Assembly (NCBI RefSeq): GCF_002240355.1
Contig: NZ_CP016353.1
Span: 1,600,501-1,664,500 of the forward strand
DNA: 64,000 nucleotides
Origin: Prauserella marina
Lineage (GTDB): Bacteria; Actinomycetota; Actinomycetes; Mycobacteriales; Pseudonocardiaceae
Direction: 5' to 3'
Below, one piece after another: positions 1 through 64,000 of the stretch. The first letter of the stretch is position 1, and each line of letters opens with the position of its first letter. The position numbers were made by a program, and so were the translations under genes. The notes beneath the pieces were generated by a model. That model searched no databases. It saw only the letters and a list, made by a program, of their open reading frames with translations, and was not told the DNA's origin.

Positions 1-565
1 GGGGCTCACGCCAGGATCGCCGCTGACCGTCGACGACACCGGGCTGGTGTCCGGAGTGGACGGTGAATGGCTTTACGCGGCGGGCGACGTCACCGGGAGG
101 GCGCCGCTGACCCATCAGGGCAAGTACGCCGCCCGTGCCGTCGGTGACGTGATCTCGGCCAAGGCGCGAGGCGAAACGGTCGATGCCGTGCCGTGGAGCC
201 GGTTCACGGCAACCGCCGATCATCACGCCGTCCCGCAGGTGATCTTCACCGATCCCGAGGTGGCTTCCGTCGGGCTGGCCGACGCCGAGAACGACCGGCA
301 GCGGGTGGTCGATCTGGACATCGCGGTCGCCGGTTCGGCGCTGACCGCCGACGGCTACACCGGCAAGGCACGCATCGTCGTCGACACGGAGCGGGAAGTC
401 CTGCTCGGCGTCACCTTCGTCGGCCAGGACGTCGGCGAGATGCTGCACGCCGCGACCATCGCGGTCGTCGGTGAGGTGCCGTTGCGCAGGCTGTGGCACG
501 CGGTGCCCGCCTTCCCCACGATCAGTGAGGTGTGGTTGCGGTTGCTGGAGACCTACGGTCTCTGA
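1..565 (+). CDS. NAD(P)/FAD-dependent disulfide oxidoreductase, C-terminal part
   Basis: Open at the left edge; the frame is continuous from base 2 to the TGA at 563-565, about 187 residues. It contains the FAD-binding motif YAAGDVTGRAPLTHQGKYAA and then the dimerisation domain ([14 protein letters not shown]) typical of the mercuric reductase, glutathione reductase and dihydrolipoamide dehydrogenase family. The C-terminal segment that carries the catalytic His-Glu pair in canonical members reads HAVPAFPTISE. The His just before the Pro of the usual HPxxxE motif is replaced by Phe, so this is probably not a true lipoamide dehydrogenase or mercuric reductase. The redox CxxxxC would lie upstream of the window, so the substrate cannot be named. 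Confidence 0.85.
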   Translation, partial: GLTPGSPLTVDDTGLVSGVDGEWLYAAGDVTGRAPLTHQGKYAARAVGDVISAKARGETVDAVPWSRFTATADHHAVPQVIFTDPEVASVGLADAENDRQRVVDLDIAVAGSALTADGYTGKARIVVDTEREVLLGVTFVGQDVGEMLHAATIAVVGEVPLRRLWHAVPAFPTISEVWLRLLETYGL

Positions 566-566
566 G

Positions 567-2039
567 CTACTGCGACAGCGGGATTTCCAGCGCGGCCGTC
601 GCGGCCGCCGTCAACGCCGGATCGCCGGGTTCGGATTCGCCTTCGAGCCAGCCGGCCAGCACGAGCCGTACCGTGCTGCCTCCTGCCGAACCGACGTAGG
701 CGGCCCCGGCGAAATCGGGCGGCCCTGTTTCGCTGTCCGGCCACAGCCCCTTGTCGGTGGCGACGTCGTCGACGGTGCCGCTGCCAGGGGTGTCGGCGAG
801 TTCGAGAAACCGGGCAGCCTGCTCGCTGTCGGCGAAGGAGAGCGCGGCGACCGAAACCGCGACCTCACGTCCCTCGACAGTGGTTTCGAAGCTGCCCCTG
901 CGGAGTCCGGTGCAGGTCTGCTCGGCCAGTGACACCTGGAGGTCGCCTCCGGCGTGTGCGGCGCAGTCGGTACCGGCTTCCGTCGCGTATTCGGTGAAGG
1001 AGATGCCGCCGGCGGCGACCGTGGGGGCGACGGGCTGGCGCAGCGCGATCGGGCGTTCCCCTTCGTCGTCACCGCTCGCCGCGATGGTGACGGTGGCCGC
1101 GGCGACGGCGACCAGCAGCGCACCGGCTGCCCATGGATGCCAGCGGGCGCTCAGCGTCACGGCGCGCCGTGACCGGCCCGGGAATGGGGGCGGTTGGGGC
1201 CGGGGTACCGGAGAGGGCAGTGGGGACACCAGCGGAGCGGGCCGCGCGGGTTGCGTGGTCACCGCGGGCGCCACCGGTACCGCCGGTGCTGTCGTGGCGC
1301 TCGGTTCGGTGGAAGGGGGAGGCGAGGGACGGGCCGGGTAGTCGATCGGCACGGTCTCTGCTGGCTCGGCGAGCGGGTGCTCTTCGGTGCCGAAACCCTC
1401 GGCTGCCAGCGCTGTGTCGTCGATGTCGCCGGAGTCACCGATGCCTTCGGTGTCGCCGGAGACCGTGGCGGAGGGGGCGAACGCCCTGATCAGGCTCCTT
1501 GCCTGGGCGGCGGTCAGCGGTTCTTCGCCCGACGAGAGTGAAACGGCGGCCGTCAGCAGGCTCGTCGCCGTCGGGTACACCACCCTGACCTCGCCGGTCA
1601 GGTCGGCCGCCGGTTGTTCGACTGCTTCAACGAAGGGGCCGACCGCGATGATCGTGCCGACGGGGCAGGCCGGTGCCAGTTCCCTGACCCGCTCGCCGAG
1701 CGTGTTTGCCATGGCGAGTACGTCGACCGCGGGATGGATGGCCTCGCCCCTGACGAGTGGCCAGCCGTCGGCTTTCCACTGTCCGGCCAGTGGGGCTTCC
1801 AGCCGCATGGCCGGGTCGGGAAGGTCGACGCCGCCGATGACGACGACCCCGCGCGGCATGATCATGATCGCGTCGACGGGACCGGAAACGCCGGGTGGTT
1901 CGGCTCCGACGAGCGCGATCCCGCCGATGATGTTGGGTCCTCGGCCGAGTGAGGCGAGCGCGGCACGTACGTCGTCGGACACGCGCGCGGCCTGCCCTGG
2001 AAACCGCACGAGTCGCACGTCAACCTCCCTGACCACCAT
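567..2039 (-). CDS. Hypothetical protein with one internal membrane segment
   Basis: A 490-residue protein not recognised as a named family. Residues 1-190 look globular (VRLVRFPGQAARV, then PVDAIMIMPRGVVVIGGVDLP). Next comes a Pro/Ala/Thr-rich linker of roughly 100 residues. A membrane segment follows near residues 300-325 (WAAGALLVAVAAATVTIAA), and then an extracellular-type domain with two cysteines (GTDCAAHAGG, EQTCTGLRRG). The layout suggests a cytoplasmic N-terminal domain joined to an exported C-terminal domain. It is convergent with the upstream flavoprotein gene, with one base between the stops, and divergent from the subtilase. A long plus-strand reading frame across 1387-2187 is its antisense shadow. 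Confidence 0.6.
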   Translation of the reverse strand: MVVREVDVRLVRFPGQAARVSDDVRAALASLGRGPNIIGGIALVGAEPPGVSGPVDAIMIMPRGVVVIGGVDLPDPAMRLEAPLAGQWKADGWPLVRGEAIHPAVDVLAMANTLGERVRELAPACPVGTIIAVGPFVEAVEQPAADLTGEVRVVYPTATSLLTAAVSLSSGEEPLTAAQARSLIRAFAPSATVSGDTEGIGDSGDIDDTALAAEGFGTEEHPLAEPAETVPIDYPARPSPPPSTEPSATTAPAVPVAPAVTTQPARPAPLVSPLPSPVPRPQPPPFPGRSRRAVTLSARWHPWAAGALLVAVAAATVTIAASGDDEGERPIALRQPVAPTVAAGGISFTEYATEAGTDCAAHAGGDLQVSLAEQTCTGLRRGSFETTVEGREVAVSVAALSFADSEQAARFLELADTPGSGTVDDVATDKGLWPDSETGPPDFAGAAYVGSAGGSTVRLVLAGWLEGESEPGDPALTAAATAALEIPLSQ

Positions 2040-2187
2040 GAGTTCCGAGCAACACGCTAGCGCGACGACTGTTCGAATCGATTGCGGACCACAAACCGGA
2101 CAGTTGGTGATTGACAGTGATTGCCGTCACCTAGTTGAGTGCTACCGGTTAGTAGGTAGCCGGGTGTCATCAACTGTGGAGGCTGAG

Positions 2188-3678
2188 ATGCGCGCAGGCA
2201 GGGCGTGGCGATCGGCATTGGTCACCTCGTGCGTCACCGTTCTGGCGATGGCCGTCGTCGTGCCCGCGAGCGCGGCGGAACGAAGAGGACCGCTACAGGT
2301 GGCTCCGGTGTCCGCGACGCTGGCCGAGGTGCTTGCCGCTGCCGAGGGCGACACCGGCACTCCGGTCACCGTGATGGTGCACGGCGGCAGCCTCGCTGAG
2401 GCTGAGCGGGCGGTGCGGCAATCGGGGATGGCCACGCTCACCACGTTCCGCAAGATCGGTGTCGTCGCCGCGAACGGAACCGCGGAGCAGGTCGCCGCGG
2501 TGAGGGCCGCTGACGGCGTGACCTTCGTCGAGAACAACGACGCCATCGAACTGTTCGCGGGAAGCGGCACCGTCGCCACGCGCAGCAGGGAGGCGAGGGA
2601 AACCCTCACCGACGCGGTGGGACAACCGCTCGACGGGAGAGGTGTCAGCATCGCGGTGATCGACACCGGCGTCGATCCCGGTCACCCGGCGCTGCGCGAC
2701 GTCGACGGCAACGGAAGGGTCGTCGCCAACCTCAAGAGCCTGTGCGTGCTCGGCTCGGGAACGGAATGTGTCACCAGGGTGCCGAACGTCGTCGACACCG
2801 ACACGCTGTCCGTCGGCGGCCACGGCACGCATGTCACGGGGATCGCGGCCGGTGCCGACTATTCGCTCGGTGACGGCGTGAGGGTCGGCGGATCGGCGCC
2901 GGGTTCGAAGGTCGTCTCCATCTCGACCGGAGCGGCCTTGCTCGTTCTGGGTTCCGATTCCGCGCTGAACTGGGTGCTGGAAAACCACGCCGCCCCCTGC
3001 GGTGAAGGGGTGTCGGCGGAGCAGTGCCCGCCGGTCAAGGTGATCAACAATTCGTACGGGCCGAGCGGGGGAGGCGAGTTCGACCCGAGGTCGGCCACCG
3101 TGAAACTCCAGCGAGCGCTCGCCTCCGAAGGCGTCGTCACCGTGTGGGCCAACGGCAATGACGGTGGCGACGGCTCGGCGAACCTCTCCAACCCCGCGGG
3201 CCAGGTTCCGACCCCGGGAGTGTTGTCGGTGGCCTCCTACAACGACAACGGCACGGGGACGAGGAATGGCACCGTGTCGGAGTTTTCCTCGCGTGGCTCC
3301 GCCGCCGACTCGGGAAGCTGGCCGGACATCTCGGCGCCGGGGGAGAGCATTCGCTCCGCGTGCAGGCCCTACCTGGTGATCTGCTCGACCGGGCTGGCTC
3401 CGGTGAACGGGCCCGGTCCGCTCGACGTCGGGACCTACAACGTGATCAGCGGTACCTCCATGGCCGCTCCGCAGGTCGCCGGAGTCGTCGCGCAACTCTT
3501 CCAGGCGAACCCGGGCGCCACGCCAGCCCAGATCGAGGACGTCCTCAAGTCGACCGCGTACAAATACGCGGACGGCGCGCCATACGCACCGGCAGGGCCC
3601 CACACGTCGAGTTTCGACAAGGGCACCGGCCTGGTCGACACGGTCGCGGCGGCCCGCGCACTCGGCGCAGGACGGTGA
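2188..3678 (+). CDS. Secreted S8 (subtilisin) family serine protease
   Basis: A 496-residue preproprotein. The ATG at 2188 follows GGAGG at about 2177-2181; the reading frame is open further upstream, but that part is antisense to the neighbouring gene. Residues 1-30 form a signal peptide (hydrophobic core LVTSCVTVLAMAVVVPASAA). An I9-like propeptide follows to about residue 130. The catalytic domain has Asp159 (IAVIDTGVDPGHP), His212 (GGHGTHVTG), oxyanion Asn322 (WANGND) and Ser424 (SGTSMAAP), so the triad is intact. Two Cys pairs (near 186/194 and 271/280) could form disulfides. It probably degrades extracellular protein; the target is unknown. A long hairpin follows 25 bases after the stop. 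Confidence 0.92.
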   Translation: MRAGRAWRSALVTSCVTVLAMAVVVPASAAERRGPLQVAPVSATLAEVLAAAEGDTGTPVTVMVHGGSLAEAERAVRQSGMATLTTFRKIGVVAANGTAEQVAAVRAADGVTFVENNDAIELFAGSGTVATRSREARETLTDAVGQPLDGRGVSIAVIDTGVDPGHPALRDVDGNGRVVANLKSLCVLGSGTECVTRVPNVVDTDTLSVGGHGTHVTGIAAGADYSLGDGVRVGGSAPGSKVVSISTGAALLVLGSDSALNWVLENHAAPCGEGVSAEQCPPVKVINNSYGPSGGGEFDPRSATVKLQRALASEGVVTVWANGNDGGDGSANLSNPAGQVPTPGVLSVASYNDNGTGTRNGTVSEFSSRGSAADSGSWPDISAPGESIRSACRPYLVICSTGLAPVNGPGPLDVGTYNVISGTSMAAPQVAGVVAQLFQANPGATPAQIEDVLKSTAYKYADGAPYAPAGPHTSSFDKGTGLVDTVAAARALGAGR

Positions 3679-3703
3679 CTTTCCACCGCCACACCGGGAG
3701 CGG

Positions 3704-3740
3704 GGGAGCTTTACTACCGTTAGCCGACAGTAAAGCTCCC
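3704..3740. repeat. Palindromic repeat, AGGGAGCTTTACT type, copy A
   Basis: Perfect 12-bp arms, GGGAGCTTTACT and AGTAAAGCTCCC, around a 13-base loop just downstream of the subtilase stop. The same arms recur in the palindrome at 25303-25353, so this is a dispersed palindromic element rather than a private terminator. It could still end transcription of the protease gene, although there is no clear T-run. Confidence 0.75.
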
Positions 3741-3898
3741 TTGCTCACTTACCGGTGTGATTTCTGGTGCTCATGTGGCCAAATGGGTGAGCGTTGTGCA
3801 GAATGGCCTCAGAAGTCGCCACAGGCTGAGTCTGCTGAACGTTCCGGCTTGCGAGGTCGTAGGGGAAGACGCCCCTCGTCAAGTAGCGGAGGTCAGCA

Positions 3899-4390
3899 GT
3901 GAGCACTCGTGGCGTGGTGTACGTCCACTCGTCGCCGTCTGCGGTATGCCCGCACGTCGAGTGGGCGATTTCGGGCACCCTGGGTGGCCGAGTCGAGCTC
4001 AGGTGGACGGCGCAGCCCGCCGCACCCGGGCAACTTCGTGCTGAGTGCGACTGGCGCGCTCCTACTGGCACGGGGAGCAAACTGGCCGCCGCCCTCAAGG
4101 CGTGGCCCATGGTCCGGTTCGAGGTCACCGAGGAAGCCAGCCCCGGCGTCGACGGACAGCGGTTCTGTCATGCCCCCGGCCTCGGACTCTGGCACGCGCG
4201 TACCAGCGCCAACGGCGACATCGTCGTTGGTGAGGACCAGCTCCGCGCGCTCGCCTCGAACAGCAGGGCAGGCGAGCAGTTCGCCCACAAACTGGACGAA
4301 CTGCTCGGTGCGAGCTGGGACGAGGCGCTGGAGCCGTTCCGGCACGCCGGTGACGGCGCGCCGGTGACCTGGCTGCACCAGGTGGGCTGA
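3899..4390 (+). CDS. DUF3145 family protein
   Basis: A 163-residue protein beginning STRGVVYVHSSPSAVCPHVE, the characteristic N-terminus of the actinobacterial DUF3145 family, whose function is unknown to me. The start is GTG at 3899, with GGAGG about 7 bases upstream. There is no signal peptide or membrane segment, so it is probably cytosolic. Its position beside the carboxyltransferase end of the fatty-acid operon matches the order seen in other actinobacteria. Length and start agree with the family. Confidence 0.85.
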   Translation: MSTRGVVYVHSSPSAVCPHVEWAISGTLGGRVELRWTAQPAAPGQLRAECDWRAPTGTGSKLAAALKAWPMVRFEVTEEASPGVDGQRFCHAPGLGLWHARTSANGDIVVGEDQLRALASNSRAGEQFAHKLDELLGASWDEALEPFRHAGDGAPVTWLHQVG

Positions 4391-4500
4391 CGGACTCAGG
4401 GTGGCGCGGTGCCGGGCTCGCTTCGGGACTCGCTCACGGAGGCTCGGCACCCGACCGTCCGGAGCCGCCGCGTACTGAACCACCGGCTTCGCGTCGCCCG

Positions 4501-4584
4501 GATGTGCGTCTCGACGTACCGAACGCGGAACTCGCCGACCCGAGTGGGGATCTCGGCGGCCTGGGCGCGGGGCTCACGTACACC
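4501..4584. repeat. Degenerate 21-bp tandem repeat, about four units
   Basis: Four consecutive 21-base units begin at 4501, 4522, 4543 and 4564, each built on a core like AACGCGGAACTCGCCGACC. They match the units of the arrays at 48298-48528 and 48640-48765, and have the orientation of the latter. They sit in the 238-bp gap between DUF3145 and the next gene. A small frame through them encodes a heptad-like pattern (NAELADPSGDLGGLG), but I do not regard it as a gene. Confidence 0.65.
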
Positions 4585-4628
4585 CGGCCGGAACCCGGTC
4601 GTCGGGGGTTCTGGTTACTCTGTCCGGC

Positions 4629-5222
4629 GTGCCCACGACGTCGCCTCGCAGCCACTGGCGCTGGCTGGTGCCCGTGCTCATCGTCGTGGTGTCGTTGACC
4701 GTCGGTGGTGGGCTGCTGGCCCGCGAGTTCTACCAGGCGCCGTCCGTCGTGGAGACCAGTGAGCCCGGCGCGGGACCGTCGCCGACGTCGCTCGCCCCCG
4801 CCGAACAGCCAGGCTCGGGTGAGGTCGAACTGGCAGCCGACGCGGCGGCCCACCCGCGGGCCGGTGCCGTCAAGGCCCTCCTGCAGGCCCATTTCGACGC
4901 GATCAACGCGAGGGATTACGACGCCTGGGCCAGCACCGTCGTCGCGGAGCGGATGCAGGCCCAGCCGCGACAGGAATGGCTCACCAACTACCGCAGCACG
5001 CGGGACGGCAGCATCGTGGTGTACCGCATCGAACTCGCGCCCGAACAGCGCCTGAGCGTCCTCGTCGGGTTCACGAGCACCCAGGAACTCGCCGACGCGC
5101 CTGCCGACCTTCCCGAGGAATGCGTGCGCTGGCAGCTCACCTTCCCCATGGTCATGGAGGGGTCGCGGTGGAAAATCGACACCGCGCCCTCCGGCTCTCT
5201 TCCCGAGAAGTCGGCCTGCTGA
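4629..5222 (+). CDS. Membrane-anchored NTF2-like hypothetical protein
   Basis: A 197-residue protein with a short basic N-terminus and one membrane segment (about residues 11-31, WLVPVLIVVVSLTVGGGLL). A Pro/Ser/Glu-rich linker follows, then a domain starting near residue 80 (VKALLQAHFDAINARDYDAW) that looks like the NTF2/SnoaL-like fold used by many small exported actinobacterial proteins. The start is GTG at 4629. It is convergent with accD6, with only 7 bases between the stops. No catalytic residues are evident. It may be a periplasmic or surface accessory protein; I do not assign a function. Confidence 0.7.
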   Translation: MPTTSPRSHWRWLVPVLIVVVSLTVGGGLLAREFYQAPSVVETSEPGAGPSPTSLAPAEQPGSGEVELAADAAAHPRAGAVKALLQAHFDAINARDYDAWASTVVAERMQAQPRQEWLTNYRSTRDGSIVVYRIELAPEQRLSVLVGFTSTQELADAPADLPEECVRWQLTFPMVMEGSRWKIDTAPSGSLPEKSAC

Positions 5223-5229
5223 GCGGCGC

Positions 5230-6651
5230 TCACAACGGGATGTTGCCGTGCGCGCCCCTCCCGGAGGGTGCGGCAGCCAGCGTTTCGGCGAGTATCCGCC
5301 TGGTGTGCCTCGGCTCGATGATGTCGTCGACGACGCCGATGGACATCGCCCTTCCCACACCGCCCGCGGTGCGTTCCTGGTCGGCGATCAGCTTCTCCCG
5401 CAACGCTTCCCGCTCGCCGGGCGCAGCCGCGGCGAGTTTCCTGCGGTGCAGCACGTCGACGGCCGCCGAGGCCCCCATCACCGCGACCTCCGCCTCAGGC
5501 CACGCGAACACCGCCGTCGCGCCGAGACAGTGCGCGTTCATCGCGATGTAGGCCCCGCCGAAGGACTTGCGCAGCACTAGCGTCACGCGCGGTACGACAG
5601 CCTCCCCGAACGCGTGCAGCAACTTGGCGCCCCTGCGCACGACGCCACCCCATTCCTGGCCCACGCCGGGCAGATAGCCCGGCACGTCGACCAGTACGAG
5701 CAACGGCACGCCGAACGAGTCGCAGGTCCTGACGAACCGGGCCGCCTTCTCGGCCGACTGCGAATCGAGGCAGCCGCCCTTGCGCAACGGGTTGTTGGCC
5801 AGCACCCCGATCGTGCGCCCGCCGAGCCTGCCCAGCCCGGTCACCATGTTCGGGGCCCACCGTGGCTGGAATTCCTCGAACGAACCCGGATCGAGGATGC
5901 GGCTGACGACCGGTTTGATGTCGTAGGCCCTGCGCGCGCGGTCGGGAAGGAGCGAACGCGGATCCGTCGTGTCGCCGACCGTGTGAGGGTCGAAGAAGCC
6001 GGGCTTGGCCAGCAGTTCCGTCACCCTCCTCGCCCGCGCGTAGGCGTCGGCTTCCGAATCGGCGACGATGTGCACGACCCCCGACCGCGTGCCGTGCGCG
6101 TCAGGGCCGCCAAGGCCCTCCTGGTCGATCTCCTCGCCAGTGACGCTGCGGACGACGTCGGGCCCGGTGACGAACACCCTGCCCGCCGGCGCCATGACGA
6201 CGACGTCGGTCAGCGCTGGACCGTAGGCGGCGCCGCCCGCGGCGGGGCCGAGTACCACCGAAATCTGCGGAACCTTGCCGGATGCCCTGATCATCGCGGC
6301 GAACACCTGGCCGACGGCGTCGAGCGCGGAGACGCCTTCGGTGAGCCGCGCGCCGCCGGAATGCCACAAGCCGATGACGGGACAACGTTCCCTGACCGCC
6401 GTCTCGATGGCCGCGACGATGTGCCTGCACCCGGCGACGCTCATCGCGCCGCCCATCCTGGTGGCGTCGGTGCAGTAGACGATGACCTTCGCGCCGGATA
6501 TCCGGCCCCGTGCGGTGTAGACGCCGCTGGAATCGCCGGGCCGCAACGGTCGCGCGGTGTCCGGGTCGAGCAGTGCGCCGACCCGGACACCGGGCTCGCG
6601 TGGATCGAGATCGGGGAGGATGTGCTCTGAGGTGGTGGCCAGTGCCGTCAT
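5230..6651 (-). CDS. accD6: Acyl-CoA carboxylase beta (carboxyltransferase) subunit, AccD6-like
   Basis: A 473-residue carboxyltransferase that, with a biotinylated alpha subunit encoded elsewhere, would make malonyl-CoA for fatty-acid synthesis. The start ATG at 6651 gives MTALATTSEHILPDLDP; a frame extending further upstream overlaps fabF and lacks support. Family motifs are WHSGGARLTEG, the oxyanion-hole glycines in GPAAGGAAYGPALTD, and GGAYIAMNAHCLGA in the second half. It lies last in the minus-strand FAS-II operon, 16 bases after fabF, the same place as accD6 of mycobacteria. That position, rather than sequence alone, supports the AccD6 label over propionyl-CoA carboxylase. Confidence 0.9.
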   Translation of the reverse strand: MTALATTSEHILPDLDPREPGVRVGALLDPDTARPLRPGDSSGVYTARGRISGAKVIVYCTDATRMGGAMSVAGCRHIVAAIETAVRERCPVIGLWHSGGARLTEGVSALDAVGQVFAAMIRASGKVPQISVVLGPAAGGAAYGPALTDVVVMAPAGRVFVTGPDVVRSVTGEEIDQEGLGGPDAHGTRSGVVHIVADSEADAYARARRVTELLAKPGFFDPHTVGDTTDPRSLLPDRARRAYDIKPVVSRILDPGSFEEFQPRWAPNMVTGLGRLGGRTIGVLANNPLRKGGCLDSQSAEKAARFVRTCDSFGVPLLVLVDVPGYLPGVGQEWGGVVRRGAKLLHAFGEAVVPRVTLVLRKSFGGAYIAMNAHCLGATAVFAWPEAEVAVMGASAAVDVLHRRKLAAAAPGEREALREKLIADQERTAGGVGRAMSIGVVDDIIEPRHTRRILAETLAAAPSGRGAHGNIPL

Positions 6652-6667
6652 ACCACCACCTTCGTAG

Positions 6668-7915
6668 CTAGACCGTGGTGAACAACAGAGCCGTGTTGTG
6701 GCCGCCGAAGCCGAAGGAATTGCTGATCGCGGCGGTGAGTTCCACCTTGCGGGCCTCACCCGACACCACGTCGAGCTCCACCTTCGGATCCAGGTTCTCC
6801 AGGTTCAACGTCATCGGCACGATCCCGTGGTATAGAGCGAGGATCGTCGCGATGCCCTCGACGGCGCCCGCGCCTCCGACGAGGTGGCCGAGCGCGCCCT
6901 TGGGGGCGGTCACCACGGCGTGGTCGCCGACGGCCTTGCGGATGGCCGCGGCCTCGCCGACGTCGCCGACCACCGTCGAGGTGGCGTGCGCGTTGACGTG
7001 ACCGATGTCGGACGAGGCCAGGCCCGCCATCTCGATGGCGTTGGTCATGGCCGCGATCTGGCCGACGCCCTCGGGGTGGTTACCGGTGATGTGGAAGGCG
7101 TCCGAGGTGATGCCCCAGCCGCTGATCCTCGCGTAGACCCTCGCGCCGCGGGCGGCGGCGTGGTCGGCGCGCTCCAGGATCACCGTGCCCGCACCTTCAC
7201 CGAGCACGAACCCGTCGCGTGCGGTGTCGAACGGACGCGAGGCGCGCGCGGGATCGTCGTTGCGGGTCGACACGGTGCGTGCCTGCGCGAAACCGGCGAT
7301 TGTTATGGGCGCGATGCACGCTTCCGCCCCGCCTGCCACGACGACGTCGGCCCTTCCCGACTGGATCATCTGGAAACCGGTGGCGATGCCTTCGGCTCCG
7401 GAGGCACACGCCGATGCGGGCGAGTGCACCCCGGCCCTGGCCCGCATGTCGATGCCCACGTGCGCGGCCGGGCCGTTGGGCATCAGCATGGGAACGGTCA
7501 GCGGCGACACCTTGCGGATGCCGTGCTCTTCGAGCAGGTCGTCCTGGGTCAACAGCGTGACGGGGCCGCCGATGCCGGTTCCGATGGACACCCCGAGCCG
7601 CTCGGGCGCGACGTCGGTGTGCTCGTCCGTCGGCTCGGCGAAACCCGCGTCAGCCCATGCCTGCCGCGACGCGATCAACGCCACCTGCTCGCACCTGTCG
7701 AGCCTGCGGGCCTGAACGCGCGGGATCTTCTCGGTCGGCTCCTCGGCGAGCGCGGCACCGATCTTGACCGGGAGATCGAAGCGTTCGACCCAGTCGGCCT
7801 CGATGGTACGGATGCCGCTGCGGCCCGCGAGCAGTCCGTCCCAGGTGGACGCGACGTCTCCGCCGAGCGGCGTGGTCGCGCCGATCCCGGTGATCACGAC
7901 GTCGATGTTGCTCAT
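6668..7915 (-). CDS. fabF: Beta-ketoacyl-ACP synthase II (FabF/KasA-like)
   Basis: A 415-residue condensing enzyme that extends acyl-ACP with malonyl-ACP. The Cys-His-His triad is complete: Cys170 (SPASACASGAEG), His309 (VNAHATSTVVGD) and His343 (GALGHLVGGAGA). Start ATG at 7915. It sits between acpP and accD6 in the FAS-II operon. There is no second synthase (kasB) next to it, unlike mycobacteria; the single-copy arrangement is the one seen in Streptomyces-type operons. Confidence 0.95.
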   Translation of the reverse strand: MSNIDVVITGIGATTPLGGDVASTWDGLLAGRSGIRTIEADWVERFDLPVKIGAALAEEPTEKIPRVQARRLDRCEQVALIASRQAWADAGFAEPTDEHTDVAPERLGVSIGTGIGGPVTLLTQDDLLEEHGIRKVSPLTVPMLMPNGPAAHVGIDMRARAGVHSPASACASGAEGIATGFQMIQSGRADVVVAGGAEACIAPITIAGFAQARTVSTRNDDPARASRPFDTARDGFVLGEGAGTVILERADHAAARGARVYARISGWGITSDAFHITGNHPEGVGQIAAMTNAIEMAGLASSDIGHVNAHATSTVVGDVGEAAAIRKAVGDHAVVTAPKGALGHLVGGAGAVEGIATILALYHGIVPMTLNLENLDPKVELDVVSGEARKVELTAAISNSFGFGGHNTALLFTTV

Positions 7916-7948
7916 TGCATCTCCCCGAGGTGTGCCAACCGATTGCTG

Positions 7949-8194
7949 TTACTTGGAGTTCGCCGCGACGTAGTCCACGGCGTCGCCGACCGTCTTCAGG
8001 TTCGCGAGCTCGTCGTCGGGGATCTTGACCCCGAACTTGTCCTCGGCCTGCACGGCGATCTCCACCATGGACAGTGAGTCGATGTCGAGGTCGTCGACGA
8101 ACGACTTCTCGCTGCTCACGTCGTCCTGGGCGACACCGGCGACCTCTTCGACGATCTCGGCGAGGCCGGACAGGATCTCTTCTTTGTCAGCCAC
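7949..8194 (-). CDS. acpP: Acyl carrier protein
   Basis: An 81-residue acidic protein carrying the phosphopantetheine attachment Ser40 in DLDIDSLSMVEI. GTG start at 8194, preceded by a GGAAGGA ribosome site about 7 bases upstream. The reading frame is open far upstream, but that part is antisense-like noise across fabH. It shuttles the growing acyl chain between FabD, FabH, FabF and the reductases and lies between fabH and fabF, as expected for a FAS-II operon. Confidence 0.96.
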   Translation of the reverse strand: MADKEEILSGLAEIVEEVAGVAQDDVSSEKSFVDDLDIDSLSMVEIAVQAEDKFGVKIPDDELANLKTVGDAVDYVAANSK

Positions 8195-8262
8195 TGGGCG
8201 TTCCTTCCTGGTTTCGCGCTTTGCGACACGACGGACCTTAACGCCCGCCGAGGTAAGTGGTA

Positions 8263-9240
8263 TCACGGGCAGATGATGACCTGGCCGGCGTAGGACAGTC
8301 CCGCGCCGAAGCCGACGAGGAGCACGACGTCGCCCTGCTTGACCTTCCCGGCCGCGCGCATGTGATCCAGCGCGAGCGGGATGGAAGCCGACGAGGTGTT
8401 GCCCGAGTACCGGATGTCGTCGGCGACGACCAGATCTTCCCTCGCGCCCTTGGCGCGCAGGCGTTTCGCGATCGACTCGACGATGCGCAGGTTGGCCTGA
8501 TGCGGGATCAGAACGTCCACATCGGACAATGAGAGCCCCGCGGCCTCCACCGCCTTGATGGCGATTGGTGCCATTTGCGTGGTGGCCCACCGGAAGACCG
8601 ACTGTCCTTCCTGGTGGATGTAGCGGTGATCGCGCATGTAGATCATGTCCACGTGATCGCCCGCGCTGCCCCATACCACGGGGCCGATGCCGGGTTCGTC
8701 CGCGGGTCCGACCAGCGCGGCGCCGGCGCCGTCGGCGAAGATGATCGCGGTCGAGCGGTCGGTGGGGTCGACGGCGTCGGTGAGTTTTTCGGCTCCGATC
8801 ACCAGTACCTTGCGCGAGGAGCCCGACCTGACGAGGTCGGAGGCGAGACCGAGCCCGTAGCAGAATCCCGCGCACGCCGCGTTGATGTCGAAGGCGCCGG
8901 GAGCTTGGATCCCGATCCGGTCGGCGACCTGCGCGGCGGCATTGGGGATGGGGGAGGGCATCGTGCAGTTGGGCACGATCACCGTGTCCACTTCGGACGG
9001 ATCGGTGCCCGCGTCGGCCAGCGCCTTCGCTCCCGCGGTGACGGCCATGTCGACCAGCAGTTCGTCCTTGGCCGCGAAGCGGCGTTCGACGATGCCGACC
9101 CGCTCCCTGATCCACTGGTCGTTGGTGTCCATCGTCTTCGCGAGATCGTCGTTGGTGACGACCGTGTCCGGCTGGGTACTGCCGACGCCCAGTATCCGCG
9201 TCGCCGCGGCTCCCTGCCGCAGCGTCAACGCAGGGCTCAT
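8263..9240 (-). CDS. fabH: Beta-ketoacyl-ACP synthase III
   Basis: A 325-residue initiating condensing enzyme that joins an acyl-CoA primer to malonyl-ACP. The catalytic residues are Cys123 (INAACAGFCYGL), His247 (IPHQANLRI) and Asn281 (RYSGNTSSASIP). The ATG at 9240 overlaps the fabD stop by 4 bp (ATGA), indicating translational coupling. In actinomycetes this enzyme often takes branched primers made from valine, leucine or isoleucine; primer choice cannot be read from the sequence. Confidence 0.96.
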   Translation of the reverse strand: MSPALTLRQGAAATRILGVGSTQPDTVVTNDDLAKTMDTNDQWIRERVGIVERRFAAKDELLVDMAVTAGAKALADAGTDPSEVDTVIVPNCTMPSPIPNAAAQVADRIGIQAPGAFDINAACAGFCYGLGLASDLVRSGSSRKVLVIGAEKLTDAVDPTDRSTAIIFADGAGAALVGPADEPGIGPVVWGSAGDHVDMIYMRDHRYIHQEGQSVFRWATTQMAPIAIKAVEAAGLSLSDVDVLIPHQANLRIVESIAKRLRAKGAREDLVVADDIRYSGNTSSASIPLALDHMRAAGKVKQGDVVLLVGFGAGLSYAGQVIICP

Positions 9241-10136
9241 CGCACGTCCTCCAGGTTGTCCGGTGTCTTCAGCGGGACGAACGTCGTGACCGTGCCCTTG
9301 AGTTCCCGCTTCACCAGGCCGGTGAGCGTACCGGCAGGCGGCAACTCCACGGTGCTCGTGACACCGAGCGAGGCGAGGCCGCGCATAGTCAGGTCCCAGC
9401 GCACCGGTCGGGTCACCTGGGTGACGAGGCGGTCGACGTAGTCGCGGCCACCGGTCACTACGGCGCCGTCCGCGTTGGAGAGCAGCGGCCTCACGGGGTC
9501 GTTCACGGCGAGTTCGGCGGTGTGCGCGCGCAGCGCGGCTTCGGCCGGCGCCATGTACCGGGTGTGGAAAGCCCCGGCCACCTTGAGCGGCCTGACCTTG
9601 GTGCCTTCCAGCGGTTCGGCGACGATGCGCTCGATGGCGGCTGCCGATCCGGAGGCCACGATCTGGCCAGCGCCGTTGCGGTTGGCCGCTTCGAGGTCGT
9701 GCCCGGCCAGCCAGGCGACCACCTGTTCCGGGTCGCCGAGCATGACGGCGGCCATGCTGGTGGGCTCGATCGCGCAGGCCTTCGCCATCTCGGCGCCGCG
9801 CAGCGCGGCGAGCGCGACCGCGTCGGCGGGGGTGAAGACACCGGCGACGGCGGCGGCGGCGAGTTCGCCGACCGAGTGTCCGGCGACGGGGGCGTCGGCG
9901 GGCACGGTCGCTGGCAGGTGCTCGGCGGTCAGCAGCGCGGCGGCGACGATGAGCGGCTGGGCGACCGCGGTGTCCTGGATCTCCTCGGCGGTGCCCTCCG
10001 TGCCGAGGTGGACGAGATCGAGCCCTGCCCGCTCCGACCACTCACGCAGGCGCTCGCGGGCGCCGTCGAGTTCGAGCCATGACGAGAGCATGCCGGGGGC
10101 CTGGGCCCCCTGTCCGGGACAGAGGAGGGCGATCAC
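9237..10136 (-). CDS. fabD: Malonyl-CoA:ACP transacylase
   Basis: A 299-residue enzyme that moves malonyl from CoA to the acyl carrier protein. The nucleophile Ser88 lies in AGHSVGE, the N-terminal motif LLCPGQGAQ is present, and the partner His191 is in GAFHTRYM. It is the first gene of the minus-strand FAS-II operon and overlaps fabH by 4 bp. The 198-bp gap upstream, before the stop of the FasR-like gene, should hold the operon promoter and possibly the regulator's binding site. Confidence 0.96.
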   Translation of the reverse strand: MIALLCPGQGAQAPGMLSSWLELDGARERLREWSERAGLDLVHLGTEGTAEEIQDTAVAQPLIVAAALLTAEHLPATVPADAPVAGHSVGELAAAAVAGVFTPADAVALAALRGAEMAKACAIEPTSMAAVMLGDPEQVVAWLAGHDLEAANRNGAGQIVASGSAAAIERIVAEPLEGTKVRPLKVAGAFHTRYMAPAEAALRAHTAELAVNDPVRPLLSNADGAVVTGGRDYVDRLVTQVTRPVRWDLTMRGLASLGVTSTVELPPAGTLTGLVKRELKGTVTTFVPLKTPDNLEDVR

Positions 10137-10334
10137 CCCTCAAGGGAACACGCACCGACGGTCTCCCCGGGATGCCGCCGAGTCACCAAGTCCGTCGCCC
10201 GACGTTGTGGGGAGGCTACAAACTCAGGCGGCGCCGGCGCGGGAGATGCAGGCCAAGCGTTGTCGGATTCGAGCATTTTCGGGTCGGCCGCCGAGGGTGC
10301 GAAGTGTGTGCCTGAGCACTATTTCGCCCTCCGC

Positions 10335-11537
10335 TCACCAGAGTCCGCGGGAGCGGGCGAGCCTGCCGACGGTGAGGGCGATCCTCAGCACGAGCGCGTC
10401 CCTCGGATCGCTGGCGTTGCGTCCGGTCAGTTCGGCGGCCTTGCGCAGCCGGTAGCGAACCGTGTTGGGGTGCACGAACAACAGTTTCGCGCACGCCTCC
10501 AGCACCCCGCCGCTTTCGAGATAGGTCTCGATGGTCTGCAACAGCGCGGGCCCCGCTTCTTCGAGCGGCCTCGCGATCTCGTCGATGAGTTGCCGTTCGG
10601 CCTCGGCGTCACCGGCCAGCGCCCGCTCGGGAAGCAGGTCGGCCGAGCGGGTCGGTCTCGGCGCGGCGGGCCAGCCGACGACGGCGCGCAAACCGGACAG
10701 CGCCTCGACCGCGCTGTGATGGGCGCCGGCGAGGTCGGGCATGGTGGGTCCGGCGACGACGGGACCCTCCGCGAACGCGGTCGACAACGTCGACAGGATG
10801 GTCCTTTCCTTTCCCGTGCCGTCGGTCGGGCCCGCGACGACGACGACCAGCCGGGAGCCCTGCACGCTGAGCAGCACCGGCCTTCCCGCCCTCGCCGCCC
10901 TGCTGCGCACCTCGAACACGACGGTGGGCGGATCGTCGGAAGGGGGATTGCCGACGAGCACCGTCGCGGGGGCAGCGGGGTCCCAGCCCAGCGCTGCGGC
11001 CCGCGATGCCACGGACTCCTCGGCGTCACCACGCACGATGCCGTCGACGACGAGCGCTTCGAGCCTGGCGTCCCACGCGCCGCGCGCCTCCGCGGCGGCG
11101 GCGTAGGAGTTGGCCGCGGCGAAGGCGACTTCCCTTCCGTAGCGGAGGATGCCCTCGGTGAGCGCTGCGCGCTCGCTCTCGTCGGCCGCGAACTCGGGCA
11201 ACTGCTCCTCGAAGACCTCGATGGCCAGCCGGACGAGGCCGACGGTCTGTCTCAGGCTGATCCAGCGGGACAGTTCCCGTGGAGCGGTGCGGAACGCTTC
11301 CGTCGTGAGTTTGAGCGCTTCCTGGGAGTCCTGGAGCCAGCTCACGAAGCCCGCGGCGCCGGTCTGCGTGATCATCAGCACGCTCGCCCGCTGATCCGCG
11401 GGCAGCCTGCCGAACCACGAGAGCTGTTCCTCCATGGCCGTGACGCTCGCCTTGGCGAGCCTGCCGGAGGCCCGTTCCAGCTCACGCAGGGTCTTGGCGG
11501 AAAGCCCATGTCGTTTCGGGGATGCCTGGGATGCCAT
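10335..11537 (-). CDS. fasR: PucR/CdaR-type regulator, FasR-like
   Basis: A 400-residue regulator with a C-terminal PucR-type helix-turn-helix (LLFVHPNTVRYRLRKAAELTG, near residues 345-367), which defines the family. It lies immediately upstream of fabD on the same strand, the place held by FasR, the activator of the FAS-II operon described in Streptomyces coelicolor. An acyl-CoA or acyl-ACP response is inferred. ATG start at 11537. There is no membrane segment. Confidence 0.85.
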   Translation of the reverse strand: MASQASPKRHGLSAKTLRELERASGRLAKASVTAMEEQLSWFGRLPADQRASVLMITQTGAAGFVSWLQDSQEALKLTTEAFRTAPRELSRWISLRQTVGLVRLAIEVFEEQLPEFAADESERAALTEGILRYGREVAFAAANSYAAAAEARGAWDARLEALVVDGIVRGDAEESVASRAAALGWDPAAPATVLVGNPPSDDPPTVVFEVRSRAARAGRPVLLSVQGSRLVVVVAGPTDGTGKERTILSTLSTAFAEGPVVAGPTMPDLAGAHHSAVEALSGLRAVVGWPAAPRPTRSADLLPERALAGDAEAERQLIDEIARPLEEAGPALLQTIETYLESGGVLEACAKLLFVHPNTVRYRLRKAAELTGRNASDPRDALVLRIALTVGRLARSRGLW

Positions 11538-11622
11538 CGTAGTGCGATCCTACGTGGCCTCTTTCAGCGCGAGTCCGGGTGCGAGTCCGGCGCGAGCGCG
11601 CGTGGAAAAGGTCTGAAAATAC

Positions 11623-11668
11623 GAGACCGCCCGGCGTGCTGCGGTTCTCGCAGCCGTCGGGCGGTCTC
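11623..11668 (-). terminator. Terminator downstream of the lldD-like gene
   Basis: The arms GAGACCGCCCG and CGGGCGGTCTC enclose a loop that itself holds a small hairpin (GCTGCG/CGCAGC). On the minus strand the stem is followed by GTATTTTC. It lies between the end of the lldD-like gene and the start of fasR, so it insulates the two. Confidence 0.8.
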
Positions 11669-11758
11669 GTCTCCCCGGTCCCCACCGGTCATTCCACTAT
11701 CGCCCAGTGGATCATCGTGCGCCAGGGGGCTCACCCGTTCGTGGGGCCTCTACCAGCA

Positions 11759-12982
11759 CTAACGCAGGATTGCGTTGCTGGGAGACAGGTCGCTCACAGA
11801 GGCGACACCGAGCAATTGCATGGTGCGCACGAGCTCGGTGCGCAGGATGTCGACGGCGCGCTGGACGCCCCGCTCACCTCCGGCCATCAGGCCGTAGAGG
11901 TAGGCCCTTCCGATGAGGCACAAATCGGCTCCCATGGCCATCGCGGCGACGATGTCGCCGCCGGAGAGGATGCCCGTGTCGAGCCACACCTCCGCGTCGT
12001 CCCTGACCCCGTGGACGGCCTCCAGCGTGGCGGGCAGCAGCTCAAGCGGCGTCGGTGCCCTGTCGAGCTGCCTGCCTCCGTGGTTGGACAGGATGACGGC
12101 GTCGGCACCCGCCTTGACGACGTCGCGGGCGTCGTCGGCGTTCTGCACGCCCTTGACCACCAGCGAACCCGGCCAGCTCTCCTTCACCCAGGCGAGATCG
12201 TCGAAGTTCAGCGTCGGGTCGAAGATCTTGTCGATCAGATCGGCGACGGTGCCGCCCGATGTGCTGACCAGCGACGCGAACGCGAGTGGTTCCGTGGTGA
12301 GCAGGTTCATCCACCACGCGGGGTGCATGGCTCCGTCGAGGAACGTGCGGGGAGTCAGCGTCGGCGGGATCGTCAGGCCGTTGCGCACGTCGCGCATGCG
12401 CGCTCCGCCGACCGGGGTGTCGACCGTGAGCAACAGCGTGTCGTAGCCCGAATCCCAGGCCCTGCGCATGAGGTCGGCGCCGACGGCGCGGTCGTGCCAC
12501 ACGTAGAGCTGGAACCATTTGCGCGCCGACGGCGCGGCCTCGGCGACGTCCTCGATGGAGGTGGTTCCCATCGTGGACAGCGCGTAGGGGATGCCCTCGC
12601 GCTGCGCGACGCGGGCGACCGCGCGCTCTCCCTCGTGGTTCATCATGCGGGTGAACCCGGTCGGCGCGAACGCGAACGGCAGCTCGCCGCGCTTGCCGAG
12701 CACCGTGACGCTGGTGTCCACTTCGGACACGCCGCGCAGGATGTTCGGCCGGAATTCGACCCTCCGGTAGCCCTGTCTCGCCCTGCGCAGACTGTCTTCG
12801 AGCTCGGCGGCGCCGTCGGTGTAGTCGAACACCGCCCTCGGCGTGCGCTTGCGGGCCATCGAGCGCAGGTCGGCGATCGTGTGGGCGTTCGAGAGCCTGC
12901 GGTCGGTCGGGTTGAGCACGAAGGGCTTCGGCCGCAGGATCTCGGCGAGCTCGGCCGGACGTGGCAGCCTGCGCTTGGTCAC
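11759..12982 (-). CDS. lldD: FMN-dependent L-lactate / 2-hydroxyacid dehydrogenase (LldD2-like)
   Basis: A protein of about 407 residues of the FMN-dependent alpha-hydroxyacid dehydrogenase family, which oxidises L-lactate or related acids to 2-oxoacids. It has the family signature SNHGGRQLDRAPTP with catalytic His and Arg, TRMMNHEGERAVARVA near the N-terminus, and a C-terminal FMN-phosphate region (IGRAYLYGLMAGG). It resembles mycobacterial LldD2 most closely as I recall it. I chose the GTG at 12982 because GAGGAG stands 6 bases before it; another GTG at 13009 is possible. It lies downstream of aceE on the same strand but behind a terminator, so it is probably transcribed separately. Confidence 0.85.
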   Translation of the reverse strand: MTKRRLPRPAELAEILRPKPFVLNPTDRRLSNAHTIADLRSMARKRTPRAVFDYTDGAAELEDSLRRARQGYRRVEFRPNILRGVSEVDTSVTVLGKRGELPFAFAPTGFTRMMNHEGERAVARVAQREGIPYALSTMGTTSIEDVAEAAPSARKWFQLYVWHDRAVGADLMRRAWDSGYDTLLLTVDTPVGGARMRDVRNGLTIPPTLTPRTFLDGAMHPAWWMNLLTTEPLAFASLVSTSGGTVADLIDKIFDPTLNFDDLAWVKESWPGSLVVKGVQNADDARDVVKAGADAVILSNHGGRQLDRAPTPLELLPATLEAVHGVRDDAEVWLDTGILSGGDIVAAMAMGADLCLIGRAYLYGLMAGGERGVQRAVDILRTELVRTMQLLGVASVSDLSPSNAILR

Positions 12983-13052
12983 GGTGTTCTCCTCACTTGC
13001 GGCCTTCACCCACCCGTATCAGGGATACCAGGGCGGGGGGCCGGCGGAAAGA

Positions 13053-13094
13053 GAACGGCCCGCTCCCCGCCTGGTGGCAGGGAGCGGGCCGTTC
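13053..13094 (-). terminator. Terminator of aceE
   Basis: Perfect 15-bp stem, GAACGGCCCGCTCCC with its complement, and a 12-base loop. On the minus strand it is followed by TCTTTCC. It starts 9 bases after the aceE stop. Confidence 0.85.
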
Positions 13095-13103
13095 GCCTCG
13101 CGC

Positions 13104-15929
13104 CTATGCGACGCCGGAGTCCGACGTCTGCGGGCCTGCCGCGGCGACGTCGTGGATCTGGTACTTCTCGGCGGCCTCGACGACCTTCGCCTGGTCGATC
13201 TCGCCACGCCGCGCCAGTATCGTCAGCGCGCCGACCGTGATCGACTGCGCGTCGACGAGGAAGTGCCTGCGCGCGGCGGGCCTGGTGTCGGAGAAACCGA
13301 ACCCGTCGGTGCCCAGCGTCAGCATGTCGCCGGGAACCCAAGGCCGGATCAGGTCCGGCACGGCCCGCATCCAGTCGGACGCCGCGACGATGGGACCGTT
13401 GGCGTCCCGCAGAGCCTGGGTGACGTACGGGATTCTCGGGGTGTCGGCGGGGTAGAGGAAGTTGTCCCTGTCGACCTCGACGGCTTCCCTGCGCAGCTCG
13501 GTCCACGAGGTCGCCGACCACACGGCCGCCCGTACACCCCACTCGTCGAGCAGCATCCGCTGTGCCCGCAACGCGTCCGGCATGGTCACGCCCGACACCA
13601 GCAGCTGGACCTCCGGCCCTGCCGAATCACCGCCCTCCGGCGCGTCCGCGTACTTGTAGAGACCCTTGAGCAGGCCGTCGACGTCGAGATTGTCCGGCTC
13701 GGCTGGCTGCTGGTAGGGCTCGTTGTAGATGGTGATGTAGTAGAAGACGTTCTCCCCGTTGCCGTTGGGGCCCGTCTCGCCGTACATCCTGTGCAGGCCC
13801 GACCGCACGATGTGCGCGATCTCGAACGACCACGCGGGGTCGTAGGCGACCGCGGCGGGGTTGGTCGCCGAAAGCAGGAGCGAATGCCCGTCGGCGTGCT
13901 GAAGTCCTTCGCCGGTGAGCGTCGTCCTTCCCGCCGTGGCGCCGAGAACGAAGCCCCTCGCCATCTGGTCGGCCGCGGCGTAGAGCCCGTCTCCGGTGCG
14001 CTGGAACCCGAACATCGAGTAGAAGATGTAGACCGGGATCATCGGCTCGCCGTGCGTGGCGTAGGAGGTGCCCACCGCCGTGAACGACGCGGTCGACCCG
14101 GCCTCGTTGATGCCTTCGTGCAGCAGCTGGCCCTGCTCCGATTCCTTGTAGGCCAGCATGAGTTGCGCGTCGACCGAGGTGTAGGTCTGCCCCTGCGGGT
14201 TGTAGATCTTGGCCGTGGGGAACATCGAGTCGAGGCCGAAGGTGCGGGCCTCGTCGGGGATGATCGGCACGATGCGCGAGCCGATCTCGGCGTCCTTGGC
14301 CAGCTCGCGGACCAGCCTGACGAACGCCATCGTGGTGGCGACCTCCTGCTTGCCGGAGCCCTTGCGCACCGCCTCGTACACCGAATCGCCGGGCAGCACG
14401 AGCGGCTTGGCCTTGGCGCGGCGTTCGGGGACGAAACCGCCGAGCGTCTTGCGCCTGCCGAGCAGGTACTGGATCTCGGGGGAGTCCTCACCCGGGTGGT
14501 AGTACGGCGGCAGCTTCGGGTCGCGCTCCAGTTGCTCGTCGCTGATGGGGATGCGCTGCGAGTCGCGGAACAGCTTGAGGTCGTCCAGCGTCAGCTTCTT
14601 CATCTGGTGCGTGGCGTTGCGGCCCTCGAAGGCGGGGCCGAGGCCGTAACCCTTGATGGTGTGGGCGAGGATCACCGTCGGCCTGCCGTGGTGCTCCATC
14701 GCCGCCTTGTACGCGGCGTAGACCTTGCGGTAGTCGTGCCCGCCGCGCTTGAGGTTCCAGATGTCGGCGTCGGTGAGGTCCTTCACCAGCTCCTTCGTGC
14801 GGGGATCCCTGCCGAAGAAGTGCTCCCTGACGTAGGCGCCGTCGTTGGCCTTGTAGGTCTGGTAGTCGCCGTCTGGCGTGGTGTTCATCAGGTTGACCAG
14901 CGCGCCATCGCGGTCGGCCGAAAGCAGCGAGTCCCACTCGCGGCCCCAGATGACCTTGATCACGTTCCAGCCCGCACCCCGGAAGTAGGCTTCGAGCTCC
15001 TGGATGATCTTGCCGTTGCCGCGAACCGGACCGTCGAGCCGCTGCAGGTTGCAGTTGATGACGAAGGTCAGGTTGTCGAGTCCCTCGCCCGCGGCGACGT
15101 GGATCAATCCGCGCGACTCCGGCTCGTCCATCTCACCGTCGCCGAGGAACGCCCACACGTGCTGGTCGCTCGTGTCCTTGACACCCCGGGCGTGCAGGTA
15201 GCGGTTGAACCTCGCCTGGTAGATGGCGTTCATCGGGCCGAGCCCCATGGACACCGTCGGGTACTCCCAGAAGTCCTGCATCAGGCGCGGATGCGGGTAG
15301 GAGGGCAGGCCCCCTCCCTCACCGGCGTGCGAGTACTCCTGCCGGAACCCGTCGAGCTGGTTCTCGTTCAGGCGTCCTTCGAGGAAGGCGCGCGCGTACA
15401 TCCCGGGGGAGGCGTGGCCCTGGAAGAAGACGTGGTCGCCGCCGCCGGAGTGGTCCTTGCCCCGGAAGAAGTGGTTGAAGCCGACCTCGTAGAGGGCGGC
15501 GGAGGAGGCATACGTCGAGATGTGCCCGCCGACGCCGACACCGGGACGCTGAGCCCTGTGCACCATGATCGCCGCGTTCCACCTGATCCAGGCGCGGTAG
15601 CGACGCTCGATCTCCTCGTCACCGGGGAACCACGGCTCGTTCTCCGTGGGAATGGTGTTGACGTAGTCGGTCGCGGTGAGTGGCGGAACGCCCACGTTGC
15701 GTTCCCGTGCGCGTTCCAGCACGCGCAACATCAGGTATCGTGCCCGCTGCTGGCCACCCGTCGCCAGCGCCGCGTCGAAGGAATCCAGCCATTCGGCTGT
15801 CTCTTCGGGGTCGATGTCGGGCAGATGCGCCGCCAGTCCGTCGCGGATGACGCGAACTCGCGCCGGTGCGCCATCGCCGGAAGCGCCGGCTCCCGCGCCG
15901 CGCTCGGCCTTGTCGTTCTGGGGGGCCAA
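13104..15929 (-). CDS. aceE: Pyruvate dehydrogenase E1 component, homodimeric type
   Basis: A 941-residue TPP enzyme that decarboxylates pyruvate and acetylates the lipoyl groups of E2. The start is a TTG at 15929 with an AGGAG ribosome site 6 bases upstream; the frame stays open further upstream without a better start. TPP/Mg motif [14 protein letters not shown] followed by [11 protein letters not shown]. Conserved AceE motifs include [24 protein letters not shown] and [12 protein letters not shown]. The E2 and E3 partners appear to be the two-lipoyl E2 at 38672 and lpdA at 40567, the usual actinobacterial arrangement. A 42-bp hairpin follows the stop. Confidence 0.96.
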
Positions 15930-16485
15930 GGGATCTCCTCGCCGATTGTGTCTTGGGTGATGCCTGGTATTGCCGGTTTTCGCTGTTGTTTCCGCTGTGT
16001 CGCGAAATTGTTGCTGACCTGTGTGACGCTGTCTGACGTTGTCGTGTTGCCGCCCTGTCGCTCGCCGTCGCGGCGGGCGCGCCCTGGCGTGTCGTGCCGC
16101 CCTGCCTGCCATCGTCGTCGCAATCAGGGCATTCGTCACCACTACCGGGCGGTAACCTCCATGCCGGAGCCACGCGCCGCGTCCGGCCTGGTTAGGCCGC
16201 CGCGAGCGCTGGTCCCACCCTAGTTGAGTGCGGAGGGCAGGTTGCCGGTGTGGCCGCGCTACCGGGGTAATCGCTGCTGAGGCCCACCGTGATGGGCGGG
16301 TATTTCGCTCGCGGAGCGGGGCGGCCGAGGCTACGCTGCCGGACACGAGTTGCCGTCAATCCGGTGTGGACGGTTGCGCCGCAGGCCCCGTCAGTGTTCG
16401 CTAAGCCCATCCATGTTCATAGAGTGGGCTCGTCGGTCAAGCACGTGACGTGCCGCACGCCAGTTGCCGTTGGAGGAGTGAAGTC
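15930..16485. promoter_or_regulatory. Divergent promoter region aceE / DUF3052
   Basis: This 556-bp stretch holds no gene I would accept. It separates aceE (minus) from the DUF3052 gene (plus), so it must carry both promoters. I see no clear consensus hexamers, long palindrome or riboswitch-like fold. Frames open through it on the minus strand are Arg/His-rich and look spurious. Confidence 0.5.
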
Positions 16486-16911
16486 GTGGTCGCCGCGGGA
16501 GACGCTGAACAGCACAGCGTCGCCGAGAGGCTTGGGATCAAGCCGGACATGGTGGTCCAGGAAATCGGCTGGGACGAGGACGTCGATGACGATGTGCGGT
16601 CCGCGGTCGAGGAGCACACAGGCAATGAATTGCTGGACGAGGACGCCGATGAGGTCATCGACATCGTGTTGCTCTGGTGGCGTGAGGGGGACGGCGATCT
16701 CGGCGACGCGCTTGTCGACGCCAGGGCGCCACTGGACGAGAACGGCGTCATCTGGGTACTGACTCCCAAGACCGGCCAGCAGGGACACGTCGAGCCGAGT
16801 GACATCGCCGAGGCGGTACCGACCGTCGGGCTGTCGCAGACCTCCAACCTGAGTGTGGGGGAGGCGTGGATGGCGACCCGGCTCGTACCGAGGTCGAAAT
16901 CACGTCGCTGA
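16486..16911 (+). CDS. DUF3052 family protein
   Basis: A 141-residue acidic protein with the family signature AERLGIKPDMVVQEIGWDED near the N-terminus and a mid-region EVIDIVLLWWREGDGDL. GTG start at 16486, with GGAGGAG 7 bases upstream. The family is almost confined to actinobacteria and its molecular role is unknown to me. It stands between aceE and ahpE, as in mycobacteria. It is soluble, with no signal peptide. Confidence 0.88.
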   Translation: MVAAGDAEQHSVAERLGIKPDMVVQEIGWDEDVDDDVRSAVEEHTGNELLDEDADEVIDIVLLWWREGDGDLGDALVDARAPLDENGVIWVLTPKTGQQGHVEPSDIAEAVPTVGLSQTSNLSVGEAWMATRLVPRSKSRR

Positions 16912-17011
16912 CGGCATGGTGGGCACGTGTGGCCCTTCCGTGCCCGCGATAGGGTTGTCCGGCACACACGGTTTTTCACGCCGGACGACCTAGCGGGAGA
17001 GGAAACTCGGT

Positions 17012-17473
17012 ATGGCGGTCGAGGTCGGACAGCAAGCCCCGGACTTCACGCTCAACGATTACAACAAGCAGGAAACCACGCTGTCGTCCTTCCAGGGGGA
17101 CAAGCCGGTTCTGCTTGTCTTCTACCCGTTCGCGTTCAGCGGAATCTGTCAGGGCGAGCTCTGCCAGTTGAGGGACGAGTTCGCGGAGTACGACAACGAG
17201 GGCGTTCAGGTCCTCGGTGTCTCGGTGGACACGCCGTTCTCGCTCAAGGCGTGGGCCGAGCAGCAGGGCTACCAGTTCCCGCTGCTCTCGGACTTCTGGC
17301 CACACGGTGAGGTCGCGCGGTCCTACGGCGTCTTCAACGACAAGGCCGGGCTCGCGCTGCGCGGCACCTTCCTCATCGACAAGGAAGGCGTCGTACGGTT
17401 CGCCGAGGTCAACCAGCCGGGTGAGGCTCGGGACCAGCAGGCGTGGAAGAAGGCGGTCGCCCAGCTCGGCTGA
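17012..17473 (+). CDS. ahpE: Peroxiredoxin AhpE
   Basis: A 153-residue thiol peroxidase that reduces peroxides. The peroxidatic Cys46 lies in FYPFAFSGICQGEL; the usual Thr of PxxxTxxC is a Ser, a known variant. LLSDFWPHGEVARSYGVFN and GTFLIDKEGVVRFAEVNQ are typical of AhpE. An additional Cys51 follows five residues after the peroxidatic one; the mycobacterial protein as I recall it lacks a Cys there. The ATG at 17012 has GAGAGGA upstream. It is a single gene with tRNA-Val just downstream on the same strand. Confidence 0.93.
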   Translation: MAVEVGQQAPDFTLNDYNKQETTLSSFQGDKPVLLVFYPFAFSGICQGELCQLRDEFAEYDNEGVQVLGVSVDTPFSLKAWAEQQGYQFPLLSDFWPHGEVARSYGVFNDKAGLALRGTFLIDKEGVVRFAEVNQPGEARDQQAWKKAVAQLG

Positions 17474-17506
17474 CCTTCTTCGGGCGGCACGACAGTGCCG
17501 CCGTCA

Positions 17507-17578
17507 GGGCGCATAGCTCAGCGGAAGAGCACCTCCCTTACAAGGAGGGGGTCGCAGGTTCGAACCCTGCTGCGCCCA
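17507..17578 (+). tRNA. tRNA-Val (anticodon TAC)
   Basis: A full cloverleaf can be drawn: acceptor GGGCGCA/TGCGCCC, D arm GCTC...GAGC, anticodon stem CCTCC/GGAGG with loop CTTACAA (anticodon TAC, valine GTA codons), and T arm GCAGGTTCGAACCCTGC. The discriminator is A at 17578 and CCA is not fully encoded. It is not flanked by an integrase, so I see no sign of use as an attachment site. Confidence 0.97.
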
Positions 17579-17672
17579 CAGTTGTTCTCGATCGGCCCCG
17601 ACGCCGCGCTCCGGCGGCTACGATGCCGGTCGACCATCACAAGACGCACCGCTTCACTCCACGAAGGCTGCC

Positions 17673-18608
17673 GTGAATACTGCTGGGGACGATGCCGAAA
17701 AGGCCGCCTCTCCGCCTGCCCGCTCCAGGACCGGTCCGGCCGGAAGGTGGTGGCGCACGGGGCTTCCGCTCGTGGTCACCTTGCTGCTCGTTGCCGGTGT
17801 CGTTGTCGTCGTCGCCGGTGTGCACGGCAGATCGGCCGACAGCGCGGCGAGGAACACGACCGGCGCGGGCAGCGGCGAAGGCGGGCGACGGAGCAACAAC
17901 GGGCTGCCGGATGGCGTCGAGACGGTACGAGACCTGCCGTTGCTGGCCGACGGAGCGGCCGTGCCCGCGCTCGGCTGCGAGTTGCCGGAATTCAGCACCG
18001 AACCTCGGCGGCTGAGCGAGTACTACCTCGCCGAGCTCGACTGCCTCGAAAAGGCGTGGGCACCGGCGCTGGCCGAGGTCGGCATTCCGTTTCTCAAGGT
18101 GAACCTCCGGCTGGACGACGAACCGGAGACCGCGTGCGGGGCACTGCCGCCCTCCGACGAGGCGACCGGCCTCTACTGCCATACCGATTCCACGATCTAC
18201 CTGCCGAGGGCCAGGATTCTCGACTCGCTCGGTGAGGTCGAACAAGCACATCTCGCGACCGTCGCCCACGAGTACGGCCACCACGTACAGCGGATGGCGG
18301 GTGTCTTGGACGTCGTCAACGCCGAACTCGCGGACTACGAGGAGGCGGGCCCCGAGGATCGCGCGCTCAACAGGAAAGTGGAGTTGCAGGCCAACTGCTT
18401 CGCGGGCATGTTTCTCGCGGCGGCCGGTGGAAACGGGTCGGTGAGCACGGCGACGGCGGAGGCGGCCGTCGCCGATTTCGAGAACTGGGTGGACAGCGAG
18501 ACCCACGGTTCGAGCGCGACCCAGCTCCACTGGGCCGAGGCCGGTTACGCCGCGCGCGACACATCGGCGTGCGACACCTGGAACGGCGATCTGGGTAGCA
18601 CCGACTAG
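17673..18608 (+). CDS. Membrane-anchored neutral zinc metallopeptidase
   Basis: A 311-residue protein of the neutral zinc metallopeptidase (YpfJ-like) family. One membrane segment (about residues 29-50) is followed by a Gly/Ser-rich linker and the peptidase domain. The zinc site is HEYGHH: His199, Glu200, His203. A third ligand is expected in the KVELQANCFAGMF segment. Cys pairs in the exported domain (for example CELPEF and ELDCLEK) could be disulfides. GTG start at 17673. The substrate is unknown. It begins about 95 bases after tRNA-Val. Confidence 0.88.
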   Translation: MNTAGDDAEKAASPPARSRTGPAGRWWRTGLPLVVTLLLVAGVVVVVAGVHGRSADSAARNTTGAGSGEGGRRSNNGLPDGVETVRDLPLLADGAAVPALGCELPEFSTEPRRLSEYYLAELDCLEKAWAPALAEVGIPFLKVNLRLDDEPETACGALPPSDEATGLYCHTDSTIYLPRARILDSLGEVEQAHLATVAHEYGHHVQRMAGVLDVVNAELADYEEAGPEDRALNRKVELQANCFAGMFLAAAGGNGSVSTATAEAAVADFENWVDSETHGSSATQLHWAEAGYAARDTSACDTWNGDLGSTD

Positions 18609-18691
18609 CGACAACGGCGCGATGCGCAACCGTGGAAAACCCGGTTCTGCCGAGGGTGCCCGGCAGGCGGCCGGGGGTGCATCCTGACGGG

Positions 18692-19807
18692 ATGAACCCG
18701 AAGCTCTCGGACATCAGCCTCCCCTCGCGGCTGGCAGCCGAAGGGGAGGGCATCGGCATGGAGGAGCTGGCGCTCGCGGCCCGCAACCATGGCCTTCCGC
18801 TGGAGGCTTTGCGCCACGACGTCACTCCCCCCGGACTGCATTACCTGCTGACGCATTACGACATCCCCCACGTCGACCCCGGCATGTGGTCGCTGAGGGT
18901 GGGTGGCCTCGTCGGCACCCCGCTCGCGCTGACCCTCGACGAGCTGAAGGCGATGCCCTCCCGCACGGTGCGCGTGACGATGGAGTGCGCGGGCAACGGC
19001 AGGGCGGCGCTCGTCCCGAGGCCGGTGAGCCAGCCGTGGCTCGTCGAGGCCGTCGGCACCGCCGAGTGGACGGGCGTGCCGTTGCGGGACGTGCTCGAAC
19101 GGGCGAAGCCAGGCGAGGACGGGGTCGACGTGGTGTTCACCGGGGCTGATCACGGTATCGAGCGTGGCGTCGAGCAGGACTACCGGCGTGGGCTGCCGCT
19201 CGCCGAAACGCGCGGGGAGGACGTGCTGCTCGCCTACGCGATGAACGGAGCGGATCTGCCGCCGCAGCACGGTTTCCCGCTGAGATTGATCGTGCCGGGC
19301 TGGTACGGCATGGCGAGTGTCAAGTGGCTGTGCGACCTGGAAGTGACCGGCAGCGCCTTCACCGGCTTCCAGAACGCCGTCGCCTACCGGGTTCGGCACG
19401 GCGAGGACGAGGACGGCGAACCGGTGTCCTGGATGGCGCCTCGCGCGCTGCTGATCCCTCCCGGCTTCCCCGACTTCCTCTCCCGGCACCGGATCGTGCG
19501 GCCCGGAACGGTGGAGCTGGCGGGAAGGGCGTGGTCGGGCAGGGCGCCGGTGAGCGAGGTCGAGGTCAGCGCCGACGGCGGCGAGCACTGGTGGAGTGCC
19601 ACCCTGGCCGCTGAGACAGGACACCGGTGGGCGTGGCGACGCTGGACTACGACCTGGGAGGCGCGGCCGGGCCAGCACGAACTGTCCGTGCGGGCCGTCG
19701 ACGGATCAGGAAACGGCCAGCCCGCACGGCAGGCGTGGAACAGGCGAGGTTTCGCCAACAACGCCGTCCACCGCGTGCGGGTGACCTGCCTCGCCGACCA
19801 GGGCTGA
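18692..19807 (+). CDS. Sulfite-oxidase-type molybdopterin oxidoreductase
   Basis: About 371 residues from the ATG at 18692 (MNPKLSDISLPSRL); an earlier in-frame ATG at 18632 is less likely. The molybdenum-liganding Cys lies in RVTMECAGNGR, followed by IVPGWYGMASVKWL and a C-terminal dimerisation domain (SEVEVSADGGEHW) typical of the sulfite oxidase family. There is no signal peptide, so unlike periplasmic YedY it appears cytosolic. The electron acceptor and substrate are not evident; the label sulfite oxidase describes the fold only. Confidence 0.87.
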   Translation: MNPKLSDISLPSRLAAEGEGIGMEELALAARNHGLPLEALRHDVTPPGLHYLLTHYDIPHVDPGMWSLRVGGLVGTPLALTLDELKAMPSRTVRVTMECAGNGRAALVPRPVSQPWLVEAVGTAEWTGVPLRDVLERAKPGEDGVDVVFTGADHGIERGVEQDYRRGLPLAETRGEDVLLAYAMNGADLPPQHGFPLRLIVPGWYGMASVKWLCDLEVTGSAFTGFQNAVAYRVRHGEDEDGEPVSWMAPRALLIPPGFPDFLSRHRIVRPGTVELAGRAWSGRAPVSEVEVSADGGEHWWSATLAAETGHRWAWRRWTTTWEARPGQHELSVRAVDGSGNGQPARQAWNRRGFANNAVHRVRVTCLADQG

Positions 19808-19897
19808 CCTGCGGTTCGGCTCCGCGTTTGCGGGCAGGTGACCGGGGTATCCGGCGGGGAAACCGACGGCTGTCACGTTCCGCATGAGGAGGCGATC

Positions 19898-20470
19898 ATG
19901 GATCGTCCGACACAAACACAGGTCAGGGTCTCGGGCTTCCAGCCGGCGCAGCTTCTGGCAGGGCTGGTCGGCCTGGTGTACCTGGCCTTCGGCATCGTCG
20001 GCCTCGTCATCACGGGGTTCGGTGGTTTCACCGCGGCCCAGCACAGCATGCTGCTCGGCTTCTCGGTGAATCCGCTGCACAACGTGGTGAGCATCGTCGT
20101 CGGTGTGCTCGGCCTGCTGTTCGCGACGAGGTCGGGGCTTGCCCGCACGTACGGCTGGCTGCTCTTCCTCGGCTTCGGCGTGCTGCTGGTGTGGGGGATG
20201 GCGATCACGGGTGTGTTCTCCAGCAACCCGGTCAGCGGGCTCGGCAATCCGCTCGCGCTCAACACGGCCGACAACTGGCTGCACCTCGGCACGGCGCTCG
20301 TCGGGCTGCTCATCGCCGTGCTGCCCGCGCGCAAGCGGATCGTGCAGACGACCGACCCGGGCGCGGCCTCGGCGGACCTCGGCGCGACCCGTACCGACGT
20401 GGCCGCCGACCAGCCGGTGCAGGACCGGCCCGCTCACCGCAAGGTGTGGCGAAGGGGTGCGGCCACCTGA
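19898..20470 (+). CDS. DUF4383 integral membrane protein
   Basis: A 190-residue protein with four predicted membrane segments (about residues 20-40, 60-82, 92-112, 125-150), including LLAGLVGLVYLAFGIVGLVI and ADNWLHLGTALVGLLIAVLP, the pattern of the actinobacterial DUF4383 family. The ATG at 19898 is backed by GAGGAGG 6 bases upstream. The C-terminal 40 residues are charged and cytoplasmic. No known function. It is convergent with the phosphatase gene, with 4 bases between them. Confidence 0.8.
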   Translation: MDRPTQTQVRVSGFQPAQLLAGLVGLVYLAFGIVGLVITGFGGFTAAQHSMLLGFSVNPLHNVVSIVVGVLGLLFATRSGLARTYGWLLFLGFGVLLVWGMAITGVFSSNPVSGLGNPLALNTADNWLHLGTALVGLLIAVLPARKRIVQTTDPGAASADLGATRTDVAADQPVQDRPAHRKVWRRGAAT

Positions 20471-20474
20471 CCGC

Positions 20475-21227
20475 TCACTCGCCGAGGAACGCCACGACAC
20501 ACGTGATGTTGTCGGGGCCGCCACCCTCGTTGGCGAGGTCGATGAGGCCGCGAACGGCTTCGAGGGGATCGGCGGCTGAATCGAGCAGCTCGCCGATTTC
20601 CTCGGCGGTCGCGACATCGGTGAGCCCGTCGGAGCACAGCAGGTAGCGGTCACCGGGCAGCGCGGTGTGCAGCGAAAGGTCGGGTTCTCCCGCCGATCCG
20701 GCGAGCAACGCTCTGATCAGCACCGAGCGGCTCGGATGCCGGGCAGCCAGTTCGGCGGGGATCTGGCCCTCGTCGACGAGAGTCTGGACCATCGTGTGGT
20801 CCTTCGTCAGTTGCCGCAGCTCGCCGTCTCTGCGCAGGTAGCACCGCGAGTCGCCGATGTGCGCGAGACCGAAGGTGGTGTCTTGCCACAACATCGCCGT
20901 GAGCGTGGTGCCCATCCCGGCGAGTTCCTCGTCGTCGGCGACTTTCGTGTTGAGTCTCGCCGCCGCGACGGCCACCGCCTCGCCCAGTTCGGCCAGCAGG
21001 TCAGGTTCCTCGCTGTCCGCGCCGCGTGCGGAGAGCCGGTCGTCGAGTTCCCTGATCGCGCCGATGGCTTCCGCGCTGGCCACCTCGCCCGCGGCGTGGC
21101 CACCCATCCCGTCGGCCACGGCGAGCAGCCTGCCGGTGGCGTACGCGGAGTCCTCGTTGGCGCTGCGCCGCTGCCCGACGTCCGAGCCCATGGCGTAACG
21201 GAGCTCGGGCGCCTCGTCGTGTGTCAT
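20475..21227 (-). CDS. PP2C-type serine/threonine phosphatase
   Basis: A 250-residue metal-dependent phosphatase. The motifs are in order: SDVGQRRSANEDSAY, AVADGMGGHAAGE, AHIGDSRCYLRRDG, LCSDGLTDV and GGPDNITCVV, with the metal-binding Asp residues in each. ATG at 21227 is my choice; ATG at 21263 in the same frame is possible. There is no membrane anchor, unlike PstP, so it is a cytosolic counterpart to Ser/Thr kinases encoded elsewhere. It diverges from dnaE1. Confidence 0.9.
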   Translation of the reverse strand: MTHDEAPELRYAMGSDVGQRRSANEDSAYATGRLLAVADGMGGHAAGEVASAEAIGAIRELDDRLSARGADSEEPDLLAELGEAVAVAAARLNTKVADDEELAGMGTTLTAMLWQDTTFGLAHIGDSRCYLRRDGELRQLTKDHTMVQTLVDEGQIPAELAARHPSRSVLIRALLAGSAGEPDLSLHTALPGDRYLLCSDGLTDVATAEEIGELLDSAADPLEAVRGLIDLANEGGGPDNITCVVAFLGE

Positions 21228-21490
21228 GCGAGCAGTGAACCATTGGCCGGTACCCGGTGACATGGCCTGCCCGTTCTCAAGGGTGTGAGCATGGCCGCTA
21301 GTCGGTCTCGGCGCCACCCCGTGGAGTGATGGACCGGGCGGGCCGGGCCCTCCCGTGCCCTCCCGCGGGCGTGAGCCGTTCGCCCGCCCGCTGCGGCAAG
21401 TCTCCTCCGGTTCTGTCGGAGGGGCGGGCTAGGGTGGGAGCCCTGTAGTCAGGGCCGTCGGTCAAACCGCTCAAGGGGAGGTTTTCGCTG

Positions 21491-24400
21491 GTGTCGAACG
21501 ATTCTTTCGTCCACCTGCATGTGCACACCGAGTATTCGATGCTCGATGGTGCGGCGAAGATCGCTCCGTTGTTCGCCGAGGCGGCGCGGCTGGGGATGCC
21601 GGCGGTGGGGATGACCGACCACGGGAATATGTATGGTGCTGATGAGTTTTATCAGCAGGCCGTGCGGTCGGGCATCAAGCCGATCATCGGTATCGAGGCG
21701 TATATCGCGCCGGAGTCGCGATTCCACAAGAAGCCGGTGTTCTGGGGGCAGGCGAATCAGCGGGGCGCCGATGAGTTCGGTGAGGGCGGCGACGTTTCGG
21801 GTGCGGGTTCGTATACGCACATGACGATGCTGGCCGAGAACGCGACGGGGTTGCGTAATCTGTTCAAGCTGTCGTCGTTGGCGAGTATTCAGGGGTATTA
21901 CCGTAAGCCTCGGATGGATCGCGAATTGATCGCGGAGAATGCCGAGGGCATCATCGCGACGACGGGGTGCCCTTCGGGTGAGGTACAGACGCGCTTGCGG
22001 TTGGGGCAGAAGGACGAGGCACTGCGGGCCGCCGCGGATTACCGGGACATCTTCGGTCCGGACAATTTCTTCCTGGAATTGATGGATCACGGGTTGCCGA
22101 TCGAGCGGTCGGTCCGTGAGGGTTTACTTGAGGTGGGGCGGCAGTTGAATTTGTCGCCATTGGCGACAAATGATTCGCATTATGTGACGAAGGATCAGGC
22201 TGATTCGCATTCGGCGTTGTTGTGTGTGCAGTCTGGTAAGACGCTGTCGGATCCGAATCGGTTCAAGTTCGATGGTGATGGCTATTATCTGAAGGCCGCC
22301 GCGGAAATGCGGGAGTACTGGGATGTCGAGGTTCCCGGCGCCGCTGATTCGACGTTGCTGATCGCGGAGCGGGTGACCTCGTACGAGGAGGTCTACGCGC
22401 ACAGGGACCGGATGCCGAAGTTCGCGGTTCCGGAGGGGTTCGACGAGGCGAGCTGGCTGCACAAGCAGGTCATGGCCGGTCTCGAATGGCGTTTTCCCAA
22501 TGGTGTTCCCGAAGGCTATGTCGAGCGGTGCGACATGGAGCTGGAAGTCATCGTGGGGAAAGGGTTCCCCGCCTACTTCCTCGTCGTCGCCGACCTGATC
22601 AACTACGCGCGCGGTGTCGGCATCAGGGTGGGGCCGGGCCGTGGTTCCGCCGCGGGGTCCCTCGTCGCCTACGCGCTGGGTATCACCAACCTCGACCCGA
22701 TCCCGCAGAAGCTGCTCTTCGAACGGTTCCTCAACCCCGAGCGGGCCTCGATGCCCGACATCGACATCGACTTCGACGACCGCAGGCGCGGCGAGATGGT
22801 GCGCTACGCCACCGAGAAGTACGGCGCCGACCGGGTCGCGCAGGTGATCACCTTCGGCACCATTAAGACGAAGGCCGCGATCAAGGACTCGGCGAGGGTT
22901 CACTACGGCCAGCCCGGCTATTCGATCGCCGACCGGATCTCGAAGGCGCTGCCGCCGCCGATCATGGCAAAGGACATTCCGCTCGCCGGGATCGTGGATC
23001 CGGAGCACGAGCGGTTCGGGGAGGCCGCCGAGGTGCGGTCGCTGGTGGAGACCGACCAGGAGGTCTCCACGATCTTCAACACGGCCAGGGGGCTTGAGGG
23101 GCTGATTCGCAACGCGGGTGTGCACGCGTGCGCGGTGATCATGTCCAGTGAGCCGTTGCTGGACGCGATTCCGCTGTGGCAGCGGGACGACGGTTCGGTG
23201 ATCACCGGCTGGGATTACCCGTCGTGTGAGGCCATCGGCCTGCTGAAGATGGACTTCCTCGGGTTGCGGAATCTGACCGTCATCGGGGACGCCATCGACA
23301 ACGTCAAGGACAACCGAGGCGAGGACATCGACCTCGACACCCTCGACGTCGACGATCCCGAGACGTACAAGCTGTTGTCCCGTGGTGACACGCTCGGGGT
23401 GTTCCAGCTGGACGGCGGGGCCATGCGCGACCTGCTGCGCAGGATGCAGCCGACCGGCTTCGACGACATCGTGGCCGTCGGCGCGCTGTACCGGCCGGGT
23501 CCGATGGGCATGAACGCGCACAACGACTACGCGGACAGGAAGAACAACCGGCAGCAGGTCAAGCCCATTCACAAGGAGCTGGCCGAGCCGCTGAAAGAAA
23601 TCCTCGCCGACACTTATGGTCTGATCGTCTACCAAGAACAGATCATGCACATCGCCCAGAAGGTCGCCGGATACACGATGGGTCGCGCGGATGTGCTGCG
23701 CAGGGCGATGGGCAAGAAGAAGAAGGAGGTCCTCGACAAAGAGTTCGAGGGGTTCCACGCCGGTATGCGCGACAACGGCTTCTCCGACGAGGCCATTCAG
23801 GCGTTGTGGGACACGATTCTGCCGTTCGCCGGGTACGCGTTCAACAAGTCGCACGCCGCCGCGTATGCCCTGGTGTCCTACTGGACGGCGTATCTGAAGG
23901 CGAACTACACCGCCGAGTACATGGCCGCGTTGCTGACCTCGGTCGGGGACAACAAGGACAAGTCCGCGGTGTACCTGTCGGAATGCCGCCGCCTCGGCAT
24001 CAAGGTGCTCCCACCGGACGTCAACGAATCCGGCCAGCGCTTCGCCGCCGTCAGCGACGACATCCGCTTCGGACTCGGTGCCGTCCGCAACGTCGGCGCC
24101 AACGTCGTCGATTCGATCATCACCACCCGCAACACCAAGGGCAAGTACTCCACCTTCACCGACTTCCTCGACAAGTCCGAACTCGTCGCCTGCAACAAAC
24201 GCGTCATCGAATCGCTCATCAAGGCAGGCGGTTTCGATTCCCTCGGCAACACCCGCCTGGCCATGGTCCAGCAGCACGAAGACGCCGTCGACGCCGTCGT
24301 ACCCCTCAAGCGGCAAGAAGCCATGGGGCAATTCGACCTCTTCGGCACCACCGACGACGCCGATCCCACTCCCTCGGCTTCACCGCTGGCCCACCTCAAA

Positions 24401-25054
24401 TTCGGCGACGACGAATACCCCCGCAAACAACTCCTCGCCTACGAACGCGAGATGCTCGGCCTCTACGTCTCGGCCCATCCCCTCGACGGCGCCGAGCGCA
24501 TCCTCCGCAAACACGCCAAACGGCCCATCGCCGCGATCCTCGCCGACCCGCCCAAAGAAGGCGAGATCGAAATCGCCGGCCTCATCACCACTCTGGAGCG
24601 CCGCGTCAACAAAAAAGGCGAACCCTGGGCCATCTGCACTGTCGAAGACATGGACGCCTCCATGGAAGTCCTCTTCTTCCCCAAGTCCTACGCCCTGTTC
24701 GCCGCCGACCTCATCGAAGACAACGCCATCGTCGTCAAAGGCCGCGTCAACTGGCGCGACGACAAGATGTCGGTCTTCGGCGGTGCCCTCGTCCCGCTGG
24801 ATCTGTCCACCGTCACCTCCGACGACGAAGATCCACCCCTGCTCCTGCTCGCCTCAGCCGACAAAATCAACCACAGCATCGTCACCGAACTCAAACAAAC
24901 CCTCCAAGCCCACCACGGTGACACCCCGGTGCACCTGAAGCTGATGGGCAAGCAACGGGAAACGGTGTTCGCGCTGTACGACTATCCGGTCAAGGTCACG
25001 TCGATGCTCATCGGTGAACTGAAGGGCATTCCGGGTATCACGGCGAGCACCTGA
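21491..25054 (+). CDS. dnaE1: DNA polymerase III alpha subunit
   Basis: A 1187-residue replicative polymerase. The N-terminal PHP domain starts at [15 protein letters not shown]. The polymerase palm has [17 protein letters not shown] with the catalytic Asp residues. Tandem helix-hairpin-helix and OB-fold regions follow in the last third ([20 protein letters not shown]). GTG start at 21491, with AGGGGAGG about 10 bases before it. Length and domain order are those of actinobacterial DnaE1. Codon usage changes inside the gene: the first ~900 bases use many T- or G-ending codons, while about 24000-24930 is dominated by C- and A-ending codons. Confidence 0.97.
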
Positions 25055-25092
25055 TCGGCGAGTACCGCCCTGACATCGTGCGCGGTGGCGCC

Positions 25093-25272
25093 AGGTCGTA
25101 TCTGATGAACCTCTGCTGTGCGAGCGGGGATCAGCGTGGTACCTCGCAAGGCTGTGTAGGACTGGGAAGTCCTCGTACCGGGTTGTACCCGGGTTTTCCG
25201 GCAATGCGGCGAGGGGCCGTGCTGGTCTCGCTGGTCTCGCGCGGCAGGCTACGGGCTTGTCAGATACGACCT
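25093..25272. mobile_element. MITE-like element, copy 1
   Basis: A 180-bp non-coding element bounded by perfect 13-bp terminal inverted repeats, AGGTCGTATCTGA at 25093-25105 and its complement at 25260-25272. A related 171-bp element lies at 54048-54218. The two share long internal stretches (for example GAGCGGGGATCAGCGTGG and GCGCGGCAGGCTACGGG), and internal arms such as CCTCG/CGAGG could fold. It encodes no protein, so it would need a transposase in trans. It lies 38 bases after the dnaE1 stop. Confidence 0.75.
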
Positions 25273-25302
25273 GGGGCGTCACAGCCCCACCCGGCCCAGA
25301 GT

Positions 25303-25353
25303 GAAGCAAGGGAGCTTTGCTGTCGTTTTCCGGCAGTAAAGCTCCCTTGCTTC
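25303..25353. repeat. Palindromic repeat, AGGGAGCTTTACT type, copy B
   Basis: The left arm GAAGCAAGGGAGCTTTGCTG (25303-25322) pairs with the right arm ending at 25353 over 20 bp with one G-T mismatch. The core is the same as at 3704-3740. It sits between the MITE-like element and the MFS gene, 88 bases before the latter. A terminator or REP-like role is possible. Confidence 0.75.
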
Positions 25354-25441
25354 TGCCTGTCGCCCGCCGGGTGCCCGTTGGCGGCGGTGGCACCGATCGT
25401 GGCGCGGGTTCGGCAGGAAGCCTCGCCACGTACTCAATACG

Positions 25442-26926
25442 GTGGTAGGGGTGACGACCGTCGATCCGTACGTGCCCGACCCGCGCCGCTGGCGTTCACT
25501 CGCGGTCACGCTCACCGCGGGATTCATGACGCTGCTGGACGTGAGCATCGTCAATGTCGCCCTCCCCTCGATCCAGGCGGGCCTTGGCGCGTCGGTCGCC
25601 AGCGCACAGTGGGTGATCGCCGGGTACGCGCTGACCTTCGGGCTCGTCCTCGTCGCGGGAGGGCGGCTCGGCGACACCGTCGGCAGACGGCGCATGTTCC
25701 TCATCGCGTTGTCCGCCTTCGTGCTGACGAGCGCGCTCGCCGGTGCGGCGACGAGCGAGGAGATGCTGGTCGGCGCGCGCCTGCTGCAAGGCGTCGCCGC
25801 CGGCCTGCTGACCCCGCAGAACACGGGCCTGATCCAGGAACTGTTCCGAGGCGCCGAACGGGGAAAGGCGTTCGGCATGTTCGGCACCACGGTGGGCCTT
25901 TCCACGGCGGTGGGCCCCGTGCTCGGCGGGCTCATCATCGCCGCGTTCGGCGCGGAGAACGGCTGGCGCTGGGTGTTCTACGTCAACATCCCGATCGGTA
26001 TCGTCGCGCTCGTACTCGCCGCCAGGCTGCTGCCCCCTAGGAAACGGCAGCGCACACCGATCCGTTCGCAACTGGATTTCGTCGGCATGGCGCTGCTGGG
26101 GCTGACCGTCGCCGGAGTGCTGTGGCCGCTCGTGCAGTCGGAGCAGGGCGGGCTGGGAACCCTGTGGTGGCTGTTCCCCATCGCCGCCGTACTCGGGATT
26201 CTGTTCGTGCGCTGGGAATACCGCATGGTGCGGCGAAACAGGGCCCCGTTGCTCGATCCGAGGCTCTACACGCAGACCCCCGGCTATGCCACGGGTGCGG
26301 GTATCGCCGCGATCTACTTCAGTGGTTTCACCGGCATCTGGCTCGTGTTCGCGTTGTTCTTCCAGCGGGGCCTCGGTTACACGCCACTGGAATCCGGGCT
26401 CGTCGTGACACCGTTCGCGCTCGGTTCGGCCGTGTCCGCCGCCGTGGCGGGCAGGCTGGTGAGCAAATGGGGCAGGAAGCTGACCCTGACCGGACTGACC
26501 ATGGTGGTGCTCGGACTCGGAGCCATCGCGCTGATCGTGCCGTACGTGCCGCACTCGGCGATCCCGTTCGCCGTGGCCGGTCCGCTGCTGATCGCCGGAA
26601 TCGGTGGCGGGCTGGTGATCTCCCCGAACACCACGCTGACCTTGGACCGGGTTCCGACGCGGATGGCAGGCGTCGCGGGTGGCGCTTTGCAGACCGGGCA
26701 GCGCATCGGCACGGCCATCGGGGTCGCCGTGCTCGCGTCGGTGTTCCAGTCCGCGTTGCTGTCGACGGACCAGAACTATCCGGTTGCGCTGGCCTGGGCG
26801 ATGGTGTGTGCGGTCGCGCTGACGGTGGCCGCGCTCGTATTGGCAGTGCTCGACTCGCGGTGGCATCCTCACCGACGTCTCACCGAGTCAACACGAAGCG
26901 TTACCGATGCTGGTCCATTTGAGTGA
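25442..26926 (+). CDS. MFS transporter, DHA2 (EmrB/QacA) drug-exporter type
   Basis: A 494-residue integral membrane protein with about 14 predicted helices, the DHA2 size. Motif A-like sequence GGRLGDTVGRRRMF follows helix 2, TLLDVSIVNVALPSIQ is motif D1, and GPVLGGLI is motif C, typical of proton-driven exporters. The start is GTG at 25442; GTG at 25451 is an alternative. The substrate is unknown and no regulator gene is adjacent. It stands alone between repeat elements upstream and a long hairpin downstream. Confidence 0.9.
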   Translation: MVGVTTVDPYVPDPRRWRSLAVTLTAGFMTLLDVSIVNVALPSIQAGLGASVASAQWVIAGYALTFGLVLVAGGRLGDTVGRRRMFLIALSAFVLTSALAGAATSEEMLVGARLLQGVAAGLLTPQNTGLIQELFRGAERGKAFGMFGTTVGLSTAVGPVLGGLIIAAFGAENGWRWVFYVNIPIGIVALVLAARLLPPRKRQRTPIRSQLDFVGMALLGLTVAGVLWPLVQSEQGGLGTLWWLFPIAAVLGILFVRWEYRMVRRNRAPLLDPRLYTQTPGYATGAGIAAIYFSGFTGIWLVFALFFQRGLGYTPLESGLVVTPFALGSAVSAAVAGRLVSKWGRKLTLTGLTMVVLGLGAIALIVPYVPHSAIPFAVAGPLLIAGIGGGLVISPNTTLTLDRVPTRMAGVAGGALQTGQRIGTAIGVAVLASVFQSALLSTDQNYPVALAWAMVCAVALTVAALVLAVLDSRWHPHRRLTESTRSVTDAGPFE

Positions 26927-27239
26927 CGTTGAGTCGCGGCGACTGGTGTTACGCAGAGCGACCAGGTAGACGTTAGGTTGCCCTCGATGAGGTATTTTCG
27001 CTACCCAGTGTGGCGATTCGGTGCGTAAACCGGGGATGGGACGAAGATCGAGTTACGACTCAAACATATCCGAATCCGGCAAACCAGATACGCAGGGTAA
27101 TCCTCATCGTCACGTCACCGGCGGCCGCGGGGGATCGAGCGGCGACGTGCGGGCACATGTCCGGGTGGGCCCCGAAGGAAGGGGCGGGGCCCACCCGGAC
27201 CGGCGCGCCGGTATCCGGCAGCGACGGGATGGCCGAGAT
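26927..27239. other. Gene-free stretch after the MFS gene
   Basis: These 313 bases contain no convincing gene. The first half (26930-27110) is less GC-rich than its surroundings and may be decayed sequence; short frames in it have no recognisable protein. The second half holds the strong hairpin at 27159-27200. Confidence 0.5.
27159..27200. terminator. Hairpin between convergent genes
   Basis: Perfect 15-bp arms (GTCCGGGTGGGCCCC at 27159-27173 and its complement at 27186-27200) around a 12-base loop. It lies between the ends of the MFS gene (plus) and the sirtuin gene (minus) and could serve both. It lacks a T-run. Confidence 0.6.
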
Positions 27240-28025
27240 CTACTCCCCGTGCCGGTCCGGTACGAGCGCGGGAAGTACCTCGCCGAGCGGCCCGCGCAGC
27301 ACCGAGGCGGCCACGTCGTCGTAGGGCGTCTCCGACGCGTTGCACACGATGACCGTCGCTCCCGCGTGTGCCGCGGTGCCGACGAGACCCGCCGCGGGGT
27401 GGACGGTGAGCGAACTTCCGGCGGCGAGCAGCAGATCGCAGGACAGCACGGCCGATCTGGCGCGGTCGAGCACGTCGACATCCAGTGCCTGCCCGAACGA
27501 GATGGTCGCCGACTTGAGAATGCCACCACATTCGGTGCACGGAGGATCGGTTTCGCCTGCTCTGACCCTCGCGAGCGCCTCCCGCATGTCCCCGCGGTCC
27601 CCGCAGCCGAGGCAGGCGGTCTCGAACATGGTGCCGTGCAGTTCGATGACCCGCTCCGGTGAGGAGCCCGCCTTGTGGTGGAGGCGGTCGATGTTCTGCG
27701 TGACGACGGCGTTCAGCTTGTCCGCGCGTTCCAGCTCGACCAGCGCGGCGTGCGCGGCGTTGGGGCGCGCCGACCAGCCGGGATGGTCGAGGCGAGCCTG
27801 CCAGCTCCGCTCGCGGACCTCCCTGCTCGCCGTGTAGTCGTGGATGTTGGACAACTTCTCCGCTGCCGGATCCCTCGTCCACACGCCGTTCGGGCCGCGA
27901 AAGTCCGGGATTCCCGAGTCGGTGGAGATGCCGGCCCCGGTCATCGCCACGATGCGGCTCGCGCCCGCGACCAGCTCCCGTGCGTACTCGACGCGCGCGC
28001 TTTCTCGCTGCTCCATGCTCACCAT
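27240..28025 (-). CDS. cobB: NAD-dependent protein deacylase (sirtuin)
   Basis: A 261-residue sirtuin. The NAD pocket is TGAGISTDSGIPDFRG, followed by TQNIDRLHHKAG and catalytic His130 (VIELHGT). The zinc ribbon is formed by Cys138/Cys141 (CLGC) and Cys163/Cys166 (CTEC). It removes acetyl or other acyl groups from lysines using NAD. A second in-frame ATG three codons in (28016) is a possible start. The symbol is used in the general bacterial-sirtuin sense. Just upstream on the same strand lies a decayed L,D-transpeptidase. Confidence 0.9.
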   Translation of the reverse strand: MVSMEQRESARVEYARELVAGASRIVAMTGAGISTDSGIPDFRGPNGVWTRDPAAEKLSNIHDYTASREVRERSWQARLDHPGWSARPNAAHAALVELERADKLNAVVTQNIDRLHHKAGSSPERVIELHGTMFETACLGCGDRGDMREALARVRAGETDPPCTECGGILKSATISFGQALDVDVLDRARSAVLSCDLLLAAGSSLTVHPAAGLVGTAAHAGATVIVCNASETPYDDVAASVLRGPLGEVLPALVPDRHGE

Positions 28026-28046
28026 GATGCCGCGTGCCTACGCCGG

Positions 28047-29002
28047 TCAGTGCACTGCGGAACCCGCCTGCCAGTCGGGCCAGGACAGCGACCAGTCGCC
28101 GTAGGTGTCCCACACCGGCAGCGGCGGGCCGCCGGAGTTGGTCACCTCGACCACGTCGCCGAGGCCGAAGTGATCGAAGAACGTTGGAACTTCCCTGTTC
28201 GCGACGCTGCCCGGGTTCTCGTGGACGAACTCGCCGTCGTTGGAGATGCGCGGCGACCAGCGTTCCTCCGGGCGGTAGTACTCCGGGTCACCGGGACAGA
28301 CACCGTAGGTGCGCGAATCCATCGTGTCGCTGCTGGCGTCCTTCGAGGAGATCACGTGCGCGCCGCGATGGGTATGCTTTTCACCTGTTCGCCGTTGTGG
28401 AGATTGTCATGCTCGCGGTGTTTCCGTCGGTTTTGGCCACCCAGGAATCGTGTACCCGGTCCGTTTCGGTGAGGCCGGTGGAACCGTAGATGGTGTCTCC
28501 GAAATCAATTCCGTAAATCTTCGCCGATACGGTCAGCGTGGTACCCGGCTGCCGGTGGTCCTTCGGCCGGTAGTGCACGTGCTCGTCGTCCATCCAGTAC
28601 GTTCCGAGGTGACCGGCAGCCGCTTCTCCACCGCCGCCTTGTCTCGTACCGGCTGGGTGAACTGGAAGACGATCGGTTGCCCGATGCCGACCCCAGTCGC
28701 GGCCGTGGAATCCGGCGAGGGGATGAGCTGCGGCTCGGCTTGCGCTCGTGGAGTGAGGGTCCTGATCGCGGCACGCCGATCTACCGGTTTTCCGTTGTCC
28801 CCGTTGGCATGAGCGACGATCCGGTAGGTGCTGCGGTAGCCGAGCGCCCCGTCGCGCCCGCGTCGTCGATCGTGACCGATGGCGCGGCAGGCTCGTCCGC
28901 CTTCGTGCCCGAGATAGACACGGTGGGTGGTGTGGTGCCGCTACGGGAAACGAGCGCGAGCGCCGGAACGACCGGAAAGGGTAATGTCTTCTTGGGAAAC
29001 AT
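28047..29002 (-). pseudogene. L,D-transpeptidase, decayed
   Basis: Homology to an exported Ig-like plus YkuD L,D-transpeptidase runs along this strand but jumps frame at least four times. The pieces in order are: TVSISGTKADEPAAPSVTID; then GALGYRSTYRIVAHANGDN through VRDKAAVEKRLPVTS; then GTYWMDDEHVHYRPKDH through SAKIYGIDFGD; then NGEQVKSIPIA; then THRGAHVISSKDAS to the end. The last piece keeps RISNDGEFVHENPGSVA but passes straight to PTFFDHFGLGDVVEV. The block that should carry the catalytic SHGCxN is deleted. No functional cross-linking enzyme can be made. Confidence 0.85.
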
Positions 29003-29162
29003 TCTGTTCCTGTTTTTTGCAGAATGGAGATCCCGTTGGGTGAGAATCTACGATTCGTTCCGCGCGCCCCTCTCGTGGTCACGGCACGGGTTTCGGATCC
29101 GCTACCGATGAGTAACACTGGTCGTAGGTGAACCAGCAGAGCCGACTCGACGAGGAGGGGCC

Positions 29163-31097
29163 ATGGTCGACCAACCGCAGGTCACGGAGAAGGAAGCCAG
29201 GGCGGTCGCTGAAGCGGCGAGGGAGAGCGGCTGGGACAAGCCGTCCTTCGCGAAGGAGCTCTACCTCGGCCGGTTCCGCATGGACCTCGTGCACCCTCAC
29301 CCCAGGGCCGATCCGGCCGACGCCGCGAAAGCGGAAAAATTCCTGACCAGGCTCGGCAGCTACTGCGCGACGCTCGATCCCGCCGTCATCGAGCGGGAGG
29401 CCCGCATTCCCGACGACTACGTCAAGGGACTCGCCGAGCTGGGCTGCTTCGGTATCAAGATCCCCGAGTCCTACGGCGGTCTCGGGCTCAATCAGGTCGC
29501 CTACAACCAGGCACTGATGATGGTGGGTTCAGTGCATTCGACGCTGAGCGTGCTGCTCTCGGCGCATCAGTCGATCGGGGTTCCGGAACCGCTCAAACTC
29601 GCGGGCACTCCCGAGCAGAAGGCGCGCTTTCTGCCGCGCTGCGCGAAAGGCGCGGTCTCGGCGTTCCTGCTGACCGAACCCGATGTCGGTTCCGATCCGG
29701 CGCGGCTCGCGACCTCGGCGACCCCGGTCGAGGACGGCGAGGCATACGAGCTCGACGGCGTGAAGTTGTGGACCACCAACGGTGTCGTCGCCGAATTGCT
29801 GGTCGTCATGGCGCGGGTGCCGAAGAGCGAGGGGCACCGGGGCGGGGTCACCGCGTTCGTCGTCGAGGCCGATTCGCCGGGCATCACCGTCGAGCGCCGC
29901 AACGCGTTCATGGGCTTGCGTGGCATCGAGAACGGCGTCACCCGCTTCCACAAGGTCAGGGTGCCGAAGGCCAATGTCGTCGGCGGGGAAGGAAAAGGGC
30001 TCAAGATCGCGCTGGCGACGCTCAACACGGGCAGGTTGTCGATCCCCGCCTCATGCGCAGGTGCGGGCAAGTGGGCGCTCAAGATCGCCCGCGAGTGGTC
30101 GTCGCTGCGCGTGCAGTGGGGAAGGCCGGTGGGCGCGCACGAAGCGGTCGCCCGCAAGATCTCGTTCATCGCGGCGACGACCTACGCGCTGGAAGCCGTC
30201 GTCGAACTCTCCGCGCACATGGCAGACGAGGGACGCAACGACATCCGGATCGAAGCCGCGCTCGCCAAACTCTGGTCAAGCGAGATGGCCTGCACGATCG
30301 CCGACGAACTGCTCCAGATCAGGGGCGGAAGGGGATACGAGACGGCGGAGTCGCTTGCCGCGAGAGGTGAGCGCGCCGTTCCCGTCGAACAGCTGCTGCG
30401 AGATCTGCGCATCAACCGGATTTTCGAGGGCTCGACCGAGATCATGCACTTGCTGATCGCGAGGGAAGCCGTCGACACGCACCTCGCGGCGGCGGGCGCG
30501 CTCGCCGACACCGACGCCGCCCTTTCGCTCAAGGCTTCCGCCGCGGCGAAGGCGAGCGGGTTCTACGCGAAGTGGCTGCCGCAGCTGGTGACGGGAAAGG
30601 GACAGGTGCCATCCTCGTTCCGCGAGTTCGGGCCACTCGCCGAGCACCTGCGGTTCGTCGAGCGCGCCGCCCGCAAACTGGCGAGGTCGACCTTCTACGG
30701 CATGGCCCGCTGGCAGGCCGGCCTCGAACAGCGGCAAGGGTTCCTGAGCCGCATCGTCGACATCGGGGCCGAGCTGTTCGCCATGGCTGCTACCTGTGTG
30801 CGGGCCGAGATGCAGCGGTCGGAGGACGCGGAGCAGGGCGCGGCGGCCTACGAACTGGCCGGGGTGTTCTGCGAACAGTCCCGGCTGCGCGTGCGGGCGC
30901 TGTTCGACGCGCTGTGGAACAACACCGACAGGGCCGACACGAAGATCGCGAAAGCGGCGCTGGAAGGACGGTTCAGCTGGCTCGAGGAAGGCGTGCTCGA
31001 TCCGAGTGAGGGCACCGGTCCCTGGATCGCGGACTGGAAAGCGGGAGCCAGCGACAGCGACAACGTCGCCCGTCGCTATCTGCCGCCGACGGCGTAG
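29163..31097 (+). CDS. Acyl-CoA dehydrogenase, VLCAD-like
   Basis: A 644-residue FAD enzyme, longer than the usual ~380 because of a C-terminal extension, as in VLCAD/ACAD9-like proteins. Substrate/FAD motifs are FLLTEPDVGSDPARL and LWTTNGVVAELLVVMA, then NTGRLSIPASCAGAGKW. The likely catalytic Glu lies in INRIFEGSTEIMHL. The ATG at 29163 follows GAGGAGG by 6 bases. It would oxidise long acyl-CoAs in the first step of beta-oxidation. It is convergent with the DedA gene. Confidence 0.9.
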   Translation: MVDQPQVTEKEARAVAEAARESGWDKPSFAKELYLGRFRMDLVHPHPRADPADAAKAEKFLTRLGSYCATLDPAVIEREARIPDDYVKGLAELGCFGIKIPESYGGLGLNQVAYNQALMMVGSVHSTLSVLLSAHQSIGVPEPLKLAGTPEQKARFLPRCAKGAVSAFLLTEPDVGSDPARLATSATPVEDGEAYELDGVKLWTTNGVVAELLVVMARVPKSEGHRGGVTAFVVEADSPGITVERRNAFMGLRGIENGVTRFHKVRVPKANVVGGEGKGLKIALATLNTGRLSIPASCAGAGKWALKIAREWSSLRVQWGRPVGAHEAVARKISFIAATTYALEAVVELSAHMADEGRNDIRIEAALAKLWSSEMACTIADELLQIRGGRGYETAESLAARGERAVPVEQLLRDLRINRIFEGSTEIMHLLIAREAVDTHLAAAGALADTDAALSLKASAAAKASGFYAKWLPQLVTGKGQVPSSFREFGPLAEHLRFVERAARKLARSTFYGMARWQAGLEQRQGFLSRIVDIGAELFAMAATCVRAEMQRSEDAEQGAAAYELAGVFCEQSRLRVRALFDALWNNTDRADTKIAKAALEGRFSWLEEGVLDPSEGTGPWIADWKAGASDSDNVARRYLPPTA

Positions 31098-31107
31098 TGC
31101 GTTCGGG

Positions 31108-31770
31108 TCAGCTCACCGGGCCGACGGTCTCGTCCTGCTCGCCGCCCGGCTTTTCCTTGGCGCCGAGAGTCTTCTTGCGCTTGTACCTGATGAGGAAGAA
31201 CACGGCCACGACGGCGAGTGCCCCGACGACGATCATGCCGCCGGTGCTGAGCGCGCCCTCGACCTTCCTCGCGGCTTCGCCGAGGGCGGCACCGATGCTG
31301 ATGTGCAGCAGTGACCAGGCGACCGCGCCGCTGATCGCGGCGGGCAGGAACTTCCGGTAGGCGAGACCGGACGTGCCGGCCGCCGCGGGGGTCAGCGTGC
31401 GCACGACGGGAAGGAACCGCGCGAAGAACACCGCCCACGCGCCCCTGCGTTGCAGGATGCCGGTCGCCTTGTCCCACGCGTCGACGCCGTAGCGCTGGAT
31501 GAGCTTCGTCTCGCGCAGCCGGGGCCCGAACCGCTTGCCGATCGCGTACCCGATGGAGTCACCGACGACGGCGCACACGCTGACCACGGCCCACAGGATC
31601 AGGAACCGGGGTGCCGTCGTCGCCGTCGTCGACGCGATCAGCAACCCCGATTCGCCCGGCGCGATGAAACCGAGCCCGATCGTGCATTCGAGGAGAACGA
31701 GCAGGCCCGTCGCACCGACCAAAGCTGGCTGAGGAAGGCTTTGCAGCCAGTTGAGCAGATCGGTAACCAC
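31108..31770 (-). CDS. DedA family membrane protein
   Basis: A 220-residue multi-pass protein of the DedA/VTT family (putative lipid scramblase or flippase). Motifs are LLECTIGLGFIAPGESGLLI near helix 1, GDSIGYAIGKRFG, and FFARFLPVVRTLTPAAAGTS with the conserved Arg residues, then AAISGAVAWS. The C-terminus is a basic cytoplasmic tail. GTG start at 31770, with GGGGA upstream. It is a single gene; lipA lies upstream on the same strand beyond 136 bases. Confidence 0.9.
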   Translation of the reverse strand: MVTDLLNWLQSLPQPALVGATGLLVLLECTIGLGFIAPGESGLLIASTTATTAPRFLILWAVVSVCAVVGDSIGYAIGKRFGPRLRETKLIQRYGVDAWDKATGILQRRGAWAVFFARFLPVVRTLTPAAAGTSGLAYRKFLPAAISGAVAWSLLHISIGAALGEAARKVEGALSTGGMIVVGALAVVAVFFLIRYKRKKTLGAKEKPGGEQDETVGPVS

Positions 31771-31906
31771 GAGCGTCCCCTTGTGAGCCTGTGAGCTTGT
31801 CGTCCCGTGGCCGCGCGTTCGGCCACGCCGTTCGTCGTTAGGACGACACTATCGCCTGCTTGGTTCGGCCGATTCGGGGTTCTCCCTGATTTTGCCGCGC
31901 CCGGCG

Positions 31907-32914
31907 TTACGACTGCCGGGCCAGCAGGCTGCTCGCCTCCTGCGCGGCCGGGCCGGCCGTGGTGAGGTGCCGCAGGTTCTCCGGAAGCTGCTCGCCCCTG
32001 TGCTGTTTCGTCTGCGCGAACAACTTGCCGGCCCGGTAGGACGAGCGCACGAGCGGGCCTGCCATGACACCGGCGAAGCCCAGCTTCTCGGCCGCCTTGG
32101 TGTGCTCGACGAACTCCTCCGGCTTGACCCAGCGGTCGACCGGGTGGTGCCGTGGCGAAGGGCGCAGGTACTGGGTGATCGTGATGATCTCGCAGCCTGC
32201 CTCAACGAGGTCGCGCAGCGCTCCGGTGACCTCGTCGGGGGTTTCGCCCATGCCGAGGATCAGGTTCGACTTGGTGACCAGCCCCGCGTCGCGGGCCTTG
32301 GTGATGACTTCGAGTGAACGCTCGTACCGGAAAGCGGGCCGTAGCCGCTTGAACACGCGCGGCACCGTCTCCAGGTTGTGCGCGAGCACCTCCGGCCGCG
32401 AGGAGAACACCTCGGCGAGCTGGTCGGGTTCGGCGTTGAAGTCGGGGATCAGCAGTTCGACACCGGTTCCGGGATTGAGCTCGTGGATCTGGCGCACGGT
32501 CTCGGCGTACAGCCAGGCGCCGCCGTCGTCGAGATCGTCCCTCGCGACGCCGGTGACCGTCGAGTAGCGAAGGCCCATGGCCTGCACGCTCTCGGCGACC
32601 TTGCGCGGCTCCGACCGGTCGAGCGCCGTGGGTTTGCCGGTGTCGATCAGGCAGAAGTCGCAGCGCCTCGTGCACTGCTCGCCGCCGATCAGGAACGTGG
32701 CTTCGCGGTCTTCCCAGCACTCGTAGATATTGGGACAGCCCGCTTCCTCACACACGGTGTGCAGTCCCTCGCGCCGCACGAGTCCCTTGAGTTCGGTGAA
32801 CTCCGGACCCATGCGCGCCCGGGTCTTGATCCAGGACGGCTTCTTCTCGATTGGGGTCTGGCTGTTGCGGACCTCAAGCCGCAGCAGCTTCCGACCCTCC
32901 GGCACAGCAGTCAC
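31907..32914 (-). CDS. lipA: Lipoyl synthase
   Basis: A 335-residue radical-SAM enzyme that inserts two sulfurs into octanoyl groups on E2 lipoyl domains. The auxiliary cluster ligands Cys55, Cys60 and Cys66 lie in [12 protein letters not shown]. The SAM cluster ligands Cys81, Cys85 and Cys88 lie in CTRRCDFC. The C-terminal RSSYRAGK holds the cluster-binding Ser. GTG start at 32914. lipB is 3.4 kb away on the same strand, separated here by an SDR, a TetR pair and an LLM gene. Confidence 0.97.
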
Positions 32915-32950
32915 GAACCCAGCCTACGCGTCCGATCTTCACCGACAAGC

Positions 32951-33943
32951 TCACTCCGGGTCCGGGGTGATCCCGGTCAACTTCGCGGTCAGCGCCCACA
33001 GCCCCGCACCGAGGGCGGCGTCGCTCGCCGTGCGTGAGGGAGTGCCCTTCGCGGGGTATCCGCGCAGCGCACCGAGACCGCGAGGGCCGATGAAGTCGCC
33101 GCCGGTGACCTCGTCGGCGGTGGCGGCGTAGAGCTGAGGCAGCGCGCCCATCCGCGAGTTCTGCGCCAGTAGCAGCTCGCCGAGCCTGGTGCCGGTGCGA
33201 ATGACACCCCTGGCGAGCGCGTTGCCGTGCGAGCGGGCCATGGCGCCGCCCAGTCCGGTGTCGCTGTAACCGGGGTGGGCGGCGACGCTGAGCACCGGCG
33301 AACCGGCTGCCCTCAGCCTGCGGTCCAGTTCCATCGTGAAGACCTGGTTGGCCAGCTTCGACTGCGCGTAGGCGGCGGCGGGGTTGTAGCGCCGCTGCTC
33401 GAAGAACGGGTCGTCGAGGTCGATCCTGCCGCCGTTGGCGGTGAGGCTGGAGACGGTGACGACCCTCGCCGCCTTCGCGCCGCGCAGGGCGGGCATCAGC
33501 AGCCAGGTGAGCGCGGCGTGCCCGAGGTGATTGGTGCCGAACTGGGTCTCGAAGCCGTCGGTGGTCGCGCCCTTCGGGGTGCCCATGAGCCCCGCGTTGT
33601 TGATTAGGACGTCGAGCGTGCCTCCGGTGAGATCGCGTACGGCTGTCACGCTCCGCCGCACCGAGGCGAGGTCGGCGAGATCGAGCGAGATCAGCGCGGG
33701 CTGCGTCGCCGCGACCACCTCGACGTCGTTGAGCGCCTGCCTGCCTCGCTCCTCGGAGCGGCAGGCGAGCAGCACCGTCGCGCCCTTGGCCGCGAGCACC
33801 TTCGCCGTGCGCAGCCCCAGCCCGGAGTTGGCGCCGGTGATCAGCACCGTGGTGCCCGTCTGGTCGCCGATGTCGCGCTCGGCCCACGTGCCGTGCCCGG
33901 GCGCCCGTTGTCCGTCCCGCCGCTGTCCGTCCTGCCTCGCCAT
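32951..33943 (-). CDS. Short-chain dehydrogenase/reductase
   Basis: A 330-residue SDR. Cofactor motif TGANSGLGLRTA, INNAGLMG, catalytic Ser in VVTVSSLTANGG and YAQSK as the Tyr-Lys pair. The long C-terminus resembles retinol-dehydrogenase-like SDRs with unknown substrates. The first 25 residues are hydrophilic and the true start may be slightly downstream of 33943. It ends 36 bases upstream of lipA on the same strand. Confidence 0.88.
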   Translation of the reverse strand: MARQDGQRRDGQRAPGHGTWAERDIGDQTGTTVLITGANSGLGLRTAKVLAAKGATVLLACRSEERGRQALNDVEVVAATQPALISLDLADLASVRRSVTAVRDLTGGTLDVLINNAGLMGTPKGATTDGFETQFGTNHLGHAALTWLLMPALRGAKAARVVTVSSLTANGGRIDLDDPFFEQRRYNPAAAYAQSKLANQVFTMELDRRLRAAGSPVLSVAAHPGYSDTGLGGAMARSHGNALARGVIRTGTRLGELLLAQNSRMGALPQLYAATADEVTGGDFIGPRGLGALRGYPAKGTPSRTASDAALGAGLWALTAKLTGITPDPE

Positions 33944-33984
33944 GGCCGACAGCTAACTACACGTGCTGACGCGGGGACAACACG

Positions 33985-34566
33985 TCATGCCGTCGGCGCG
34001 AGCGCTCGCAGCAGCTGGCCGAGCGGGTTGGCTTTGCGCGCAGGACGTTGCCCCGGGTGCCGCCGCCGCTCGCGCAGCAGCGCCACGAAGGCGTTGCCGA
34101 CCTCGGTGACCTCGGCGTCCGGTTCGCCGGGTTCGGCGAGGCCCGCCGTGATCGCCAGCATCCGCAGTTCGGCGTCGTTGGCGGCCCTCAGCGCGGGACT
34201 GGCCGCCGTCGCGCTGTCGAGTAGTCCTCGCAGCGTCGCGTTGTCACGCTCGGCGGACAGCCATGCCCTTGCCACCGCGTCGACCTGGTCTGTGTCGTCC
34301 TTACCGCCGCGCGGGTCACCGGCGTCCTCGGGGCCGGAGTTCTCGACCCTGAGCCTGCCGCCGAGTACCTGGCTCCACTTGTACTGCAAAGCCAGCAGCA
34401 GCCGTTCCTCGCCGCCGAACTCCCTGATCGCCTCGGGCACCGCGCGCCACGGCGGCTCGTGCTGTTTCCCGGCCTTCGCGGCATCCAGTACGGCATCGAT
34501 GAGGTCGCGCCTGCGATAGAAGTCTTCCCAGCTCACGTCCGATCCCCTTCCGTGCCTCAAGGTCAT
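33985..34566 (-). CDS. Hypothetical protein divergent from a TetR regulator
   Basis: About 193 residues from the ATG at 34566 (MTLRHGRGSDVSWEDFYRRR); an earlier ATG at 34584 would overlap the operator. It is mostly helical and charged, with no membrane segment, signal peptide or recognised catalytic motif. DLIDAVLDAAKAG and RLLLALQYKWSQVLGGRL are notable helices. It starts only 16 bases from a 15-bp palindrome matched by a second one near the divergent tetR, so the TetR protein probably controls it. Confidence 0.7.
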   Translation of the reverse strand: MTLRHGRGSDVSWEDFYRRRDLIDAVLDAAKAGKQHEPPWRAVPEAIREFGGEERLLLALQYKWSQVLGGRLRVENSGPEDAGDPRGGKDDTDQVDAVARAWLSAERDNATLRGLLDSATAASPALRAANDAELRMLAITAGLAEPGEPDAEVTEVGNAFVALLRERRRHPGQRPARKANPLGQLLRALAPTA

Positions 34567-34581
34567 ACCGGCGGTTTGCGA

Positions 34582-34596
34582 CATACTCTCGGTATG
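34582..34596. promoter_or_regulatory. Candidate TetR operator 1
   Basis: The palindrome CATACTCTCGGTATG has arms CATAC/GTATG and a 5-base spacer. It lies between the divergent hypothetical and tetR genes. Confidence 0.65.
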
Positions 34597-34613
34597 GATC
34601 CGACGCGACCCAA

Positions 34614-34628
34614 CATACCATCGGTATG
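34614..34628. promoter_or_regulatory. Candidate TetR operator 2
   Basis: The palindrome CATACCATCGGTATG has the same arms and spacer length as the site at 34582, with centres 32 bp apart (about three helical turns). This fits two TetR dimers bound on one face of the DNA. A further half-site CATACC lies at 34564. Confidence 0.65.
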
Positions 34629-34666
34629 GCGATGGTGTGCGGCGTAGAGTCGTGAGCGTGGTGACA

Positions 34667-35275
34667 ATGCGGTCAAGAAGAGAAGAGTATTCCGAATCGA
34701 CCCGTTCGGCTCTGGTCGACAGCGCGATCGCACTGTTCACCACGCGCGGTTACGCCGGTACGTCACTCGACGAGATCGCCAAGCGGACCAAGGTCACCAA
34801 AGGTGCGCTCTACCACCACTTCAGTGGTAAGCAGGCTGTTTTCGAGGCGGCGTTCGACGCGGTGGAAACCGACGTGAAAGGGCGGCTGGAAAAGATACTG
34901 CGGGGTCCGGAAAAACCGTGGGACCGAGCGTTGAACGGGCTCAGGGAATTCATTTCCAGTTGCCTCGATCCGGCTTATCAGCGCATCGCCATTCACGAGG
35001 CTCCTGTAGTCATGGGCTGGCAGCGCTGGAAGGAAGCCGAGGACAGGTACAGCTTCGGCCTGATCAGGTCGAGCCTGCGGGACCTCATCGACGCGGGCGA
35101 GATCATGAACGTGCCGGTCGAGGTCACGTCCAGGCTGCTGTTCGGCGCGCTGTCCAGCGCCGCCACCGAAATCGCGGGCTCGGCCGACCCCGAAGCGGTG
35201 GGCCGTCAGGTCGAGACGGTCATCATCAGCCTGCTTCATCAGGTCCGCCAGCCGCCCCCGGACAGCGCTGAATAG
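34667..35275 (+). CDS. TetR/AcrR family transcriptional regulator
   Basis: About 202 residues. The N-terminal helix-turn-helix is GYAGTSLDEIAKRTKVTKG followed by ALYHHFSGKQAVFEAAF, the TetR hallmark. The ligand-binding domain follows with no recognisable ligand signature. ATG at 34667 chosen; GTG codons at 34661 and 34637 are in frame. It probably represses itself and the divergent gene through the paired palindromes at 34582 and 34614. The LLM gene begins 15 bases downstream and may be co-transcribed. Confidence 0.88.
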   Translation: MRSRREEYSESTRSALVDSAIALFTTRGYAGTSLDEIAKRTKVTKGALYHHFSGKQAVFEAAFDAVETDVKGRLEKILRGPEKPWDRALNGLREFISSCLDPAYQRIAIHEAPVVMGWQRWKEAEDRYSFGLIRSSLRDLIDAGEIMNVPVEVTSRLLFGALSSAATEIAGSADPEAVGRQVETVIISLLHQVRQPPPDSAE

Positions 35276-35289
35276 TTACGCTCAAGCGC

Positions 35290-36225
35290 GTGGAACTCAG
35301 GATCTTCACCGAACCCCAGCAAGGTGCGAGCTACGACGACCTGCTCGCCATCGCCAAGGCGACAGAGGACGCGGGCTACGACGCGTTCTTCCGGTCCGAC
35401 CACTACCTGAAGATGGGCTCGGTCAGCGGGCTGCCCGGCCCGACCGACGCCTGGATCACGCTCGCCGGCCTCGCCCGCGAGACCTCCCGCATCCGGCTCG
35501 GCACGCTGGTGACCGCCGCGACCTTCCGGCATCCCTCGGTGCTGGCCATCTCGGTCGCCCAGGTCGACCAGATGTCCGGCGGCAGGGTCGAGCTGGGTCT
35601 CGGTTCCGGCTGGTTCGCCGAGGAGCACACCGCATACGGCATTCCCATGCCCGCCACGAAGGAACTGTTCGACCGCTACTCCGAACAGCTCGCGATCATC
35701 ACCGGCCTGTGGGGGACGCCGGAGGGCGAGACCTTCTGCTTCGACGGCACCTACTACACGCTCCAGGACTCACCAGCGCTGCCGAAACCCGCACAGCGGC
35801 CGGGGCCGCCGGTGATCGTCGGCGGGCTGGGCAAGAAGCGCACTCCCGAACTCGCCGCCCGCTACGCGAGCGAGTTCAACCTGCCGTTCGTCGACATCGA
35901 CACCGCGCTCGCGCAGTACGAGCGGGTCGACGCGGCGGTGCGCGCGGCCGGAAGGGACCCGAAAGACATCGTCCGCTCGGCCGCGCTGGTCATCGCCGTC
36001 GGCAGGAACGAGGCCGAGGTCGCCAAGCGCGCCGAAGCCATCGGCAGGGAAGTACCCGAGCTGCGGGCCAACGGCCTCGCCGGCACCCCGGCCGAGGTGG
36101 TCGACAAGATCGGCCAGTGGCGCGAGAAGACCGGCGTATCCCGTCTGTACTTGCAGGCACTCGACGTGAGCGACCTCGACCACGTGGAGCTGATCGCGGC
36201 CGAGGTCAAGCCCCAGCTCGACTGA
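35290..36225 (+). CDS. LLM-class (F420-dependent type) oxidoreductase
   Basis: A 311-residue TIM-barrel protein of the luciferase-like monooxygenase superfamily. Motifs include DAFFRSDHYLKMG, RIRLGTLVTAATFRHP and GGRVELGLGSGWFAEEH, which are common in the F420-using branch of actinobacteria. GTG start at 35290. It lies 15 bases after tetR, so both may form one operon. The substrate is unknown; F420 use is inferred from the family, not from a diagnostic residue. Confidence 0.87.
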   Translation: MELRIFTEPQQGASYDDLLAIAKATEDAGYDAFFRSDHYLKMGSVSGLPGPTDAWITLAGLARETSRIRLGTLVTAATFRHPSVLAISVAQVDQMSGGRVELGLGSGWFAEEHTAYGIPMPATKELFDRYSEQLAIITGLWGTPEGETFCFDGTYYTLQDSPALPKPAQRPGPPVIVGGLGKKRTPELAARYASEFNLPFVDIDTALAQYERVDAAVRAAGRDPKDIVRSAALVIAVGRNEAEVAKRAEAIGREVPELRANGLAGTPAEVVDKIGQWREKTGVSRLYLQALDVSDLDHVELIAAEVKPQLD

Positions 36226-36270
36226 GCGCTCCGGCGACGGGGGCTCGATCGGGCCCCCGTGGCCACCCGG

Positions 36271-37014
36271 TCAGGTGCGCAGCGCGAAGGTGACGCCGGG
36301 GGCGCTCGGCTGCTCCGGCCTCGGCAGCCAGTGGTCGCTGACCGGCAGTTCGCCCTCCAGCGCGGCCAGCACCGCGTCTCTCGCGGCGGGCAGTGCCTCG
36401 GCGACCGTGACGTCACGCCCCGTTTCCAGCGAAAGCGACGTGGTACCGGCGTCACTGATACCGCACGGCACGATCTTGCCGAACGCGCCGAGGTCGGCGT
36501 TGCAATTCAGTTCGAAGCCGTGCATGGTCACGCCGCGCTGGACCCTGATGCCGATCGCGGCGATCTTGCGCTCCTGGCGCCCCTCTTCGGCGGGAAGCCA
36601 CACCCCGCTGCGTCCTTCGACCCTGCCGGTGCGCACGCCGAATCCGGCGCACACGGCGATGAGCGCTTCCTCGATCCGGCGCACGTAGTCGACGACGTCG
36701 ATGGGGTCGGTGAGCTTCACGATGGGGTAGCCGACGAGCTGGCCAGGACCGTGCCAGGTGATGCGCCCGCCCCTGTCGACGTCGATGACCGGGCTGCCGT
36801 CGACCGGCCTGTCCTCGGGCCGGGTGCGTTTGCCCGCCGTGTACACGGAGGGGTGCTCCAGCAGCAGCATCGTGTCGGCGCCGCGCTCCTCGGCGCGGGC
36901 GGCGGCGTGCTCGCGTTGCAGTTCCCACGCTCGCAGGTACTCGACGACACCGATCTCGCGCACGTCGACGGGATCGCCACCAGCGCGGCAGGACATGGTC
37001 GCTTTCGCAGTCAC
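36271..37014 (-). CDS. lipB: Octanoyl-ACP:protein octanoyltransferase
   Basis: A 247-residue enzyme that moves octanoyl from ACP to lipoyl domains, the step before LipA. The catalytic pair is Lys150 ([10 protein letters not shown]) and Cys184 (IVPCGISD). [18 protein letters not shown] is the family signature. I take the GTG at 37014 as the start because it overlaps the stop of the PAP2 gene (GTGA), suggesting coupling; ATG at 36996 is also possible. It serves the aceE/E2 system encoded in this window. Confidence 0.95.
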
Positions 37015-37676
37015 ATCGACGAGGCTACGCCGCGCCGCTTCACTGGTACCAGCCGCAGTGCCGCGCCCGACAGCAGCGCGATCCCGGCCACGGCGAGCAC
37101 GGCGCCGAGCGTGTCGGTCAGCCAGTGCACGTCGAGCACGACGCGGCTCGCCGCGCACAGGACGATGGCGAGCGCGCCGAACCACGCGGTCAGCGCGACG
37201 AGCCGGGGAGCCAGCCACAAGCACAGAACGACGAGCGCGGCGACCGTACTGGCGACGGAAACGACGTGCCCGCTGGGAAAGCTGAAATCGGGGAAGGGTC
37301 TCGGCCGTTCCCTCGCGAAGAGTGGCTTGCCGAGGAAACTCGCCGCCCGGCAACACACCAGCAGCACGAGTGTCCGGAAAATGACGCTGGCGTGCCACGA
37401 CCGGCCCCGCCGCCACAGCACGGTGCCCGCGACCGCGAGCACGACGGCGAGCAGCACCGGCAACACCGGGCCGAGAACGGCGCTCACGATGTTCGCGACG
37501 GTGCCGGCCGTGCCCCGCCACTGGTCGCGCAACGCCTCGCCGATACCGGCGTCGAGGCCGTGGGCCGGTGCCGGACTCACCGCGAACCCGAGTACCGCGA
37601 AGCCGGTGAGCAGTACGATTCCCGCGGCGATCGAACCGATCAGCGCGGCACGTCCCTCAGCGCGTTGCACGGTCAC
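37011..37676 (-). CDS. PAP2-family phosphatase
   Basis: A 221-residue membrane protein with about six helices and the three PAP2 motifs: [16 protein letters not shown] and [12 protein letters not shown], with catalytic His in the second and third. Likely substrates are lipid phosphates or undecaprenyl diphosphate, which cannot be distinguished here. It overlaps lipB by 4 bp and starts 9 bases after the TIGR01777 gene, so the three form one operon. Confidence 0.9.
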
Positions 37677-37684
37677 CGGCGCTT

Positions 37685-38569
37685 TCAGAGCACCGCCGCG
37701 AGCGCGCCGCCGAGTTCGGGGTTGGCGAAGGAGAAACCCGCGCGCGGCAGTGCGGCCGACGTCGCTCTCGGGCCGGTCAGCAGCATCTCGTCGGCGGCTT
37801 CACCGAGCGCGAGCCGCAGCACGGCGCCGGGAGCCCGCCACGGGGCCGGTCTGCGCAGTGCCCTGCCGAGTGTCCTGGTGAACTCCGCGTTGGTGACCGG
37901 AGTGGGAGCGGCAAGGTTCAGCGGCCCGGACACCGTGTCGTGTTCGAGTGCGAACCGGATGGCTTCGACGTGATCGGGAAGGCTGATCCACGAGAAGTAC
38001 TGGTTCCCTTCGCCGAGCTTGGCGCCGAGCCCCAGCAGGAACACCGGCTTGAGCAGGCCGAGAATGCCGCCCTTTCCGGAAAGCACGGGCGCTGTGCGCA
38101 GGGTGACGACCCTGGCTCCCGCCGTCCTCGCCGGTGCCGTGCGGGCTTCCCACGCCTGGCACAGCCCGGAAAGGAATCCCGATCCGGCCGCGCCGCCCTC
38201 GTCGACCTCCACGTCGCCGGTGTCGCCGTAGAAGTGCACGCCCGACCCGTTGATCAGCACGGGAATCCCACGTTCCGCGACGGCTTCGGCCAGTACCTCG
38301 GTCGGTTCGAGCCTGCTGTCGGTGAGCAACTGTTTGCGGGCTCCGCTCCACCTTCCCGACACGAGCGGCGCGCCGCACAGGTTGACCACCGCGTCGACCC
38401 CGTCGAGCGCGCCGTCGTCGATCCGGCCCGCCGGAGGATCCCAGTTGAACTCGTCTGCTGCCCTGGTTTCCCTGCGCACCAGCCGGACGACCTCGTGGCC
38501 TTCCGTTCTCAGCCGGGGCACGAGTGTCGTGCCGATGAGACCGCTCGATCCGGCGACGAGAACGCGCAT
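37685..38569 (-). CDS. TIGR01777-type NAD(P)-binding epimerase
   Basis: A 294-residue extended-SDR protein starting MRVLVAGSSGLIGTTLVPRL at the ATG at 38569. VVNLCGAPLVSGRWSGARK and INGSGVHFYGDTG are characteristic of the TIGR01777 (YfcH/SulA-like) family, often called a cell-division-associated epimerase without firm evidence. It occupies the same place beside lipB and the E2 gene as Rv2216 of M. tuberculosis. First gene of the epimerase-PAP2-lipB operon; a terminator separates it from the E2 gene. Confidence 0.88.
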   Translation of the reverse strand: MRVLVAGSSGLIGTTLVPRLRTEGHEVVRLVRRETRAADEFNWDPPAGRIDDGALDGVDAVVNLCGAPLVSGRWSGARKQLLTDSRLEPTEVLAEAVAERGIPVLINGSGVHFYGDTGDVEVDEGGAAGSGFLSGLCQAWEARTAPARTAGARVVTLRTAPVLSGKGGILGLLKPVFLLGLGAKLGEGNQYFSWISLPDHVEAIRFALEHDTVSGPLNLAAPTPVTNAEFTRTLGRALRRPAPWRAPGAVLRLALGEAADEMLLTGPRATSAALPRAGFSFANPELGGALAAVL

Positions 38570-38623
38570 ACCGTCCACTCTAGACAAAGGGCGGCCGCGC
38601 GTGCGATCTCGCCGGGTACGGAA

Positions 38624-38656
38624 AAGGGCGCCCACCCGCGAAGGTGGACGCCCCTT
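38624..38656 (-). terminator. Terminator of the two-lipoyl E2 gene
   Basis: The arms AAGGGCGCCCACC and GGTGGACGCCCCTT pair with one bulge around a 6-base loop. On the minus strand the stem runs into CCCTTTTCC. It lies 16 bases after the E2 stop. Confidence 0.8.
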
Positions 38657-38671
38657 ACCGGTTCATGAGGA

Positions 38672-40504
38672 CTACAGGCCGAGCTCGTCCTCGAAGTTGC
38701 CCTCTTCGAGGCGCTGCTTGATCGTCGTGACGAACCTGCCGGCGTCGGCACCGTCGACGAGCCGGTGATCATAGGTCAGCGGCAGGAAGGCCATCGACCT
38801 GATGGCGATCGTGTCGTTGCCGTCGGGATCGGTGACCACGACCGGCCGCTTCACGACGGCACCGGTGCCGAGCATGCCCGACTGGGGCTGCACGATGATC
38901 GGAGTGTCGAAAAGCGCGCCGTTGCTGCCGATGTTGGTGACGGTGAAGGTGCCACCGGTGATCTCGTTCGGGCCGATCTTGTTGTTGCGGGCCCTGTCGG
39001 CGAGATCGGCGATGCGGTGGGCAAGCCCCGCGAGGCTCAGTTCACCGGCGTCGTGGATCACCACCGAGAGCAGGCCGCGCTCGGTGTCCACGGCGATGCC
39101 GAGATGCACGGCGCCGTGGTAGGTGATCTCCTTCGTCTCCTCGTTGTACGAGGCGTTGACGTTCGGGTGCTGCTTGAGCGCTTCGACCGTCGCCTTCGCG
39201 AAGAACGGCAGGAACGTCAGGTTGACGCCCTCGCGCTCCCTGAACGCGGCCTTGGCGCGCTGGCGCAGCTTGGCGATCTTGGTGACGTCGACCTCGTGCA
39301 CCTGGGTCAGCTGCGCCGAGACCTGGAGCGATTCCCTCGTCTTCAGCGCGGTGATCTGGCGGATCCTGCTCGCCTTCTGCACCGTTCCGCGCAGGGCCGC
39401 CTTCTCCGAGTCGGACACCGCGGCCTGCGGTGCCGCCGCGGCGGGGGCGGGGGCCTGCTGCTGCGGAGCCGCCGCCGGTGCCTGCTGCTTCTGCTTCGCC
39501 TCCACGGCGGCCAGCACATCCTGCTTGCGGATGCGGCCACCCACCCCGGAGCCGGTGAGCGAGGCGAGGTCGATGCCGTGCTCGGCCGCGAGCTTGCGCA
39601 CGAGCGGCGTCACGTACGGCACGGCGGCGCCGTCCTGGCTCGGTGCCGCCTGCTGCTGCGCGGGCTGAGCCGGTTGGGCGGGCTGCGCGGCCGGTGCGGG
39701 CTGCGCGGCCGGTGCGGGCTGCGCTGGCTGAGCGGGCTGCGCTGGCTGAGCGGGTGCCGGGGGTGCCTGCGGTGCGGGAGCCTGCTGTGCGGCCGGTTCC
39801 GGTGCGGGCTGGGCCGGTTGCGTCGGCTGAGTCGGCTGAGCCGGTGCCTGCTGCGCGGGAGCGGCGCCTTCCGCGCCGACGACGGCGAGCTGCCCGCCGA
39901 CCTCGACGGTCTCGTCCTCGGCCACCGAGATCTCCAGCACGGTGCCCGCGACGGGGGAGGGGACCTCGGTGTCGACCTTGTCGGTGGAGATCTCCAGCAG
40001 CGGTTCGTCGACCGCCACCGAGTCACCGACCTGCTTCAGCCACCGCGTGACGGTGCCCTCCGTGACGCTCTCCCCGAGTTCGGGAAGGGTCACCGGGGTG
40101 CCGGAAGCCTGCCCGCCCGACGGCGCGGCGGCCTGCGCCGGCGCCGCCTCCTGCGCGGGCTCTTCCTGCTGAGCGGGCTGAGCGGGCTGTTCGGGTTGTG
40201 CGGGCTGCTCCTGCTGGGCGGGCTGCTCCGGCGCTGCTGCGGGAGCACTCGCCTCGCCGCCGCCGGAACCGTCGTCGATCACCGCGAGTTCGGCGCCGAC
40301 CTCGACGGTCTCGTCCTCCTGCGCGACGATCTTCTGCACGGTGCCCGCGACGGGGGAGGGGACCTCGGTGTCGACCTTGTCGGTGGAGATCTCCAGCAGC
40401 GGTTCGTCGACCGCCACCGAGTCACCCTCCTGCTTCAACCATCGGGTGACCGTGCCCTCCGTGACGCTCTCACCGAGCTCCGGCAATGTGACGGAGTACG
40501 CCAT
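38672..40504 (-). CDS. sucB: Dihydrolipoamide acyltransferase E2 with two lipoyl domains
   Basis: A 610-residue E2. Two near-identical lipoyl domains (about 2-80 and 137-215), each with [20 protein letters not shown] and the lipoylated Lys. They are joined and followed by Ala/Pro/Gln-rich linkers encoded by repetitive DNA. The E3/E1-binding domain is [20 protein letters not shown]. The acyltransferase core carries the catalytic His in [15 protein letters not shown]. In actinobacteria this protein (SucB/DlaT) serves both pyruvate and 2-oxoglutarate dehydrogenases, so it is the likely partner of aceE here. lpdA is just upstream in the same operon. Confidence 0.95.
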
Positions 40505-40566
40505 CGTTCGCTGACTCCCTTGACTGTTCGGGTGTGGTCTTGTTGTTGGCGGCGGTGCGGGCTGGA

Positions 40567-41940
40567 TCAGCCGTGCACGTGCAGTGGCTTGCCCGCGAGG
40601 GCAAGGTGTGCTTCGCCGAGCGCCTCGGTCTGGGTCGGGTGGGCGTGGATGAGCGGAGCGACATCCTCGGGGAAAGCTTCCCAGTTGTAGATGAGTTGCG
40701 CTTCGCCGATCAATTCGCCGACCCGGTCACCGACGAGGTGGAGGCCGACGACCGGCCCGTCCGGCGCCTTGATCAACTTGACCGCACCGGAAGTCTTGAG
40801 AATCTGGCTCTTGCCGTTGCCCGCGAGGTCGTAGGTGAACGTCGTGATGTCGGCACCGAACTTCTCCCTCGCGGCGGCTTCGGTCAGCCCGACGGACGCG
40901 ACCTCGGGGTGCGAGTAGGTGACCCTCGGGATACCGGCCTCGTCGATGGGCTTCGGGTTCAGCCCCGCGATTTCCTCCGCGACGAGGATGCCCTGCTGGA
41001 ATCCCCTGTGCGCGAGCTGGAGGCCGGGCACGATGTCGCCGACGGCGTACACGTTCGGCAGGTTGGTCCGCAGCCGCTCGTCGGTCGGCACGAACCCGCG
41101 GTCCATGCTCAGGCCCGCCTCCTCGTAGCCGTGGCCAGCGGTGTTGGGACCGCGGCCGACCGCGACGAGCAGCAGGTCGGCCTCAAGGGTCTCGCCGGAC
41201 TCCAGCGAAACGCTCACGCCGTTGTCGTCCTGCTTGGCGCCGGTGAACCTGACTCCGGTCTTGAAACCGATCTTGCGGCGACGGAAGGCCCTTTCGAGCT
41301 GCTTCGACGCGAATTCGTCCTCGTTGGGCACGAGCCGGGGCAGTGCCTCGACGATGGTCACGTCCACCCCGAAGGAGGCCCACACGCTCGCGAACTCGAC
41401 GCCGATGACGCCGCCGCCGAGCACGATGGCCTTCTTGGGGATGTAGTCGAGGGTGAGCGCGTCCTCGCTGGCGATAATGCGGCCGCCGAGTTCGAGGCCG
41501 GGCAGCGTCTTGGAGTAGGAACCCGTGGCAAGCAGCAGGTTCTTGCCGGTGTACTTGGTGCCGGCGACGTCGACGGTCGTGCCACCCGCGAAGGTGCCGG
41601 TCCCCTCGACGTAGTTGATCTTGTGTGCCTTGGCGAGTCCCTGTAGTCCCTTGTAGAGCCTCGTGACGATCGAGTCTTTGTACTTGTGGACGCCGGCGAT
41701 GTCGACGCCCTCGAAGACCGTCTTGACGCCGAACTGCTCGCCGTCGCGGGCCGAGTCGGCGACCTCCGCGGCGTGCAGCAGCGCTTTGGTCGGGATGCAG
41801 CCGCGATGCAGGCAGGTGCCGCCCAGCTTGTCCTTCTCGATCAGGGTTACGGAAAGGCCCAGTTCAGCGGCGCGGAACGCCGCGGCATAGCCACCCGATC
41901 CGCCACCCAGGATCACCAGGTCGGCTTCAGCGTCGGTCAC
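40567..41940 (-). CDS. lpdA: Dihydrolipoamide dehydrogenase (E3)
   Basis: A 457-residue FAD enzyme that reoxidises dihydrolipoyl groups with NAD. The redox pair Cys43/Cys48 lies in [15 protein letters not shown]. The NAD-binding motif is [15 protein letters not shown] and the C-terminal catalytic motif is [11 protein letters not shown] start at 41940, with AAGGAG about 8 bases upstream. It lies 62 bases upstream of the E2 gene. It is the only complete E3 gene in the window, so it could also serve the accessory E1/E2 at 55725-58806, which lacks one. Confidence 0.95.
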
Positions 41941-42141
41941 TTCTCCCACTCCTTGGCAGGCCGTTTCGTGTGTCTTCACTCATCAAACAAGTCGTCCGCA
42001 CGGCGCCGTGGCGCGCTCAGCACACCTCATCTTGTCACCTCGCCTGACAGGCTTGCGAGCTAGTGGTGCTGTGGGCGGGACATCGCGTTTCGGTTCCCGG
42101 GATAATGATCGTCATAAGCCACGAGAGGAGAGGTGGTCGAC

Positions 42142-42498
42142 GTGGGCCTGTTCGACTCACTGCGCCGCAGAGGGAAGGGAGGGTCAAAGCCCGGAACACT
42201 ACGTAAGTCCAGCTCAGCGGACACGCAGCACCTCGACGCCTGGGCAGCCGCCCGCAAGGGTGTCGAGGCCTACGTGGAACCGAAGACCACTGTCACGGAC
42301 ACCACAGTGGTACTGATCGCACATGACGGTGAGTGGACCCGCCGCCGCATCGGCAGCCTGACCGCCGCGCAGGACTTCGGCCGCAAACGCTCGATTCCCG
42401 TGTACGAGGTCGCCAAGACCGGCTACCCCAGACGCATGCGCGAGTTCACCGAGCGGCAGAAGATCATGGAGCGGCGCAGGCAGGAAGAGCAAGGCTAG
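42142..42498 (+). CDS. Conserved hypothetical actinobacterial protein
   Basis: A 118-residue basic protein (VGLFDSLRRRGKGGSK at the start, RMREFTERQKIMERRRQEEQ at the end). The central part (TTVVLIAHDGEWTRRRIGS) looks like a small beta-rich domain. GTG at 42142 is preferred because GAGAGGAGAGG lies about 8 bases before it; an upstream GTG at 42133 is too close to that site. It has no signal peptide or known motif. It lies beside lpdA in divergent orientation. I assign no function. Confidence 0.75.
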   Translation: MGLFDSLRRRGKGGSKPGTLRKSSSADTQHLDAWAAARKGVEAYVEPKTTVTDTTVVLIAHDGEWTRRRIGSLTAAQDFGRKRSIPVYEVAKTGYPRRMREFTERQKIMERRRQEEQG

Positions 42499-42522
42499 TC
42501 AAGAGCTGGCCACGGTCTTCGG

Positions 42523-43617
42523 TCACAGTGCCGCTTCGAGTAGGCGCAGGTGCTCTTCGAGCACGGCCCTGATGCCGGAATGGGTCGTCGTACCGAACAC
42601 CGGGTCCCACTCGACGACCGCCGCGTTGCCGGGCAGCAGGACCAGTCGTGGCGGTTCGCTGATCGGCAGCACGGACTTCACGAGGCCCAGTTCCGCCACC
42701 CCGAGCAGCCGGGGGAACACGACGTCGCCGGGAAGCCCGTCGCAGGTCAGCAGAAAATCGCGGTAGCTGGGCGGCAGGGTGATGCCGAGCCGTTGCTCGG
42801 CGAACGCGATCCCTGCCGGGGTCGCGGGAGGCGGCGTGCTGTGCGGTTCGCCTCGCAGGCGCATGATCTCGCCGATCAGGCCCGCGAGGTCCAGCGGCGC
42901 CCTGTCCGCCCGGTACCTGGTCAGCAGCGCGGCCACGAGCGTTCCCGCGTAATCGCGGGCCCACTCACCCGGCACGGTGAGCGCACCATCGACGAGCAGC
43001 GGGGCCACGTGCCTGCCCGCGGCAAGCGTCGCCACATCCGGTTCCGGCAGGTCCTTCGCCAGCAGGGCCCACTCGCCGAGCGCGGCGAGCGCGCCTTCCC
43101 GGTCACCGGCCGCCGCCAGCGTCTCGGCTTCGGCCGCATGCCGCCGGAGCCGCTGGCCGGGGGTGCGGGGTTCCTTCTCGTCCTCCGTGCTGCCCATGCT
43201 CCCAGTGAGTTCGCCGAGCTTGTTCACGAAAGCAAGCAATCCGTCCCCGGTGTCTTTCGCGCCAGGGCCGCCGAGGTGCGCGAGGTGAGCGCGCTCCTCG
43301 GCGTCGAGATCGAGGGGAAGCAGTTCCCGCGCCCACTCCGGCCGCGCGCCCCTCGCCTCGAACAGCATCGCCCACGCCCGGGCCCGTACCGGGTCGGCGG
43401 CCAGTTCGGTCACCGGCCGTCCCGTCACGTCCAGCCAGCGCAGGACGAGGCGGTCCGATTCACCGAGAGCCCCGGTGCAGGCGAGCAACAGCGCCGAGGA
43501 ACCGATCACGGCGTCGACCTTGCCGTCGGCCGCCGTCAGGACCTCCCTGACGGCGCGCTCCGCGGGCCCCGACGGCGCGTCGGCCGAGCCCTCGGCAGGG
43601 CTGCCGGGCTCGGTCAC
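42523..43617 (-). CDS. SMI1/KNR4 family protein
   Basis: A 364-residue protein whose C-terminal part (about residues 265-350) has the SMI1/KNR4 (SUKH) pattern: [35 protein letters not shown] and a late [14 protein letters not shown]. The N-terminal two thirds are helical and unrecognised. GTG at 43617 overlaps the pepA stop (GTGA). SUKH proteins include immunity proteins of toxin systems, but no toxin gene lies nearby and the coupling to pepA points to a housekeeping role. Confidence 0.8.
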
Positions 43618-45107
43618 CCGTTCTCGGCGATGTCGGCGAGAACGGCCGCGATGGTGCGCACCGGGACCCCGGTGCCGCCCTTGCCGGTGTAACCCCACGG
43701 CGAACCGGCGTTGTAGGCGGGCCCCGCGACGTCGATGTGTGCCCACGGCAGGCCGTCGGCGACGAACTCGCGCAGGAAGATCCCGGCGGCGAGCATCCCG
43801 CCGAACCGGGAACCGGTGACGTTGGCGAGATCGGCGAGCTTCGAGTCCAGATCGCCGCGCAGTTCCTCGGGAAGCGGCATCGCCCAGCCGCCCTCGCCGG
43901 TGGCCCTCGCGACGGTGGCGACCCGGTCGCGGAACTCCTCGGTCCCCATGATTCCCGCCGTGCGGCTGCCGAGCGCGACCACCTGTGCGCCGGTCAGCGT
44001 CGACGTCTCGATCAGGTAGTCGGGCTCGTCCTCGGCGGCCCGCACCATCGCGTCGGCGAGCACGAGCCTTCCCTCGGCGTCGGTGTTGAGGACCTCGACG
44101 GTCTTGCCGCCGTACATCGTCAGCACGTCACCGGGCCGGTAGGACGTGCCGGAGGGCATGTTCTCGGCGAGCGGGAGATAGGCGGTGACCGCGAGCGGGT
44201 ACTTGAGCTTCGCGGCGAGCACGACGGAAGCCAGCACCGCGGCGGCGCCCGACATGTCCGAGGTCATCGCGTCCATGTTGGCGGCGGGCTTGAGCGAGAT
44301 GCCGCCGGTGTCGAACGTGATGCCCTTGCCGACCAGCGCGATCTTCTTGCGCGCCTTGGCGCCCTTGTAGCTGATGCGCACCAGCCGGGGAGGCCGCGAC
44401 GAGCCGCCGCCGACGCCGAGGATGCCGCCGAAACCCTTGCGCTTCAACGCCTTCTCGTCCAGTACTTCGACGTCGAGCCCGGCCGCCTCGGCGAGCTTCC
44501 TCGCCCTCTCGGCGAACGAGGAGGGGAACAGCACGTTCGGCGGGGTGTTGATCAGGTCCCTCGCGACGCACACCGCCTCCGCGATCGCCGTCGCCGCCTT
44601 GAGCGTCGCCTTGTGCTCCTTCGCGGTTCCCTCGGCGGGACTCGCGACATCCACAGTGGACACGGGGGCGTCGCCGGGCTCCGACTTGAACTCGGTGAAG
44701 CCGTACGCGCCGAGCACGATGCCCTCGACGGCGGCTTGCAGATCCAGCACCGACAGCGTGGTGAGCGCCCTCGCGGTGCCCGCGAGCGCGCGGCCGGCGG
44801 CTCCCGAGGCCCTGCGCACCCGCTCCGAGGTGGGGTCCTGCTCGCCGAGACCGACCGCGAGCACGAAACCGGAAGGCAGCTTGCCGAGGGTGGGAACCTT
44901 CACGACCTCCTCGGCCTTGCCGGTGGCGCCGAGCGTGCGCAGCACGTCGACGAGGGAACCGCCGAGCGCGGCGTCGACGGACTCCGCACCGGGCGCCAGC
45001 TCCAGTCCCTTCGCACCGGCGACGGTGCCGATCACGATCGCCTCCGCACGGCTCTTACCAAGCGCGGCCTCGGTGATCTCGGAAAGGGCTAGCTTCGGCA
45101 GGCTCAC
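43614..45107 (-). CDS. pepA: Leucyl aminopeptidase (M17)
   Basis: A 497-residue cytosolic metallopeptidase releasing N-terminal residues. The signature [12 protein letters not shown] is present, with metal ligands in [13 protein letters not shown] and the catalytic Arg in the signature. GTG start at 45107 follows GAGGAG by 7 bases; a start at 45146 is in frame but lacks a ribosome site. It is translationally coupled to the downstream SMI1/KNR4 gene. Confidence 0.95.
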
Positions 45108-45210
45108 GGCAGGGCTCCTCGGTAGACGGCGACTGATCTCGACCACGGTGGTGGTCGTGCTTCGGTCATGCTATTGACGGCGGTGCAGGCCCGGAGAGGT
45201 AGGTACGAGG

Positions 45211-46152
45211 GTGCAGGTCGCAGGGGTCCTTATCGGCGCGCTGGCAGCGGCGGCCTCGGTGGCGGGCTGGTGGTTGCTCGCCGGGGTCGTGGTGGCCGCC
45301 GCGCTGGCGTACTGCGCGCGGCCGGATACCGCCTCGCCCGAGCTGCCGGACCGGTCGTCGCGGTTGCTCGGTGGTCTCGGGCTCGCCTCGGGCGTGACGA
45401 GGGTCGTGGTGTTCGCGACCGTCTTCGCCGGTTACCTGGTTCCCGGACAGCCGGGACCGGCCGTGCTGGGGTTCGTCGCGGTGGTCACCGCGGCGACGGC
45501 GACCGGCGTGGTGTTCGCGGGCTACTACCGGCGGTGGTGTTCCGGCCTGCTGCTCCTTGCCGGTGTGGCGTTCGTGCTGCTGTGTGCCGCGATCGCGCCA
45601 GTGGAAGTGGTGGGCCAGGCGGGACAGGGCGTCTCGTTCGCCGGGGTGCTCGCCGCCGCCGCGTTGTGCTTCCCGATGTTCGCGGGGCTCACCGGCAGGG
45701 CGGTCGCGGTGGGCGCCGTGATGGCGTCGGCCGTCGCCGCGGGCGCGCTGTGGCAGCTCGGCCCCGTGCGACTCGGACTGTCCCCGACGTCGTTGCGGGA
45801 CGTGCTCGCCGCCGCCGACGCCGCCGCGCTGGGACCGCTGCTCGGCGCCGTCGTCGTGCTCGCGACCGGGAGCGCGGCGCTACTGGCGCTGACCGGTGTC
45901 AGGGACTCGGCTGCCACCGTCTTCGAGCGGAGCGGGCGACGTGACGTGCTCGTGGTGACCGCGCTGGCCGGTGCGCTGACGGCCGCGCTCGCGGTACTGC
46001 TGTCGCCGCTGGGCGCGCTGCTGCTCGCCGCGGCATTCACGCTCGCCGAAGCGTGCGCCCGCGCGCTGGTCGCCCGCGAGGCCAGGCTTCCCGCCGTCGT
46101 CACGGTCGCGGGAACCACCGTGCTGTTCGGGGCACTGGTGTTCGCGCTGTGA
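45211..46152 (+). CDS. Multi-pass membrane protein of unknown function
   Basis: A 313-residue, extremely hydrophobic protein with nine or ten predicted helices (for example WWLLAGVVVAAALAYCA and LLVLAGVAFVLLCAAIAP-like segments). It vaguely resembles a shortened amino-acid permease fold, but no permease motif is clear. GTG start at 45211. Its stop overlaps the start of the DUF402 gene (GTGA), so the two are coupled. No function assigned. Confidence 0.7.
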   Translation: MQVAGVLIGALAAAASVAGWWLLAGVVVAAALAYCARPDTASPELPDRSSRLLGGLGLASGVTRVVVFATVFAGYLVPGQPGPAVLGFVAVVTAATATGVVFAGYYRRWCSGLLLLAGVAFVLLCAAIAPVEVVGQAGQGVSFAGVLAAAALCFPMFAGLTGRAVAVGAVMASAVAAGALWQLGPVRLGLSPTSLRDVLAAADAAALGPLLGAVVVLATGSAALLALTGVRDSAATVFERSGRRDVLVVTALAGALTAALAVLLSPLGALLLAAAFTLAEACARALVAREARLPAVVTVAGTTVLFGALVFAL

Positions 46153-46775
46153 GGTGGGATCGGGGCGACACGGTGGTGCTCAGCTTCCTGCGGCCGGACG
46201 CGAGCGTGGGCCAGCAGCACCCGCTTCGGGTGCTCGCCGACGACGGCAACGACCTGCTCGGCTGGTTGCCCGCGGGAACCACCATCGTCGGCAGCAGGCT
46301 CGCCGACGGGAGGGATCTGCGCGAGGCGCCGCTGGCCGAACGGTTCGTCACGCCGAGAATGCGGATCAGGGACCAGTGGCGGGACTCCTCGACACTGCGG
46401 TTGATCAGCGAGCACACCCTCGCGTCCGTGTGGTGGTTCTTCGCGGTCGACGGCGGCTTCACCGGCTGGTACGTCAACCTGGAGCTTCCGCTCGGGAGGG
46501 ACGCGCTGGGACCGTGCCGGATCGACGGCGTGCTCGACCTCGTCGTACATCCCGATCTGCGCTGGGAGTGGAAGGACGAGGACGAGGCGGCCGAGGCGGT
46601 GAGAGCGGGGCGGTTGACAGAGGAGCAGCTCATCGCGCTGCGAGCGGAAGGCGAGCGGCACATCGCGCTCGCGGAATCGGGGGCGTTTCCCTTCGACGGC
46701 ACCTGGACCACGTTCCTGCCGGAGCGGGAGTGGTCCCCGCCGGTGTTGCCGCCGGGGTTGTTGCGGGACCTGTGA
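46149..46775 (+). CDS. DUF402 family protein
   Basis: A 208-residue soluble protein. GFTGWYVNLELPLGRD and a downstream acidic DLVVHPDLRWEWKDEDE are the core of the DUF402 fold, whose characterised relatives (FomD-type) hydrolyse nucleoside-diphosphate-linked substrates with metal held by Asp/Glu. The start GTG at 46149 overlaps the preceding stop by 4 bp. The natural substrate is unknown. Confidence 0.82.
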   Translation: MRWDRGDTVVLSFLRPDASVGQQHPLRVLADDGNDLLGWLPAGTTIVGSRLADGRDLREAPLAERFVTPRMRIRDQWRDSSTLRLISEHTLASVWWFFAVDGGFTGWYVNLELPLGRDALGPCRIDGVLDLVVHPDLRWEWKDEDEAAEAVRAGRLTEEQLIALRAEGERHIALAESGAFPFDGTWTTFLPEREWSPPVLPPGLLRDL

Positions 46776-46778
46776 GGC

Positions 46779-47081
46779 TCAGGCCATCAGGTAGGCGATG
46801 CCCAGCAGCACGACGGCGACGACGGCCAGCCCGCCGAGATGGCTGCCGCTGAGGTCGCGCGGGAACACCTTGCCGTGCTGGTTCTTCCACCACACGATGC
46901 CGAAGGCGGCGCCGATGATGCCGAGGAAAGCGCCGAATCCACCGGCCATGATGTAGCCGATGAGCACGATCTCGCCCGCCGCGAAGGTGAGCAGGGCCGC
47001 GGCGCCGAAGGTCTTGAAGTCCGATGCCGGTCCCGCGGACACGCTGTTGCCACCAGGGGACGGCTGAGGCTGGTACGTCAC
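46779..47081 (-). CDS. Small membrane protein
   Basis: A 100-residue protein with a polar N-terminus and three predicted helices ([51 protein letters not shown]). ATG start at 47081. It is convergent with the DUF402 gene by 3 bases and divergent from ilvE. No recognised domain. Confidence 0.65.
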
Positions 47082-47107
47082 ACCGCCATGGTAGAGGGAA
47101 GTGAATG

Positions 47108-47142
47108 TTCTGACGTCCTACTAACGAGATATGCTCGTGGCA
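47108..47142 (+). promoter_or_regulatory. Possible leaderless promoter of ilvE
   Basis: A TATGCT hexamer at 47130-47135 stands only 6 bases before the ilvE ATG at 47142, with TTCTGA 16 bases further upstream as a weak -35. There is no purine-rich ribosome site before the ATG. Together these suggest transcription starting at or next to the start codon, common in actinomycetes. Confidence 0.4.
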
Positions 47143-48245
47143 TGACGACCACGATCCCCTTCGCGCGTGACCTCGCCCCCACCCCCGCCACGGTGGAGCG
47201 GGTAGCCGAGGTATTGGCGAAGCCGGGATTCGGGGCCCATTTCACCGACCACATGGTCACCGTGAAGTGGGACACCGCGCGTGGCTGGCACGAGGCCGAG
47301 CTGAAGCCCTACGGGCCGTTCATCCTCGACCCCGCTTCCGCCGTTCTGCACTACGGCCAGGAGATCTTCGAAGGACTCAAGGCATACCGGCAGCCCGACG
47401 GGTCCATTCGCGCGTTCCGTCCCGACGCCAACGCCGAGCGGTTCCGCACGTCGGCGCGCAGGCTCGCGATGCCGGAGTTGCCTGACGAGCTTTTCCTCGG
47501 TTCGTTGCGCGAACTCGTCGATGTCGACAACCGCTGGGTGCCGACCAAGCAGGGCGACGCGCTGTACCTGCGGCCGTTCATGATCGCGACGGAGGCGGGG
47601 CTCGGCGTCAACTCGCCGGCGGGTGAGTACGTGTACTCGCTCATCGCCTCGCCGGCCGGTTCCTACTTCACCGGCGGGGTGCGCCCGGTGAGTGTGTGGC
47701 TGTCCACCGAGTACGTGCGCGCCGCGCCGGGAGGAACCGGTTCCGCCAAGTGCGGTGGCAACTACGCCGCGTCCTTCCTTGCCCAGGCGCAGGCGGTTGA
47801 GCAGGGCTGCGACCAGGTGGTCTGGCTCGACGCGATCGAGCGCGCGTGGGTCGAGGAGATGGGCGGGATGAACCTGTTCTTCGTCTTCGGTTCCGGTGCC
47901 GAGGCCAAGGTGGTCACCCCCGAGCTGAGCGGTTCGCTGCTGCCCGGCATCACGCGGGACTCGTTGCTGCGGCTCGCGTCCGACTTCGGGCACAAGGTCG
48001 AGGAGCGGCGGATCTCCACCGACGAGTGGGAAAAGGCGACGGCTTCCGGTGAGCTGACCGAGGTGTTCGCGTGCGGGACGGCCGCGGTGATCACGCCGGT
48101 TGGCCGCGTCAAGCACGCGAACGGGGAGTTCACCATCGGCGGCGGTGAGCCCGGTGAGCTGACCATGAAGCTGCGTGCCGAGCTGACCGGGATCCAGGAA
48201 GGCACCCGGCCCGACCCGCACGGCTGGATGTACGAACTGGCCTGA
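47142..48245 (+). CDS. ilvE: Branched-chain amino-acid aminotransferase
   Basis: A 367-residue class IV PLP enzyme that interconverts Leu/Ile/Val with their 2-oxoacids. PLP Lys203 lies in [33 protein letters not shown] and [17 protein letters not shown] are typical of IlvE. ATG at 47142; no ribosome site is visible, see the leaderless promoter entry. A GC-rich hairpin (48259-48288) follows the stop and then the 21-bp repeat arrays begin. Confidence 0.95.
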
Positions 48246-48258
48246 CGCCAAGCGGCTT

Positions 48259-48288
48259 GCCACGCGCGCCGCCCGGCGCGCGCGTGGC
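48259..48288 (+). terminator. Hairpin after ilvE
   Basis: GCCACGCGCGCC and GGCGCGCGCGTGGC pair around a GCCC loop with a two-base bulge, 13 bases after the ilvE stop. It has no T-run but is very stable. Confidence 0.6.
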
Positions 48289-48297
48289 GTGGGCGGC

Positions 48298-48528
48298 GAG
48301 TCCCGCGTTCGCGCGGCCGAGATCCGCACTCCGGTCACCGAGATCCGCACTCCGGTCACCGAGATCCACACCCAGGACGGCGAGATCCACACCCAGGTCA
48401 CCGAGATCCGCATTCAGGTGGCCGAGTCGCGCGCTCAGGTCGCTGAGGTCTGCACTCCGGCTGCCGAGATCCGCGTCGGGGGCGTTGAGATGCCCGTTCC
48501 GGATGGCGAGTTCCGCGTTCGGCGGTCA
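48298..48528 (+). repeat. 21-bp tandem repeat array, 11 units, forward
   Basis: Units of exactly 21 bases start every 21 positions from 48298. Most begin GAGATCCGCACTCCGG or a close variant, and the units at 48319 and 48340 are identical. Because 21 is a multiple of three, a small open frame (48289-48576) shows a heptapeptide repeat such as EIRTPVT. The period is kept while the sequence drifts toward the right end. Units of the array at 48640-48765 are the reverse complement. Confidence 0.9.
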
Positions 48529-48639
48529 GGGCCTGAAGCCGCGGCACTCGTCGTCGGTTGTGGGTGTATTTCGTGATCCCGAACGGAACACACCCGTCCG
48601 GTACGTCTCGCGGGTACGGCTGTGGCTTCCGTTCGGCCG

Positions 48640-48765
48640 AATGCGCATCTCGTGCGGCCGAACGCGGATCTCGACGCCCGGAACGCGGATCTCGCCGACC
48701 CGAGTGCGGATCTCGACGCCCGGAATGCGGATCTCGGCGACCTGGACGCGGATCTCGGCGGTTGG
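48640..48765 (-). repeat. 21-bp tandem repeat array, 6 units, inverted
   Basis: Six 21-base units start at 48640, 48661, 48682, 48703, 48724 and 48745, with a core AATGCGGATCTCGGCGACC. Reverse-complemented they match the 48298 array. The two arrays face each other across a 111-bp spacer that contains an imperfect palindrome (GGGTGTAT ... ACACACCC at about 48561-48592). The array ends 27 bases from the cobT stop. Confidence 0.9.
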
Positions 48766-48792
48766 GTGGTGCGGCCGATTCGACCGGGCCGG

Positions 48793-50196
48793 TTACGTCG
48801 CCTGGTCCGCATCCTCGCTTGATGCGGCTTCCTCGCTCTCCCCAGCGGCTTCGCTCGGCCGGGCTTCCTCGGTCTCCCCGGCGGCTTCGCTCCGCCCGGC
48901 TTCCCCGGCTGTCGCGGCGGCCTCGGATTGCCCGGCCTCCTCGGCCTCCCCGGCTACCGACTCCGGCGAGGTGACACCTTCCGGCGCCGCCGCATCCGTC
49001 GTGCCGACCGCATCGGCCGTGCCGGACACCGCACCCACCGCATCGGCCGTGCCGGACATCGCGCCTACCGCGCTGGCCACCGCACCCGCCGCACCAACTA
49101 CGCCGACCGCATCGGCCACGCCGACCGCATCGGCCACGCCGACCGCATCGGCTTCGCCAGGCGCCGCCTCGCCTGGCACCGCGCCGCCCGGCGCGCTCGC
49201 CTCCGCCAGCACCCTCACCGCGCCGGTCAGCAACGGCAACACCGCCACCGCGCCGATGCCACCTCCCGCACCGACGCCGAGGTCGGCCACCGGCTTCAAG
49301 TCCAGCTGGTCGAGTGCGAGCAGTTGAGCCGGTTCGGACGAGCGATGCGCGGGAAGCCACCACGAACGGGCACCGGCCGCCAGGTCCTCCGCGACCAGTG
49401 CCGCCGCCGCGGCGACCACGCCGTCGAGCAGCACCGGCGTCCGCCGGACGGCGGCCTGCGCGAGAAATCCCGCCATCGCGGCGATGTCGGCACCGCCGGC
49501 CGTCCGCACCAGCTCGATCGGATCGGTCAGCACCGGCCTCGCCCTGCGCAGCGCGTCGCGGACGGCGGTCGCCTTGCGCATCCAGCCGTTGTCGTCGATA
49601 CCGGAACCACGGCCGATGACGGCGACCGGCTCCGCCCCGGTCAGCGCGGCGACGAGCGTGGCGGCCGGGGTGGTCGCTCCGACCCCGATCTCGGCGGGGA
49701 TCAGCAAATCGGCGCCCTCGTCGACCTCGGCGTCGGCGATCGCGGCACCCGCCAGCACGGCCGCCCTCGCCTGCTCGCCGGTCAGCGCGTCCTCGACGTC
49801 GATCGAGCCCGTGCCATCGGAGACCGTGAACCCCGAACTCTCCTCCGCGTCACGCACACCCACTTCGACGACCCGCACGCCCGCACCGGCGGCCTCGGCG
49901 AGCACGCCGAGCGCGCTCCCGCCGGAGCGCAGTGCCTCGACCAGACTCCGGGTGTGTTCGGACCGGTGCACGGAGACACCGCGGGCCGCGACACCGTGGT
50001 CAGCCGCGAACACCACGACCCTGGCCCGCGACAACGGCCGGGGCGGTGACTGTCCCTGGCACGCGGCGATCCACGCGCTCAGGTCTCGAAGCCTGCCGAG
50101 TCCGTCGGCGGGGCTGATCAGGGTGGCGTGCCGCCGGAACGCTTCCGCTCTGGCGAGCTCGTCCGGCTGGGGAACGGAGGGGAACTCGATGCGCAC
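48793..50196 (-). CDS. cobT: Nicotinate-nucleotide--DMB phosphoribosyltransferase with a long low-complexity tail
   Basis: A 467-residue protein. Residues 1 to about 340 are CobT, which activates dimethylbenzimidazole for cobalamin: RARVVVFAADHGVAARGVS, IPAEIGVGATTPAATL with the catalytic Glu, and the Gly-rich VGAGGGIGAVAVLPLL. The final ~125 residues are an Ala/Gly/Val then Glu/Ser/Ala repeat (ADAVGVADAVGVADAVGV, later GESEEAASSEDADQ) encoded by 18-bp DNA repeats and absent from ordinary CobT. The start at 50196 lies 9 bases after the SorC-like gene. cobS, which commonly neighbours cobT, is not present here. Confidence 0.9.
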   Translation of the reverse strand: MRIEFPSVPQPDELARAEAFRRHATLISPADGLGRLRDLSAWIAACQGQSPPRPLSRARVVVFAADHGVAARGVSVHRSEHTRSLVEALRSGGSALGVLAEAAGAGVRVVEVGVRDAEESSGFTVSDGTGSIDVEDALTGEQARAAVLAGAAIADAEVDEGADLLIPAEIGVGATTPAATLVAALTGAEPVAVIGRGSGIDDNGWMRKATAVRDALRRARPVLTDPIELVRTAGGADIAAMAGFLAQAAVRRTPVLLDGVVAAAAALVAEDLAAGARSWWLPAHRSSEPAQLLALDQLDLKPVADLGVGAGGGIGAVAVLPLLTGAVRVLAEASAPGGAVPGEAAPGEADAVGVADAVGVADAVGVVGAAGAVASAVGAMSGTADAVGAVSGTADAVGTTDAAAPEGVTSPESVAGEAEEAGQSEAAATAGEAGRSEAAGETEEARPSEAAGESEEAASSEDADQAT

Positions 50197-50205
50197 GCGC
50201 TCAAG

Positions 50206-51159
50206 CTACCCCGCTTCGCGCGCCAGCAGTGCTCTGGCCAGGGAGCTGTCGCACACGAGGACGTCGAGCGCGCGGGTGCGCAGCGCGCCGAGCACACCGC
50301 CCGCCTTTTCCGGTCCGGCGGCGACCCCGGCCACCGTGGGGATGCTCGCGAGGTCGGCCAGCGAGACACCGAGCACCCTGTCGTCGGTGGGACCGGTCAG
50401 TGGCGTGCCGTCCGCGTCGAAGAAGCGCGCGCAGATGTCACCGACCGGCTTCGCCGCCTCGAACCGTCCTTTTTCCTCGTGGCTCAGGTTCATCGCCCTG
50501 ACGAGCGCCGCCGAGGAACCCTGCCCGGCGCTGCCGATACCGACGATGGCGATCTGCGCTCGCCGTGCCGCGTCGAGTGCTTTTTGGATGGTGGGTTCGG
50601 CGAGCAGAACGTCCCTGCCCGCCTTCGAGGTCAGCAGCGCGGGTGCGTGCAGCCGGAGATATTGGCCCCCGACCCTGCCGGCGAGGTCGCGGACGAGTTC
50701 CTCTCCGCTGATCGCCGAGTCCACAGCGGACAGTCCGCCGACGAGTGGAAGCACCTCGACGTCGAGCCCGCCCTCGTCGGGGATGTGCTGCACGACCGAT
50801 TGCAGCCCGTGCCCCCACGAGACGCCGATCTGTTGTCCTGGCTGGAGATTGTCGAGCAGCCAACGGGCGCCGAGGTCACCGACCCTCGACAGTGGACGGT
50901 CGTGGCTGTGGGTCTCGGCGACCCTGCTGTCCTTGAGCCCGAAGCGGCTGGTGAGCTGGTTTTCCAGGTCCATGTCGCGACCGCTTGGGTCGTTGATCTG
51001 GATCCGGACGATGCCCCTTTCCCTTGCCGCCGTGAGCATCCTCGACACACTGGACCTGCTGACCTGCAACGTGGTCGCGATCTCGTTCTGGGAGCGCCCT
51101 TCCTCGTAGTAGAGGCGGGCGGCTTTCACCAGCAACTGCTGGTCACGAGGTGGCGGCAT
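50206..51159 (-). CDS. SorC/DeoR-type sugar-binding transcriptional regulator
   Basis: A 317-residue regulator. N-terminal helix-turn-helix (YYEEGRSQNEIATTLQVSRS then SVSRMLTAARERGIVRI) is joined to a SorC-type sugar-phosphate domain (GVSWGHGLQSVVQHIP, AIVGIGSAGQGSSAALV, GDICARFFDADGTPL). SorC proteins sense phosphorylated sugars or polyols and usually control the adjacent PTS genes. It lies 4 bases downstream of the HPr gene, and the pair diverges from the glucitol-type PTS. Palindromes at 51509 and 54315-54409 are its candidate operators. Confidence 0.9.
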   Translation of the reverse strand: MPPPRDQQLLVKAARLYYEEGRSQNEIATTLQVSRSSVSRMLTAARERGIVRIQINDPSGRDMDLENQLTSRFGLKDSRVAETHSHDRPLSRVGDLGARWLLDNLQPGQQIGVSWGHGLQSVVQHIPDEGGLDVEVLPLVGGLSAVDSAISGEELVRDLAGRVGGQYLRLHAPALLTSKAGRDVLLAEPTIQKALDAARRAQIAIVGIGSAGQGSSAALVRAMNLSHEEKGRFEAAKPVGDICARFFDADGTPLTGPTDDRVLGVSLADLASIPTVAGVAAGPEKAGGVLGALRTRALDVLVCDSSLARALLAREAG

Positions 51160-51163
51160 GTCC

Positions 51164-51430
51164 TCACGCGTCCAGGTCGCGCACCAGTAGCTCGGACAGT
51201 TCGGTGAGCGCGCCGTCTGCTCCCTCGCCGTCGGTGCGGAGAATGACCTCCTCGCCGTGGCCGATCGCCAGGCTCAGCACGGAAAGCATGCTGCGCGCGT
51301 CCACGAGTTCGGTGCCGGGGCGGCCGATCGCCACGGTGCCGGGATGTTTGGCGGCCGCCTTGACGAACATGCTGGCTGGTCGCGCGTGCAGGCCGACGGA
51401 CGAGGCGATCTTGACTCTGATCTCCGGCAT
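51164..51430 (-). CDS. HPr-like phosphocarrier protein
   Basis: An 88-residue HPr. The phosphorylated His15 lies in VGLHARPASMF, and Ser47 is in DARSMLSVLSLA at the regulatory-Ser position. ATG at 51430 with AAGGAG 6 bases before it. It passes phosphate from Enzyme I to Enzyme IIA. Its place inside a polyol PTS locus suggests a dedicated HPr for this system; Enzyme I is not encoded in the window. Confidence 0.92.
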   Translation of the reverse strand: MPEIRVKIASSVGLHARPASMFVKAAAKHPGTVAIGRPGTELVDARSMLSVLSLAIGHGEEVILRTDGEGADGALTELSELLVRDLDA

Positions 51431-51508
51431 GCGGGCTCCTTCGCGGTTGGGGCTTGTCGCCGATTGCACGGCATGTTACACACATCACTGGCAAACGTGA
51501 AGAACGTC

Positions 51509-51522
51509 AGCACATACGTGCA
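51509..51522. promoter_or_regulatory. Candidate SorC operator upstream of the PTS genes
   Basis: AGCACATACGTGCA matches the perfect palindrome TGCACATATGTGCA at 54396 in 12 of 14 positions. It lies in the 128-bp divergent gap between the HPr gene and the IIC gene, 37 bases before the IIC start. Confidence 0.55.
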
Positions 51523-51558
51523 AATGCCGGATCCGGGGGGCCGAGAAGGAGGCCAGCA

Positions 51559-52209
51559 ATGCAAGTGCTTGCTGTAATGGCGCAGCAGCAGCCGGCACAG
51601 CCAGAAGAGGAGACGAGCGGCGGAGTGCTCGGTGTCTTCGAATGGCTGGGTACACATTTCATCGGGCTTTTCGATGAAGCGGGGCAGCAGTTCGTCGGGC
51701 TGGTGACCGGGATTCTTCCCACGCTCGTCGTGTTGCTCACCTTCATGTACGCGCTCACCACGTTCATCGGTGAGCAGCGGGTGACCCGAGCCGTGCAGTG
51801 GTCGGCGCGATGGTGGATCACCAGGTACACGGTCATGCCGGTACTCGCGGTCCTGATGCTCACCAACCCGATGTGTTACTCGTTCGGCAGGTTCCTTCCG
51901 GAACGCTACAAGCCCGCTTTCTACGACTCGGCCGTGTCGTTCGTGCATCCGGTGACCACGTTCTTCCCCTATGCCAACGCGGGCGAGCTGTTCGTGTGGC
52001 TCGGTATCGCCAACGGCATCACGCAGCTCGGCGAGTCGACGGTTCCGGTGGCGTTGCGGTACTTCCTCGTCGGCATTCTGGTGATCTTCATCAGGGGCAT
52101 CGTCACGGAAAAGCTCACCGCGTTCATGATCAAGCGAACGGGCCGCACCGAGGTGTTCGCCGATTTCGACCGTGAGTTCGAGGAAGCGAAGGCGGGTGCG
52201 CGCGCATGA
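51559..52209 (+). CDS. PTS glucitol/sorbitol-type IIC component (SrlA-like)
   Basis: A 216-residue membrane protein with several helices. NPMCYSFGRFLPERYKPAFYDS and FPYANAGELFVWLGIANGIT resemble SrlA, half of the split membrane channel of the glucitol PTS. ATG at 51559 with AGAAGGAGG 8 bases before it. First gene of the plus-strand operon; its stop overlaps the IIB start by 4 bp. The substrate need not be sorbitol, because the matching dehydrogenase is missing. Confidence 0.88.
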   Translation: MQVLAVMAQQQPAQPEEETSGGVLGVFEWLGTHFIGLFDEAGQQFVGLVTGILPTLVVLLTFMYALTTFIGEQRVTRAVQWSARWWITRYTVMPVLAVLMLTNPMCYSFGRFLPERYKPAFYDSAVSFVHPVTTFFPYANAGELFVWLGIANGITQLGESTVPVALRYFLVGILVIFIRGIVTEKLTAFMIKRTGRTEVFADFDREFEEAKAGARA

Positions 52210-53255
52210 GCGAGACGGAGACGCACGTGTCCGGTGCCGTGTTCGTGCGGCCGGGGCAGGGTGGCTGGGGCAAGGGACTGCTGCTGCGCGCCGACGGCAA
52301 GCGCGACAAGGTGCTTTCGGTGACCGGCGGCGGCATTCATCCCGTCGCGGCACGGATCGCGGAGCTGACCGGAGCGGAGGCGGTCGACGGGTTCATCACG
52401 ACGGTGCCCGACGACGAGGTGGTCGCGGCGGTCATCAACTGTGGTGGCACGGCGCGGATCGGCGTGTACCCGCGCAAGGGAATCCCGACCGTCGACGTGT
52501 ACGCGGGAGCGCCGGGAGGACCGCTCGCGAAGTTCATCACCGAGGAGCTTTTCGTATCGGCCGTGGGGGTCAGCGACGTCAACCCGTCCACTGGGGACAG
52601 TGCTGCGGCCGGAACCGGGGAAACGGAGGAAAAGCCGCCGGCCGTCCCTCCGCGCTCGGAGCGGCCCTCTGGCGCCGACGTCGCCGCGTCCGTCGCGGGC
52701 ACCGGCAAGTTCGGGACCGCGTTCAACGCGGTCACCGGTGTGTTCGTCAAGTTCGGTTCGGCCGTGGGGTCTTTCGTCAACACGATGCTTGCCGCCGGAA
52801 GGCAGACGATCGACCTCACGCTCAAGACGATCCTGCCGTTCATGGCGTACGTGAGCCTGCTGCTCGGCATCGTGACCTACACCGGGGTCGCGGAGTGGAT
52901 GGGCCGTGTGCTGAGCCCGATCGCGAGCAATCCCTTCGGGCTCATCGGCATCAGTCTCGTGGTCGCGTTGCCGTTCCTGTCCCCGATTCTGGGGCCCGGC
53001 GCCGCGATCGCGCAGGTCATCGGAACGTTGATGGGCAGCCAGATCGCTATCGGCGCGCTGCCGGTGCAGTACGCGCTGCCCACGTTGTTCGCCATCAACG
53101 GCCAGGTCGGTTGTGACTTCGTTCCGGTGGGGCTCGCCCTTGGCGAGGCCAAACCGGCGACGGTCGCCGTCGGCACGCCCGCGGTGCTGATCAGCAGGAT
53201 GTTCACGGCGCCACTTGCGGTCGTGATCGCATGGGTCGCAAGCTTCGGGCTCTAG
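52206..53255 (+). CDS. PTS glucitol/sorbitol-type IIB(C) component (SrlE-like)
   Basis: A 349-residue protein. The N-terminal IIB domain carries the phosphorylated Cys79 in VINCGGTARIGVYPRKG. A Pro/Ser-rich hinge (about residues 125-160) leads to a membrane domain that completes the channel (LPFMAYVSLLLGIVTYTGV, LSPILGPGAAIAQVIGTLM). Start at 52206 overlaps the IIC stop by 4 bp. With IIC and IIA it forms a full transporter that phosphorylates its polyol on entry. Confidence 0.9.
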   Translation: MSETETHVSGAVFVRPGQGGWGKGLLLRADGKRDKVLSVTGGGIHPVAARIAELTGAEAVDGFITTVPDDEVVAAVINCGGTARIGVYPRKGIPTVDVYAGAPGGPLAKFITEELFVSAVGVSDVNPSTGDSAAAGTGETEEKPPAVPPRSERPSGADVAASVAGTGKFGTAFNAVTGVFVKFGSAVGSFVNTMLAAGRQTIDLTLKTILPFMAYVSLLLGIVTYTGVAEWMGRVLSPIASNPFGLIGISLVVALPFLSPILGPGAAIAQVIGTLMGSQIAIGALPVQYALPTLFAINGQVGCDFVPVGLALGEAKPATVAVGTPAVLISRMFTAPLAVVIAWVASFGL

Positions 53256-53264
53256 GAGGAAGAA

Positions 53265-53639
53265 ATGAGCGTGTATTACGAGAGCACCGTGCTGCGGGCC
53301 GGTGAAGAGGCGGGGGACATGGTGGAGGGCGGGGTCGTGATTCTCTATGCCGACCCGATCCCCGCCGCGCTGGAGAGCGTGAGTGTCGTGCACGGCCCCG
53401 CGAAGGGGCCGGAGCGGGAGATCAGGGCCGGTGACGTCTTCTCGATCGGGGAGCAGCGGGTCGAGCTGTTCGCGGTGGGGGAGCGGGCGCACGAGAATCT
53501 GCGCACGCTCGGGCACATCGTGGTCTACCTGAATCCGGAGGAGGGGACCTCGCTGTTGCCGGGCGCCGTGCACGGGAAGGGAACCGTGTCGATCCCCTCG
53601 GCGGGCGCGGCGCTGTCGCTGAGTGGTGGCGCGCCGTGA
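53265..53639 (+). CDS. PTS glucitol/sorbitol-type IIA component (SrlB-like)
   Basis: A 124-residue soluble protein. The beta-rich domain starts YESTVLRAGEEAGDMVEGG, and His in SVVHGPAKG is a likely phosphorylation site. DVFSIGEQRVELFAVGERAHENL is typical of the glucitol IIA family. ATG at 53265, with AGGAGGA about 8 bases upstream. It takes phosphate from HPr and gives it to Cys79 of the IIB domain. Confidence 0.9.
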   Translation: MSVYYESTVLRAGEEAGDMVEGGVVILYADPIPAALESVSVVHGPAKGPEREIRAGDVFSIGEQRVELFAVGERAHENLRTLGHIVVYLNPEEGTSLLPGAVHGKGTVSIPSAGAALSLSGGAP

Positions 53640-54049
53640 GCTGGCAGGCGATCGTCACGCTGCTCGGTGTGTTCGTGGTGGCCGGAATCCTCAGCTATCG
53701 CCAGCATCTCGGTTACCAGCGTGCGGTGAACGAGCTGGCCACCGACGAGAACCGCAGCGGAGTGCTGTTGGTGAGCGGCAGGTCGAAGGGCAGGTTGCGG
53801 GGCGCGATCGTGCTGCTGGTCATCGACCGCCGCCGGGGCGAGGTGATCAGGGCGAGCGCCATGGAGGGCAGCTCGGTGTTCGCGTCGTTCAAGGAGCGCG
53901 AGGACCTGACCGGCCCCGTCGAGGGAGCCGAGGAGCGGGCTGGTTCGAAGGCGCTCGCCAAGGCCGTCGGCGACGCGATGCGGATGGCGAGCAGGTTGAA
54001 CGCGGGCACGCTGCGCTCGGCGAAGGCGGGCGAGCGACAGCAGGCTTAG
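53636..54049 (+). CDS. GutM-like operon protein
   Basis: A 137-residue protein with an N-terminal membrane segment (IVTLLGVFVVAGILS) and a GutM-type core (GVLLVSGRSKGRLRGAIVLL, GSSVFASFKEREDL). GutM was described as an activator of the E. coli glucitol operon and is regularly linked to SrlA/E/B. GTG at 53636 overlaps the IIA stop. Its TAG stop at 54047-54049 is formed partly by the first two bases of the MITE-like element at 54048. Confidence 0.82.
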   Translation: MSWQAIVTLLGVFVVAGILSYRQHLGYQRAVNELATDENRSGVLLVSGRSKGRLRGAIVLLVIDRRRGEVIRASAMEGSSVFASFKEREDLTGPVEGAEERAGSKALAKAVGDAMRMASRLNAGTLRSAKAGERQQA

Positions 54050-54218
54050 GTCGTGTCTGATGAACCTCTGCCGTGCGAGCGGGGATCAGCGTGGTTCCTC
54101 GCAAGGCGGTGTAGGACCGGAATGCCCTCGTACCGGGTCGTACTCGGGCTTTCCGACAACGCGGCGAGGGGACACGCTGGCCCCGCGCGGCAGGCTACGG
54201 GTTCGTCGGACACGACCT
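54048..54218. mobile_element. MITE-like element, copy 2
   Basis: A 171-bp element with terminal repeats AGGTCGTGTCTGA (54048-54060) and TCGGACACGACCT (54206-54218), which pair over 12 of 13 positions, the exception being a G-U wobble. Relative to copy 1 the change of A to G in one arm is matched by T to C in the other. It lies directly between the gutM-like gene and the promoter of the DRL-like gene, splitting the cluster into two transcription units. Confidence 0.75.
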
Positions 54219-54314
54219 AGCGAACACCTGCCCGGACACAAGGCGTCCGGTGTGGAGCTTTTTGGCTCCGCGCCGGGCGCCTTTGTGCGTCGGGCATGCC
54301 GCGACCTGCGGATT

Positions 54315-54328
54315 TGCACACATGTGCA
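54315..54328. promoter_or_regulatory. Candidate SorC operator, distal
   Basis: TGCACACATGTGCA has 6-bp arms TGCACA/TGTGCA. It is followed by GGCCGGAG, as the site at 54396 is followed by GACCGGAG, so the two are direct repeats of about 22 bp. Confidence 0.6.
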
Positions 54329-54383
54329 GGCCGGAGAGTCTTGTGTGCGGTTGATTCCCCGTGCTACCAAAGAAAGCACGACG

Positions 54384-54409
54384 GTGCACATAATGTGCAC
54401 ATATGTGCA
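54384..54409. promoter_or_regulatory. Candidate SorC operator, overlapping palindromes
   Basis: Two overlapping palindromes: GTGCACATAATGTGCAC (54384-54400, perfect 8-bp arms) and TGCACATATGTGCA (54396-54409, perfect). They end 17 bases before the DRL-like start and next to its ribosome site, a position suited to repression. Confidence 0.65.
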
Positions 54410-54426
54410 GACCGGAGGGTTTCGGG

Positions 54427-55734
54427 ATGAGTTATGTCGATCGGCTGCGAGCTCGCGAGCGGGAGCTCGGGCGTCCGGTCAGGGTGGGTCTCGTCGGAGC
54501 GGGCCAGATGGGTCTCGGCTTCGTCGTGCAGGCGAGCCGCATCGAGGGCATGGAGGTCGCGGCCATCGCCGACATCGCGCCGGAGCGGGGAAGGGCCGCG
54601 TTCGCCGAGGCAGGCAGGTCCGACGTCGTCGATACCGGCACCCGCGCGGAGTTGGCCGCGGCCATCGAGCGCGGCGGCGTCGTCGTCACCGACGAGGCCA
54701 TGCTGCTGACCGGACTGCCCCTCGACGTGCTGGTCGACGCCAGCGGCGTGCCCGAGGTGGGCGCGAAGCTCGCGTTCGCGGGCCTGCTGGCCGGCAAGGA
54801 CATCGCCATGCTCAACGTCGAGTGCGACGTGACCGTCGGGCTGCTGCTTTCGAGCCTGGCCACCCGCCTCGGCAGGGTCTACACGGTGTGCAGGGGCGAT
54901 GAGCCCGTCGAGTGCAAGGCGCTGGTCGACTACGTCCGCGACATCGGCTTCGAGGTGGTGTGCGCGGGTAAGGGCAAGAACAACCCGCTCGACCCGGCCG
55001 CGACGCCCGCCTCCGTCGCCGCGACAGCCGAAGCGAAGGGCATGAACCCGCACATGCTCGCGAGCTTCGTCGACGGGTCCAAGACGATGATCGAGATGGC
55101 CGCGCTCGCCAACGGCGCCGGGCTCGCGGTCGCCACCCGTGGCATGACGGGGCCGCACTGCACGGTGGAGGCGTTGTCCGACACGTTCCGGCCTGCCGAG
55201 GACGGCGGGGTGTTGCCGCGCGCGGGCGTCGTCGACTACTGCACCGGCCCCGTCGCGCCGGGGGTGTTCGTCATCGGCCGCACCGACCATCCGGCCGTCG
55301 CCGCAGAGATGGCGTACCTGGGCATGGGCAAGGGGCCGTACTACACGTTCTACCGGCCCTACCATCTCGCGAGCGTCGAGGCGCCGCTTTCGGTGGCCGA
55401 GGCGGTACTCGACCGTACCCCGAGCCTCGCGCCGACAGCGTGGAACGCCGAGGTGCTGGCCGTGGCCAAGCGGGACCTGCGGGAGGGCGAGGCGCTCGAC
55501 GGCATCGGTGGCGACACCGTCTACGGCATCACCGACAGCGCGTCGGCGGCGGCAGCGGGCGGGCACGTCCCGCTCGGTCTCGCGAGCGGGGCGAAGGTGC
55601 TCAGGGACGTGGCGGCGGGGACCGTGCTGACGAGCGCCGACGTCGCCGTCGACGAGACGACCACCATCGCGACCTTGCGCAGGCTCCAGGACCGCCTGGT
55701 GGAGGGTGAGGAGGTGACCGGAGCGTGGATCTGA
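54427..55734 (+). CDS. SAF-domain NAD(P) oxidoreductase, DXR-like (DRL/DXR-II) candidate
   Basis: A 435-residue protein. Residues 17-135 form a Rossmann domain ([11 protein letters not shown] at 19-29; [14 protein letters not shown]). A central domain has [26 protein letters not shown] (179-190) and [17 protein letters not shown] (214-230), then [15 protein letters not shown]-terminal SAF domain follows (about 345-425). This architecture and these motifs match the Brucella abortus DRL (DXR-II), which interconverts DXP and MEP, as I remember it; such proteins are often mislabelled FlgA-like. ATG at 54427 with GGAGGG 8 bases before. Overlaps E1 alpha by 10 bp. Substrate remains inferred. Confidence 0.75.
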
Positions 55735-56702
55735 CCGGAAACGCTTCCCTCGCAAGGGAAACGCTGCGGACGATGTGGACGATCAGGCGGTTCGAGGAGG
55801 CGGTGGACGACCTGTTCGCCCGCGGTCTCATGCACGGCACGATGCACCTGTCGATCGGGCAGGAGGCGGTACCGGCCGGTGCCTGCCTCGCGCTCGCCGA
55901 CGGTGACTACATCACCTCGACGCACAGGGGACACGGGCACTGCATCGCCAAGGGCGCTCGCCTGGACGCGATGATGGCCGAACTGCTCGCCAAGGAAACC
56001 GGGTATTGCCGGGGTCGCGGTGGTTCCATGCACATCGCCGACGTGGCGACGGGCAACCTCGGCGCCAACGGCATCGTCGCGGGAGGCGTCCCCATCGCCT
56101 CAGGCGCGGGGCTCGCGGTGAAACTGCGTGGCGGACAGCAGGTCGTGCTCAGCTTCTTCGGCGACGGCGCCGTCAACGAAGGCGCGTGGCACGAGGGCGT
56201 CAACCTCGCCGCGATCTGGGACCTTCCCGTGGTGTTCGTCTGCGAGAACAACCACTACGGCATGTCGATGTCGGCGAAAAGGGCGGCCAAGGTCGACCGG
56301 CTCGGGGACAGGGCCGCGGCGTACGGGATCCCGGGGGTGACCGTCGACGGCAACGATCCGCAGGAGGTGTTCGACGCCGTGTCGGCCGCCGTCGCCCGAG
56401 CGAGGGCGGGGGACGGGCCTTCACTGGTGGAGGCCATGACCTACCGCTGGAAGGGACATTCCAAGAGCGACAAGAACCTCTACCGCACGAGAGAGGAGAT
56501 CGAGAGCTGGCGCGAGCGCGACCCGATCGTGCGGTTCGAACGCGCGGCGATCACGGCGGGGGCACTGTCCGAAGAGGACGCCGCGGAGTGCAGGGACGAA
56601 GCGAGGGACCGGGTGCGCGCCGCGATCAGGACGGCCAACGCGGCTCCCGACGCCAGCGCCGCCTCGCTGACCGACGCCGTGTACGCGGGGAGCCAATCAT
56701 GA
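55725..56702 (+). CDS. TPP-dependent dehydrogenase E1 alpha, acetoin-dehydrogenase type
   Basis: A 325-residue subunit that binds thiamine diphosphate: [20 protein letters not shown] (144-163) to [11 protein letters not shown]. It has [13 protein letters not shown] and GRGGSMHI around the active site. The short N-terminus and [10 protein letters not shown] pattern suit the AcoA branch, which cleaves acyloins, rather than branched-chain oxoacid enzymes. GTG at 55725 overlaps the DRL-like stop, and the stop overlaps E1 beta by 4 bp. In this locus a phosphorylated acyloin such as DXP would be a logical substrate. Confidence 0.87.
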
Positions 56703-57697
56703 CCACGACCGAATCGCGCACGCTCACCTATGCCGAGGCGGTGAGGGAAGCGCTCAGCCAGGCCATGGAAGCCGACGAGCGGGTGTTCCTGCTCGGCGAA
56801 GACGTCGGAACCTACGGCGGCGCGTTCGGTGTCACCGGCGACCTCGTGCACCGCTTCGGCGAGGAACGGGTCCGCGACACCCCGATCAGCGAACTCGGCA
56901 TCGTCGGAGCCGCCGTAGGCGCCGCGCTGGCGGGGATGCGGCCCATCGTCGAGATCCAGTTCTCCGACTTCACCGCGCAGGCCATGGACCAGATCGTCAA
57001 CCAGGCGGCCAAGATCCATTTCATGCTCGGTGGCGCGGCGACGGTGCCCATGGTGCTCAGGGCGCCTGGCGGTTCGGGAACGGGCGCCGCCGCGCAGCAC
57101 TCGCAGAGCCTCGAAGCATGGTTCGCGCACGTGCCAGGGCTCAAGGTCGTCATGCCGGCCACGGCAGCCGACGCCAAAGGGCTGCTGCTTGCCGCGATCG
57201 ACGATCCGAACCCGGTGATCGTGCTGGAACACAAGCTGCTCTACAAGCAAAGCGGGGTCGTTCCCCAATCCCCGGCGAGGGTTCGGCTCGGCGAGACGGC
57301 GGTGCGCCGCGACGGCACCGATCTGACCATCGTGGCAACCGGGGTCATGGTGTCCAGAGCGCTCGAAGCCGCCGAACAACTCGCGGCGACCGGGATCGAA
57401 GCCGCCGTGCTCGACCCGAGGACGCTGCGCCCGCTCGACTCGAAGACCATTGTGGACAGTGTGACCGCGACGGGAAGGGCGCTGCTCGTCCAGGAGGCGC
57501 CCAAGACGGGCGGCTTCATGGCCGAGGTCTCGGCCGCCATCGTCGAGTCACCGGCGTTCGGGCACCTCACGGCGCCGGTCACCAGGCTGTGCGGGCTGGA
57601 CGTACCCATTCCCTATGCCCCGCAACTGGAAAAGGCCGCCGTGCCACAGACCGAGGACATCGTGAAGGCCGCGACCGGGCTGGTGAACCAGTGGTAG
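56699..57697 (+). CDS. Alpha-ketoacid/acetoin-type dehydrogenase E1 beta
   Basis: A 332-residue partner of E1 alpha. [21 protein letters not shown] carries the Glu that activates [28 protein letters not shown] and [17 protein letters not shown] are conserved E1 beta segments. Start ATG at 56699 overlaps the E1 alpha stop (ATGA), and the stop overlaps the E2 start. Together the subunits form the heterotetrameric E1. Confidence 0.9.
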
Positions 57698-58806
57698 CGA
57701 AGGAAGTCGCGCTGGTGATGCCCAAGATGTCCATGACGATGACCGAGGGTGTCTTCGTCGCGTGGCACAAGGCGGCCGGTGACCGGATCCGGCAGGGCGA
57801 CGTCGTGTGCGAGGTCACCACGGACAAGGTCGACATGGAGGTCGAGGCGACGGTCGACGGCGTGCTCGCGCGGCTGGTCGCGCGGCCGGAGGACGTCATC
57901 GCCGTCGGCGAGCCCATCGCCTACGTCGAATCCGAGGCCGACGACCTGCTGGAAGGACTCTTCGACGCACCGGAGGCTTCGGGGCCAGTGCCGGAGGAAC
58001 CGCGGGCACCCGAACCCCAGCCGGTGCGTGCCGCCGAAAAGCGCGGCGTCGCGGCCGTTCCCGCCGCCAGACGCCTCGCCGCCGAGCGCGGCGTCGATCT
58101 GGCCGCGCTCACCCCGACCGGGCCGTGGGGGACGATCAGGGTCGCCGACCTGCCTGCCGGTCGGCTGGCGAAACCGGCCCCAGCCCGGGGAAGGGCGGCG
58201 GTCGCCAGGCGCATGACGCCAAGCGCGCTGGTGCCGCAATTCGTGTTGTACCGCGACGTCGACCTCGCGGGGGCCGAGCGCGCGAGGAACGGGGCGAGCT
58301 GGACGGCGGTGTTCGTCCACGTGCTCGCCGCCGCGCTGCGCGCGCATCCCGCGTTCAACGCGAGCTGGTCCGGCGACACGCTGGTCCGGCACGAGGGGGT
58401 CGCGGTCGCGCTGGCCGTCGACACCCCGAGGGGCCTGCTCGCTCCCGTGCTCACCGACCCCGACCTGTGCGGGCTGGACGAACTCGGCTCGCGGGTCGCC
58501 GACGTCGTGTCGAGGGCGAAGGCGGGAAAGCTCGGGCTTGCCGAACTGTCGGCACCCGCCACGACGACGGTGTCCAATCTGGGCGGCCTCGGGGTGGGCG
58601 CGTTCCAGGCACTGCTCACGCCACCGCAGGCGAGCGCGCTCGCGATGGGCGCCGTCGAACGCAAGGTGGTTCCGGTACCCGATGGCGTCGGGGTGCGCCT
58701 GCGCTGCTCGCTGGGGCTGACCGTCGACCACAGGGTCGCCGACGGCGCCGACGGCGCGCGGCTGCTTTCCACGGTCCAGGAGCTGCTCGACGGCGGACTC
58801 GTATGA
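57691..58806 (+). CDS. Dihydrolipoamide acyltransferase E2, single lipoyl domain
   Basis: A 371-residue E2. Lipoyl domain 1-80 with Lys46 in [16 protein letters not shown]; short Pro/Glu linker; peripheral-subunit-binding domain ([18 protein letters not shown]); acyltransferase core ending [16 protein letters not shown] with the catalytic His. It would pass the acyl group released by E1 to CoA. GTG at 57691 overlaps the E1 beta stop. No E3 follows, so lpdA (40567) or another E3 must act. Lipoylation would depend on LipA/LipB, also in this window. Confidence 0.9.
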
Positions 58807-58813
58807 TTCCGGG

Positions 58814-59548
58814 GTGGCACGATGGACACGGCGGCGCCGACCCTACGCGGCGGGAGTCGTGCTGGCCAGCGGCGCGGGCACCAGGGTGGGCGCCGCCATG
58901 AACAAGGTCTACCTTCCGCTCGCGGGCAGGCGCCTGGTGTCCTGGTCTCTGGGGGCCTTCGCGCGCGTGCGCGAGGTCGGCGTGCTGGTGCTCGTCGCGA
59001 GGCCGCAGGATTCGGAACTCGTCGAGTGGGTGCTCGACAGGGAGGTCGACGCCAAGGTCGAGGTCGTCCTCGGTGGCGAGACGCGACAGGAATCGGAATT
59101 GCGGGCGCTGCGGCACCTCGCGAGCCGGATCGATCGCGGCACCGTCGACACGATCCTGCTGCACGACGCGGCCCGGCCGCTGGTGAGCCCCGAGCTGATC
59201 GCCGGTGTCCTGCACTCGGCGAGAGCCCACGGTGGAGCCGTTCCCGGGCTGCCAGCCGACGACATCGCCGAGATCGGCGACGAAGGAGCGGCGCTCACCG
59301 GCGTTCGACCTGGCATGATCATCAGAGCGCAGACACCGCAGGGTTTTCGCGCCGCGCCGTTGCTCTCGGCCTACGAACGGGCCGCGAGAGAGGAGTTCCT
59401 GGGTACCGACACCGCCTCGTGCATGGAACGGTTCGCCGAACTGCCCGTGCGCTGGGTGCGCGGGGAACAGCAGAACTTCAAGATCACGTATCCGCACGAC
59501 CTCGTGATCGCGGAGCAGGTGCTGGCCGCGGCTGAGTACCAGAGGTGA
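58814..59548 (+). CDS. IspD-like cytidylyltransferase
   Basis: A 244-residue nucleotidyltransferase of the IspD/TarI family. CTP-binding loop GVVLASGAGTRVGAAMNK with Lys31; then LLHDAARPLVSPE, IRAQTPQGFRAAPL, GTDTASCMERF and a C-terminal NFKITYPHDLVIAEQ in place of the IspD signature NIKVTTPEDL. It should join CMP to a polyol phosphate, MEP being the family's classic substrate and ribitol 5-phosphate (TarI) the alternative. It starts 7 bases after E2. No ispF follows, so it is probably a paralogue of the housekeeping IspD. Confidence 0.8.
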   Translation: MARWTRRRRPYAAGVVLASGAGTRVGAAMNKVYLPLAGRRLVSWSLGAFARVREVGVLVLVARPQDSELVEWVLDREVDAKVEVVLGGETRQESELRALRHLASRIDRGTVDTILLHDAARPLVSPELIAGVLHSARAHGGAVPGLPADDIAEIGDEGAALTGVRPGMIIRAQTPQGFRAAPLLSAYERAAREEFLGTDTASCMERFAELPVRWVRGEQQNFKITYPHDLVIAEQVLAAAEYQR

Positions 59549-59552
59549 GGAC

Positions 59553-59909
59553 GTGATGGCCATGGGAACCGTTGAGCACGCCACGCTGTCGTGCCACCAC
59601 TGCGGCGAGGAAACCGACCACGAGCTGGCCTACGCCGGCCGGTTGCTCGTCGTCACGACCTGCACCCGCTGTGGCAACAGCATCGAGCGCGATGTGCGCC
59701 GCCGTTATGTCACCGACCTGCGGCAGCGGATGACGAGCAAGCCGGGCAGGATGCTGCGCCGCTTCCGGAGGCACCCCGTCGGCTTCGCCAGCTCACTTCC
59801 CCGCACGACCGTGCTCAAGCCGTGGGAGCTGCTGGAGGAGGTCCGGCTCGTGTGGGGAGCCGCGGCCGACACGCGCAAGGGCGAGAAGCGCGAGCGAGAC
59901 CAGCACTGA
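59553..59909 (+). CDS. Small zinc-ribbon protein
   Basis: A 118-residue protein with two CxxC knuckles near the N-terminus (LSCHHCGEE and TTCTRCGNS, about 25 residues apart), which form a four-Cys zinc ribbon, then a basic, helical C-terminus. It begins 4 bases after the IspD-like gene, with GTG at 59553 and in-frame ATGs at 59556 and 59562. Last gene of the accessory operon, before a strong terminator. No known function; it could be a regulator or an unrelated passenger. Confidence 0.7.
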   Translation: MMAMGTVEHATLSCHHCGEETDHELAYAGRLLVVTTCTRCGNSIERDVRRRYVTDLRQRMTSKPGRMLRRFRRHPVGFASSLPRTTVLKPWELLEEVRLVWGAAADTRKGEKRERDQH

Positions 59910-59910
59910 G

Positions 59911-59938
59911 GGTGGCCGCGGGATACCCCGCGGCCACC
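59911..59938. terminator. Bidirectional hairpin terminator
   Basis: Perfect 12-bp stem GGTGGCCGCGGG with its complement and a 4-base loop (ATAC), directly between the convergent zinc-ribbon and aldo/keto reductase genes. There is no T-run, but stem stability and position support a terminator for both. Confidence 0.7.
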
Positions 59939-59945
59939 TCGGGGC

Positions 59946-60944
59946 TCACAGAATGGGGCTCTTGGTCAGGCTGGGATCGCGCTCGATGACGCCGTCGAGT
60001 TCGGCGTCGACGGCCGCCATCAGGTCGGCGTCGAGTTTCACGCCCGCGGCCTTGACGTTCTCCCGCACCTGCTCGGGCCGGGAGGCCCCGATGATGGCCG
60101 AGGCGACGTTGCCGTTTTGCAGCACCCAGGCCACGGCGAGCTGGGCGAGTGAGAGACCGGCCTCGTCAGCGAGCGGGCGCAGCCGCTCGACGCGCTCCAC
60201 GATGTCGTCGCCGAGGAACCGGCCGATCATCCTCGCGCCGCCGCCCCGCTCGTCGGTCGCGCGCGAACCCGAGGGCGCCGGCTGCCCCTTGCGATACTTG
60301 CCGGTGAGCACGCCCTGGGCGATCGGCGACCACACGATCTGGCTCATCCCCTCGCGCTCGCAGGCTGGGATGACCTGCTCTTCGATGACTCGCCACAGCA
60401 TGTTGTACTGCGGCTGGTTGGAGATGAACGGCACCCGCAGCTCGCGGGCCAGTGCCGCGCCGCGGCTGATCTGCTCGGCGTTCCACTCCGAAACCCCGAT
60501 GTAGAGCACCTTGCCCTGGCGGACCAGATCGGAGAAGGCGAGCATCGTCTCCTCAAGCGGCACCGTGTGGTCGAAGCGGTGTGCCTGGTAGAGATCGACG
60601 TAGTCGGTGCCAAGGCGTTTGAGCGAGGCGTTGGCCGACTCGACGATGTGCTTGCGGCCGAGGCCCTTGTCGTTGGGGCCCTTGGGGCCGGTCGGGTGGA
60701 AGACCTTGGTGAAGATCTCCAGGCTTTCCCTGCGCAGCCCGGCGAGGCCGCGGCCGAGTACCGATTCCGCCGCCGTATTGGCGTAGGTGTCGGCGGTATC
60801 GAAGGTTGTAATTCCCTCATCCAGGGCCGCCTTGATGCAGGCGTGTGCCTGTTCCTCTTCGACCTGCGAGCCGTGCGTGAGCCAGTTTCCGTACGAGATT
60901 TCACTCACTGTGAGGCCGCTGCGGCCGAGACGACGAAACTCCAT
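59946..60944 (-). CDS. Aldo/keto reductase
   Basis: A 332-residue TIM-barrel NADPH reductase. TTFDTADTYANTAAESVLGR holds the Asp and Tyr of the catalytic tetrad, followed by KVFHPTGPKGPNDKGLGRKH (Lys), YVDLYQAHRFD (His) and IVWSPIAQGVLTGKY. It is closest to the Kv-beta/AKR6-like group. ATG at 60944. The substrate is unknown. Its orientation opposes the accessory operon, so it is probably not part of it. Confidence 0.9.
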   Translation of the reverse strand: MEFRRLGRSGLTVSEISYGNWLTHGSQVEEEQAHACIKAALDEGITTFDTADTYANTAAESVLGRGLAGLRRESLEIFTKVFHPTGPKGPNDKGLGRKHIVESANASLKRLGTDYVDLYQAHRFDHTVPLEETMLAFSDLVRQGKVLYIGVSEWNAEQISRGAALARELRVPFISNQPQYNMLWRVIEEQVIPACEREGMSQIVWSPIAQGVLTGKYRKGQPAPSGSRATDERGGGARMIGRFLGDDIVERVERLRPLADEAGLSLAQLAVAWVLQNGNVASAIIGASRPEQVRENVKAAGVKLDADLMAAVDAELDGVIERDPSLTKSPIL

Positions 60945-60999
60945 GCCCCAACCCTAGTCCCAGATCGTTTGCATTGCTAACGAACTGGTGTGTGGGTGC

Positions 61000-61659
61000 C
61001 TACGGAATCGGGTCGCCCGGCCTGAGCCTGGGCTTGGGCATCCGCAGCTTGCGGATCTGGCTCGCCCTGACGAAGGAGTACCAGCCGATGGAGCCGCCCT
61101 TGATCGTCTCCTTCGGGAACCGCTCGCGCGCCAGCTTGGCGATCCTGCGGCCGTTGAGGAAGCCCTCGACCACCATGCCGAGCAGCATGACCGTGGTGCC
61201 CAGCGTCGCGTACTGCTGGACGGCGGGTACCGGAACCAGCAGCGACACGAACACCAGGATCGCCAGCGGCATGAAGAGGCCGAGAATGTTGCGGCGCGAG
61301 TCGACGAGGTCCCGCACGTAGGCCTTGACCGGGCCGCGGTCACGGGGGAGGAGGTAACGCTCGTCACCGGCCATCATCCGTTCGCGGCGTTCCTTGGCAG
61401 CGGCCCTGCGCTCGTCCTTCGTCACCGGGTTCTGCTTGCGCAGTTCCCGGTTGCGCCGGATGGCCTCGCGGGTGGTGCGAGGTGGCGGAGCGACGGGGCC
61501 GCGCCGCTTGCCCTCGGCCTCCTTGCGCTTCGGAGTCGCCCTGCCCTTGGCGGGCGTGTAGCCGCGCGGCGCGTGAGAATCCGTTTCGATGTCGGCGTCC
61601 GGCCCGTCGTCGGCGGCGGCATCGTCGGATTGGGTGCTGTTGCGGCGCAGGAACCTCAC
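61000..61659 (-). CDS. DUF3043 family membrane protein
   Basis: A 219-residue protein: a long charged N-terminus (Arg/Lys-rich, about 100 residues), RDRGPVKAYVRDLVDSRRN, two membrane segments (NILGLFMPLAILVFVSLLVP and YATLGTTVMLLGMVVEGFL) and a basic tail. This is the layout of actinobacterial DUF3043. It diverges from erpA, as in related genomes. Function unknown. Confidence 0.85.
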   Translation of the reverse strand: MRFLRRNSTQSDDAAADDGPDADIETDSHAPRGYTPAKGRATPKRKEAEGKRRGPVAPPPRTTREAIRRNRELRKQNPVTKDERRAAAKERRERMMAGDERYLLPRDRGPVKAYVRDLVDSRRNILGLFMPLAILVFVSLLVPVPAVQQYATLGTTVMLLGMVVEGFLNGRRIAKLARERFPKETIKGGSIGWYSFVRASQIRKLRMPKPRLRPGDPIP

Positions 61660-61798
61660 CTCACCAGGGTATTGCAGGGCTCGCCGCTGATGTTCAGCCG
61701 GTCCGGGGATGTGTCACCATGGAGGGCAGGGAACAGAACGGGAGCCGGGTTTGTTGACACCGGTAACCGCCCTGCGGACAGACCTTAGAGGGAGAGTC

Positions 61799-62167
61799 AT
61801 GACGACCGCTGAGCAGACCGGCAACACCACCGCCGAGGAGACCCACGGCGTCATCTTGACCGACGCCGCTGCTGTCAAGGCGAAGGCGCTGCTCGATCAA
61901 GAGGGCCGCGACGACATGCACCTGCGTATCGCCGTGCAGCCCGGCGGCTGTGCGGGTCTTCGCTACCAGCTTTTCTTCGACGAGCGCACGCTCGACGGCG
62001 ACCTGTTCCGCGACTTCAACGGCCTGAAGGTCGCGGTCGACCGGATGAGCGCCCCCTACGTGCAGGGTGCCCAGATCGACTTCGTCGACAGCATCGAGAA
62101 GCAGGGCTTCACCATCGACAACCCCAACGCGGGCGGTTCCTGCGCCTGCGGTGACTCGTTCCACTGA
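61799..62167 (+). CDS. erpA: Iron-sulfur cluster insertion protein
   Basis: A 122-residue A-type carrier. The three conserved cysteines are Cys51 (QPGGCAGLRYQ), Cys115 and Cys117 (GGSCACGDSFH). It delivers Fe-S clusters to apo-enzymes such as LipA or those of isoprenoid synthesis. ATG at 61799, with AGAGGGAGAG upstream. A TTGACA hexamer at 61754 may be the -35 of its promoter. A perfect terminator follows. Confidence 0.94.
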   Translation: MTTAEQTGNTTAEETHGVILTDAAAVKAKALLDQEGRDDMHLRIAVQPGGCAGLRYQLFFDERTLDGDLFRDFNGLKVAVDRMSAPYVQGAQIDFVDSIEKQGFTIDNPNAGGSCACGDSFH

Positions 62168-62186
62168 GTCGAACTGCTTCGCCGAA

Positions 62187-62220
62187 GCCCCCGGTCACTC
62201 ACCGTGACCGGGGGCTTTTC
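62187..62220 (+). terminator. Rho-independent terminator of erpA
   Basis: Perfect 11-bp stem GCCCCCGGTCA / TGACCGGGGGC with a 7-base loop, followed by TTTTC. It lies 20 bases after the erpA stop. Confidence 0.92.
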
Positions 62221-62234
62221 GGATCGTCGGAAAC

Positions 62235-63170
62235 TCAGACGGCCAAGGAGGCGGCGGGGTCGCCCACCTTGGTCCAGCCGCTTTCTCCAGGGGCCTTGCG
62301 CCAGACGCCACCGCTGTTCAGGCCGTATATGGTGCCGTCGTTCGCGACGGTGAACTGGTCGCCAGGGCCACCTACGTGTTCCCACTGGAGCTCGGCGTCG
62401 AGGAAGCGGTAGGCGTCGCCGTTGTAGGGACTCGTGGCGACGAGGTTCCCACCGGTGTACATCTTCGCGGCGGGGCCGCCCACCTGAATCCAGTCGAGGC
62501 CGCCTCTCCACGCGAAGATCCCGGCGTCGTTCTGCCCGTAGAAGTATCCGACCGTGGTGATGGCGAAGTCCTGGCCGGGACCACCGATCCGGGTCCACGG
62601 TTGGAAGGGCAGGCCCGCGTAGAGGTAGACGTCACCGTTCGTGATGCTCGTCGCGACGAGCAGGCCGACGCCGCCGGATCTGATCGAGGCCGCAGGGCCA
62701 CCGAGCTTGCGCCACCCGGTGGTGCCGCCCCACCACTCGTAGATGCCGGTGCTGTTGAGTCCCTGGATGATTCCGGCGTCGTCCACGGTGAACTGCTGGC
62801 CGGGACCCCCGATCCGGTGCCACGTGGTCGTCTCGTGTTCGTACCAGAAGATGTCGCCGGTCGTCGGGCTCGTCGCGTAGACCTGACCGCCGCCGGCGTA
62901 GATCTCGGCCGCGGGGCCGCCGATCCGCGACCAGGTCACACCGTCGAACATCAAGACCTCGTCGCGCTCGGGCGTCAACGCGTACAGAGTGTTCTCGCTG
63001 ACGGCCGCGGTGCGCATCTGGGGGAGGGCTTCCGCGGAGCGCGGGGTGACGATCTCGGTCAGTGAGCGCGGCGTCTTGTCGTCTTGTCCGGCGGCGGCAA
63101 CCCCCGGGGTCGGCAGAACCAGTGCGGCCATGAGCGCTATCGCCGCGCTGACGATCCTTCGTCTTCCCAT
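62235..63170 (-). CDS. Secreted propeller-like repeat protein
   Basis: A 311-residue exported protein: signal peptide 1-26 (IVSAAIALMAALVLPTPGVA), a short linker, and from about residue 72 a series of ~38-residue repeats built around W-x-x-[IVL]-G-G-P, for example WSRIGGPAAEIYAGG and WHRIGGPGQQFTVDD. Repeats alternate between GGPAA and GGPGQ/GGPGD types, six full plus one partial, so the true unit is a ~75-residue pair. This fits a tachylectin-like or related beta-propeller that binds glycans; binding is inferred. It is convergent with erpA. Confidence 0.78.
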   Translation of the reverse strand: MGRRRIVSAAIALMAALVLPTPGVAAAGQDDKTPRSLTEIVTPRSAEALPQMRTAAVSENTLYALTPERDEVLMFDGVTWSRIGGPAAEIYAGGGQVYATSPTTGDIFWYEHETTTWHRIGGPGQQFTVDDAGIIQGLNSTGIYEWWGGTTGWRKLGGPAASIRSGGVGLLVATSITNGDVYLYAGLPFQPWTRIGGPGQDFAITTVGYFYGQNDAGIFAWRGGLDWIQVGGPAAKMYTGGNLVATSPYNGDAYRFLDAELQWEHVGGPGDQFTVANDGTIYGLNSGGVWRKAPGESGWTKVGDPAASLAV

Positions 63171-63292
63171 GTGGTTCCCTCCAGAGATTTCGTGCGGTAC
63201 GCGCCCAAACGAACCTTGCTCCGGTCCAGGCGACCTCGGATCTCGCTAGGACCTGTCCTCAAAGCGGTTGGGATTGGAGACCGCGGGACTGG

Positions 63293-64000
63293 TCAGGCGA
63301 GTGAACTCTCGAACGGTACGGAGATGGCGCCCTCGCGCCCCAACCTCTCGATCCGCGCCGCGGAGTAGCCCAATTCACGCAACACGGCTTCCGTGTGCTC
63401 CCCCAGTGCGGGCACCGGGCCCATGGGCAGCTCGACTCCCGCGACCGTGAACGGCGGGAGCAACCCGTGCACGGCCCCCGACGGCGTGTCCACCTGCCGC
63501 CAGCGGTCGCGTGCGGCCAGCTGCGGATGCGCCAGCACGTCCCCGATGTCGTTGACCCGTCCGGTCGCGACTCCGACGGCGTCGAGGCACGCGACGAGCC
63601 GATCGGCGGGCAGCCGTGCCGTGTGCGACGCGACCAATGCGTCCACCGTCTCGCGGTGGCGCACACGTGCGACGTTGGTCGCCCACTCCGGATCAGTCGT
63701 CAGGTCTGGTCTGCCGAGGAAGTCCTCGGCGAACCGCGTCCACTCCCGGTCGTTTTGCACCCCGACCACGACATCGACACCATCCTGGGCGGGGAACGCG
63801 CCGTAGGGCACGACGCTTGGATGGGCGAGGCCCATCCTGCGCGGGGGCTGCCCGGTGCCCTGGGTGTGGTAGAGCTGGTAGCCCATCCACTCGGCAGTCG
63901 CCTCAAGCATCGAGATCTCGATGGCAGCGCCCCGGCCACTCACCGCCCGGCCCACCAGCGCGGCCAGGGTCGCCGAGAGCGCATACATGCCCGCCGCGAT
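63293..64000 (-). CDS. CaiB/BaiF family CoA-transferase, C-terminal part
   Basis: The gene runs off the right edge, so its start is missing; 236 residues are visible, the frame staying open to base 64000. EISMLEATAEWMGYQLYHTQ, HPSVVPYGAFPAQDG and the late GVATGRVNDIGDVLAHPQL are typical of class III CoA-transferases, which move CoA between carboxylic acids. The catalytic Asp would lie outside the window. The acyl substrate is unknown. Confidence 0.88.
   Translation of the reverse strand: MAAGMYALSATLAALVGRAVSGRGAAIEISMLEATAEWMGYQLYHTQGTGQPPRRMGLAHPSVVPYGAFPAQDGVDVVVGVQNDREWTRFAEDFLGRPDLTTDPEWATNVARVRHRETVDALVASHTARLPADRLVACLDAVGVATGRVNDIGDVLAHPQLAARDRWRQVDTPSGAVHGLLPPFTVAGVELPMGPVPALGEHTEAVLRELGYSAARIERLGREGAISVPFESSLA

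What the first reader, a model, noticed from the sequence alone, without database searches (positions are those of the whole stretch)
50206..59909. Candidate 2-C-methyl-D-erythritol (2-methyltetrol) utilisation cluster
A glucitol-type PTS (IIC/IIB/IIA/GutM) with its own HPr and SorC regulator is followed by a DRL-like oxidoreductase, acetoin-type E1 alpha/E1 beta/E2 and an IspD-like protein, with no sorbitol-6-phosphate dehydrogenase. The set makes sense chemically. PTS uptake of 2-C-methyl-D-erythritol would give MEP, and DRL in the oxidative direction would give DXP. DXP is an acyloin with a methyl-ketone end, which an acetoin-dehydrogenase-type complex could split into acetyl-CoA and glyceraldehyde 3-phosphate. 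Two proteins (DRL-like and IspD-like) belong to families whose known substrate is MEP or DXP, which is hard to explain for a sorbitol operon. I know of no described pathway of this kind. 2-Methyltetrols occur in plants and as isoprene oxidation products.
Basis: partly seen in the sequence, partly recalled or inferred. Interest (0 to 1): 0.92.

Follow-up and report, generated by a model that had tools for sequence, protein, structure and literature searches.

The report
Bacterial operon for eating methylerythritol
A set of bacterial genes, kept together in several unrelated groups of bacteria, probably takes up the branched sugar alcohol 2-C-methylerythritol and breaks it down by running the first two steps of isoprenoid synthesis backwards.

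Summary
The genes are there: SorC regulator, HPr, glucitol-type PTS, a DXR-II/DRL reductoisomerase, E1 alpha, E1 beta, E2 and a second IspD, without sorbitol-6-phosphate dehydrogenase. Comparative evidence favours a catabolic route: methylerythritol -> MEP -> DXP -> acetyl-CoA + glyceraldehyde 3-phosphate. The DRL keeps four functional residues of DXR-II. Of 80 DRL loci, 57 have E1 alpha/beta and 58 the PTS within 10 kb. In Priestia, Sinorhizobium and Agrobacterium a transporter plus kinase stands in place of the PTS, and DRL-E1-E2 remain. Of 82 operator-like sites, 79 lie upstream of IIC, DRL, E1 alpha or SorC, in 5.8% of the sequence. Two near-complete genomes of one genus carry PTS-DRL-E1-E2 but show no DXR-I or IspH, so their DRL is unlikely to serve isoprenoid synthesis. 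By contrast, lone DRLs occur in genomes without DXR-I (16 of 16 tested), two in isoprenoid gene runs. A paper title names the Salmonella sorbitol PTS as a methylerythritol transporter. Nothing was assayed; substrate, direction and IspD role are inferred.

The parts
50206..51159 (-). SorC/DeoR-type sugar-binding transcriptional regulator
   Evidence: PF04198 208 bits; SorC homologue within 10 kb at 64 of 80 DRL loci
51164..51430 (-). HPr, PTS phosphocarrier
   Evidence: PF00381 78 bits
51509..51522 (+). operator-like palindrome AGCACATACGTGCA upstream of PTS IIC
   Evidence: 2 mismatches to TGCACATATGTGCA; context in 80 loci
51559..52209 (+). PTS glucitol-type IIC (start codon chosen by eye)
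   Evidence: PF03608 250 bits; NF049923 219 bits, cut-off 150
52206..53255 (+). PTS glucitol-type IIB
   Evidence: PF03612/PF07663; NF049924 406 bits, cut-off 400
53265..53639 (+). PTS glucitol-type IIA
   Evidence: PF03829 75 bits
53636..54049 (+). GutM
   Evidence: PF06923 50 bits
54315..54328 (+). operator-like palindrome TGCACACATGTGCA upstream of DRL
   Evidence: 1 mismatch
54396..54409 (+). operator-like palindrome TGCACATATGTGCA upstream of DRL
   Evidence: exact
54427..55734 (+). DRL / DXR-II-type DXP reductoisomerase (alternative start 54403), proposed to run MEP -> DXP
   Evidence: PF21135 219 bits; 3upy 3e-102; K191, K193, T229, R320 present, T instead of H at 250
55725..56702 (+). 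E1 alpha of the DRL-linked group, proposed DXP-cleaving dehydrogenase
   Evidence: PF00676 296 bits; tree; H37/T39/N111 signature
56699..57697 (+). E1 beta of the same complex
   Evidence: PF02779/PF02780
57691..58806 (+). E2 (lipoyl, E3-binding, acyltransferase domains)
   Evidence: PF00364, PF02817, PF00198
58814..59548 (+). second IspD (MEP cytidylyltransferase-like)
   Evidence: TIGR00453 170 bits; PF01128 153.8 bits, the genome's other clear IspD 127.8; residues
59553..59909 (+). small protein with paired cysteines found beside IspD in many of the loci, function unknown
   Evidence: tblastn matches; no NCBIfam hit

Best explanation
A regulated catabolic operon for 2-C-methyl-D-erythritol or a very close methyl-branched tetritol. 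The glucitol-type PTS with its own HPr imports and phosphorylates the polyol to MEP. The DXR-II-type DRL oxidises and rearranges MEP to DXP (the reverse of isoprenoid synthesis). A dedicated E1/E2 complex, with an E3 from elsewhere, splits the acyloin DXP with CoA and NAD to acetyl-CoA and glyceraldehyde 3-phosphate and so pulls the DRL step. SorC controls the units through TGCACATATGTGCA-type operators. The second IspD may let part of the MEP enter isoprenoid synthesis. Shown here: gene content, DXR-II residues, conserved co-occurrence, a recurring upstream motif, and DXR-I and another IspD elsewhere in the host. Inferred: substrate, direction, E1 substrate, SorC binding, E3 supply, IspD role.
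For: (1) K191, K193, T229 and R320 in the window DRL and in 92 of 99 aligned rows (window included); the other 7 are DLO-like. PMC3847144 calls T229 absolutely conserved in DXR-II and says that four tested DLOs failed DXR complementation. (2) E1a+E1b at 57 of 80 loci, Gut PTS at 58, both at 55. (3) Uptake is exchanged while DRL-E1-E2 stay: MFS + FGGY kinase in Priestia, ABC + kinase in Sinorhizobium and Agrobacterium, Gut PTS + ptsP in Pseudoroseomonas, Rhizobium and Terrarubrum. (4) All 43 DRL-linked E1 alphas in the tree fall in one group of 44 rows, apart from the Enterococcus acetoin-operon E1, branched-chain E1s and five host paralogues (SH-aLRT 92, under the tool's 95 mark); signature. 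(5) 79 of 82 operator-like sites in 5.8% of the sequence. (6) G217 and G185 have Gut PTS, DRL and E1/E2 and no match for DXR-I or IspH. (7) The host has DXR-I and another IspD. (8) Title of Testa et al. 2004. (9) E. coli PDH E1 mutants raise DXP in vivo (PMC3424233 passages).
Against: No assay. [quoted passage not shown] DXR is recalled to favour MEP formation, so the step needs the E1 pull. Library models name these E1s pyruvate dehydrogenase. The text of PMC3994034 says methylerythritol is phosphorylated by an ATP-dependent kinase, though it cites the PTS paper. DRLs of Chloroflexi and Planctomycetes lie with a kinase and a fucose-isomerase-like gene and no linked E1; Listeria and Ligilactobacillus have PTS + DRL without E1; Aminobacter has DRL-E1-E2 without PTS, kinase or SorC in view; Aerophobetes has E1 without a found E2; a C. 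difficile plasmid has SorC-E1-E2-E3 with no adjacent DRL. The operator-like site was found before DRL in only 27 of 80 loci, IIC 21 of 56, E1a 14 of 60 and SorC 4 of 64. IspD was seen near only 47 of 80 DRLs.
Confidence: 0.72

Rival explanations
1. Catabolism of another polyol (another branched tetritol or pentitol, or an unknown deoxy-polyol) by the same logic: DRL makes an acyloin phosphate and the E1 complex splits it to a different acyl-CoA.
For: Only families are known; T at position 250 of the window DRL; the E1 segment GNLGANG of this group is GMLGANG in family f33 (10 of 10 rows); a second PTS stands beside some clusters.
Against: DXR-II residues kept; an IspD in the cluster; the sorbitol PTS is a reported methylerythritol transporter (title); a hydroxymethyl-branched polyol would give a pentulose phosphate that needs no E1 (inference).
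Confidence: 0.15
2. Isoprenoid salvage or supply: DRL and the second IspD feed imported methylerythritol, or DXP made by the E1, into isoprenoid synthesis.
For: Six small actinobacterial MAGs with DRL + IspD show no DXR-I but have IspH; 16 of 16 tested f27 genomes with lone DRL show no DXR-I, and the two f27 loci scanned have Idi2 and prenyl synthase next to DRL, one with IspE, one with hopanoid genes; an IspD-IspF-like ORF lies upstream of the PTS in Salinibacterium.
Against: The window genome has DXR-I and another IspD; an E2 with lipoyl domain, and E3 and lipoyl synthase beside it in Agrobacterium, point to oxidative CoA-linked cleavage; G217 and G185 have the cluster with no match for DXR-I or IspH.
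Confidence: 0.08
3. Ordinary sorbitol and acetoin or pyruvate genes that happen to be neighbours.
For: Library names are sorbitol PTS and pyruvate dehydrogenase.
Against: Conserved set in 24 patterns of order and content, recurring operator-like site, DRL-linked E1 group, no sorbitol-6-phosphate dehydrogenase among the scanned ORFs.
Confidence: 0.05

Closest known systems
DXR-II / DRL (type II DXP reductoisomerase, Brucella 3upl/3upy)
   Same: aligned over nearly the whole length (3e-102); K191, K193, T229, R320 kept
   Different: lies in a PTS-E1-E2 cluster of a host that also has DXR-I; proposed to run in the oxidative direction; T at position 250
Glucitol/sorbitol PTS operon (srl/gut)
   Same: IIC, IIB, IIA, GutM
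   Different: no sorbitol-6-phosphate dehydrogenase found; SorC regulator, own HPr, and DRL in the dehydrogenase's place
Acetoin dehydrogenase operon
   Same: E1 alpha, E1 beta, E2; nearest E1s outside the group include the Enterococcus acetoin-operon one (52%)
   Different: separate E1 group in the tree; H-G-T where the Enterococcus and Thermus E1s have P-G-F; linked to DRL and polyol uptake
MEP pathway of isoprenoid synthesis (DXS, DXR, IspD)
   Same: same metabolites; DRL and IspD families
   Different: proposed reversal of the first two steps, with acetyl-CoA released where DXS uses pyruvate

Membership tests
DXR-II (type II DXP reductoisomerase) | DRL_cat domain with SAF domain | tested here: met
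   PF21135 219 bits, SAF 31 bits
DXR-II (type II DXP reductoisomerase) | T229, K191, K193 (substrate) and R320 (dimer) | tested here: met
   numbering mapped by eye on the alignment; meaning from PMC3847144
[quoted passage not shown]
   T in the window protein; PMC3847144 allows four exceptions, so not a strict criterion
DXR-II (type II DXP reductoisomerase) | groups with DXR-II and not with DLOs in a tree | tested here: inconclusive
   (68 of 99 rows): L100, L102, L105, L106, L107 are split off at 99, but the DLO-like L103 and L104 stay, on a long branch, in the unresolved 63-row side that holds the window
DXR-II (type II DXP reductoisomerase) | makes MEP from DXP / complements a dxr mutant | not testable with these tools
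   needs an assay
Glucitol/sorbitol PTS operon | Gut-type IIC, IIB, IIA | tested here: met
Glucitol/sorbitol PTS operon | sorbitol-6-phosphate 2-dehydrogenase | tested here: not met
   none among the cluster ORFs scanned
Acetoin dehydrogenase | E1 alpha groups with acetoin E1s | tested here: not met
   DRL-linked E1s group without the Enterococcus acetoin-operon E1 (L094), SH-aLRT 92; only one operon of clear acetoin type was in the tree
Acetoin dehydrogenase | CoA-dependent cleavage of an acyloin | not testable with these tools
   needs an assay
IspD (MEP cytidylyltransferase) | family model score over cut-off | tested here: inconclusive
   PF01128 153.8 bits, over its cut-off of 27; TIGR00453 170.3 against 181.3
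IspD (MEP cytidylyltransferase) | substrate Arg before QTPQ (R157 of E. coli, recalled) | tested here: not met
   P in the window protein; 12 of the 15 DRL-locus rows aligned, the window's included, have an Arg five residues later

The most novel reading that the evidence does not exclude
DXR-II is at root a catabolic enzyme of a widespread, horizontally moving methylerythritol degradation pathway that runs the MEP pathway's first two steps backwards; lineages without DXR-I recruited it for isoprenoid synthesis. This would explain its scattered distribution and its coexistence with DXR-I.
Probability: 0.5. Interest if true: 0.93.

Novelty: new variant of a known kind. Interest (0 to 1): 0.87.

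Why it matters
It would give DXR-II a physiological role in bacteria that also have DXR-I; a 2026 review sees no defining pattern in DXR distribution beyond overrepresentation among certain pathogens (PMC13001223, passage). It would be a natural E1 complex acting on DXP, and it would mean that sorbitol-PTS and pyruvate-dehydrogenase names given to such genes are misleading.

Tried and rejected
Sorbitol operon: no dehydrogenase among the scanned ORFs. Pyruvate dehydrogenase: these E1s form their own group and go with DRL. DLO instead of DXR-II: argued against by residues; the tree alone does not settle it (L103, L104 unresolved). Isoprenoid supply as the main role in this host: DXR-I and another IspD are present. 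N111 of E1 alpha looked like a general mark of DRL-linked E1s (68 of 68) but family f33 has M there (10 of 10); H-G-T holds in 18 of the 19 further rows, the other has R-G-T. Ten paper searches: none of the rows listed was about methylerythritol catabolism; some searches had far more hits than rows listed (1,335 with 20 shown; 1,065 with 25 shown; 95 with 20 shown), and only open-licence papers are held. DXR reversibility was looked for by term in PMC4149570, PMC2788227 and PMC8791446 without result and stays recalled. No structure was predicted.
Full report
Observation. The cluster is real and intact (see parts). The window lies in a 6.99 Mb genome, 99.96% complete; the closest named DRLs are from Prauserella, Qaidamihabitans and Amycolatopsis. 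The genome shows one DRL, one DXR-I, one other clear IspD, which scores lower than the window's, and one PTS enzyme I, far from the window. For isoprenoid synthesis the DRL and the IspD here are therefore extra.

Which DRL is it? PMC3847144 (parts 1-3 of 8 and a term search read) splits the family into DXR-II, which makes MEP, and DLO1/DLO2, of which four tested members failed DXR complementation. It calls T229 absolutely conserved in DXR-II and names K191, K193 and R320 as functional. Of 99 aligned DRL rows, 92 (the window included) have all four; the 7 that do not are L100 and L102-L107. L102 is from Cupriavidus necator N-1, listed by the paper under DLO2, and L101 from Sinorhizobium fredii NGR234, listed under DXR-II; I did not check that these are the same genes. 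The tree (68 of the 99 rows, near-copies left out, quick method) splits off L100, L102, L105, L106 and L107 with support 99, but leaves L103 and L104 on a long branch in the unresolved 63-row side that holds the window. [quoted passage not shown]

Conserved company. Of the 80 loci found with the window DRL, 57 have E1 alpha and beta, 58 the Gut IIB, 55 both, 47 an IspD and 64 a SorC within 10 kb, in 24 patterns of order and content. These loci were chosen for similarity, so I also drew from the phylum: 51 of 396 genomes, the host included, match at 1e-60. I read the surroundings of 40 of the 52 matches outside the window: 19 have E1 genes, 17 of these with Gut IIB; 2 have IspD but no E1 or PTS; 19, all of family f27, have none of these, 5 of them on contigs under 8 kb where absence says little. 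Among 79 relatives of the host, 7 carry a match at 1e-60, one of these at 40% identity: a patchy, accessory gene.

Other phyla keep the core and change the door. Priestia: MFS transporter, FGGY kinase, DRL, E1, E2, E3, SorC. Sinorhizobium and Agrobacterium: ABC transporter, sugar kinase, SorC, DRL, E1, E2, E3, and lipoyl synthase in Agrobacterium. Rhizobium, Pseudoroseomonas and Terrarubrum: Gut PTS with its own enzyme I, DRL, E1, E2. Aerophobetes: FGGY kinase, DRL, E1 alpha and beta, no E2 found. Aminobacter: DRL, E1, E2, with no PTS, kinase or SorC in view. Controls: four annotated DLO-like loci (L100, L103, L106, L107) show no PTS and no E1, and none of L100 and L102-L107 gave an E1-alpha row. 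Exceptions: Listeria innocua and Ligilactobacillus have SorC, PTS and DRL without E1; Ligilactobacillus has fsa and transketolase beside them. Fructose-6-phosphate aldolase was used to make 1-deoxyxylulose from glycolaldehyde and hydroxyacetone (PMC8791446, passage), so it might split DXP there; this is a guess. One Chloroflexi locus (L070) and one planctomycete locus (L074) have ABC transporter, FGGY kinase, DRL and a fucose-isomerase-like protein, which I cannot explain.

The E1. In the tree (58 of 85 rows, near-copies left out, quick method) the 43 DRL-linked E1 alphas from Actinomycetota, Alphaproteobacteria, Priestia and Aerophobetes, with the C. difficile plasmid E1 of L093, form one group (SH-aLRT 92, under the tool's 95 mark), apart from the Enterococcus acetoin-operon E1 (L094), pdhA-named E1s, branched-chain E1s and five host paralogues. 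In one search the linked rows have H37 in 67 of 67 filled rows and T39 in 67 of 67; the others have P in 6 of 13 and F in 9 of 15. N111 is 68 of 68 against M in 7 of 14, but family f33 keeps M. More polar residues would suit a more polar substrate than acetoin; I did not place them in a structure. PMC3424233 (passages) reports about 20-fold higher DXP with mutant PDH E1 in E. coli cells lacking DXS and DXR, so an E1 can, after mutation, handle the DXP bond.

Regulation. TGCACATATGTGCA with up to 3 mismatches occurs three times in the window, all in the two intergenic regions of the cluster (0.46 expected; 1 of 100 shuffles reached 3). With up to 2 mismatches there are 82 hits in the 1.47 Mb of the 80 loci; 79 lie between 300 bases before and 30 after the estimated start of IIC, DRL, E1 alpha or SorC, stretches that make up 5.8% of the bases. 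Sites were found before DRL in 27 of 80 loci, IIC in 21 of 56, E1 alpha in 14 of 60 and SorC in 4 of 64, so many loci show none. In most of the small actinobacterial genomes the site is before E1 alpha only; both DRL and a separate E1 alpha carry it in L030 and L065. The same motif before PTS, DRL or E1 in different families suggests one regulon, but the pattern was taken from the window, close relatives are not independent, and binding by SorC is inferred.

Biosynthesis or catabolism? I combined the DXR-I searches (24 genomes; 34), dropping G206 and G309, whose contigs match those of L064 and L072. With E1 beside DRL: 20 have DXR-I, 2 a weak partial match (G287, G120), 9 none, of 31. Without: 2 have it, 1 weak (G169), 22 none, of 25; 16 of those 22 are the one family f27, and many are MAGs, so this is an association of few lineages. 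In the two f27 loci that I scanned, DRL lies beside prenyl synthase and Idi2, with IspE in L212 and hopanoid genes in L206, and IspH was found in 10 of 10 f27 genomes tested, one as a fragment: there DRL is very likely the DXR. At the other pole, G217 and G185 (one genus, 96% and 99% complete) have Gut PTS, DRL, SorC, E1 and E2 but no match for DXR-I or IspH, and two Chloroflexi genomes (G020, G023) have DRL with neither. So the family has both roles and the PTS-E1 arrangement goes with the catabolic one. In six small actinobacterial MAGs of unstated completeness (G010-G015) DXR-I was not found, IspH was, and the IspD next to DRL is the only strong IspD hit, with one in-frame TGA in G014; three of them (L042, L045, L054) also carry PTS and E1, so one DRL may serve both ways. 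This makes the DRL-linked IspDs likely true MEP cytidylyltransferases in spite of the lost R157 (recalled numbering).

Mechanism. Methylerythritol + PEP -> MEP + pyruvate (PTS); MEP + NADP -> DXP + NADPH (DRL); DXP + CoA + NAD -> acetyl-CoA + glyceraldehyde 3-phosphate + NADH (E1/E2/E3). [quoted passage not shown] title only; paper not held). The text of PMC3994034 nevertheless speaks of an ATP-dependent kinase, so whether the PTS product is MEP must be checked. That DXR favours MEP is recalled; the E1 step would pull it.

Verdict. Known parts in an arrangement for which the searches named in Tried and rejected listed no description. I file the DRL as DXR-II-type with one residue exception, the PTS as glucitol-type, and the E1/E2 as a separate group that may work like, but is not shown to be, an acetoin dehydrogenase.

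Noticed in passing
L093:6983-11924 (C. difficile plasmid NZ_CP149737): SorC, E1 alpha/beta, E2, E3 of the DRL-linked E1 kind beside an MFS transporter and glycosidases, with no DRL next to them.
   Followed up: partly
L099:8001-15572 (Ligilactobacillus salivarius plasmid): DRL and Gut PTS followed by fructose-6-phosphate aldolase and transketolase where others have E1: a possible fermentative variant of DXP cleavage.
   Followed up: no
L070:7196-20516, L074:1010-11969: Chloroflexi and planctomycete DRLs with ABC transporter, FGGY kinase and a fucose-isomerase-like protein; no linked E1. Role unexplained.
   Followed up: partly
L205:10263-12557: E1 alpha and E1 beta appear to be fused in one 765-residue ORF next to DRL.
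   Followed up: no
L199:10591-12543, L096:1-1883, L091:13809-16007: A second PTS (EIIC-GAT type with EIIA-2 in L199) stands beside the DRL-E1 cluster, perhaps for a second substrate.
   Followed up: no
L206, L212: In two scanned loci of a family of small actinobacterial genomes without a DXR-I match, the lone DRL lies beside isoprenoid or hopanoid genes: likely the only DXR of that family.
   Followed up: partly
L023:5198-8021: In Salinibacterium a CarD-like ORF and an IspD-IspF-like ORF (recognised by eye, IspD part also) lie directly upstream of the PTS-DRL-E1 cluster.
   Followed up: partly
59553-59909: Small protein with CxxC pairs found beside IspD in many of the loci; unknown function.
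   Followed up: no
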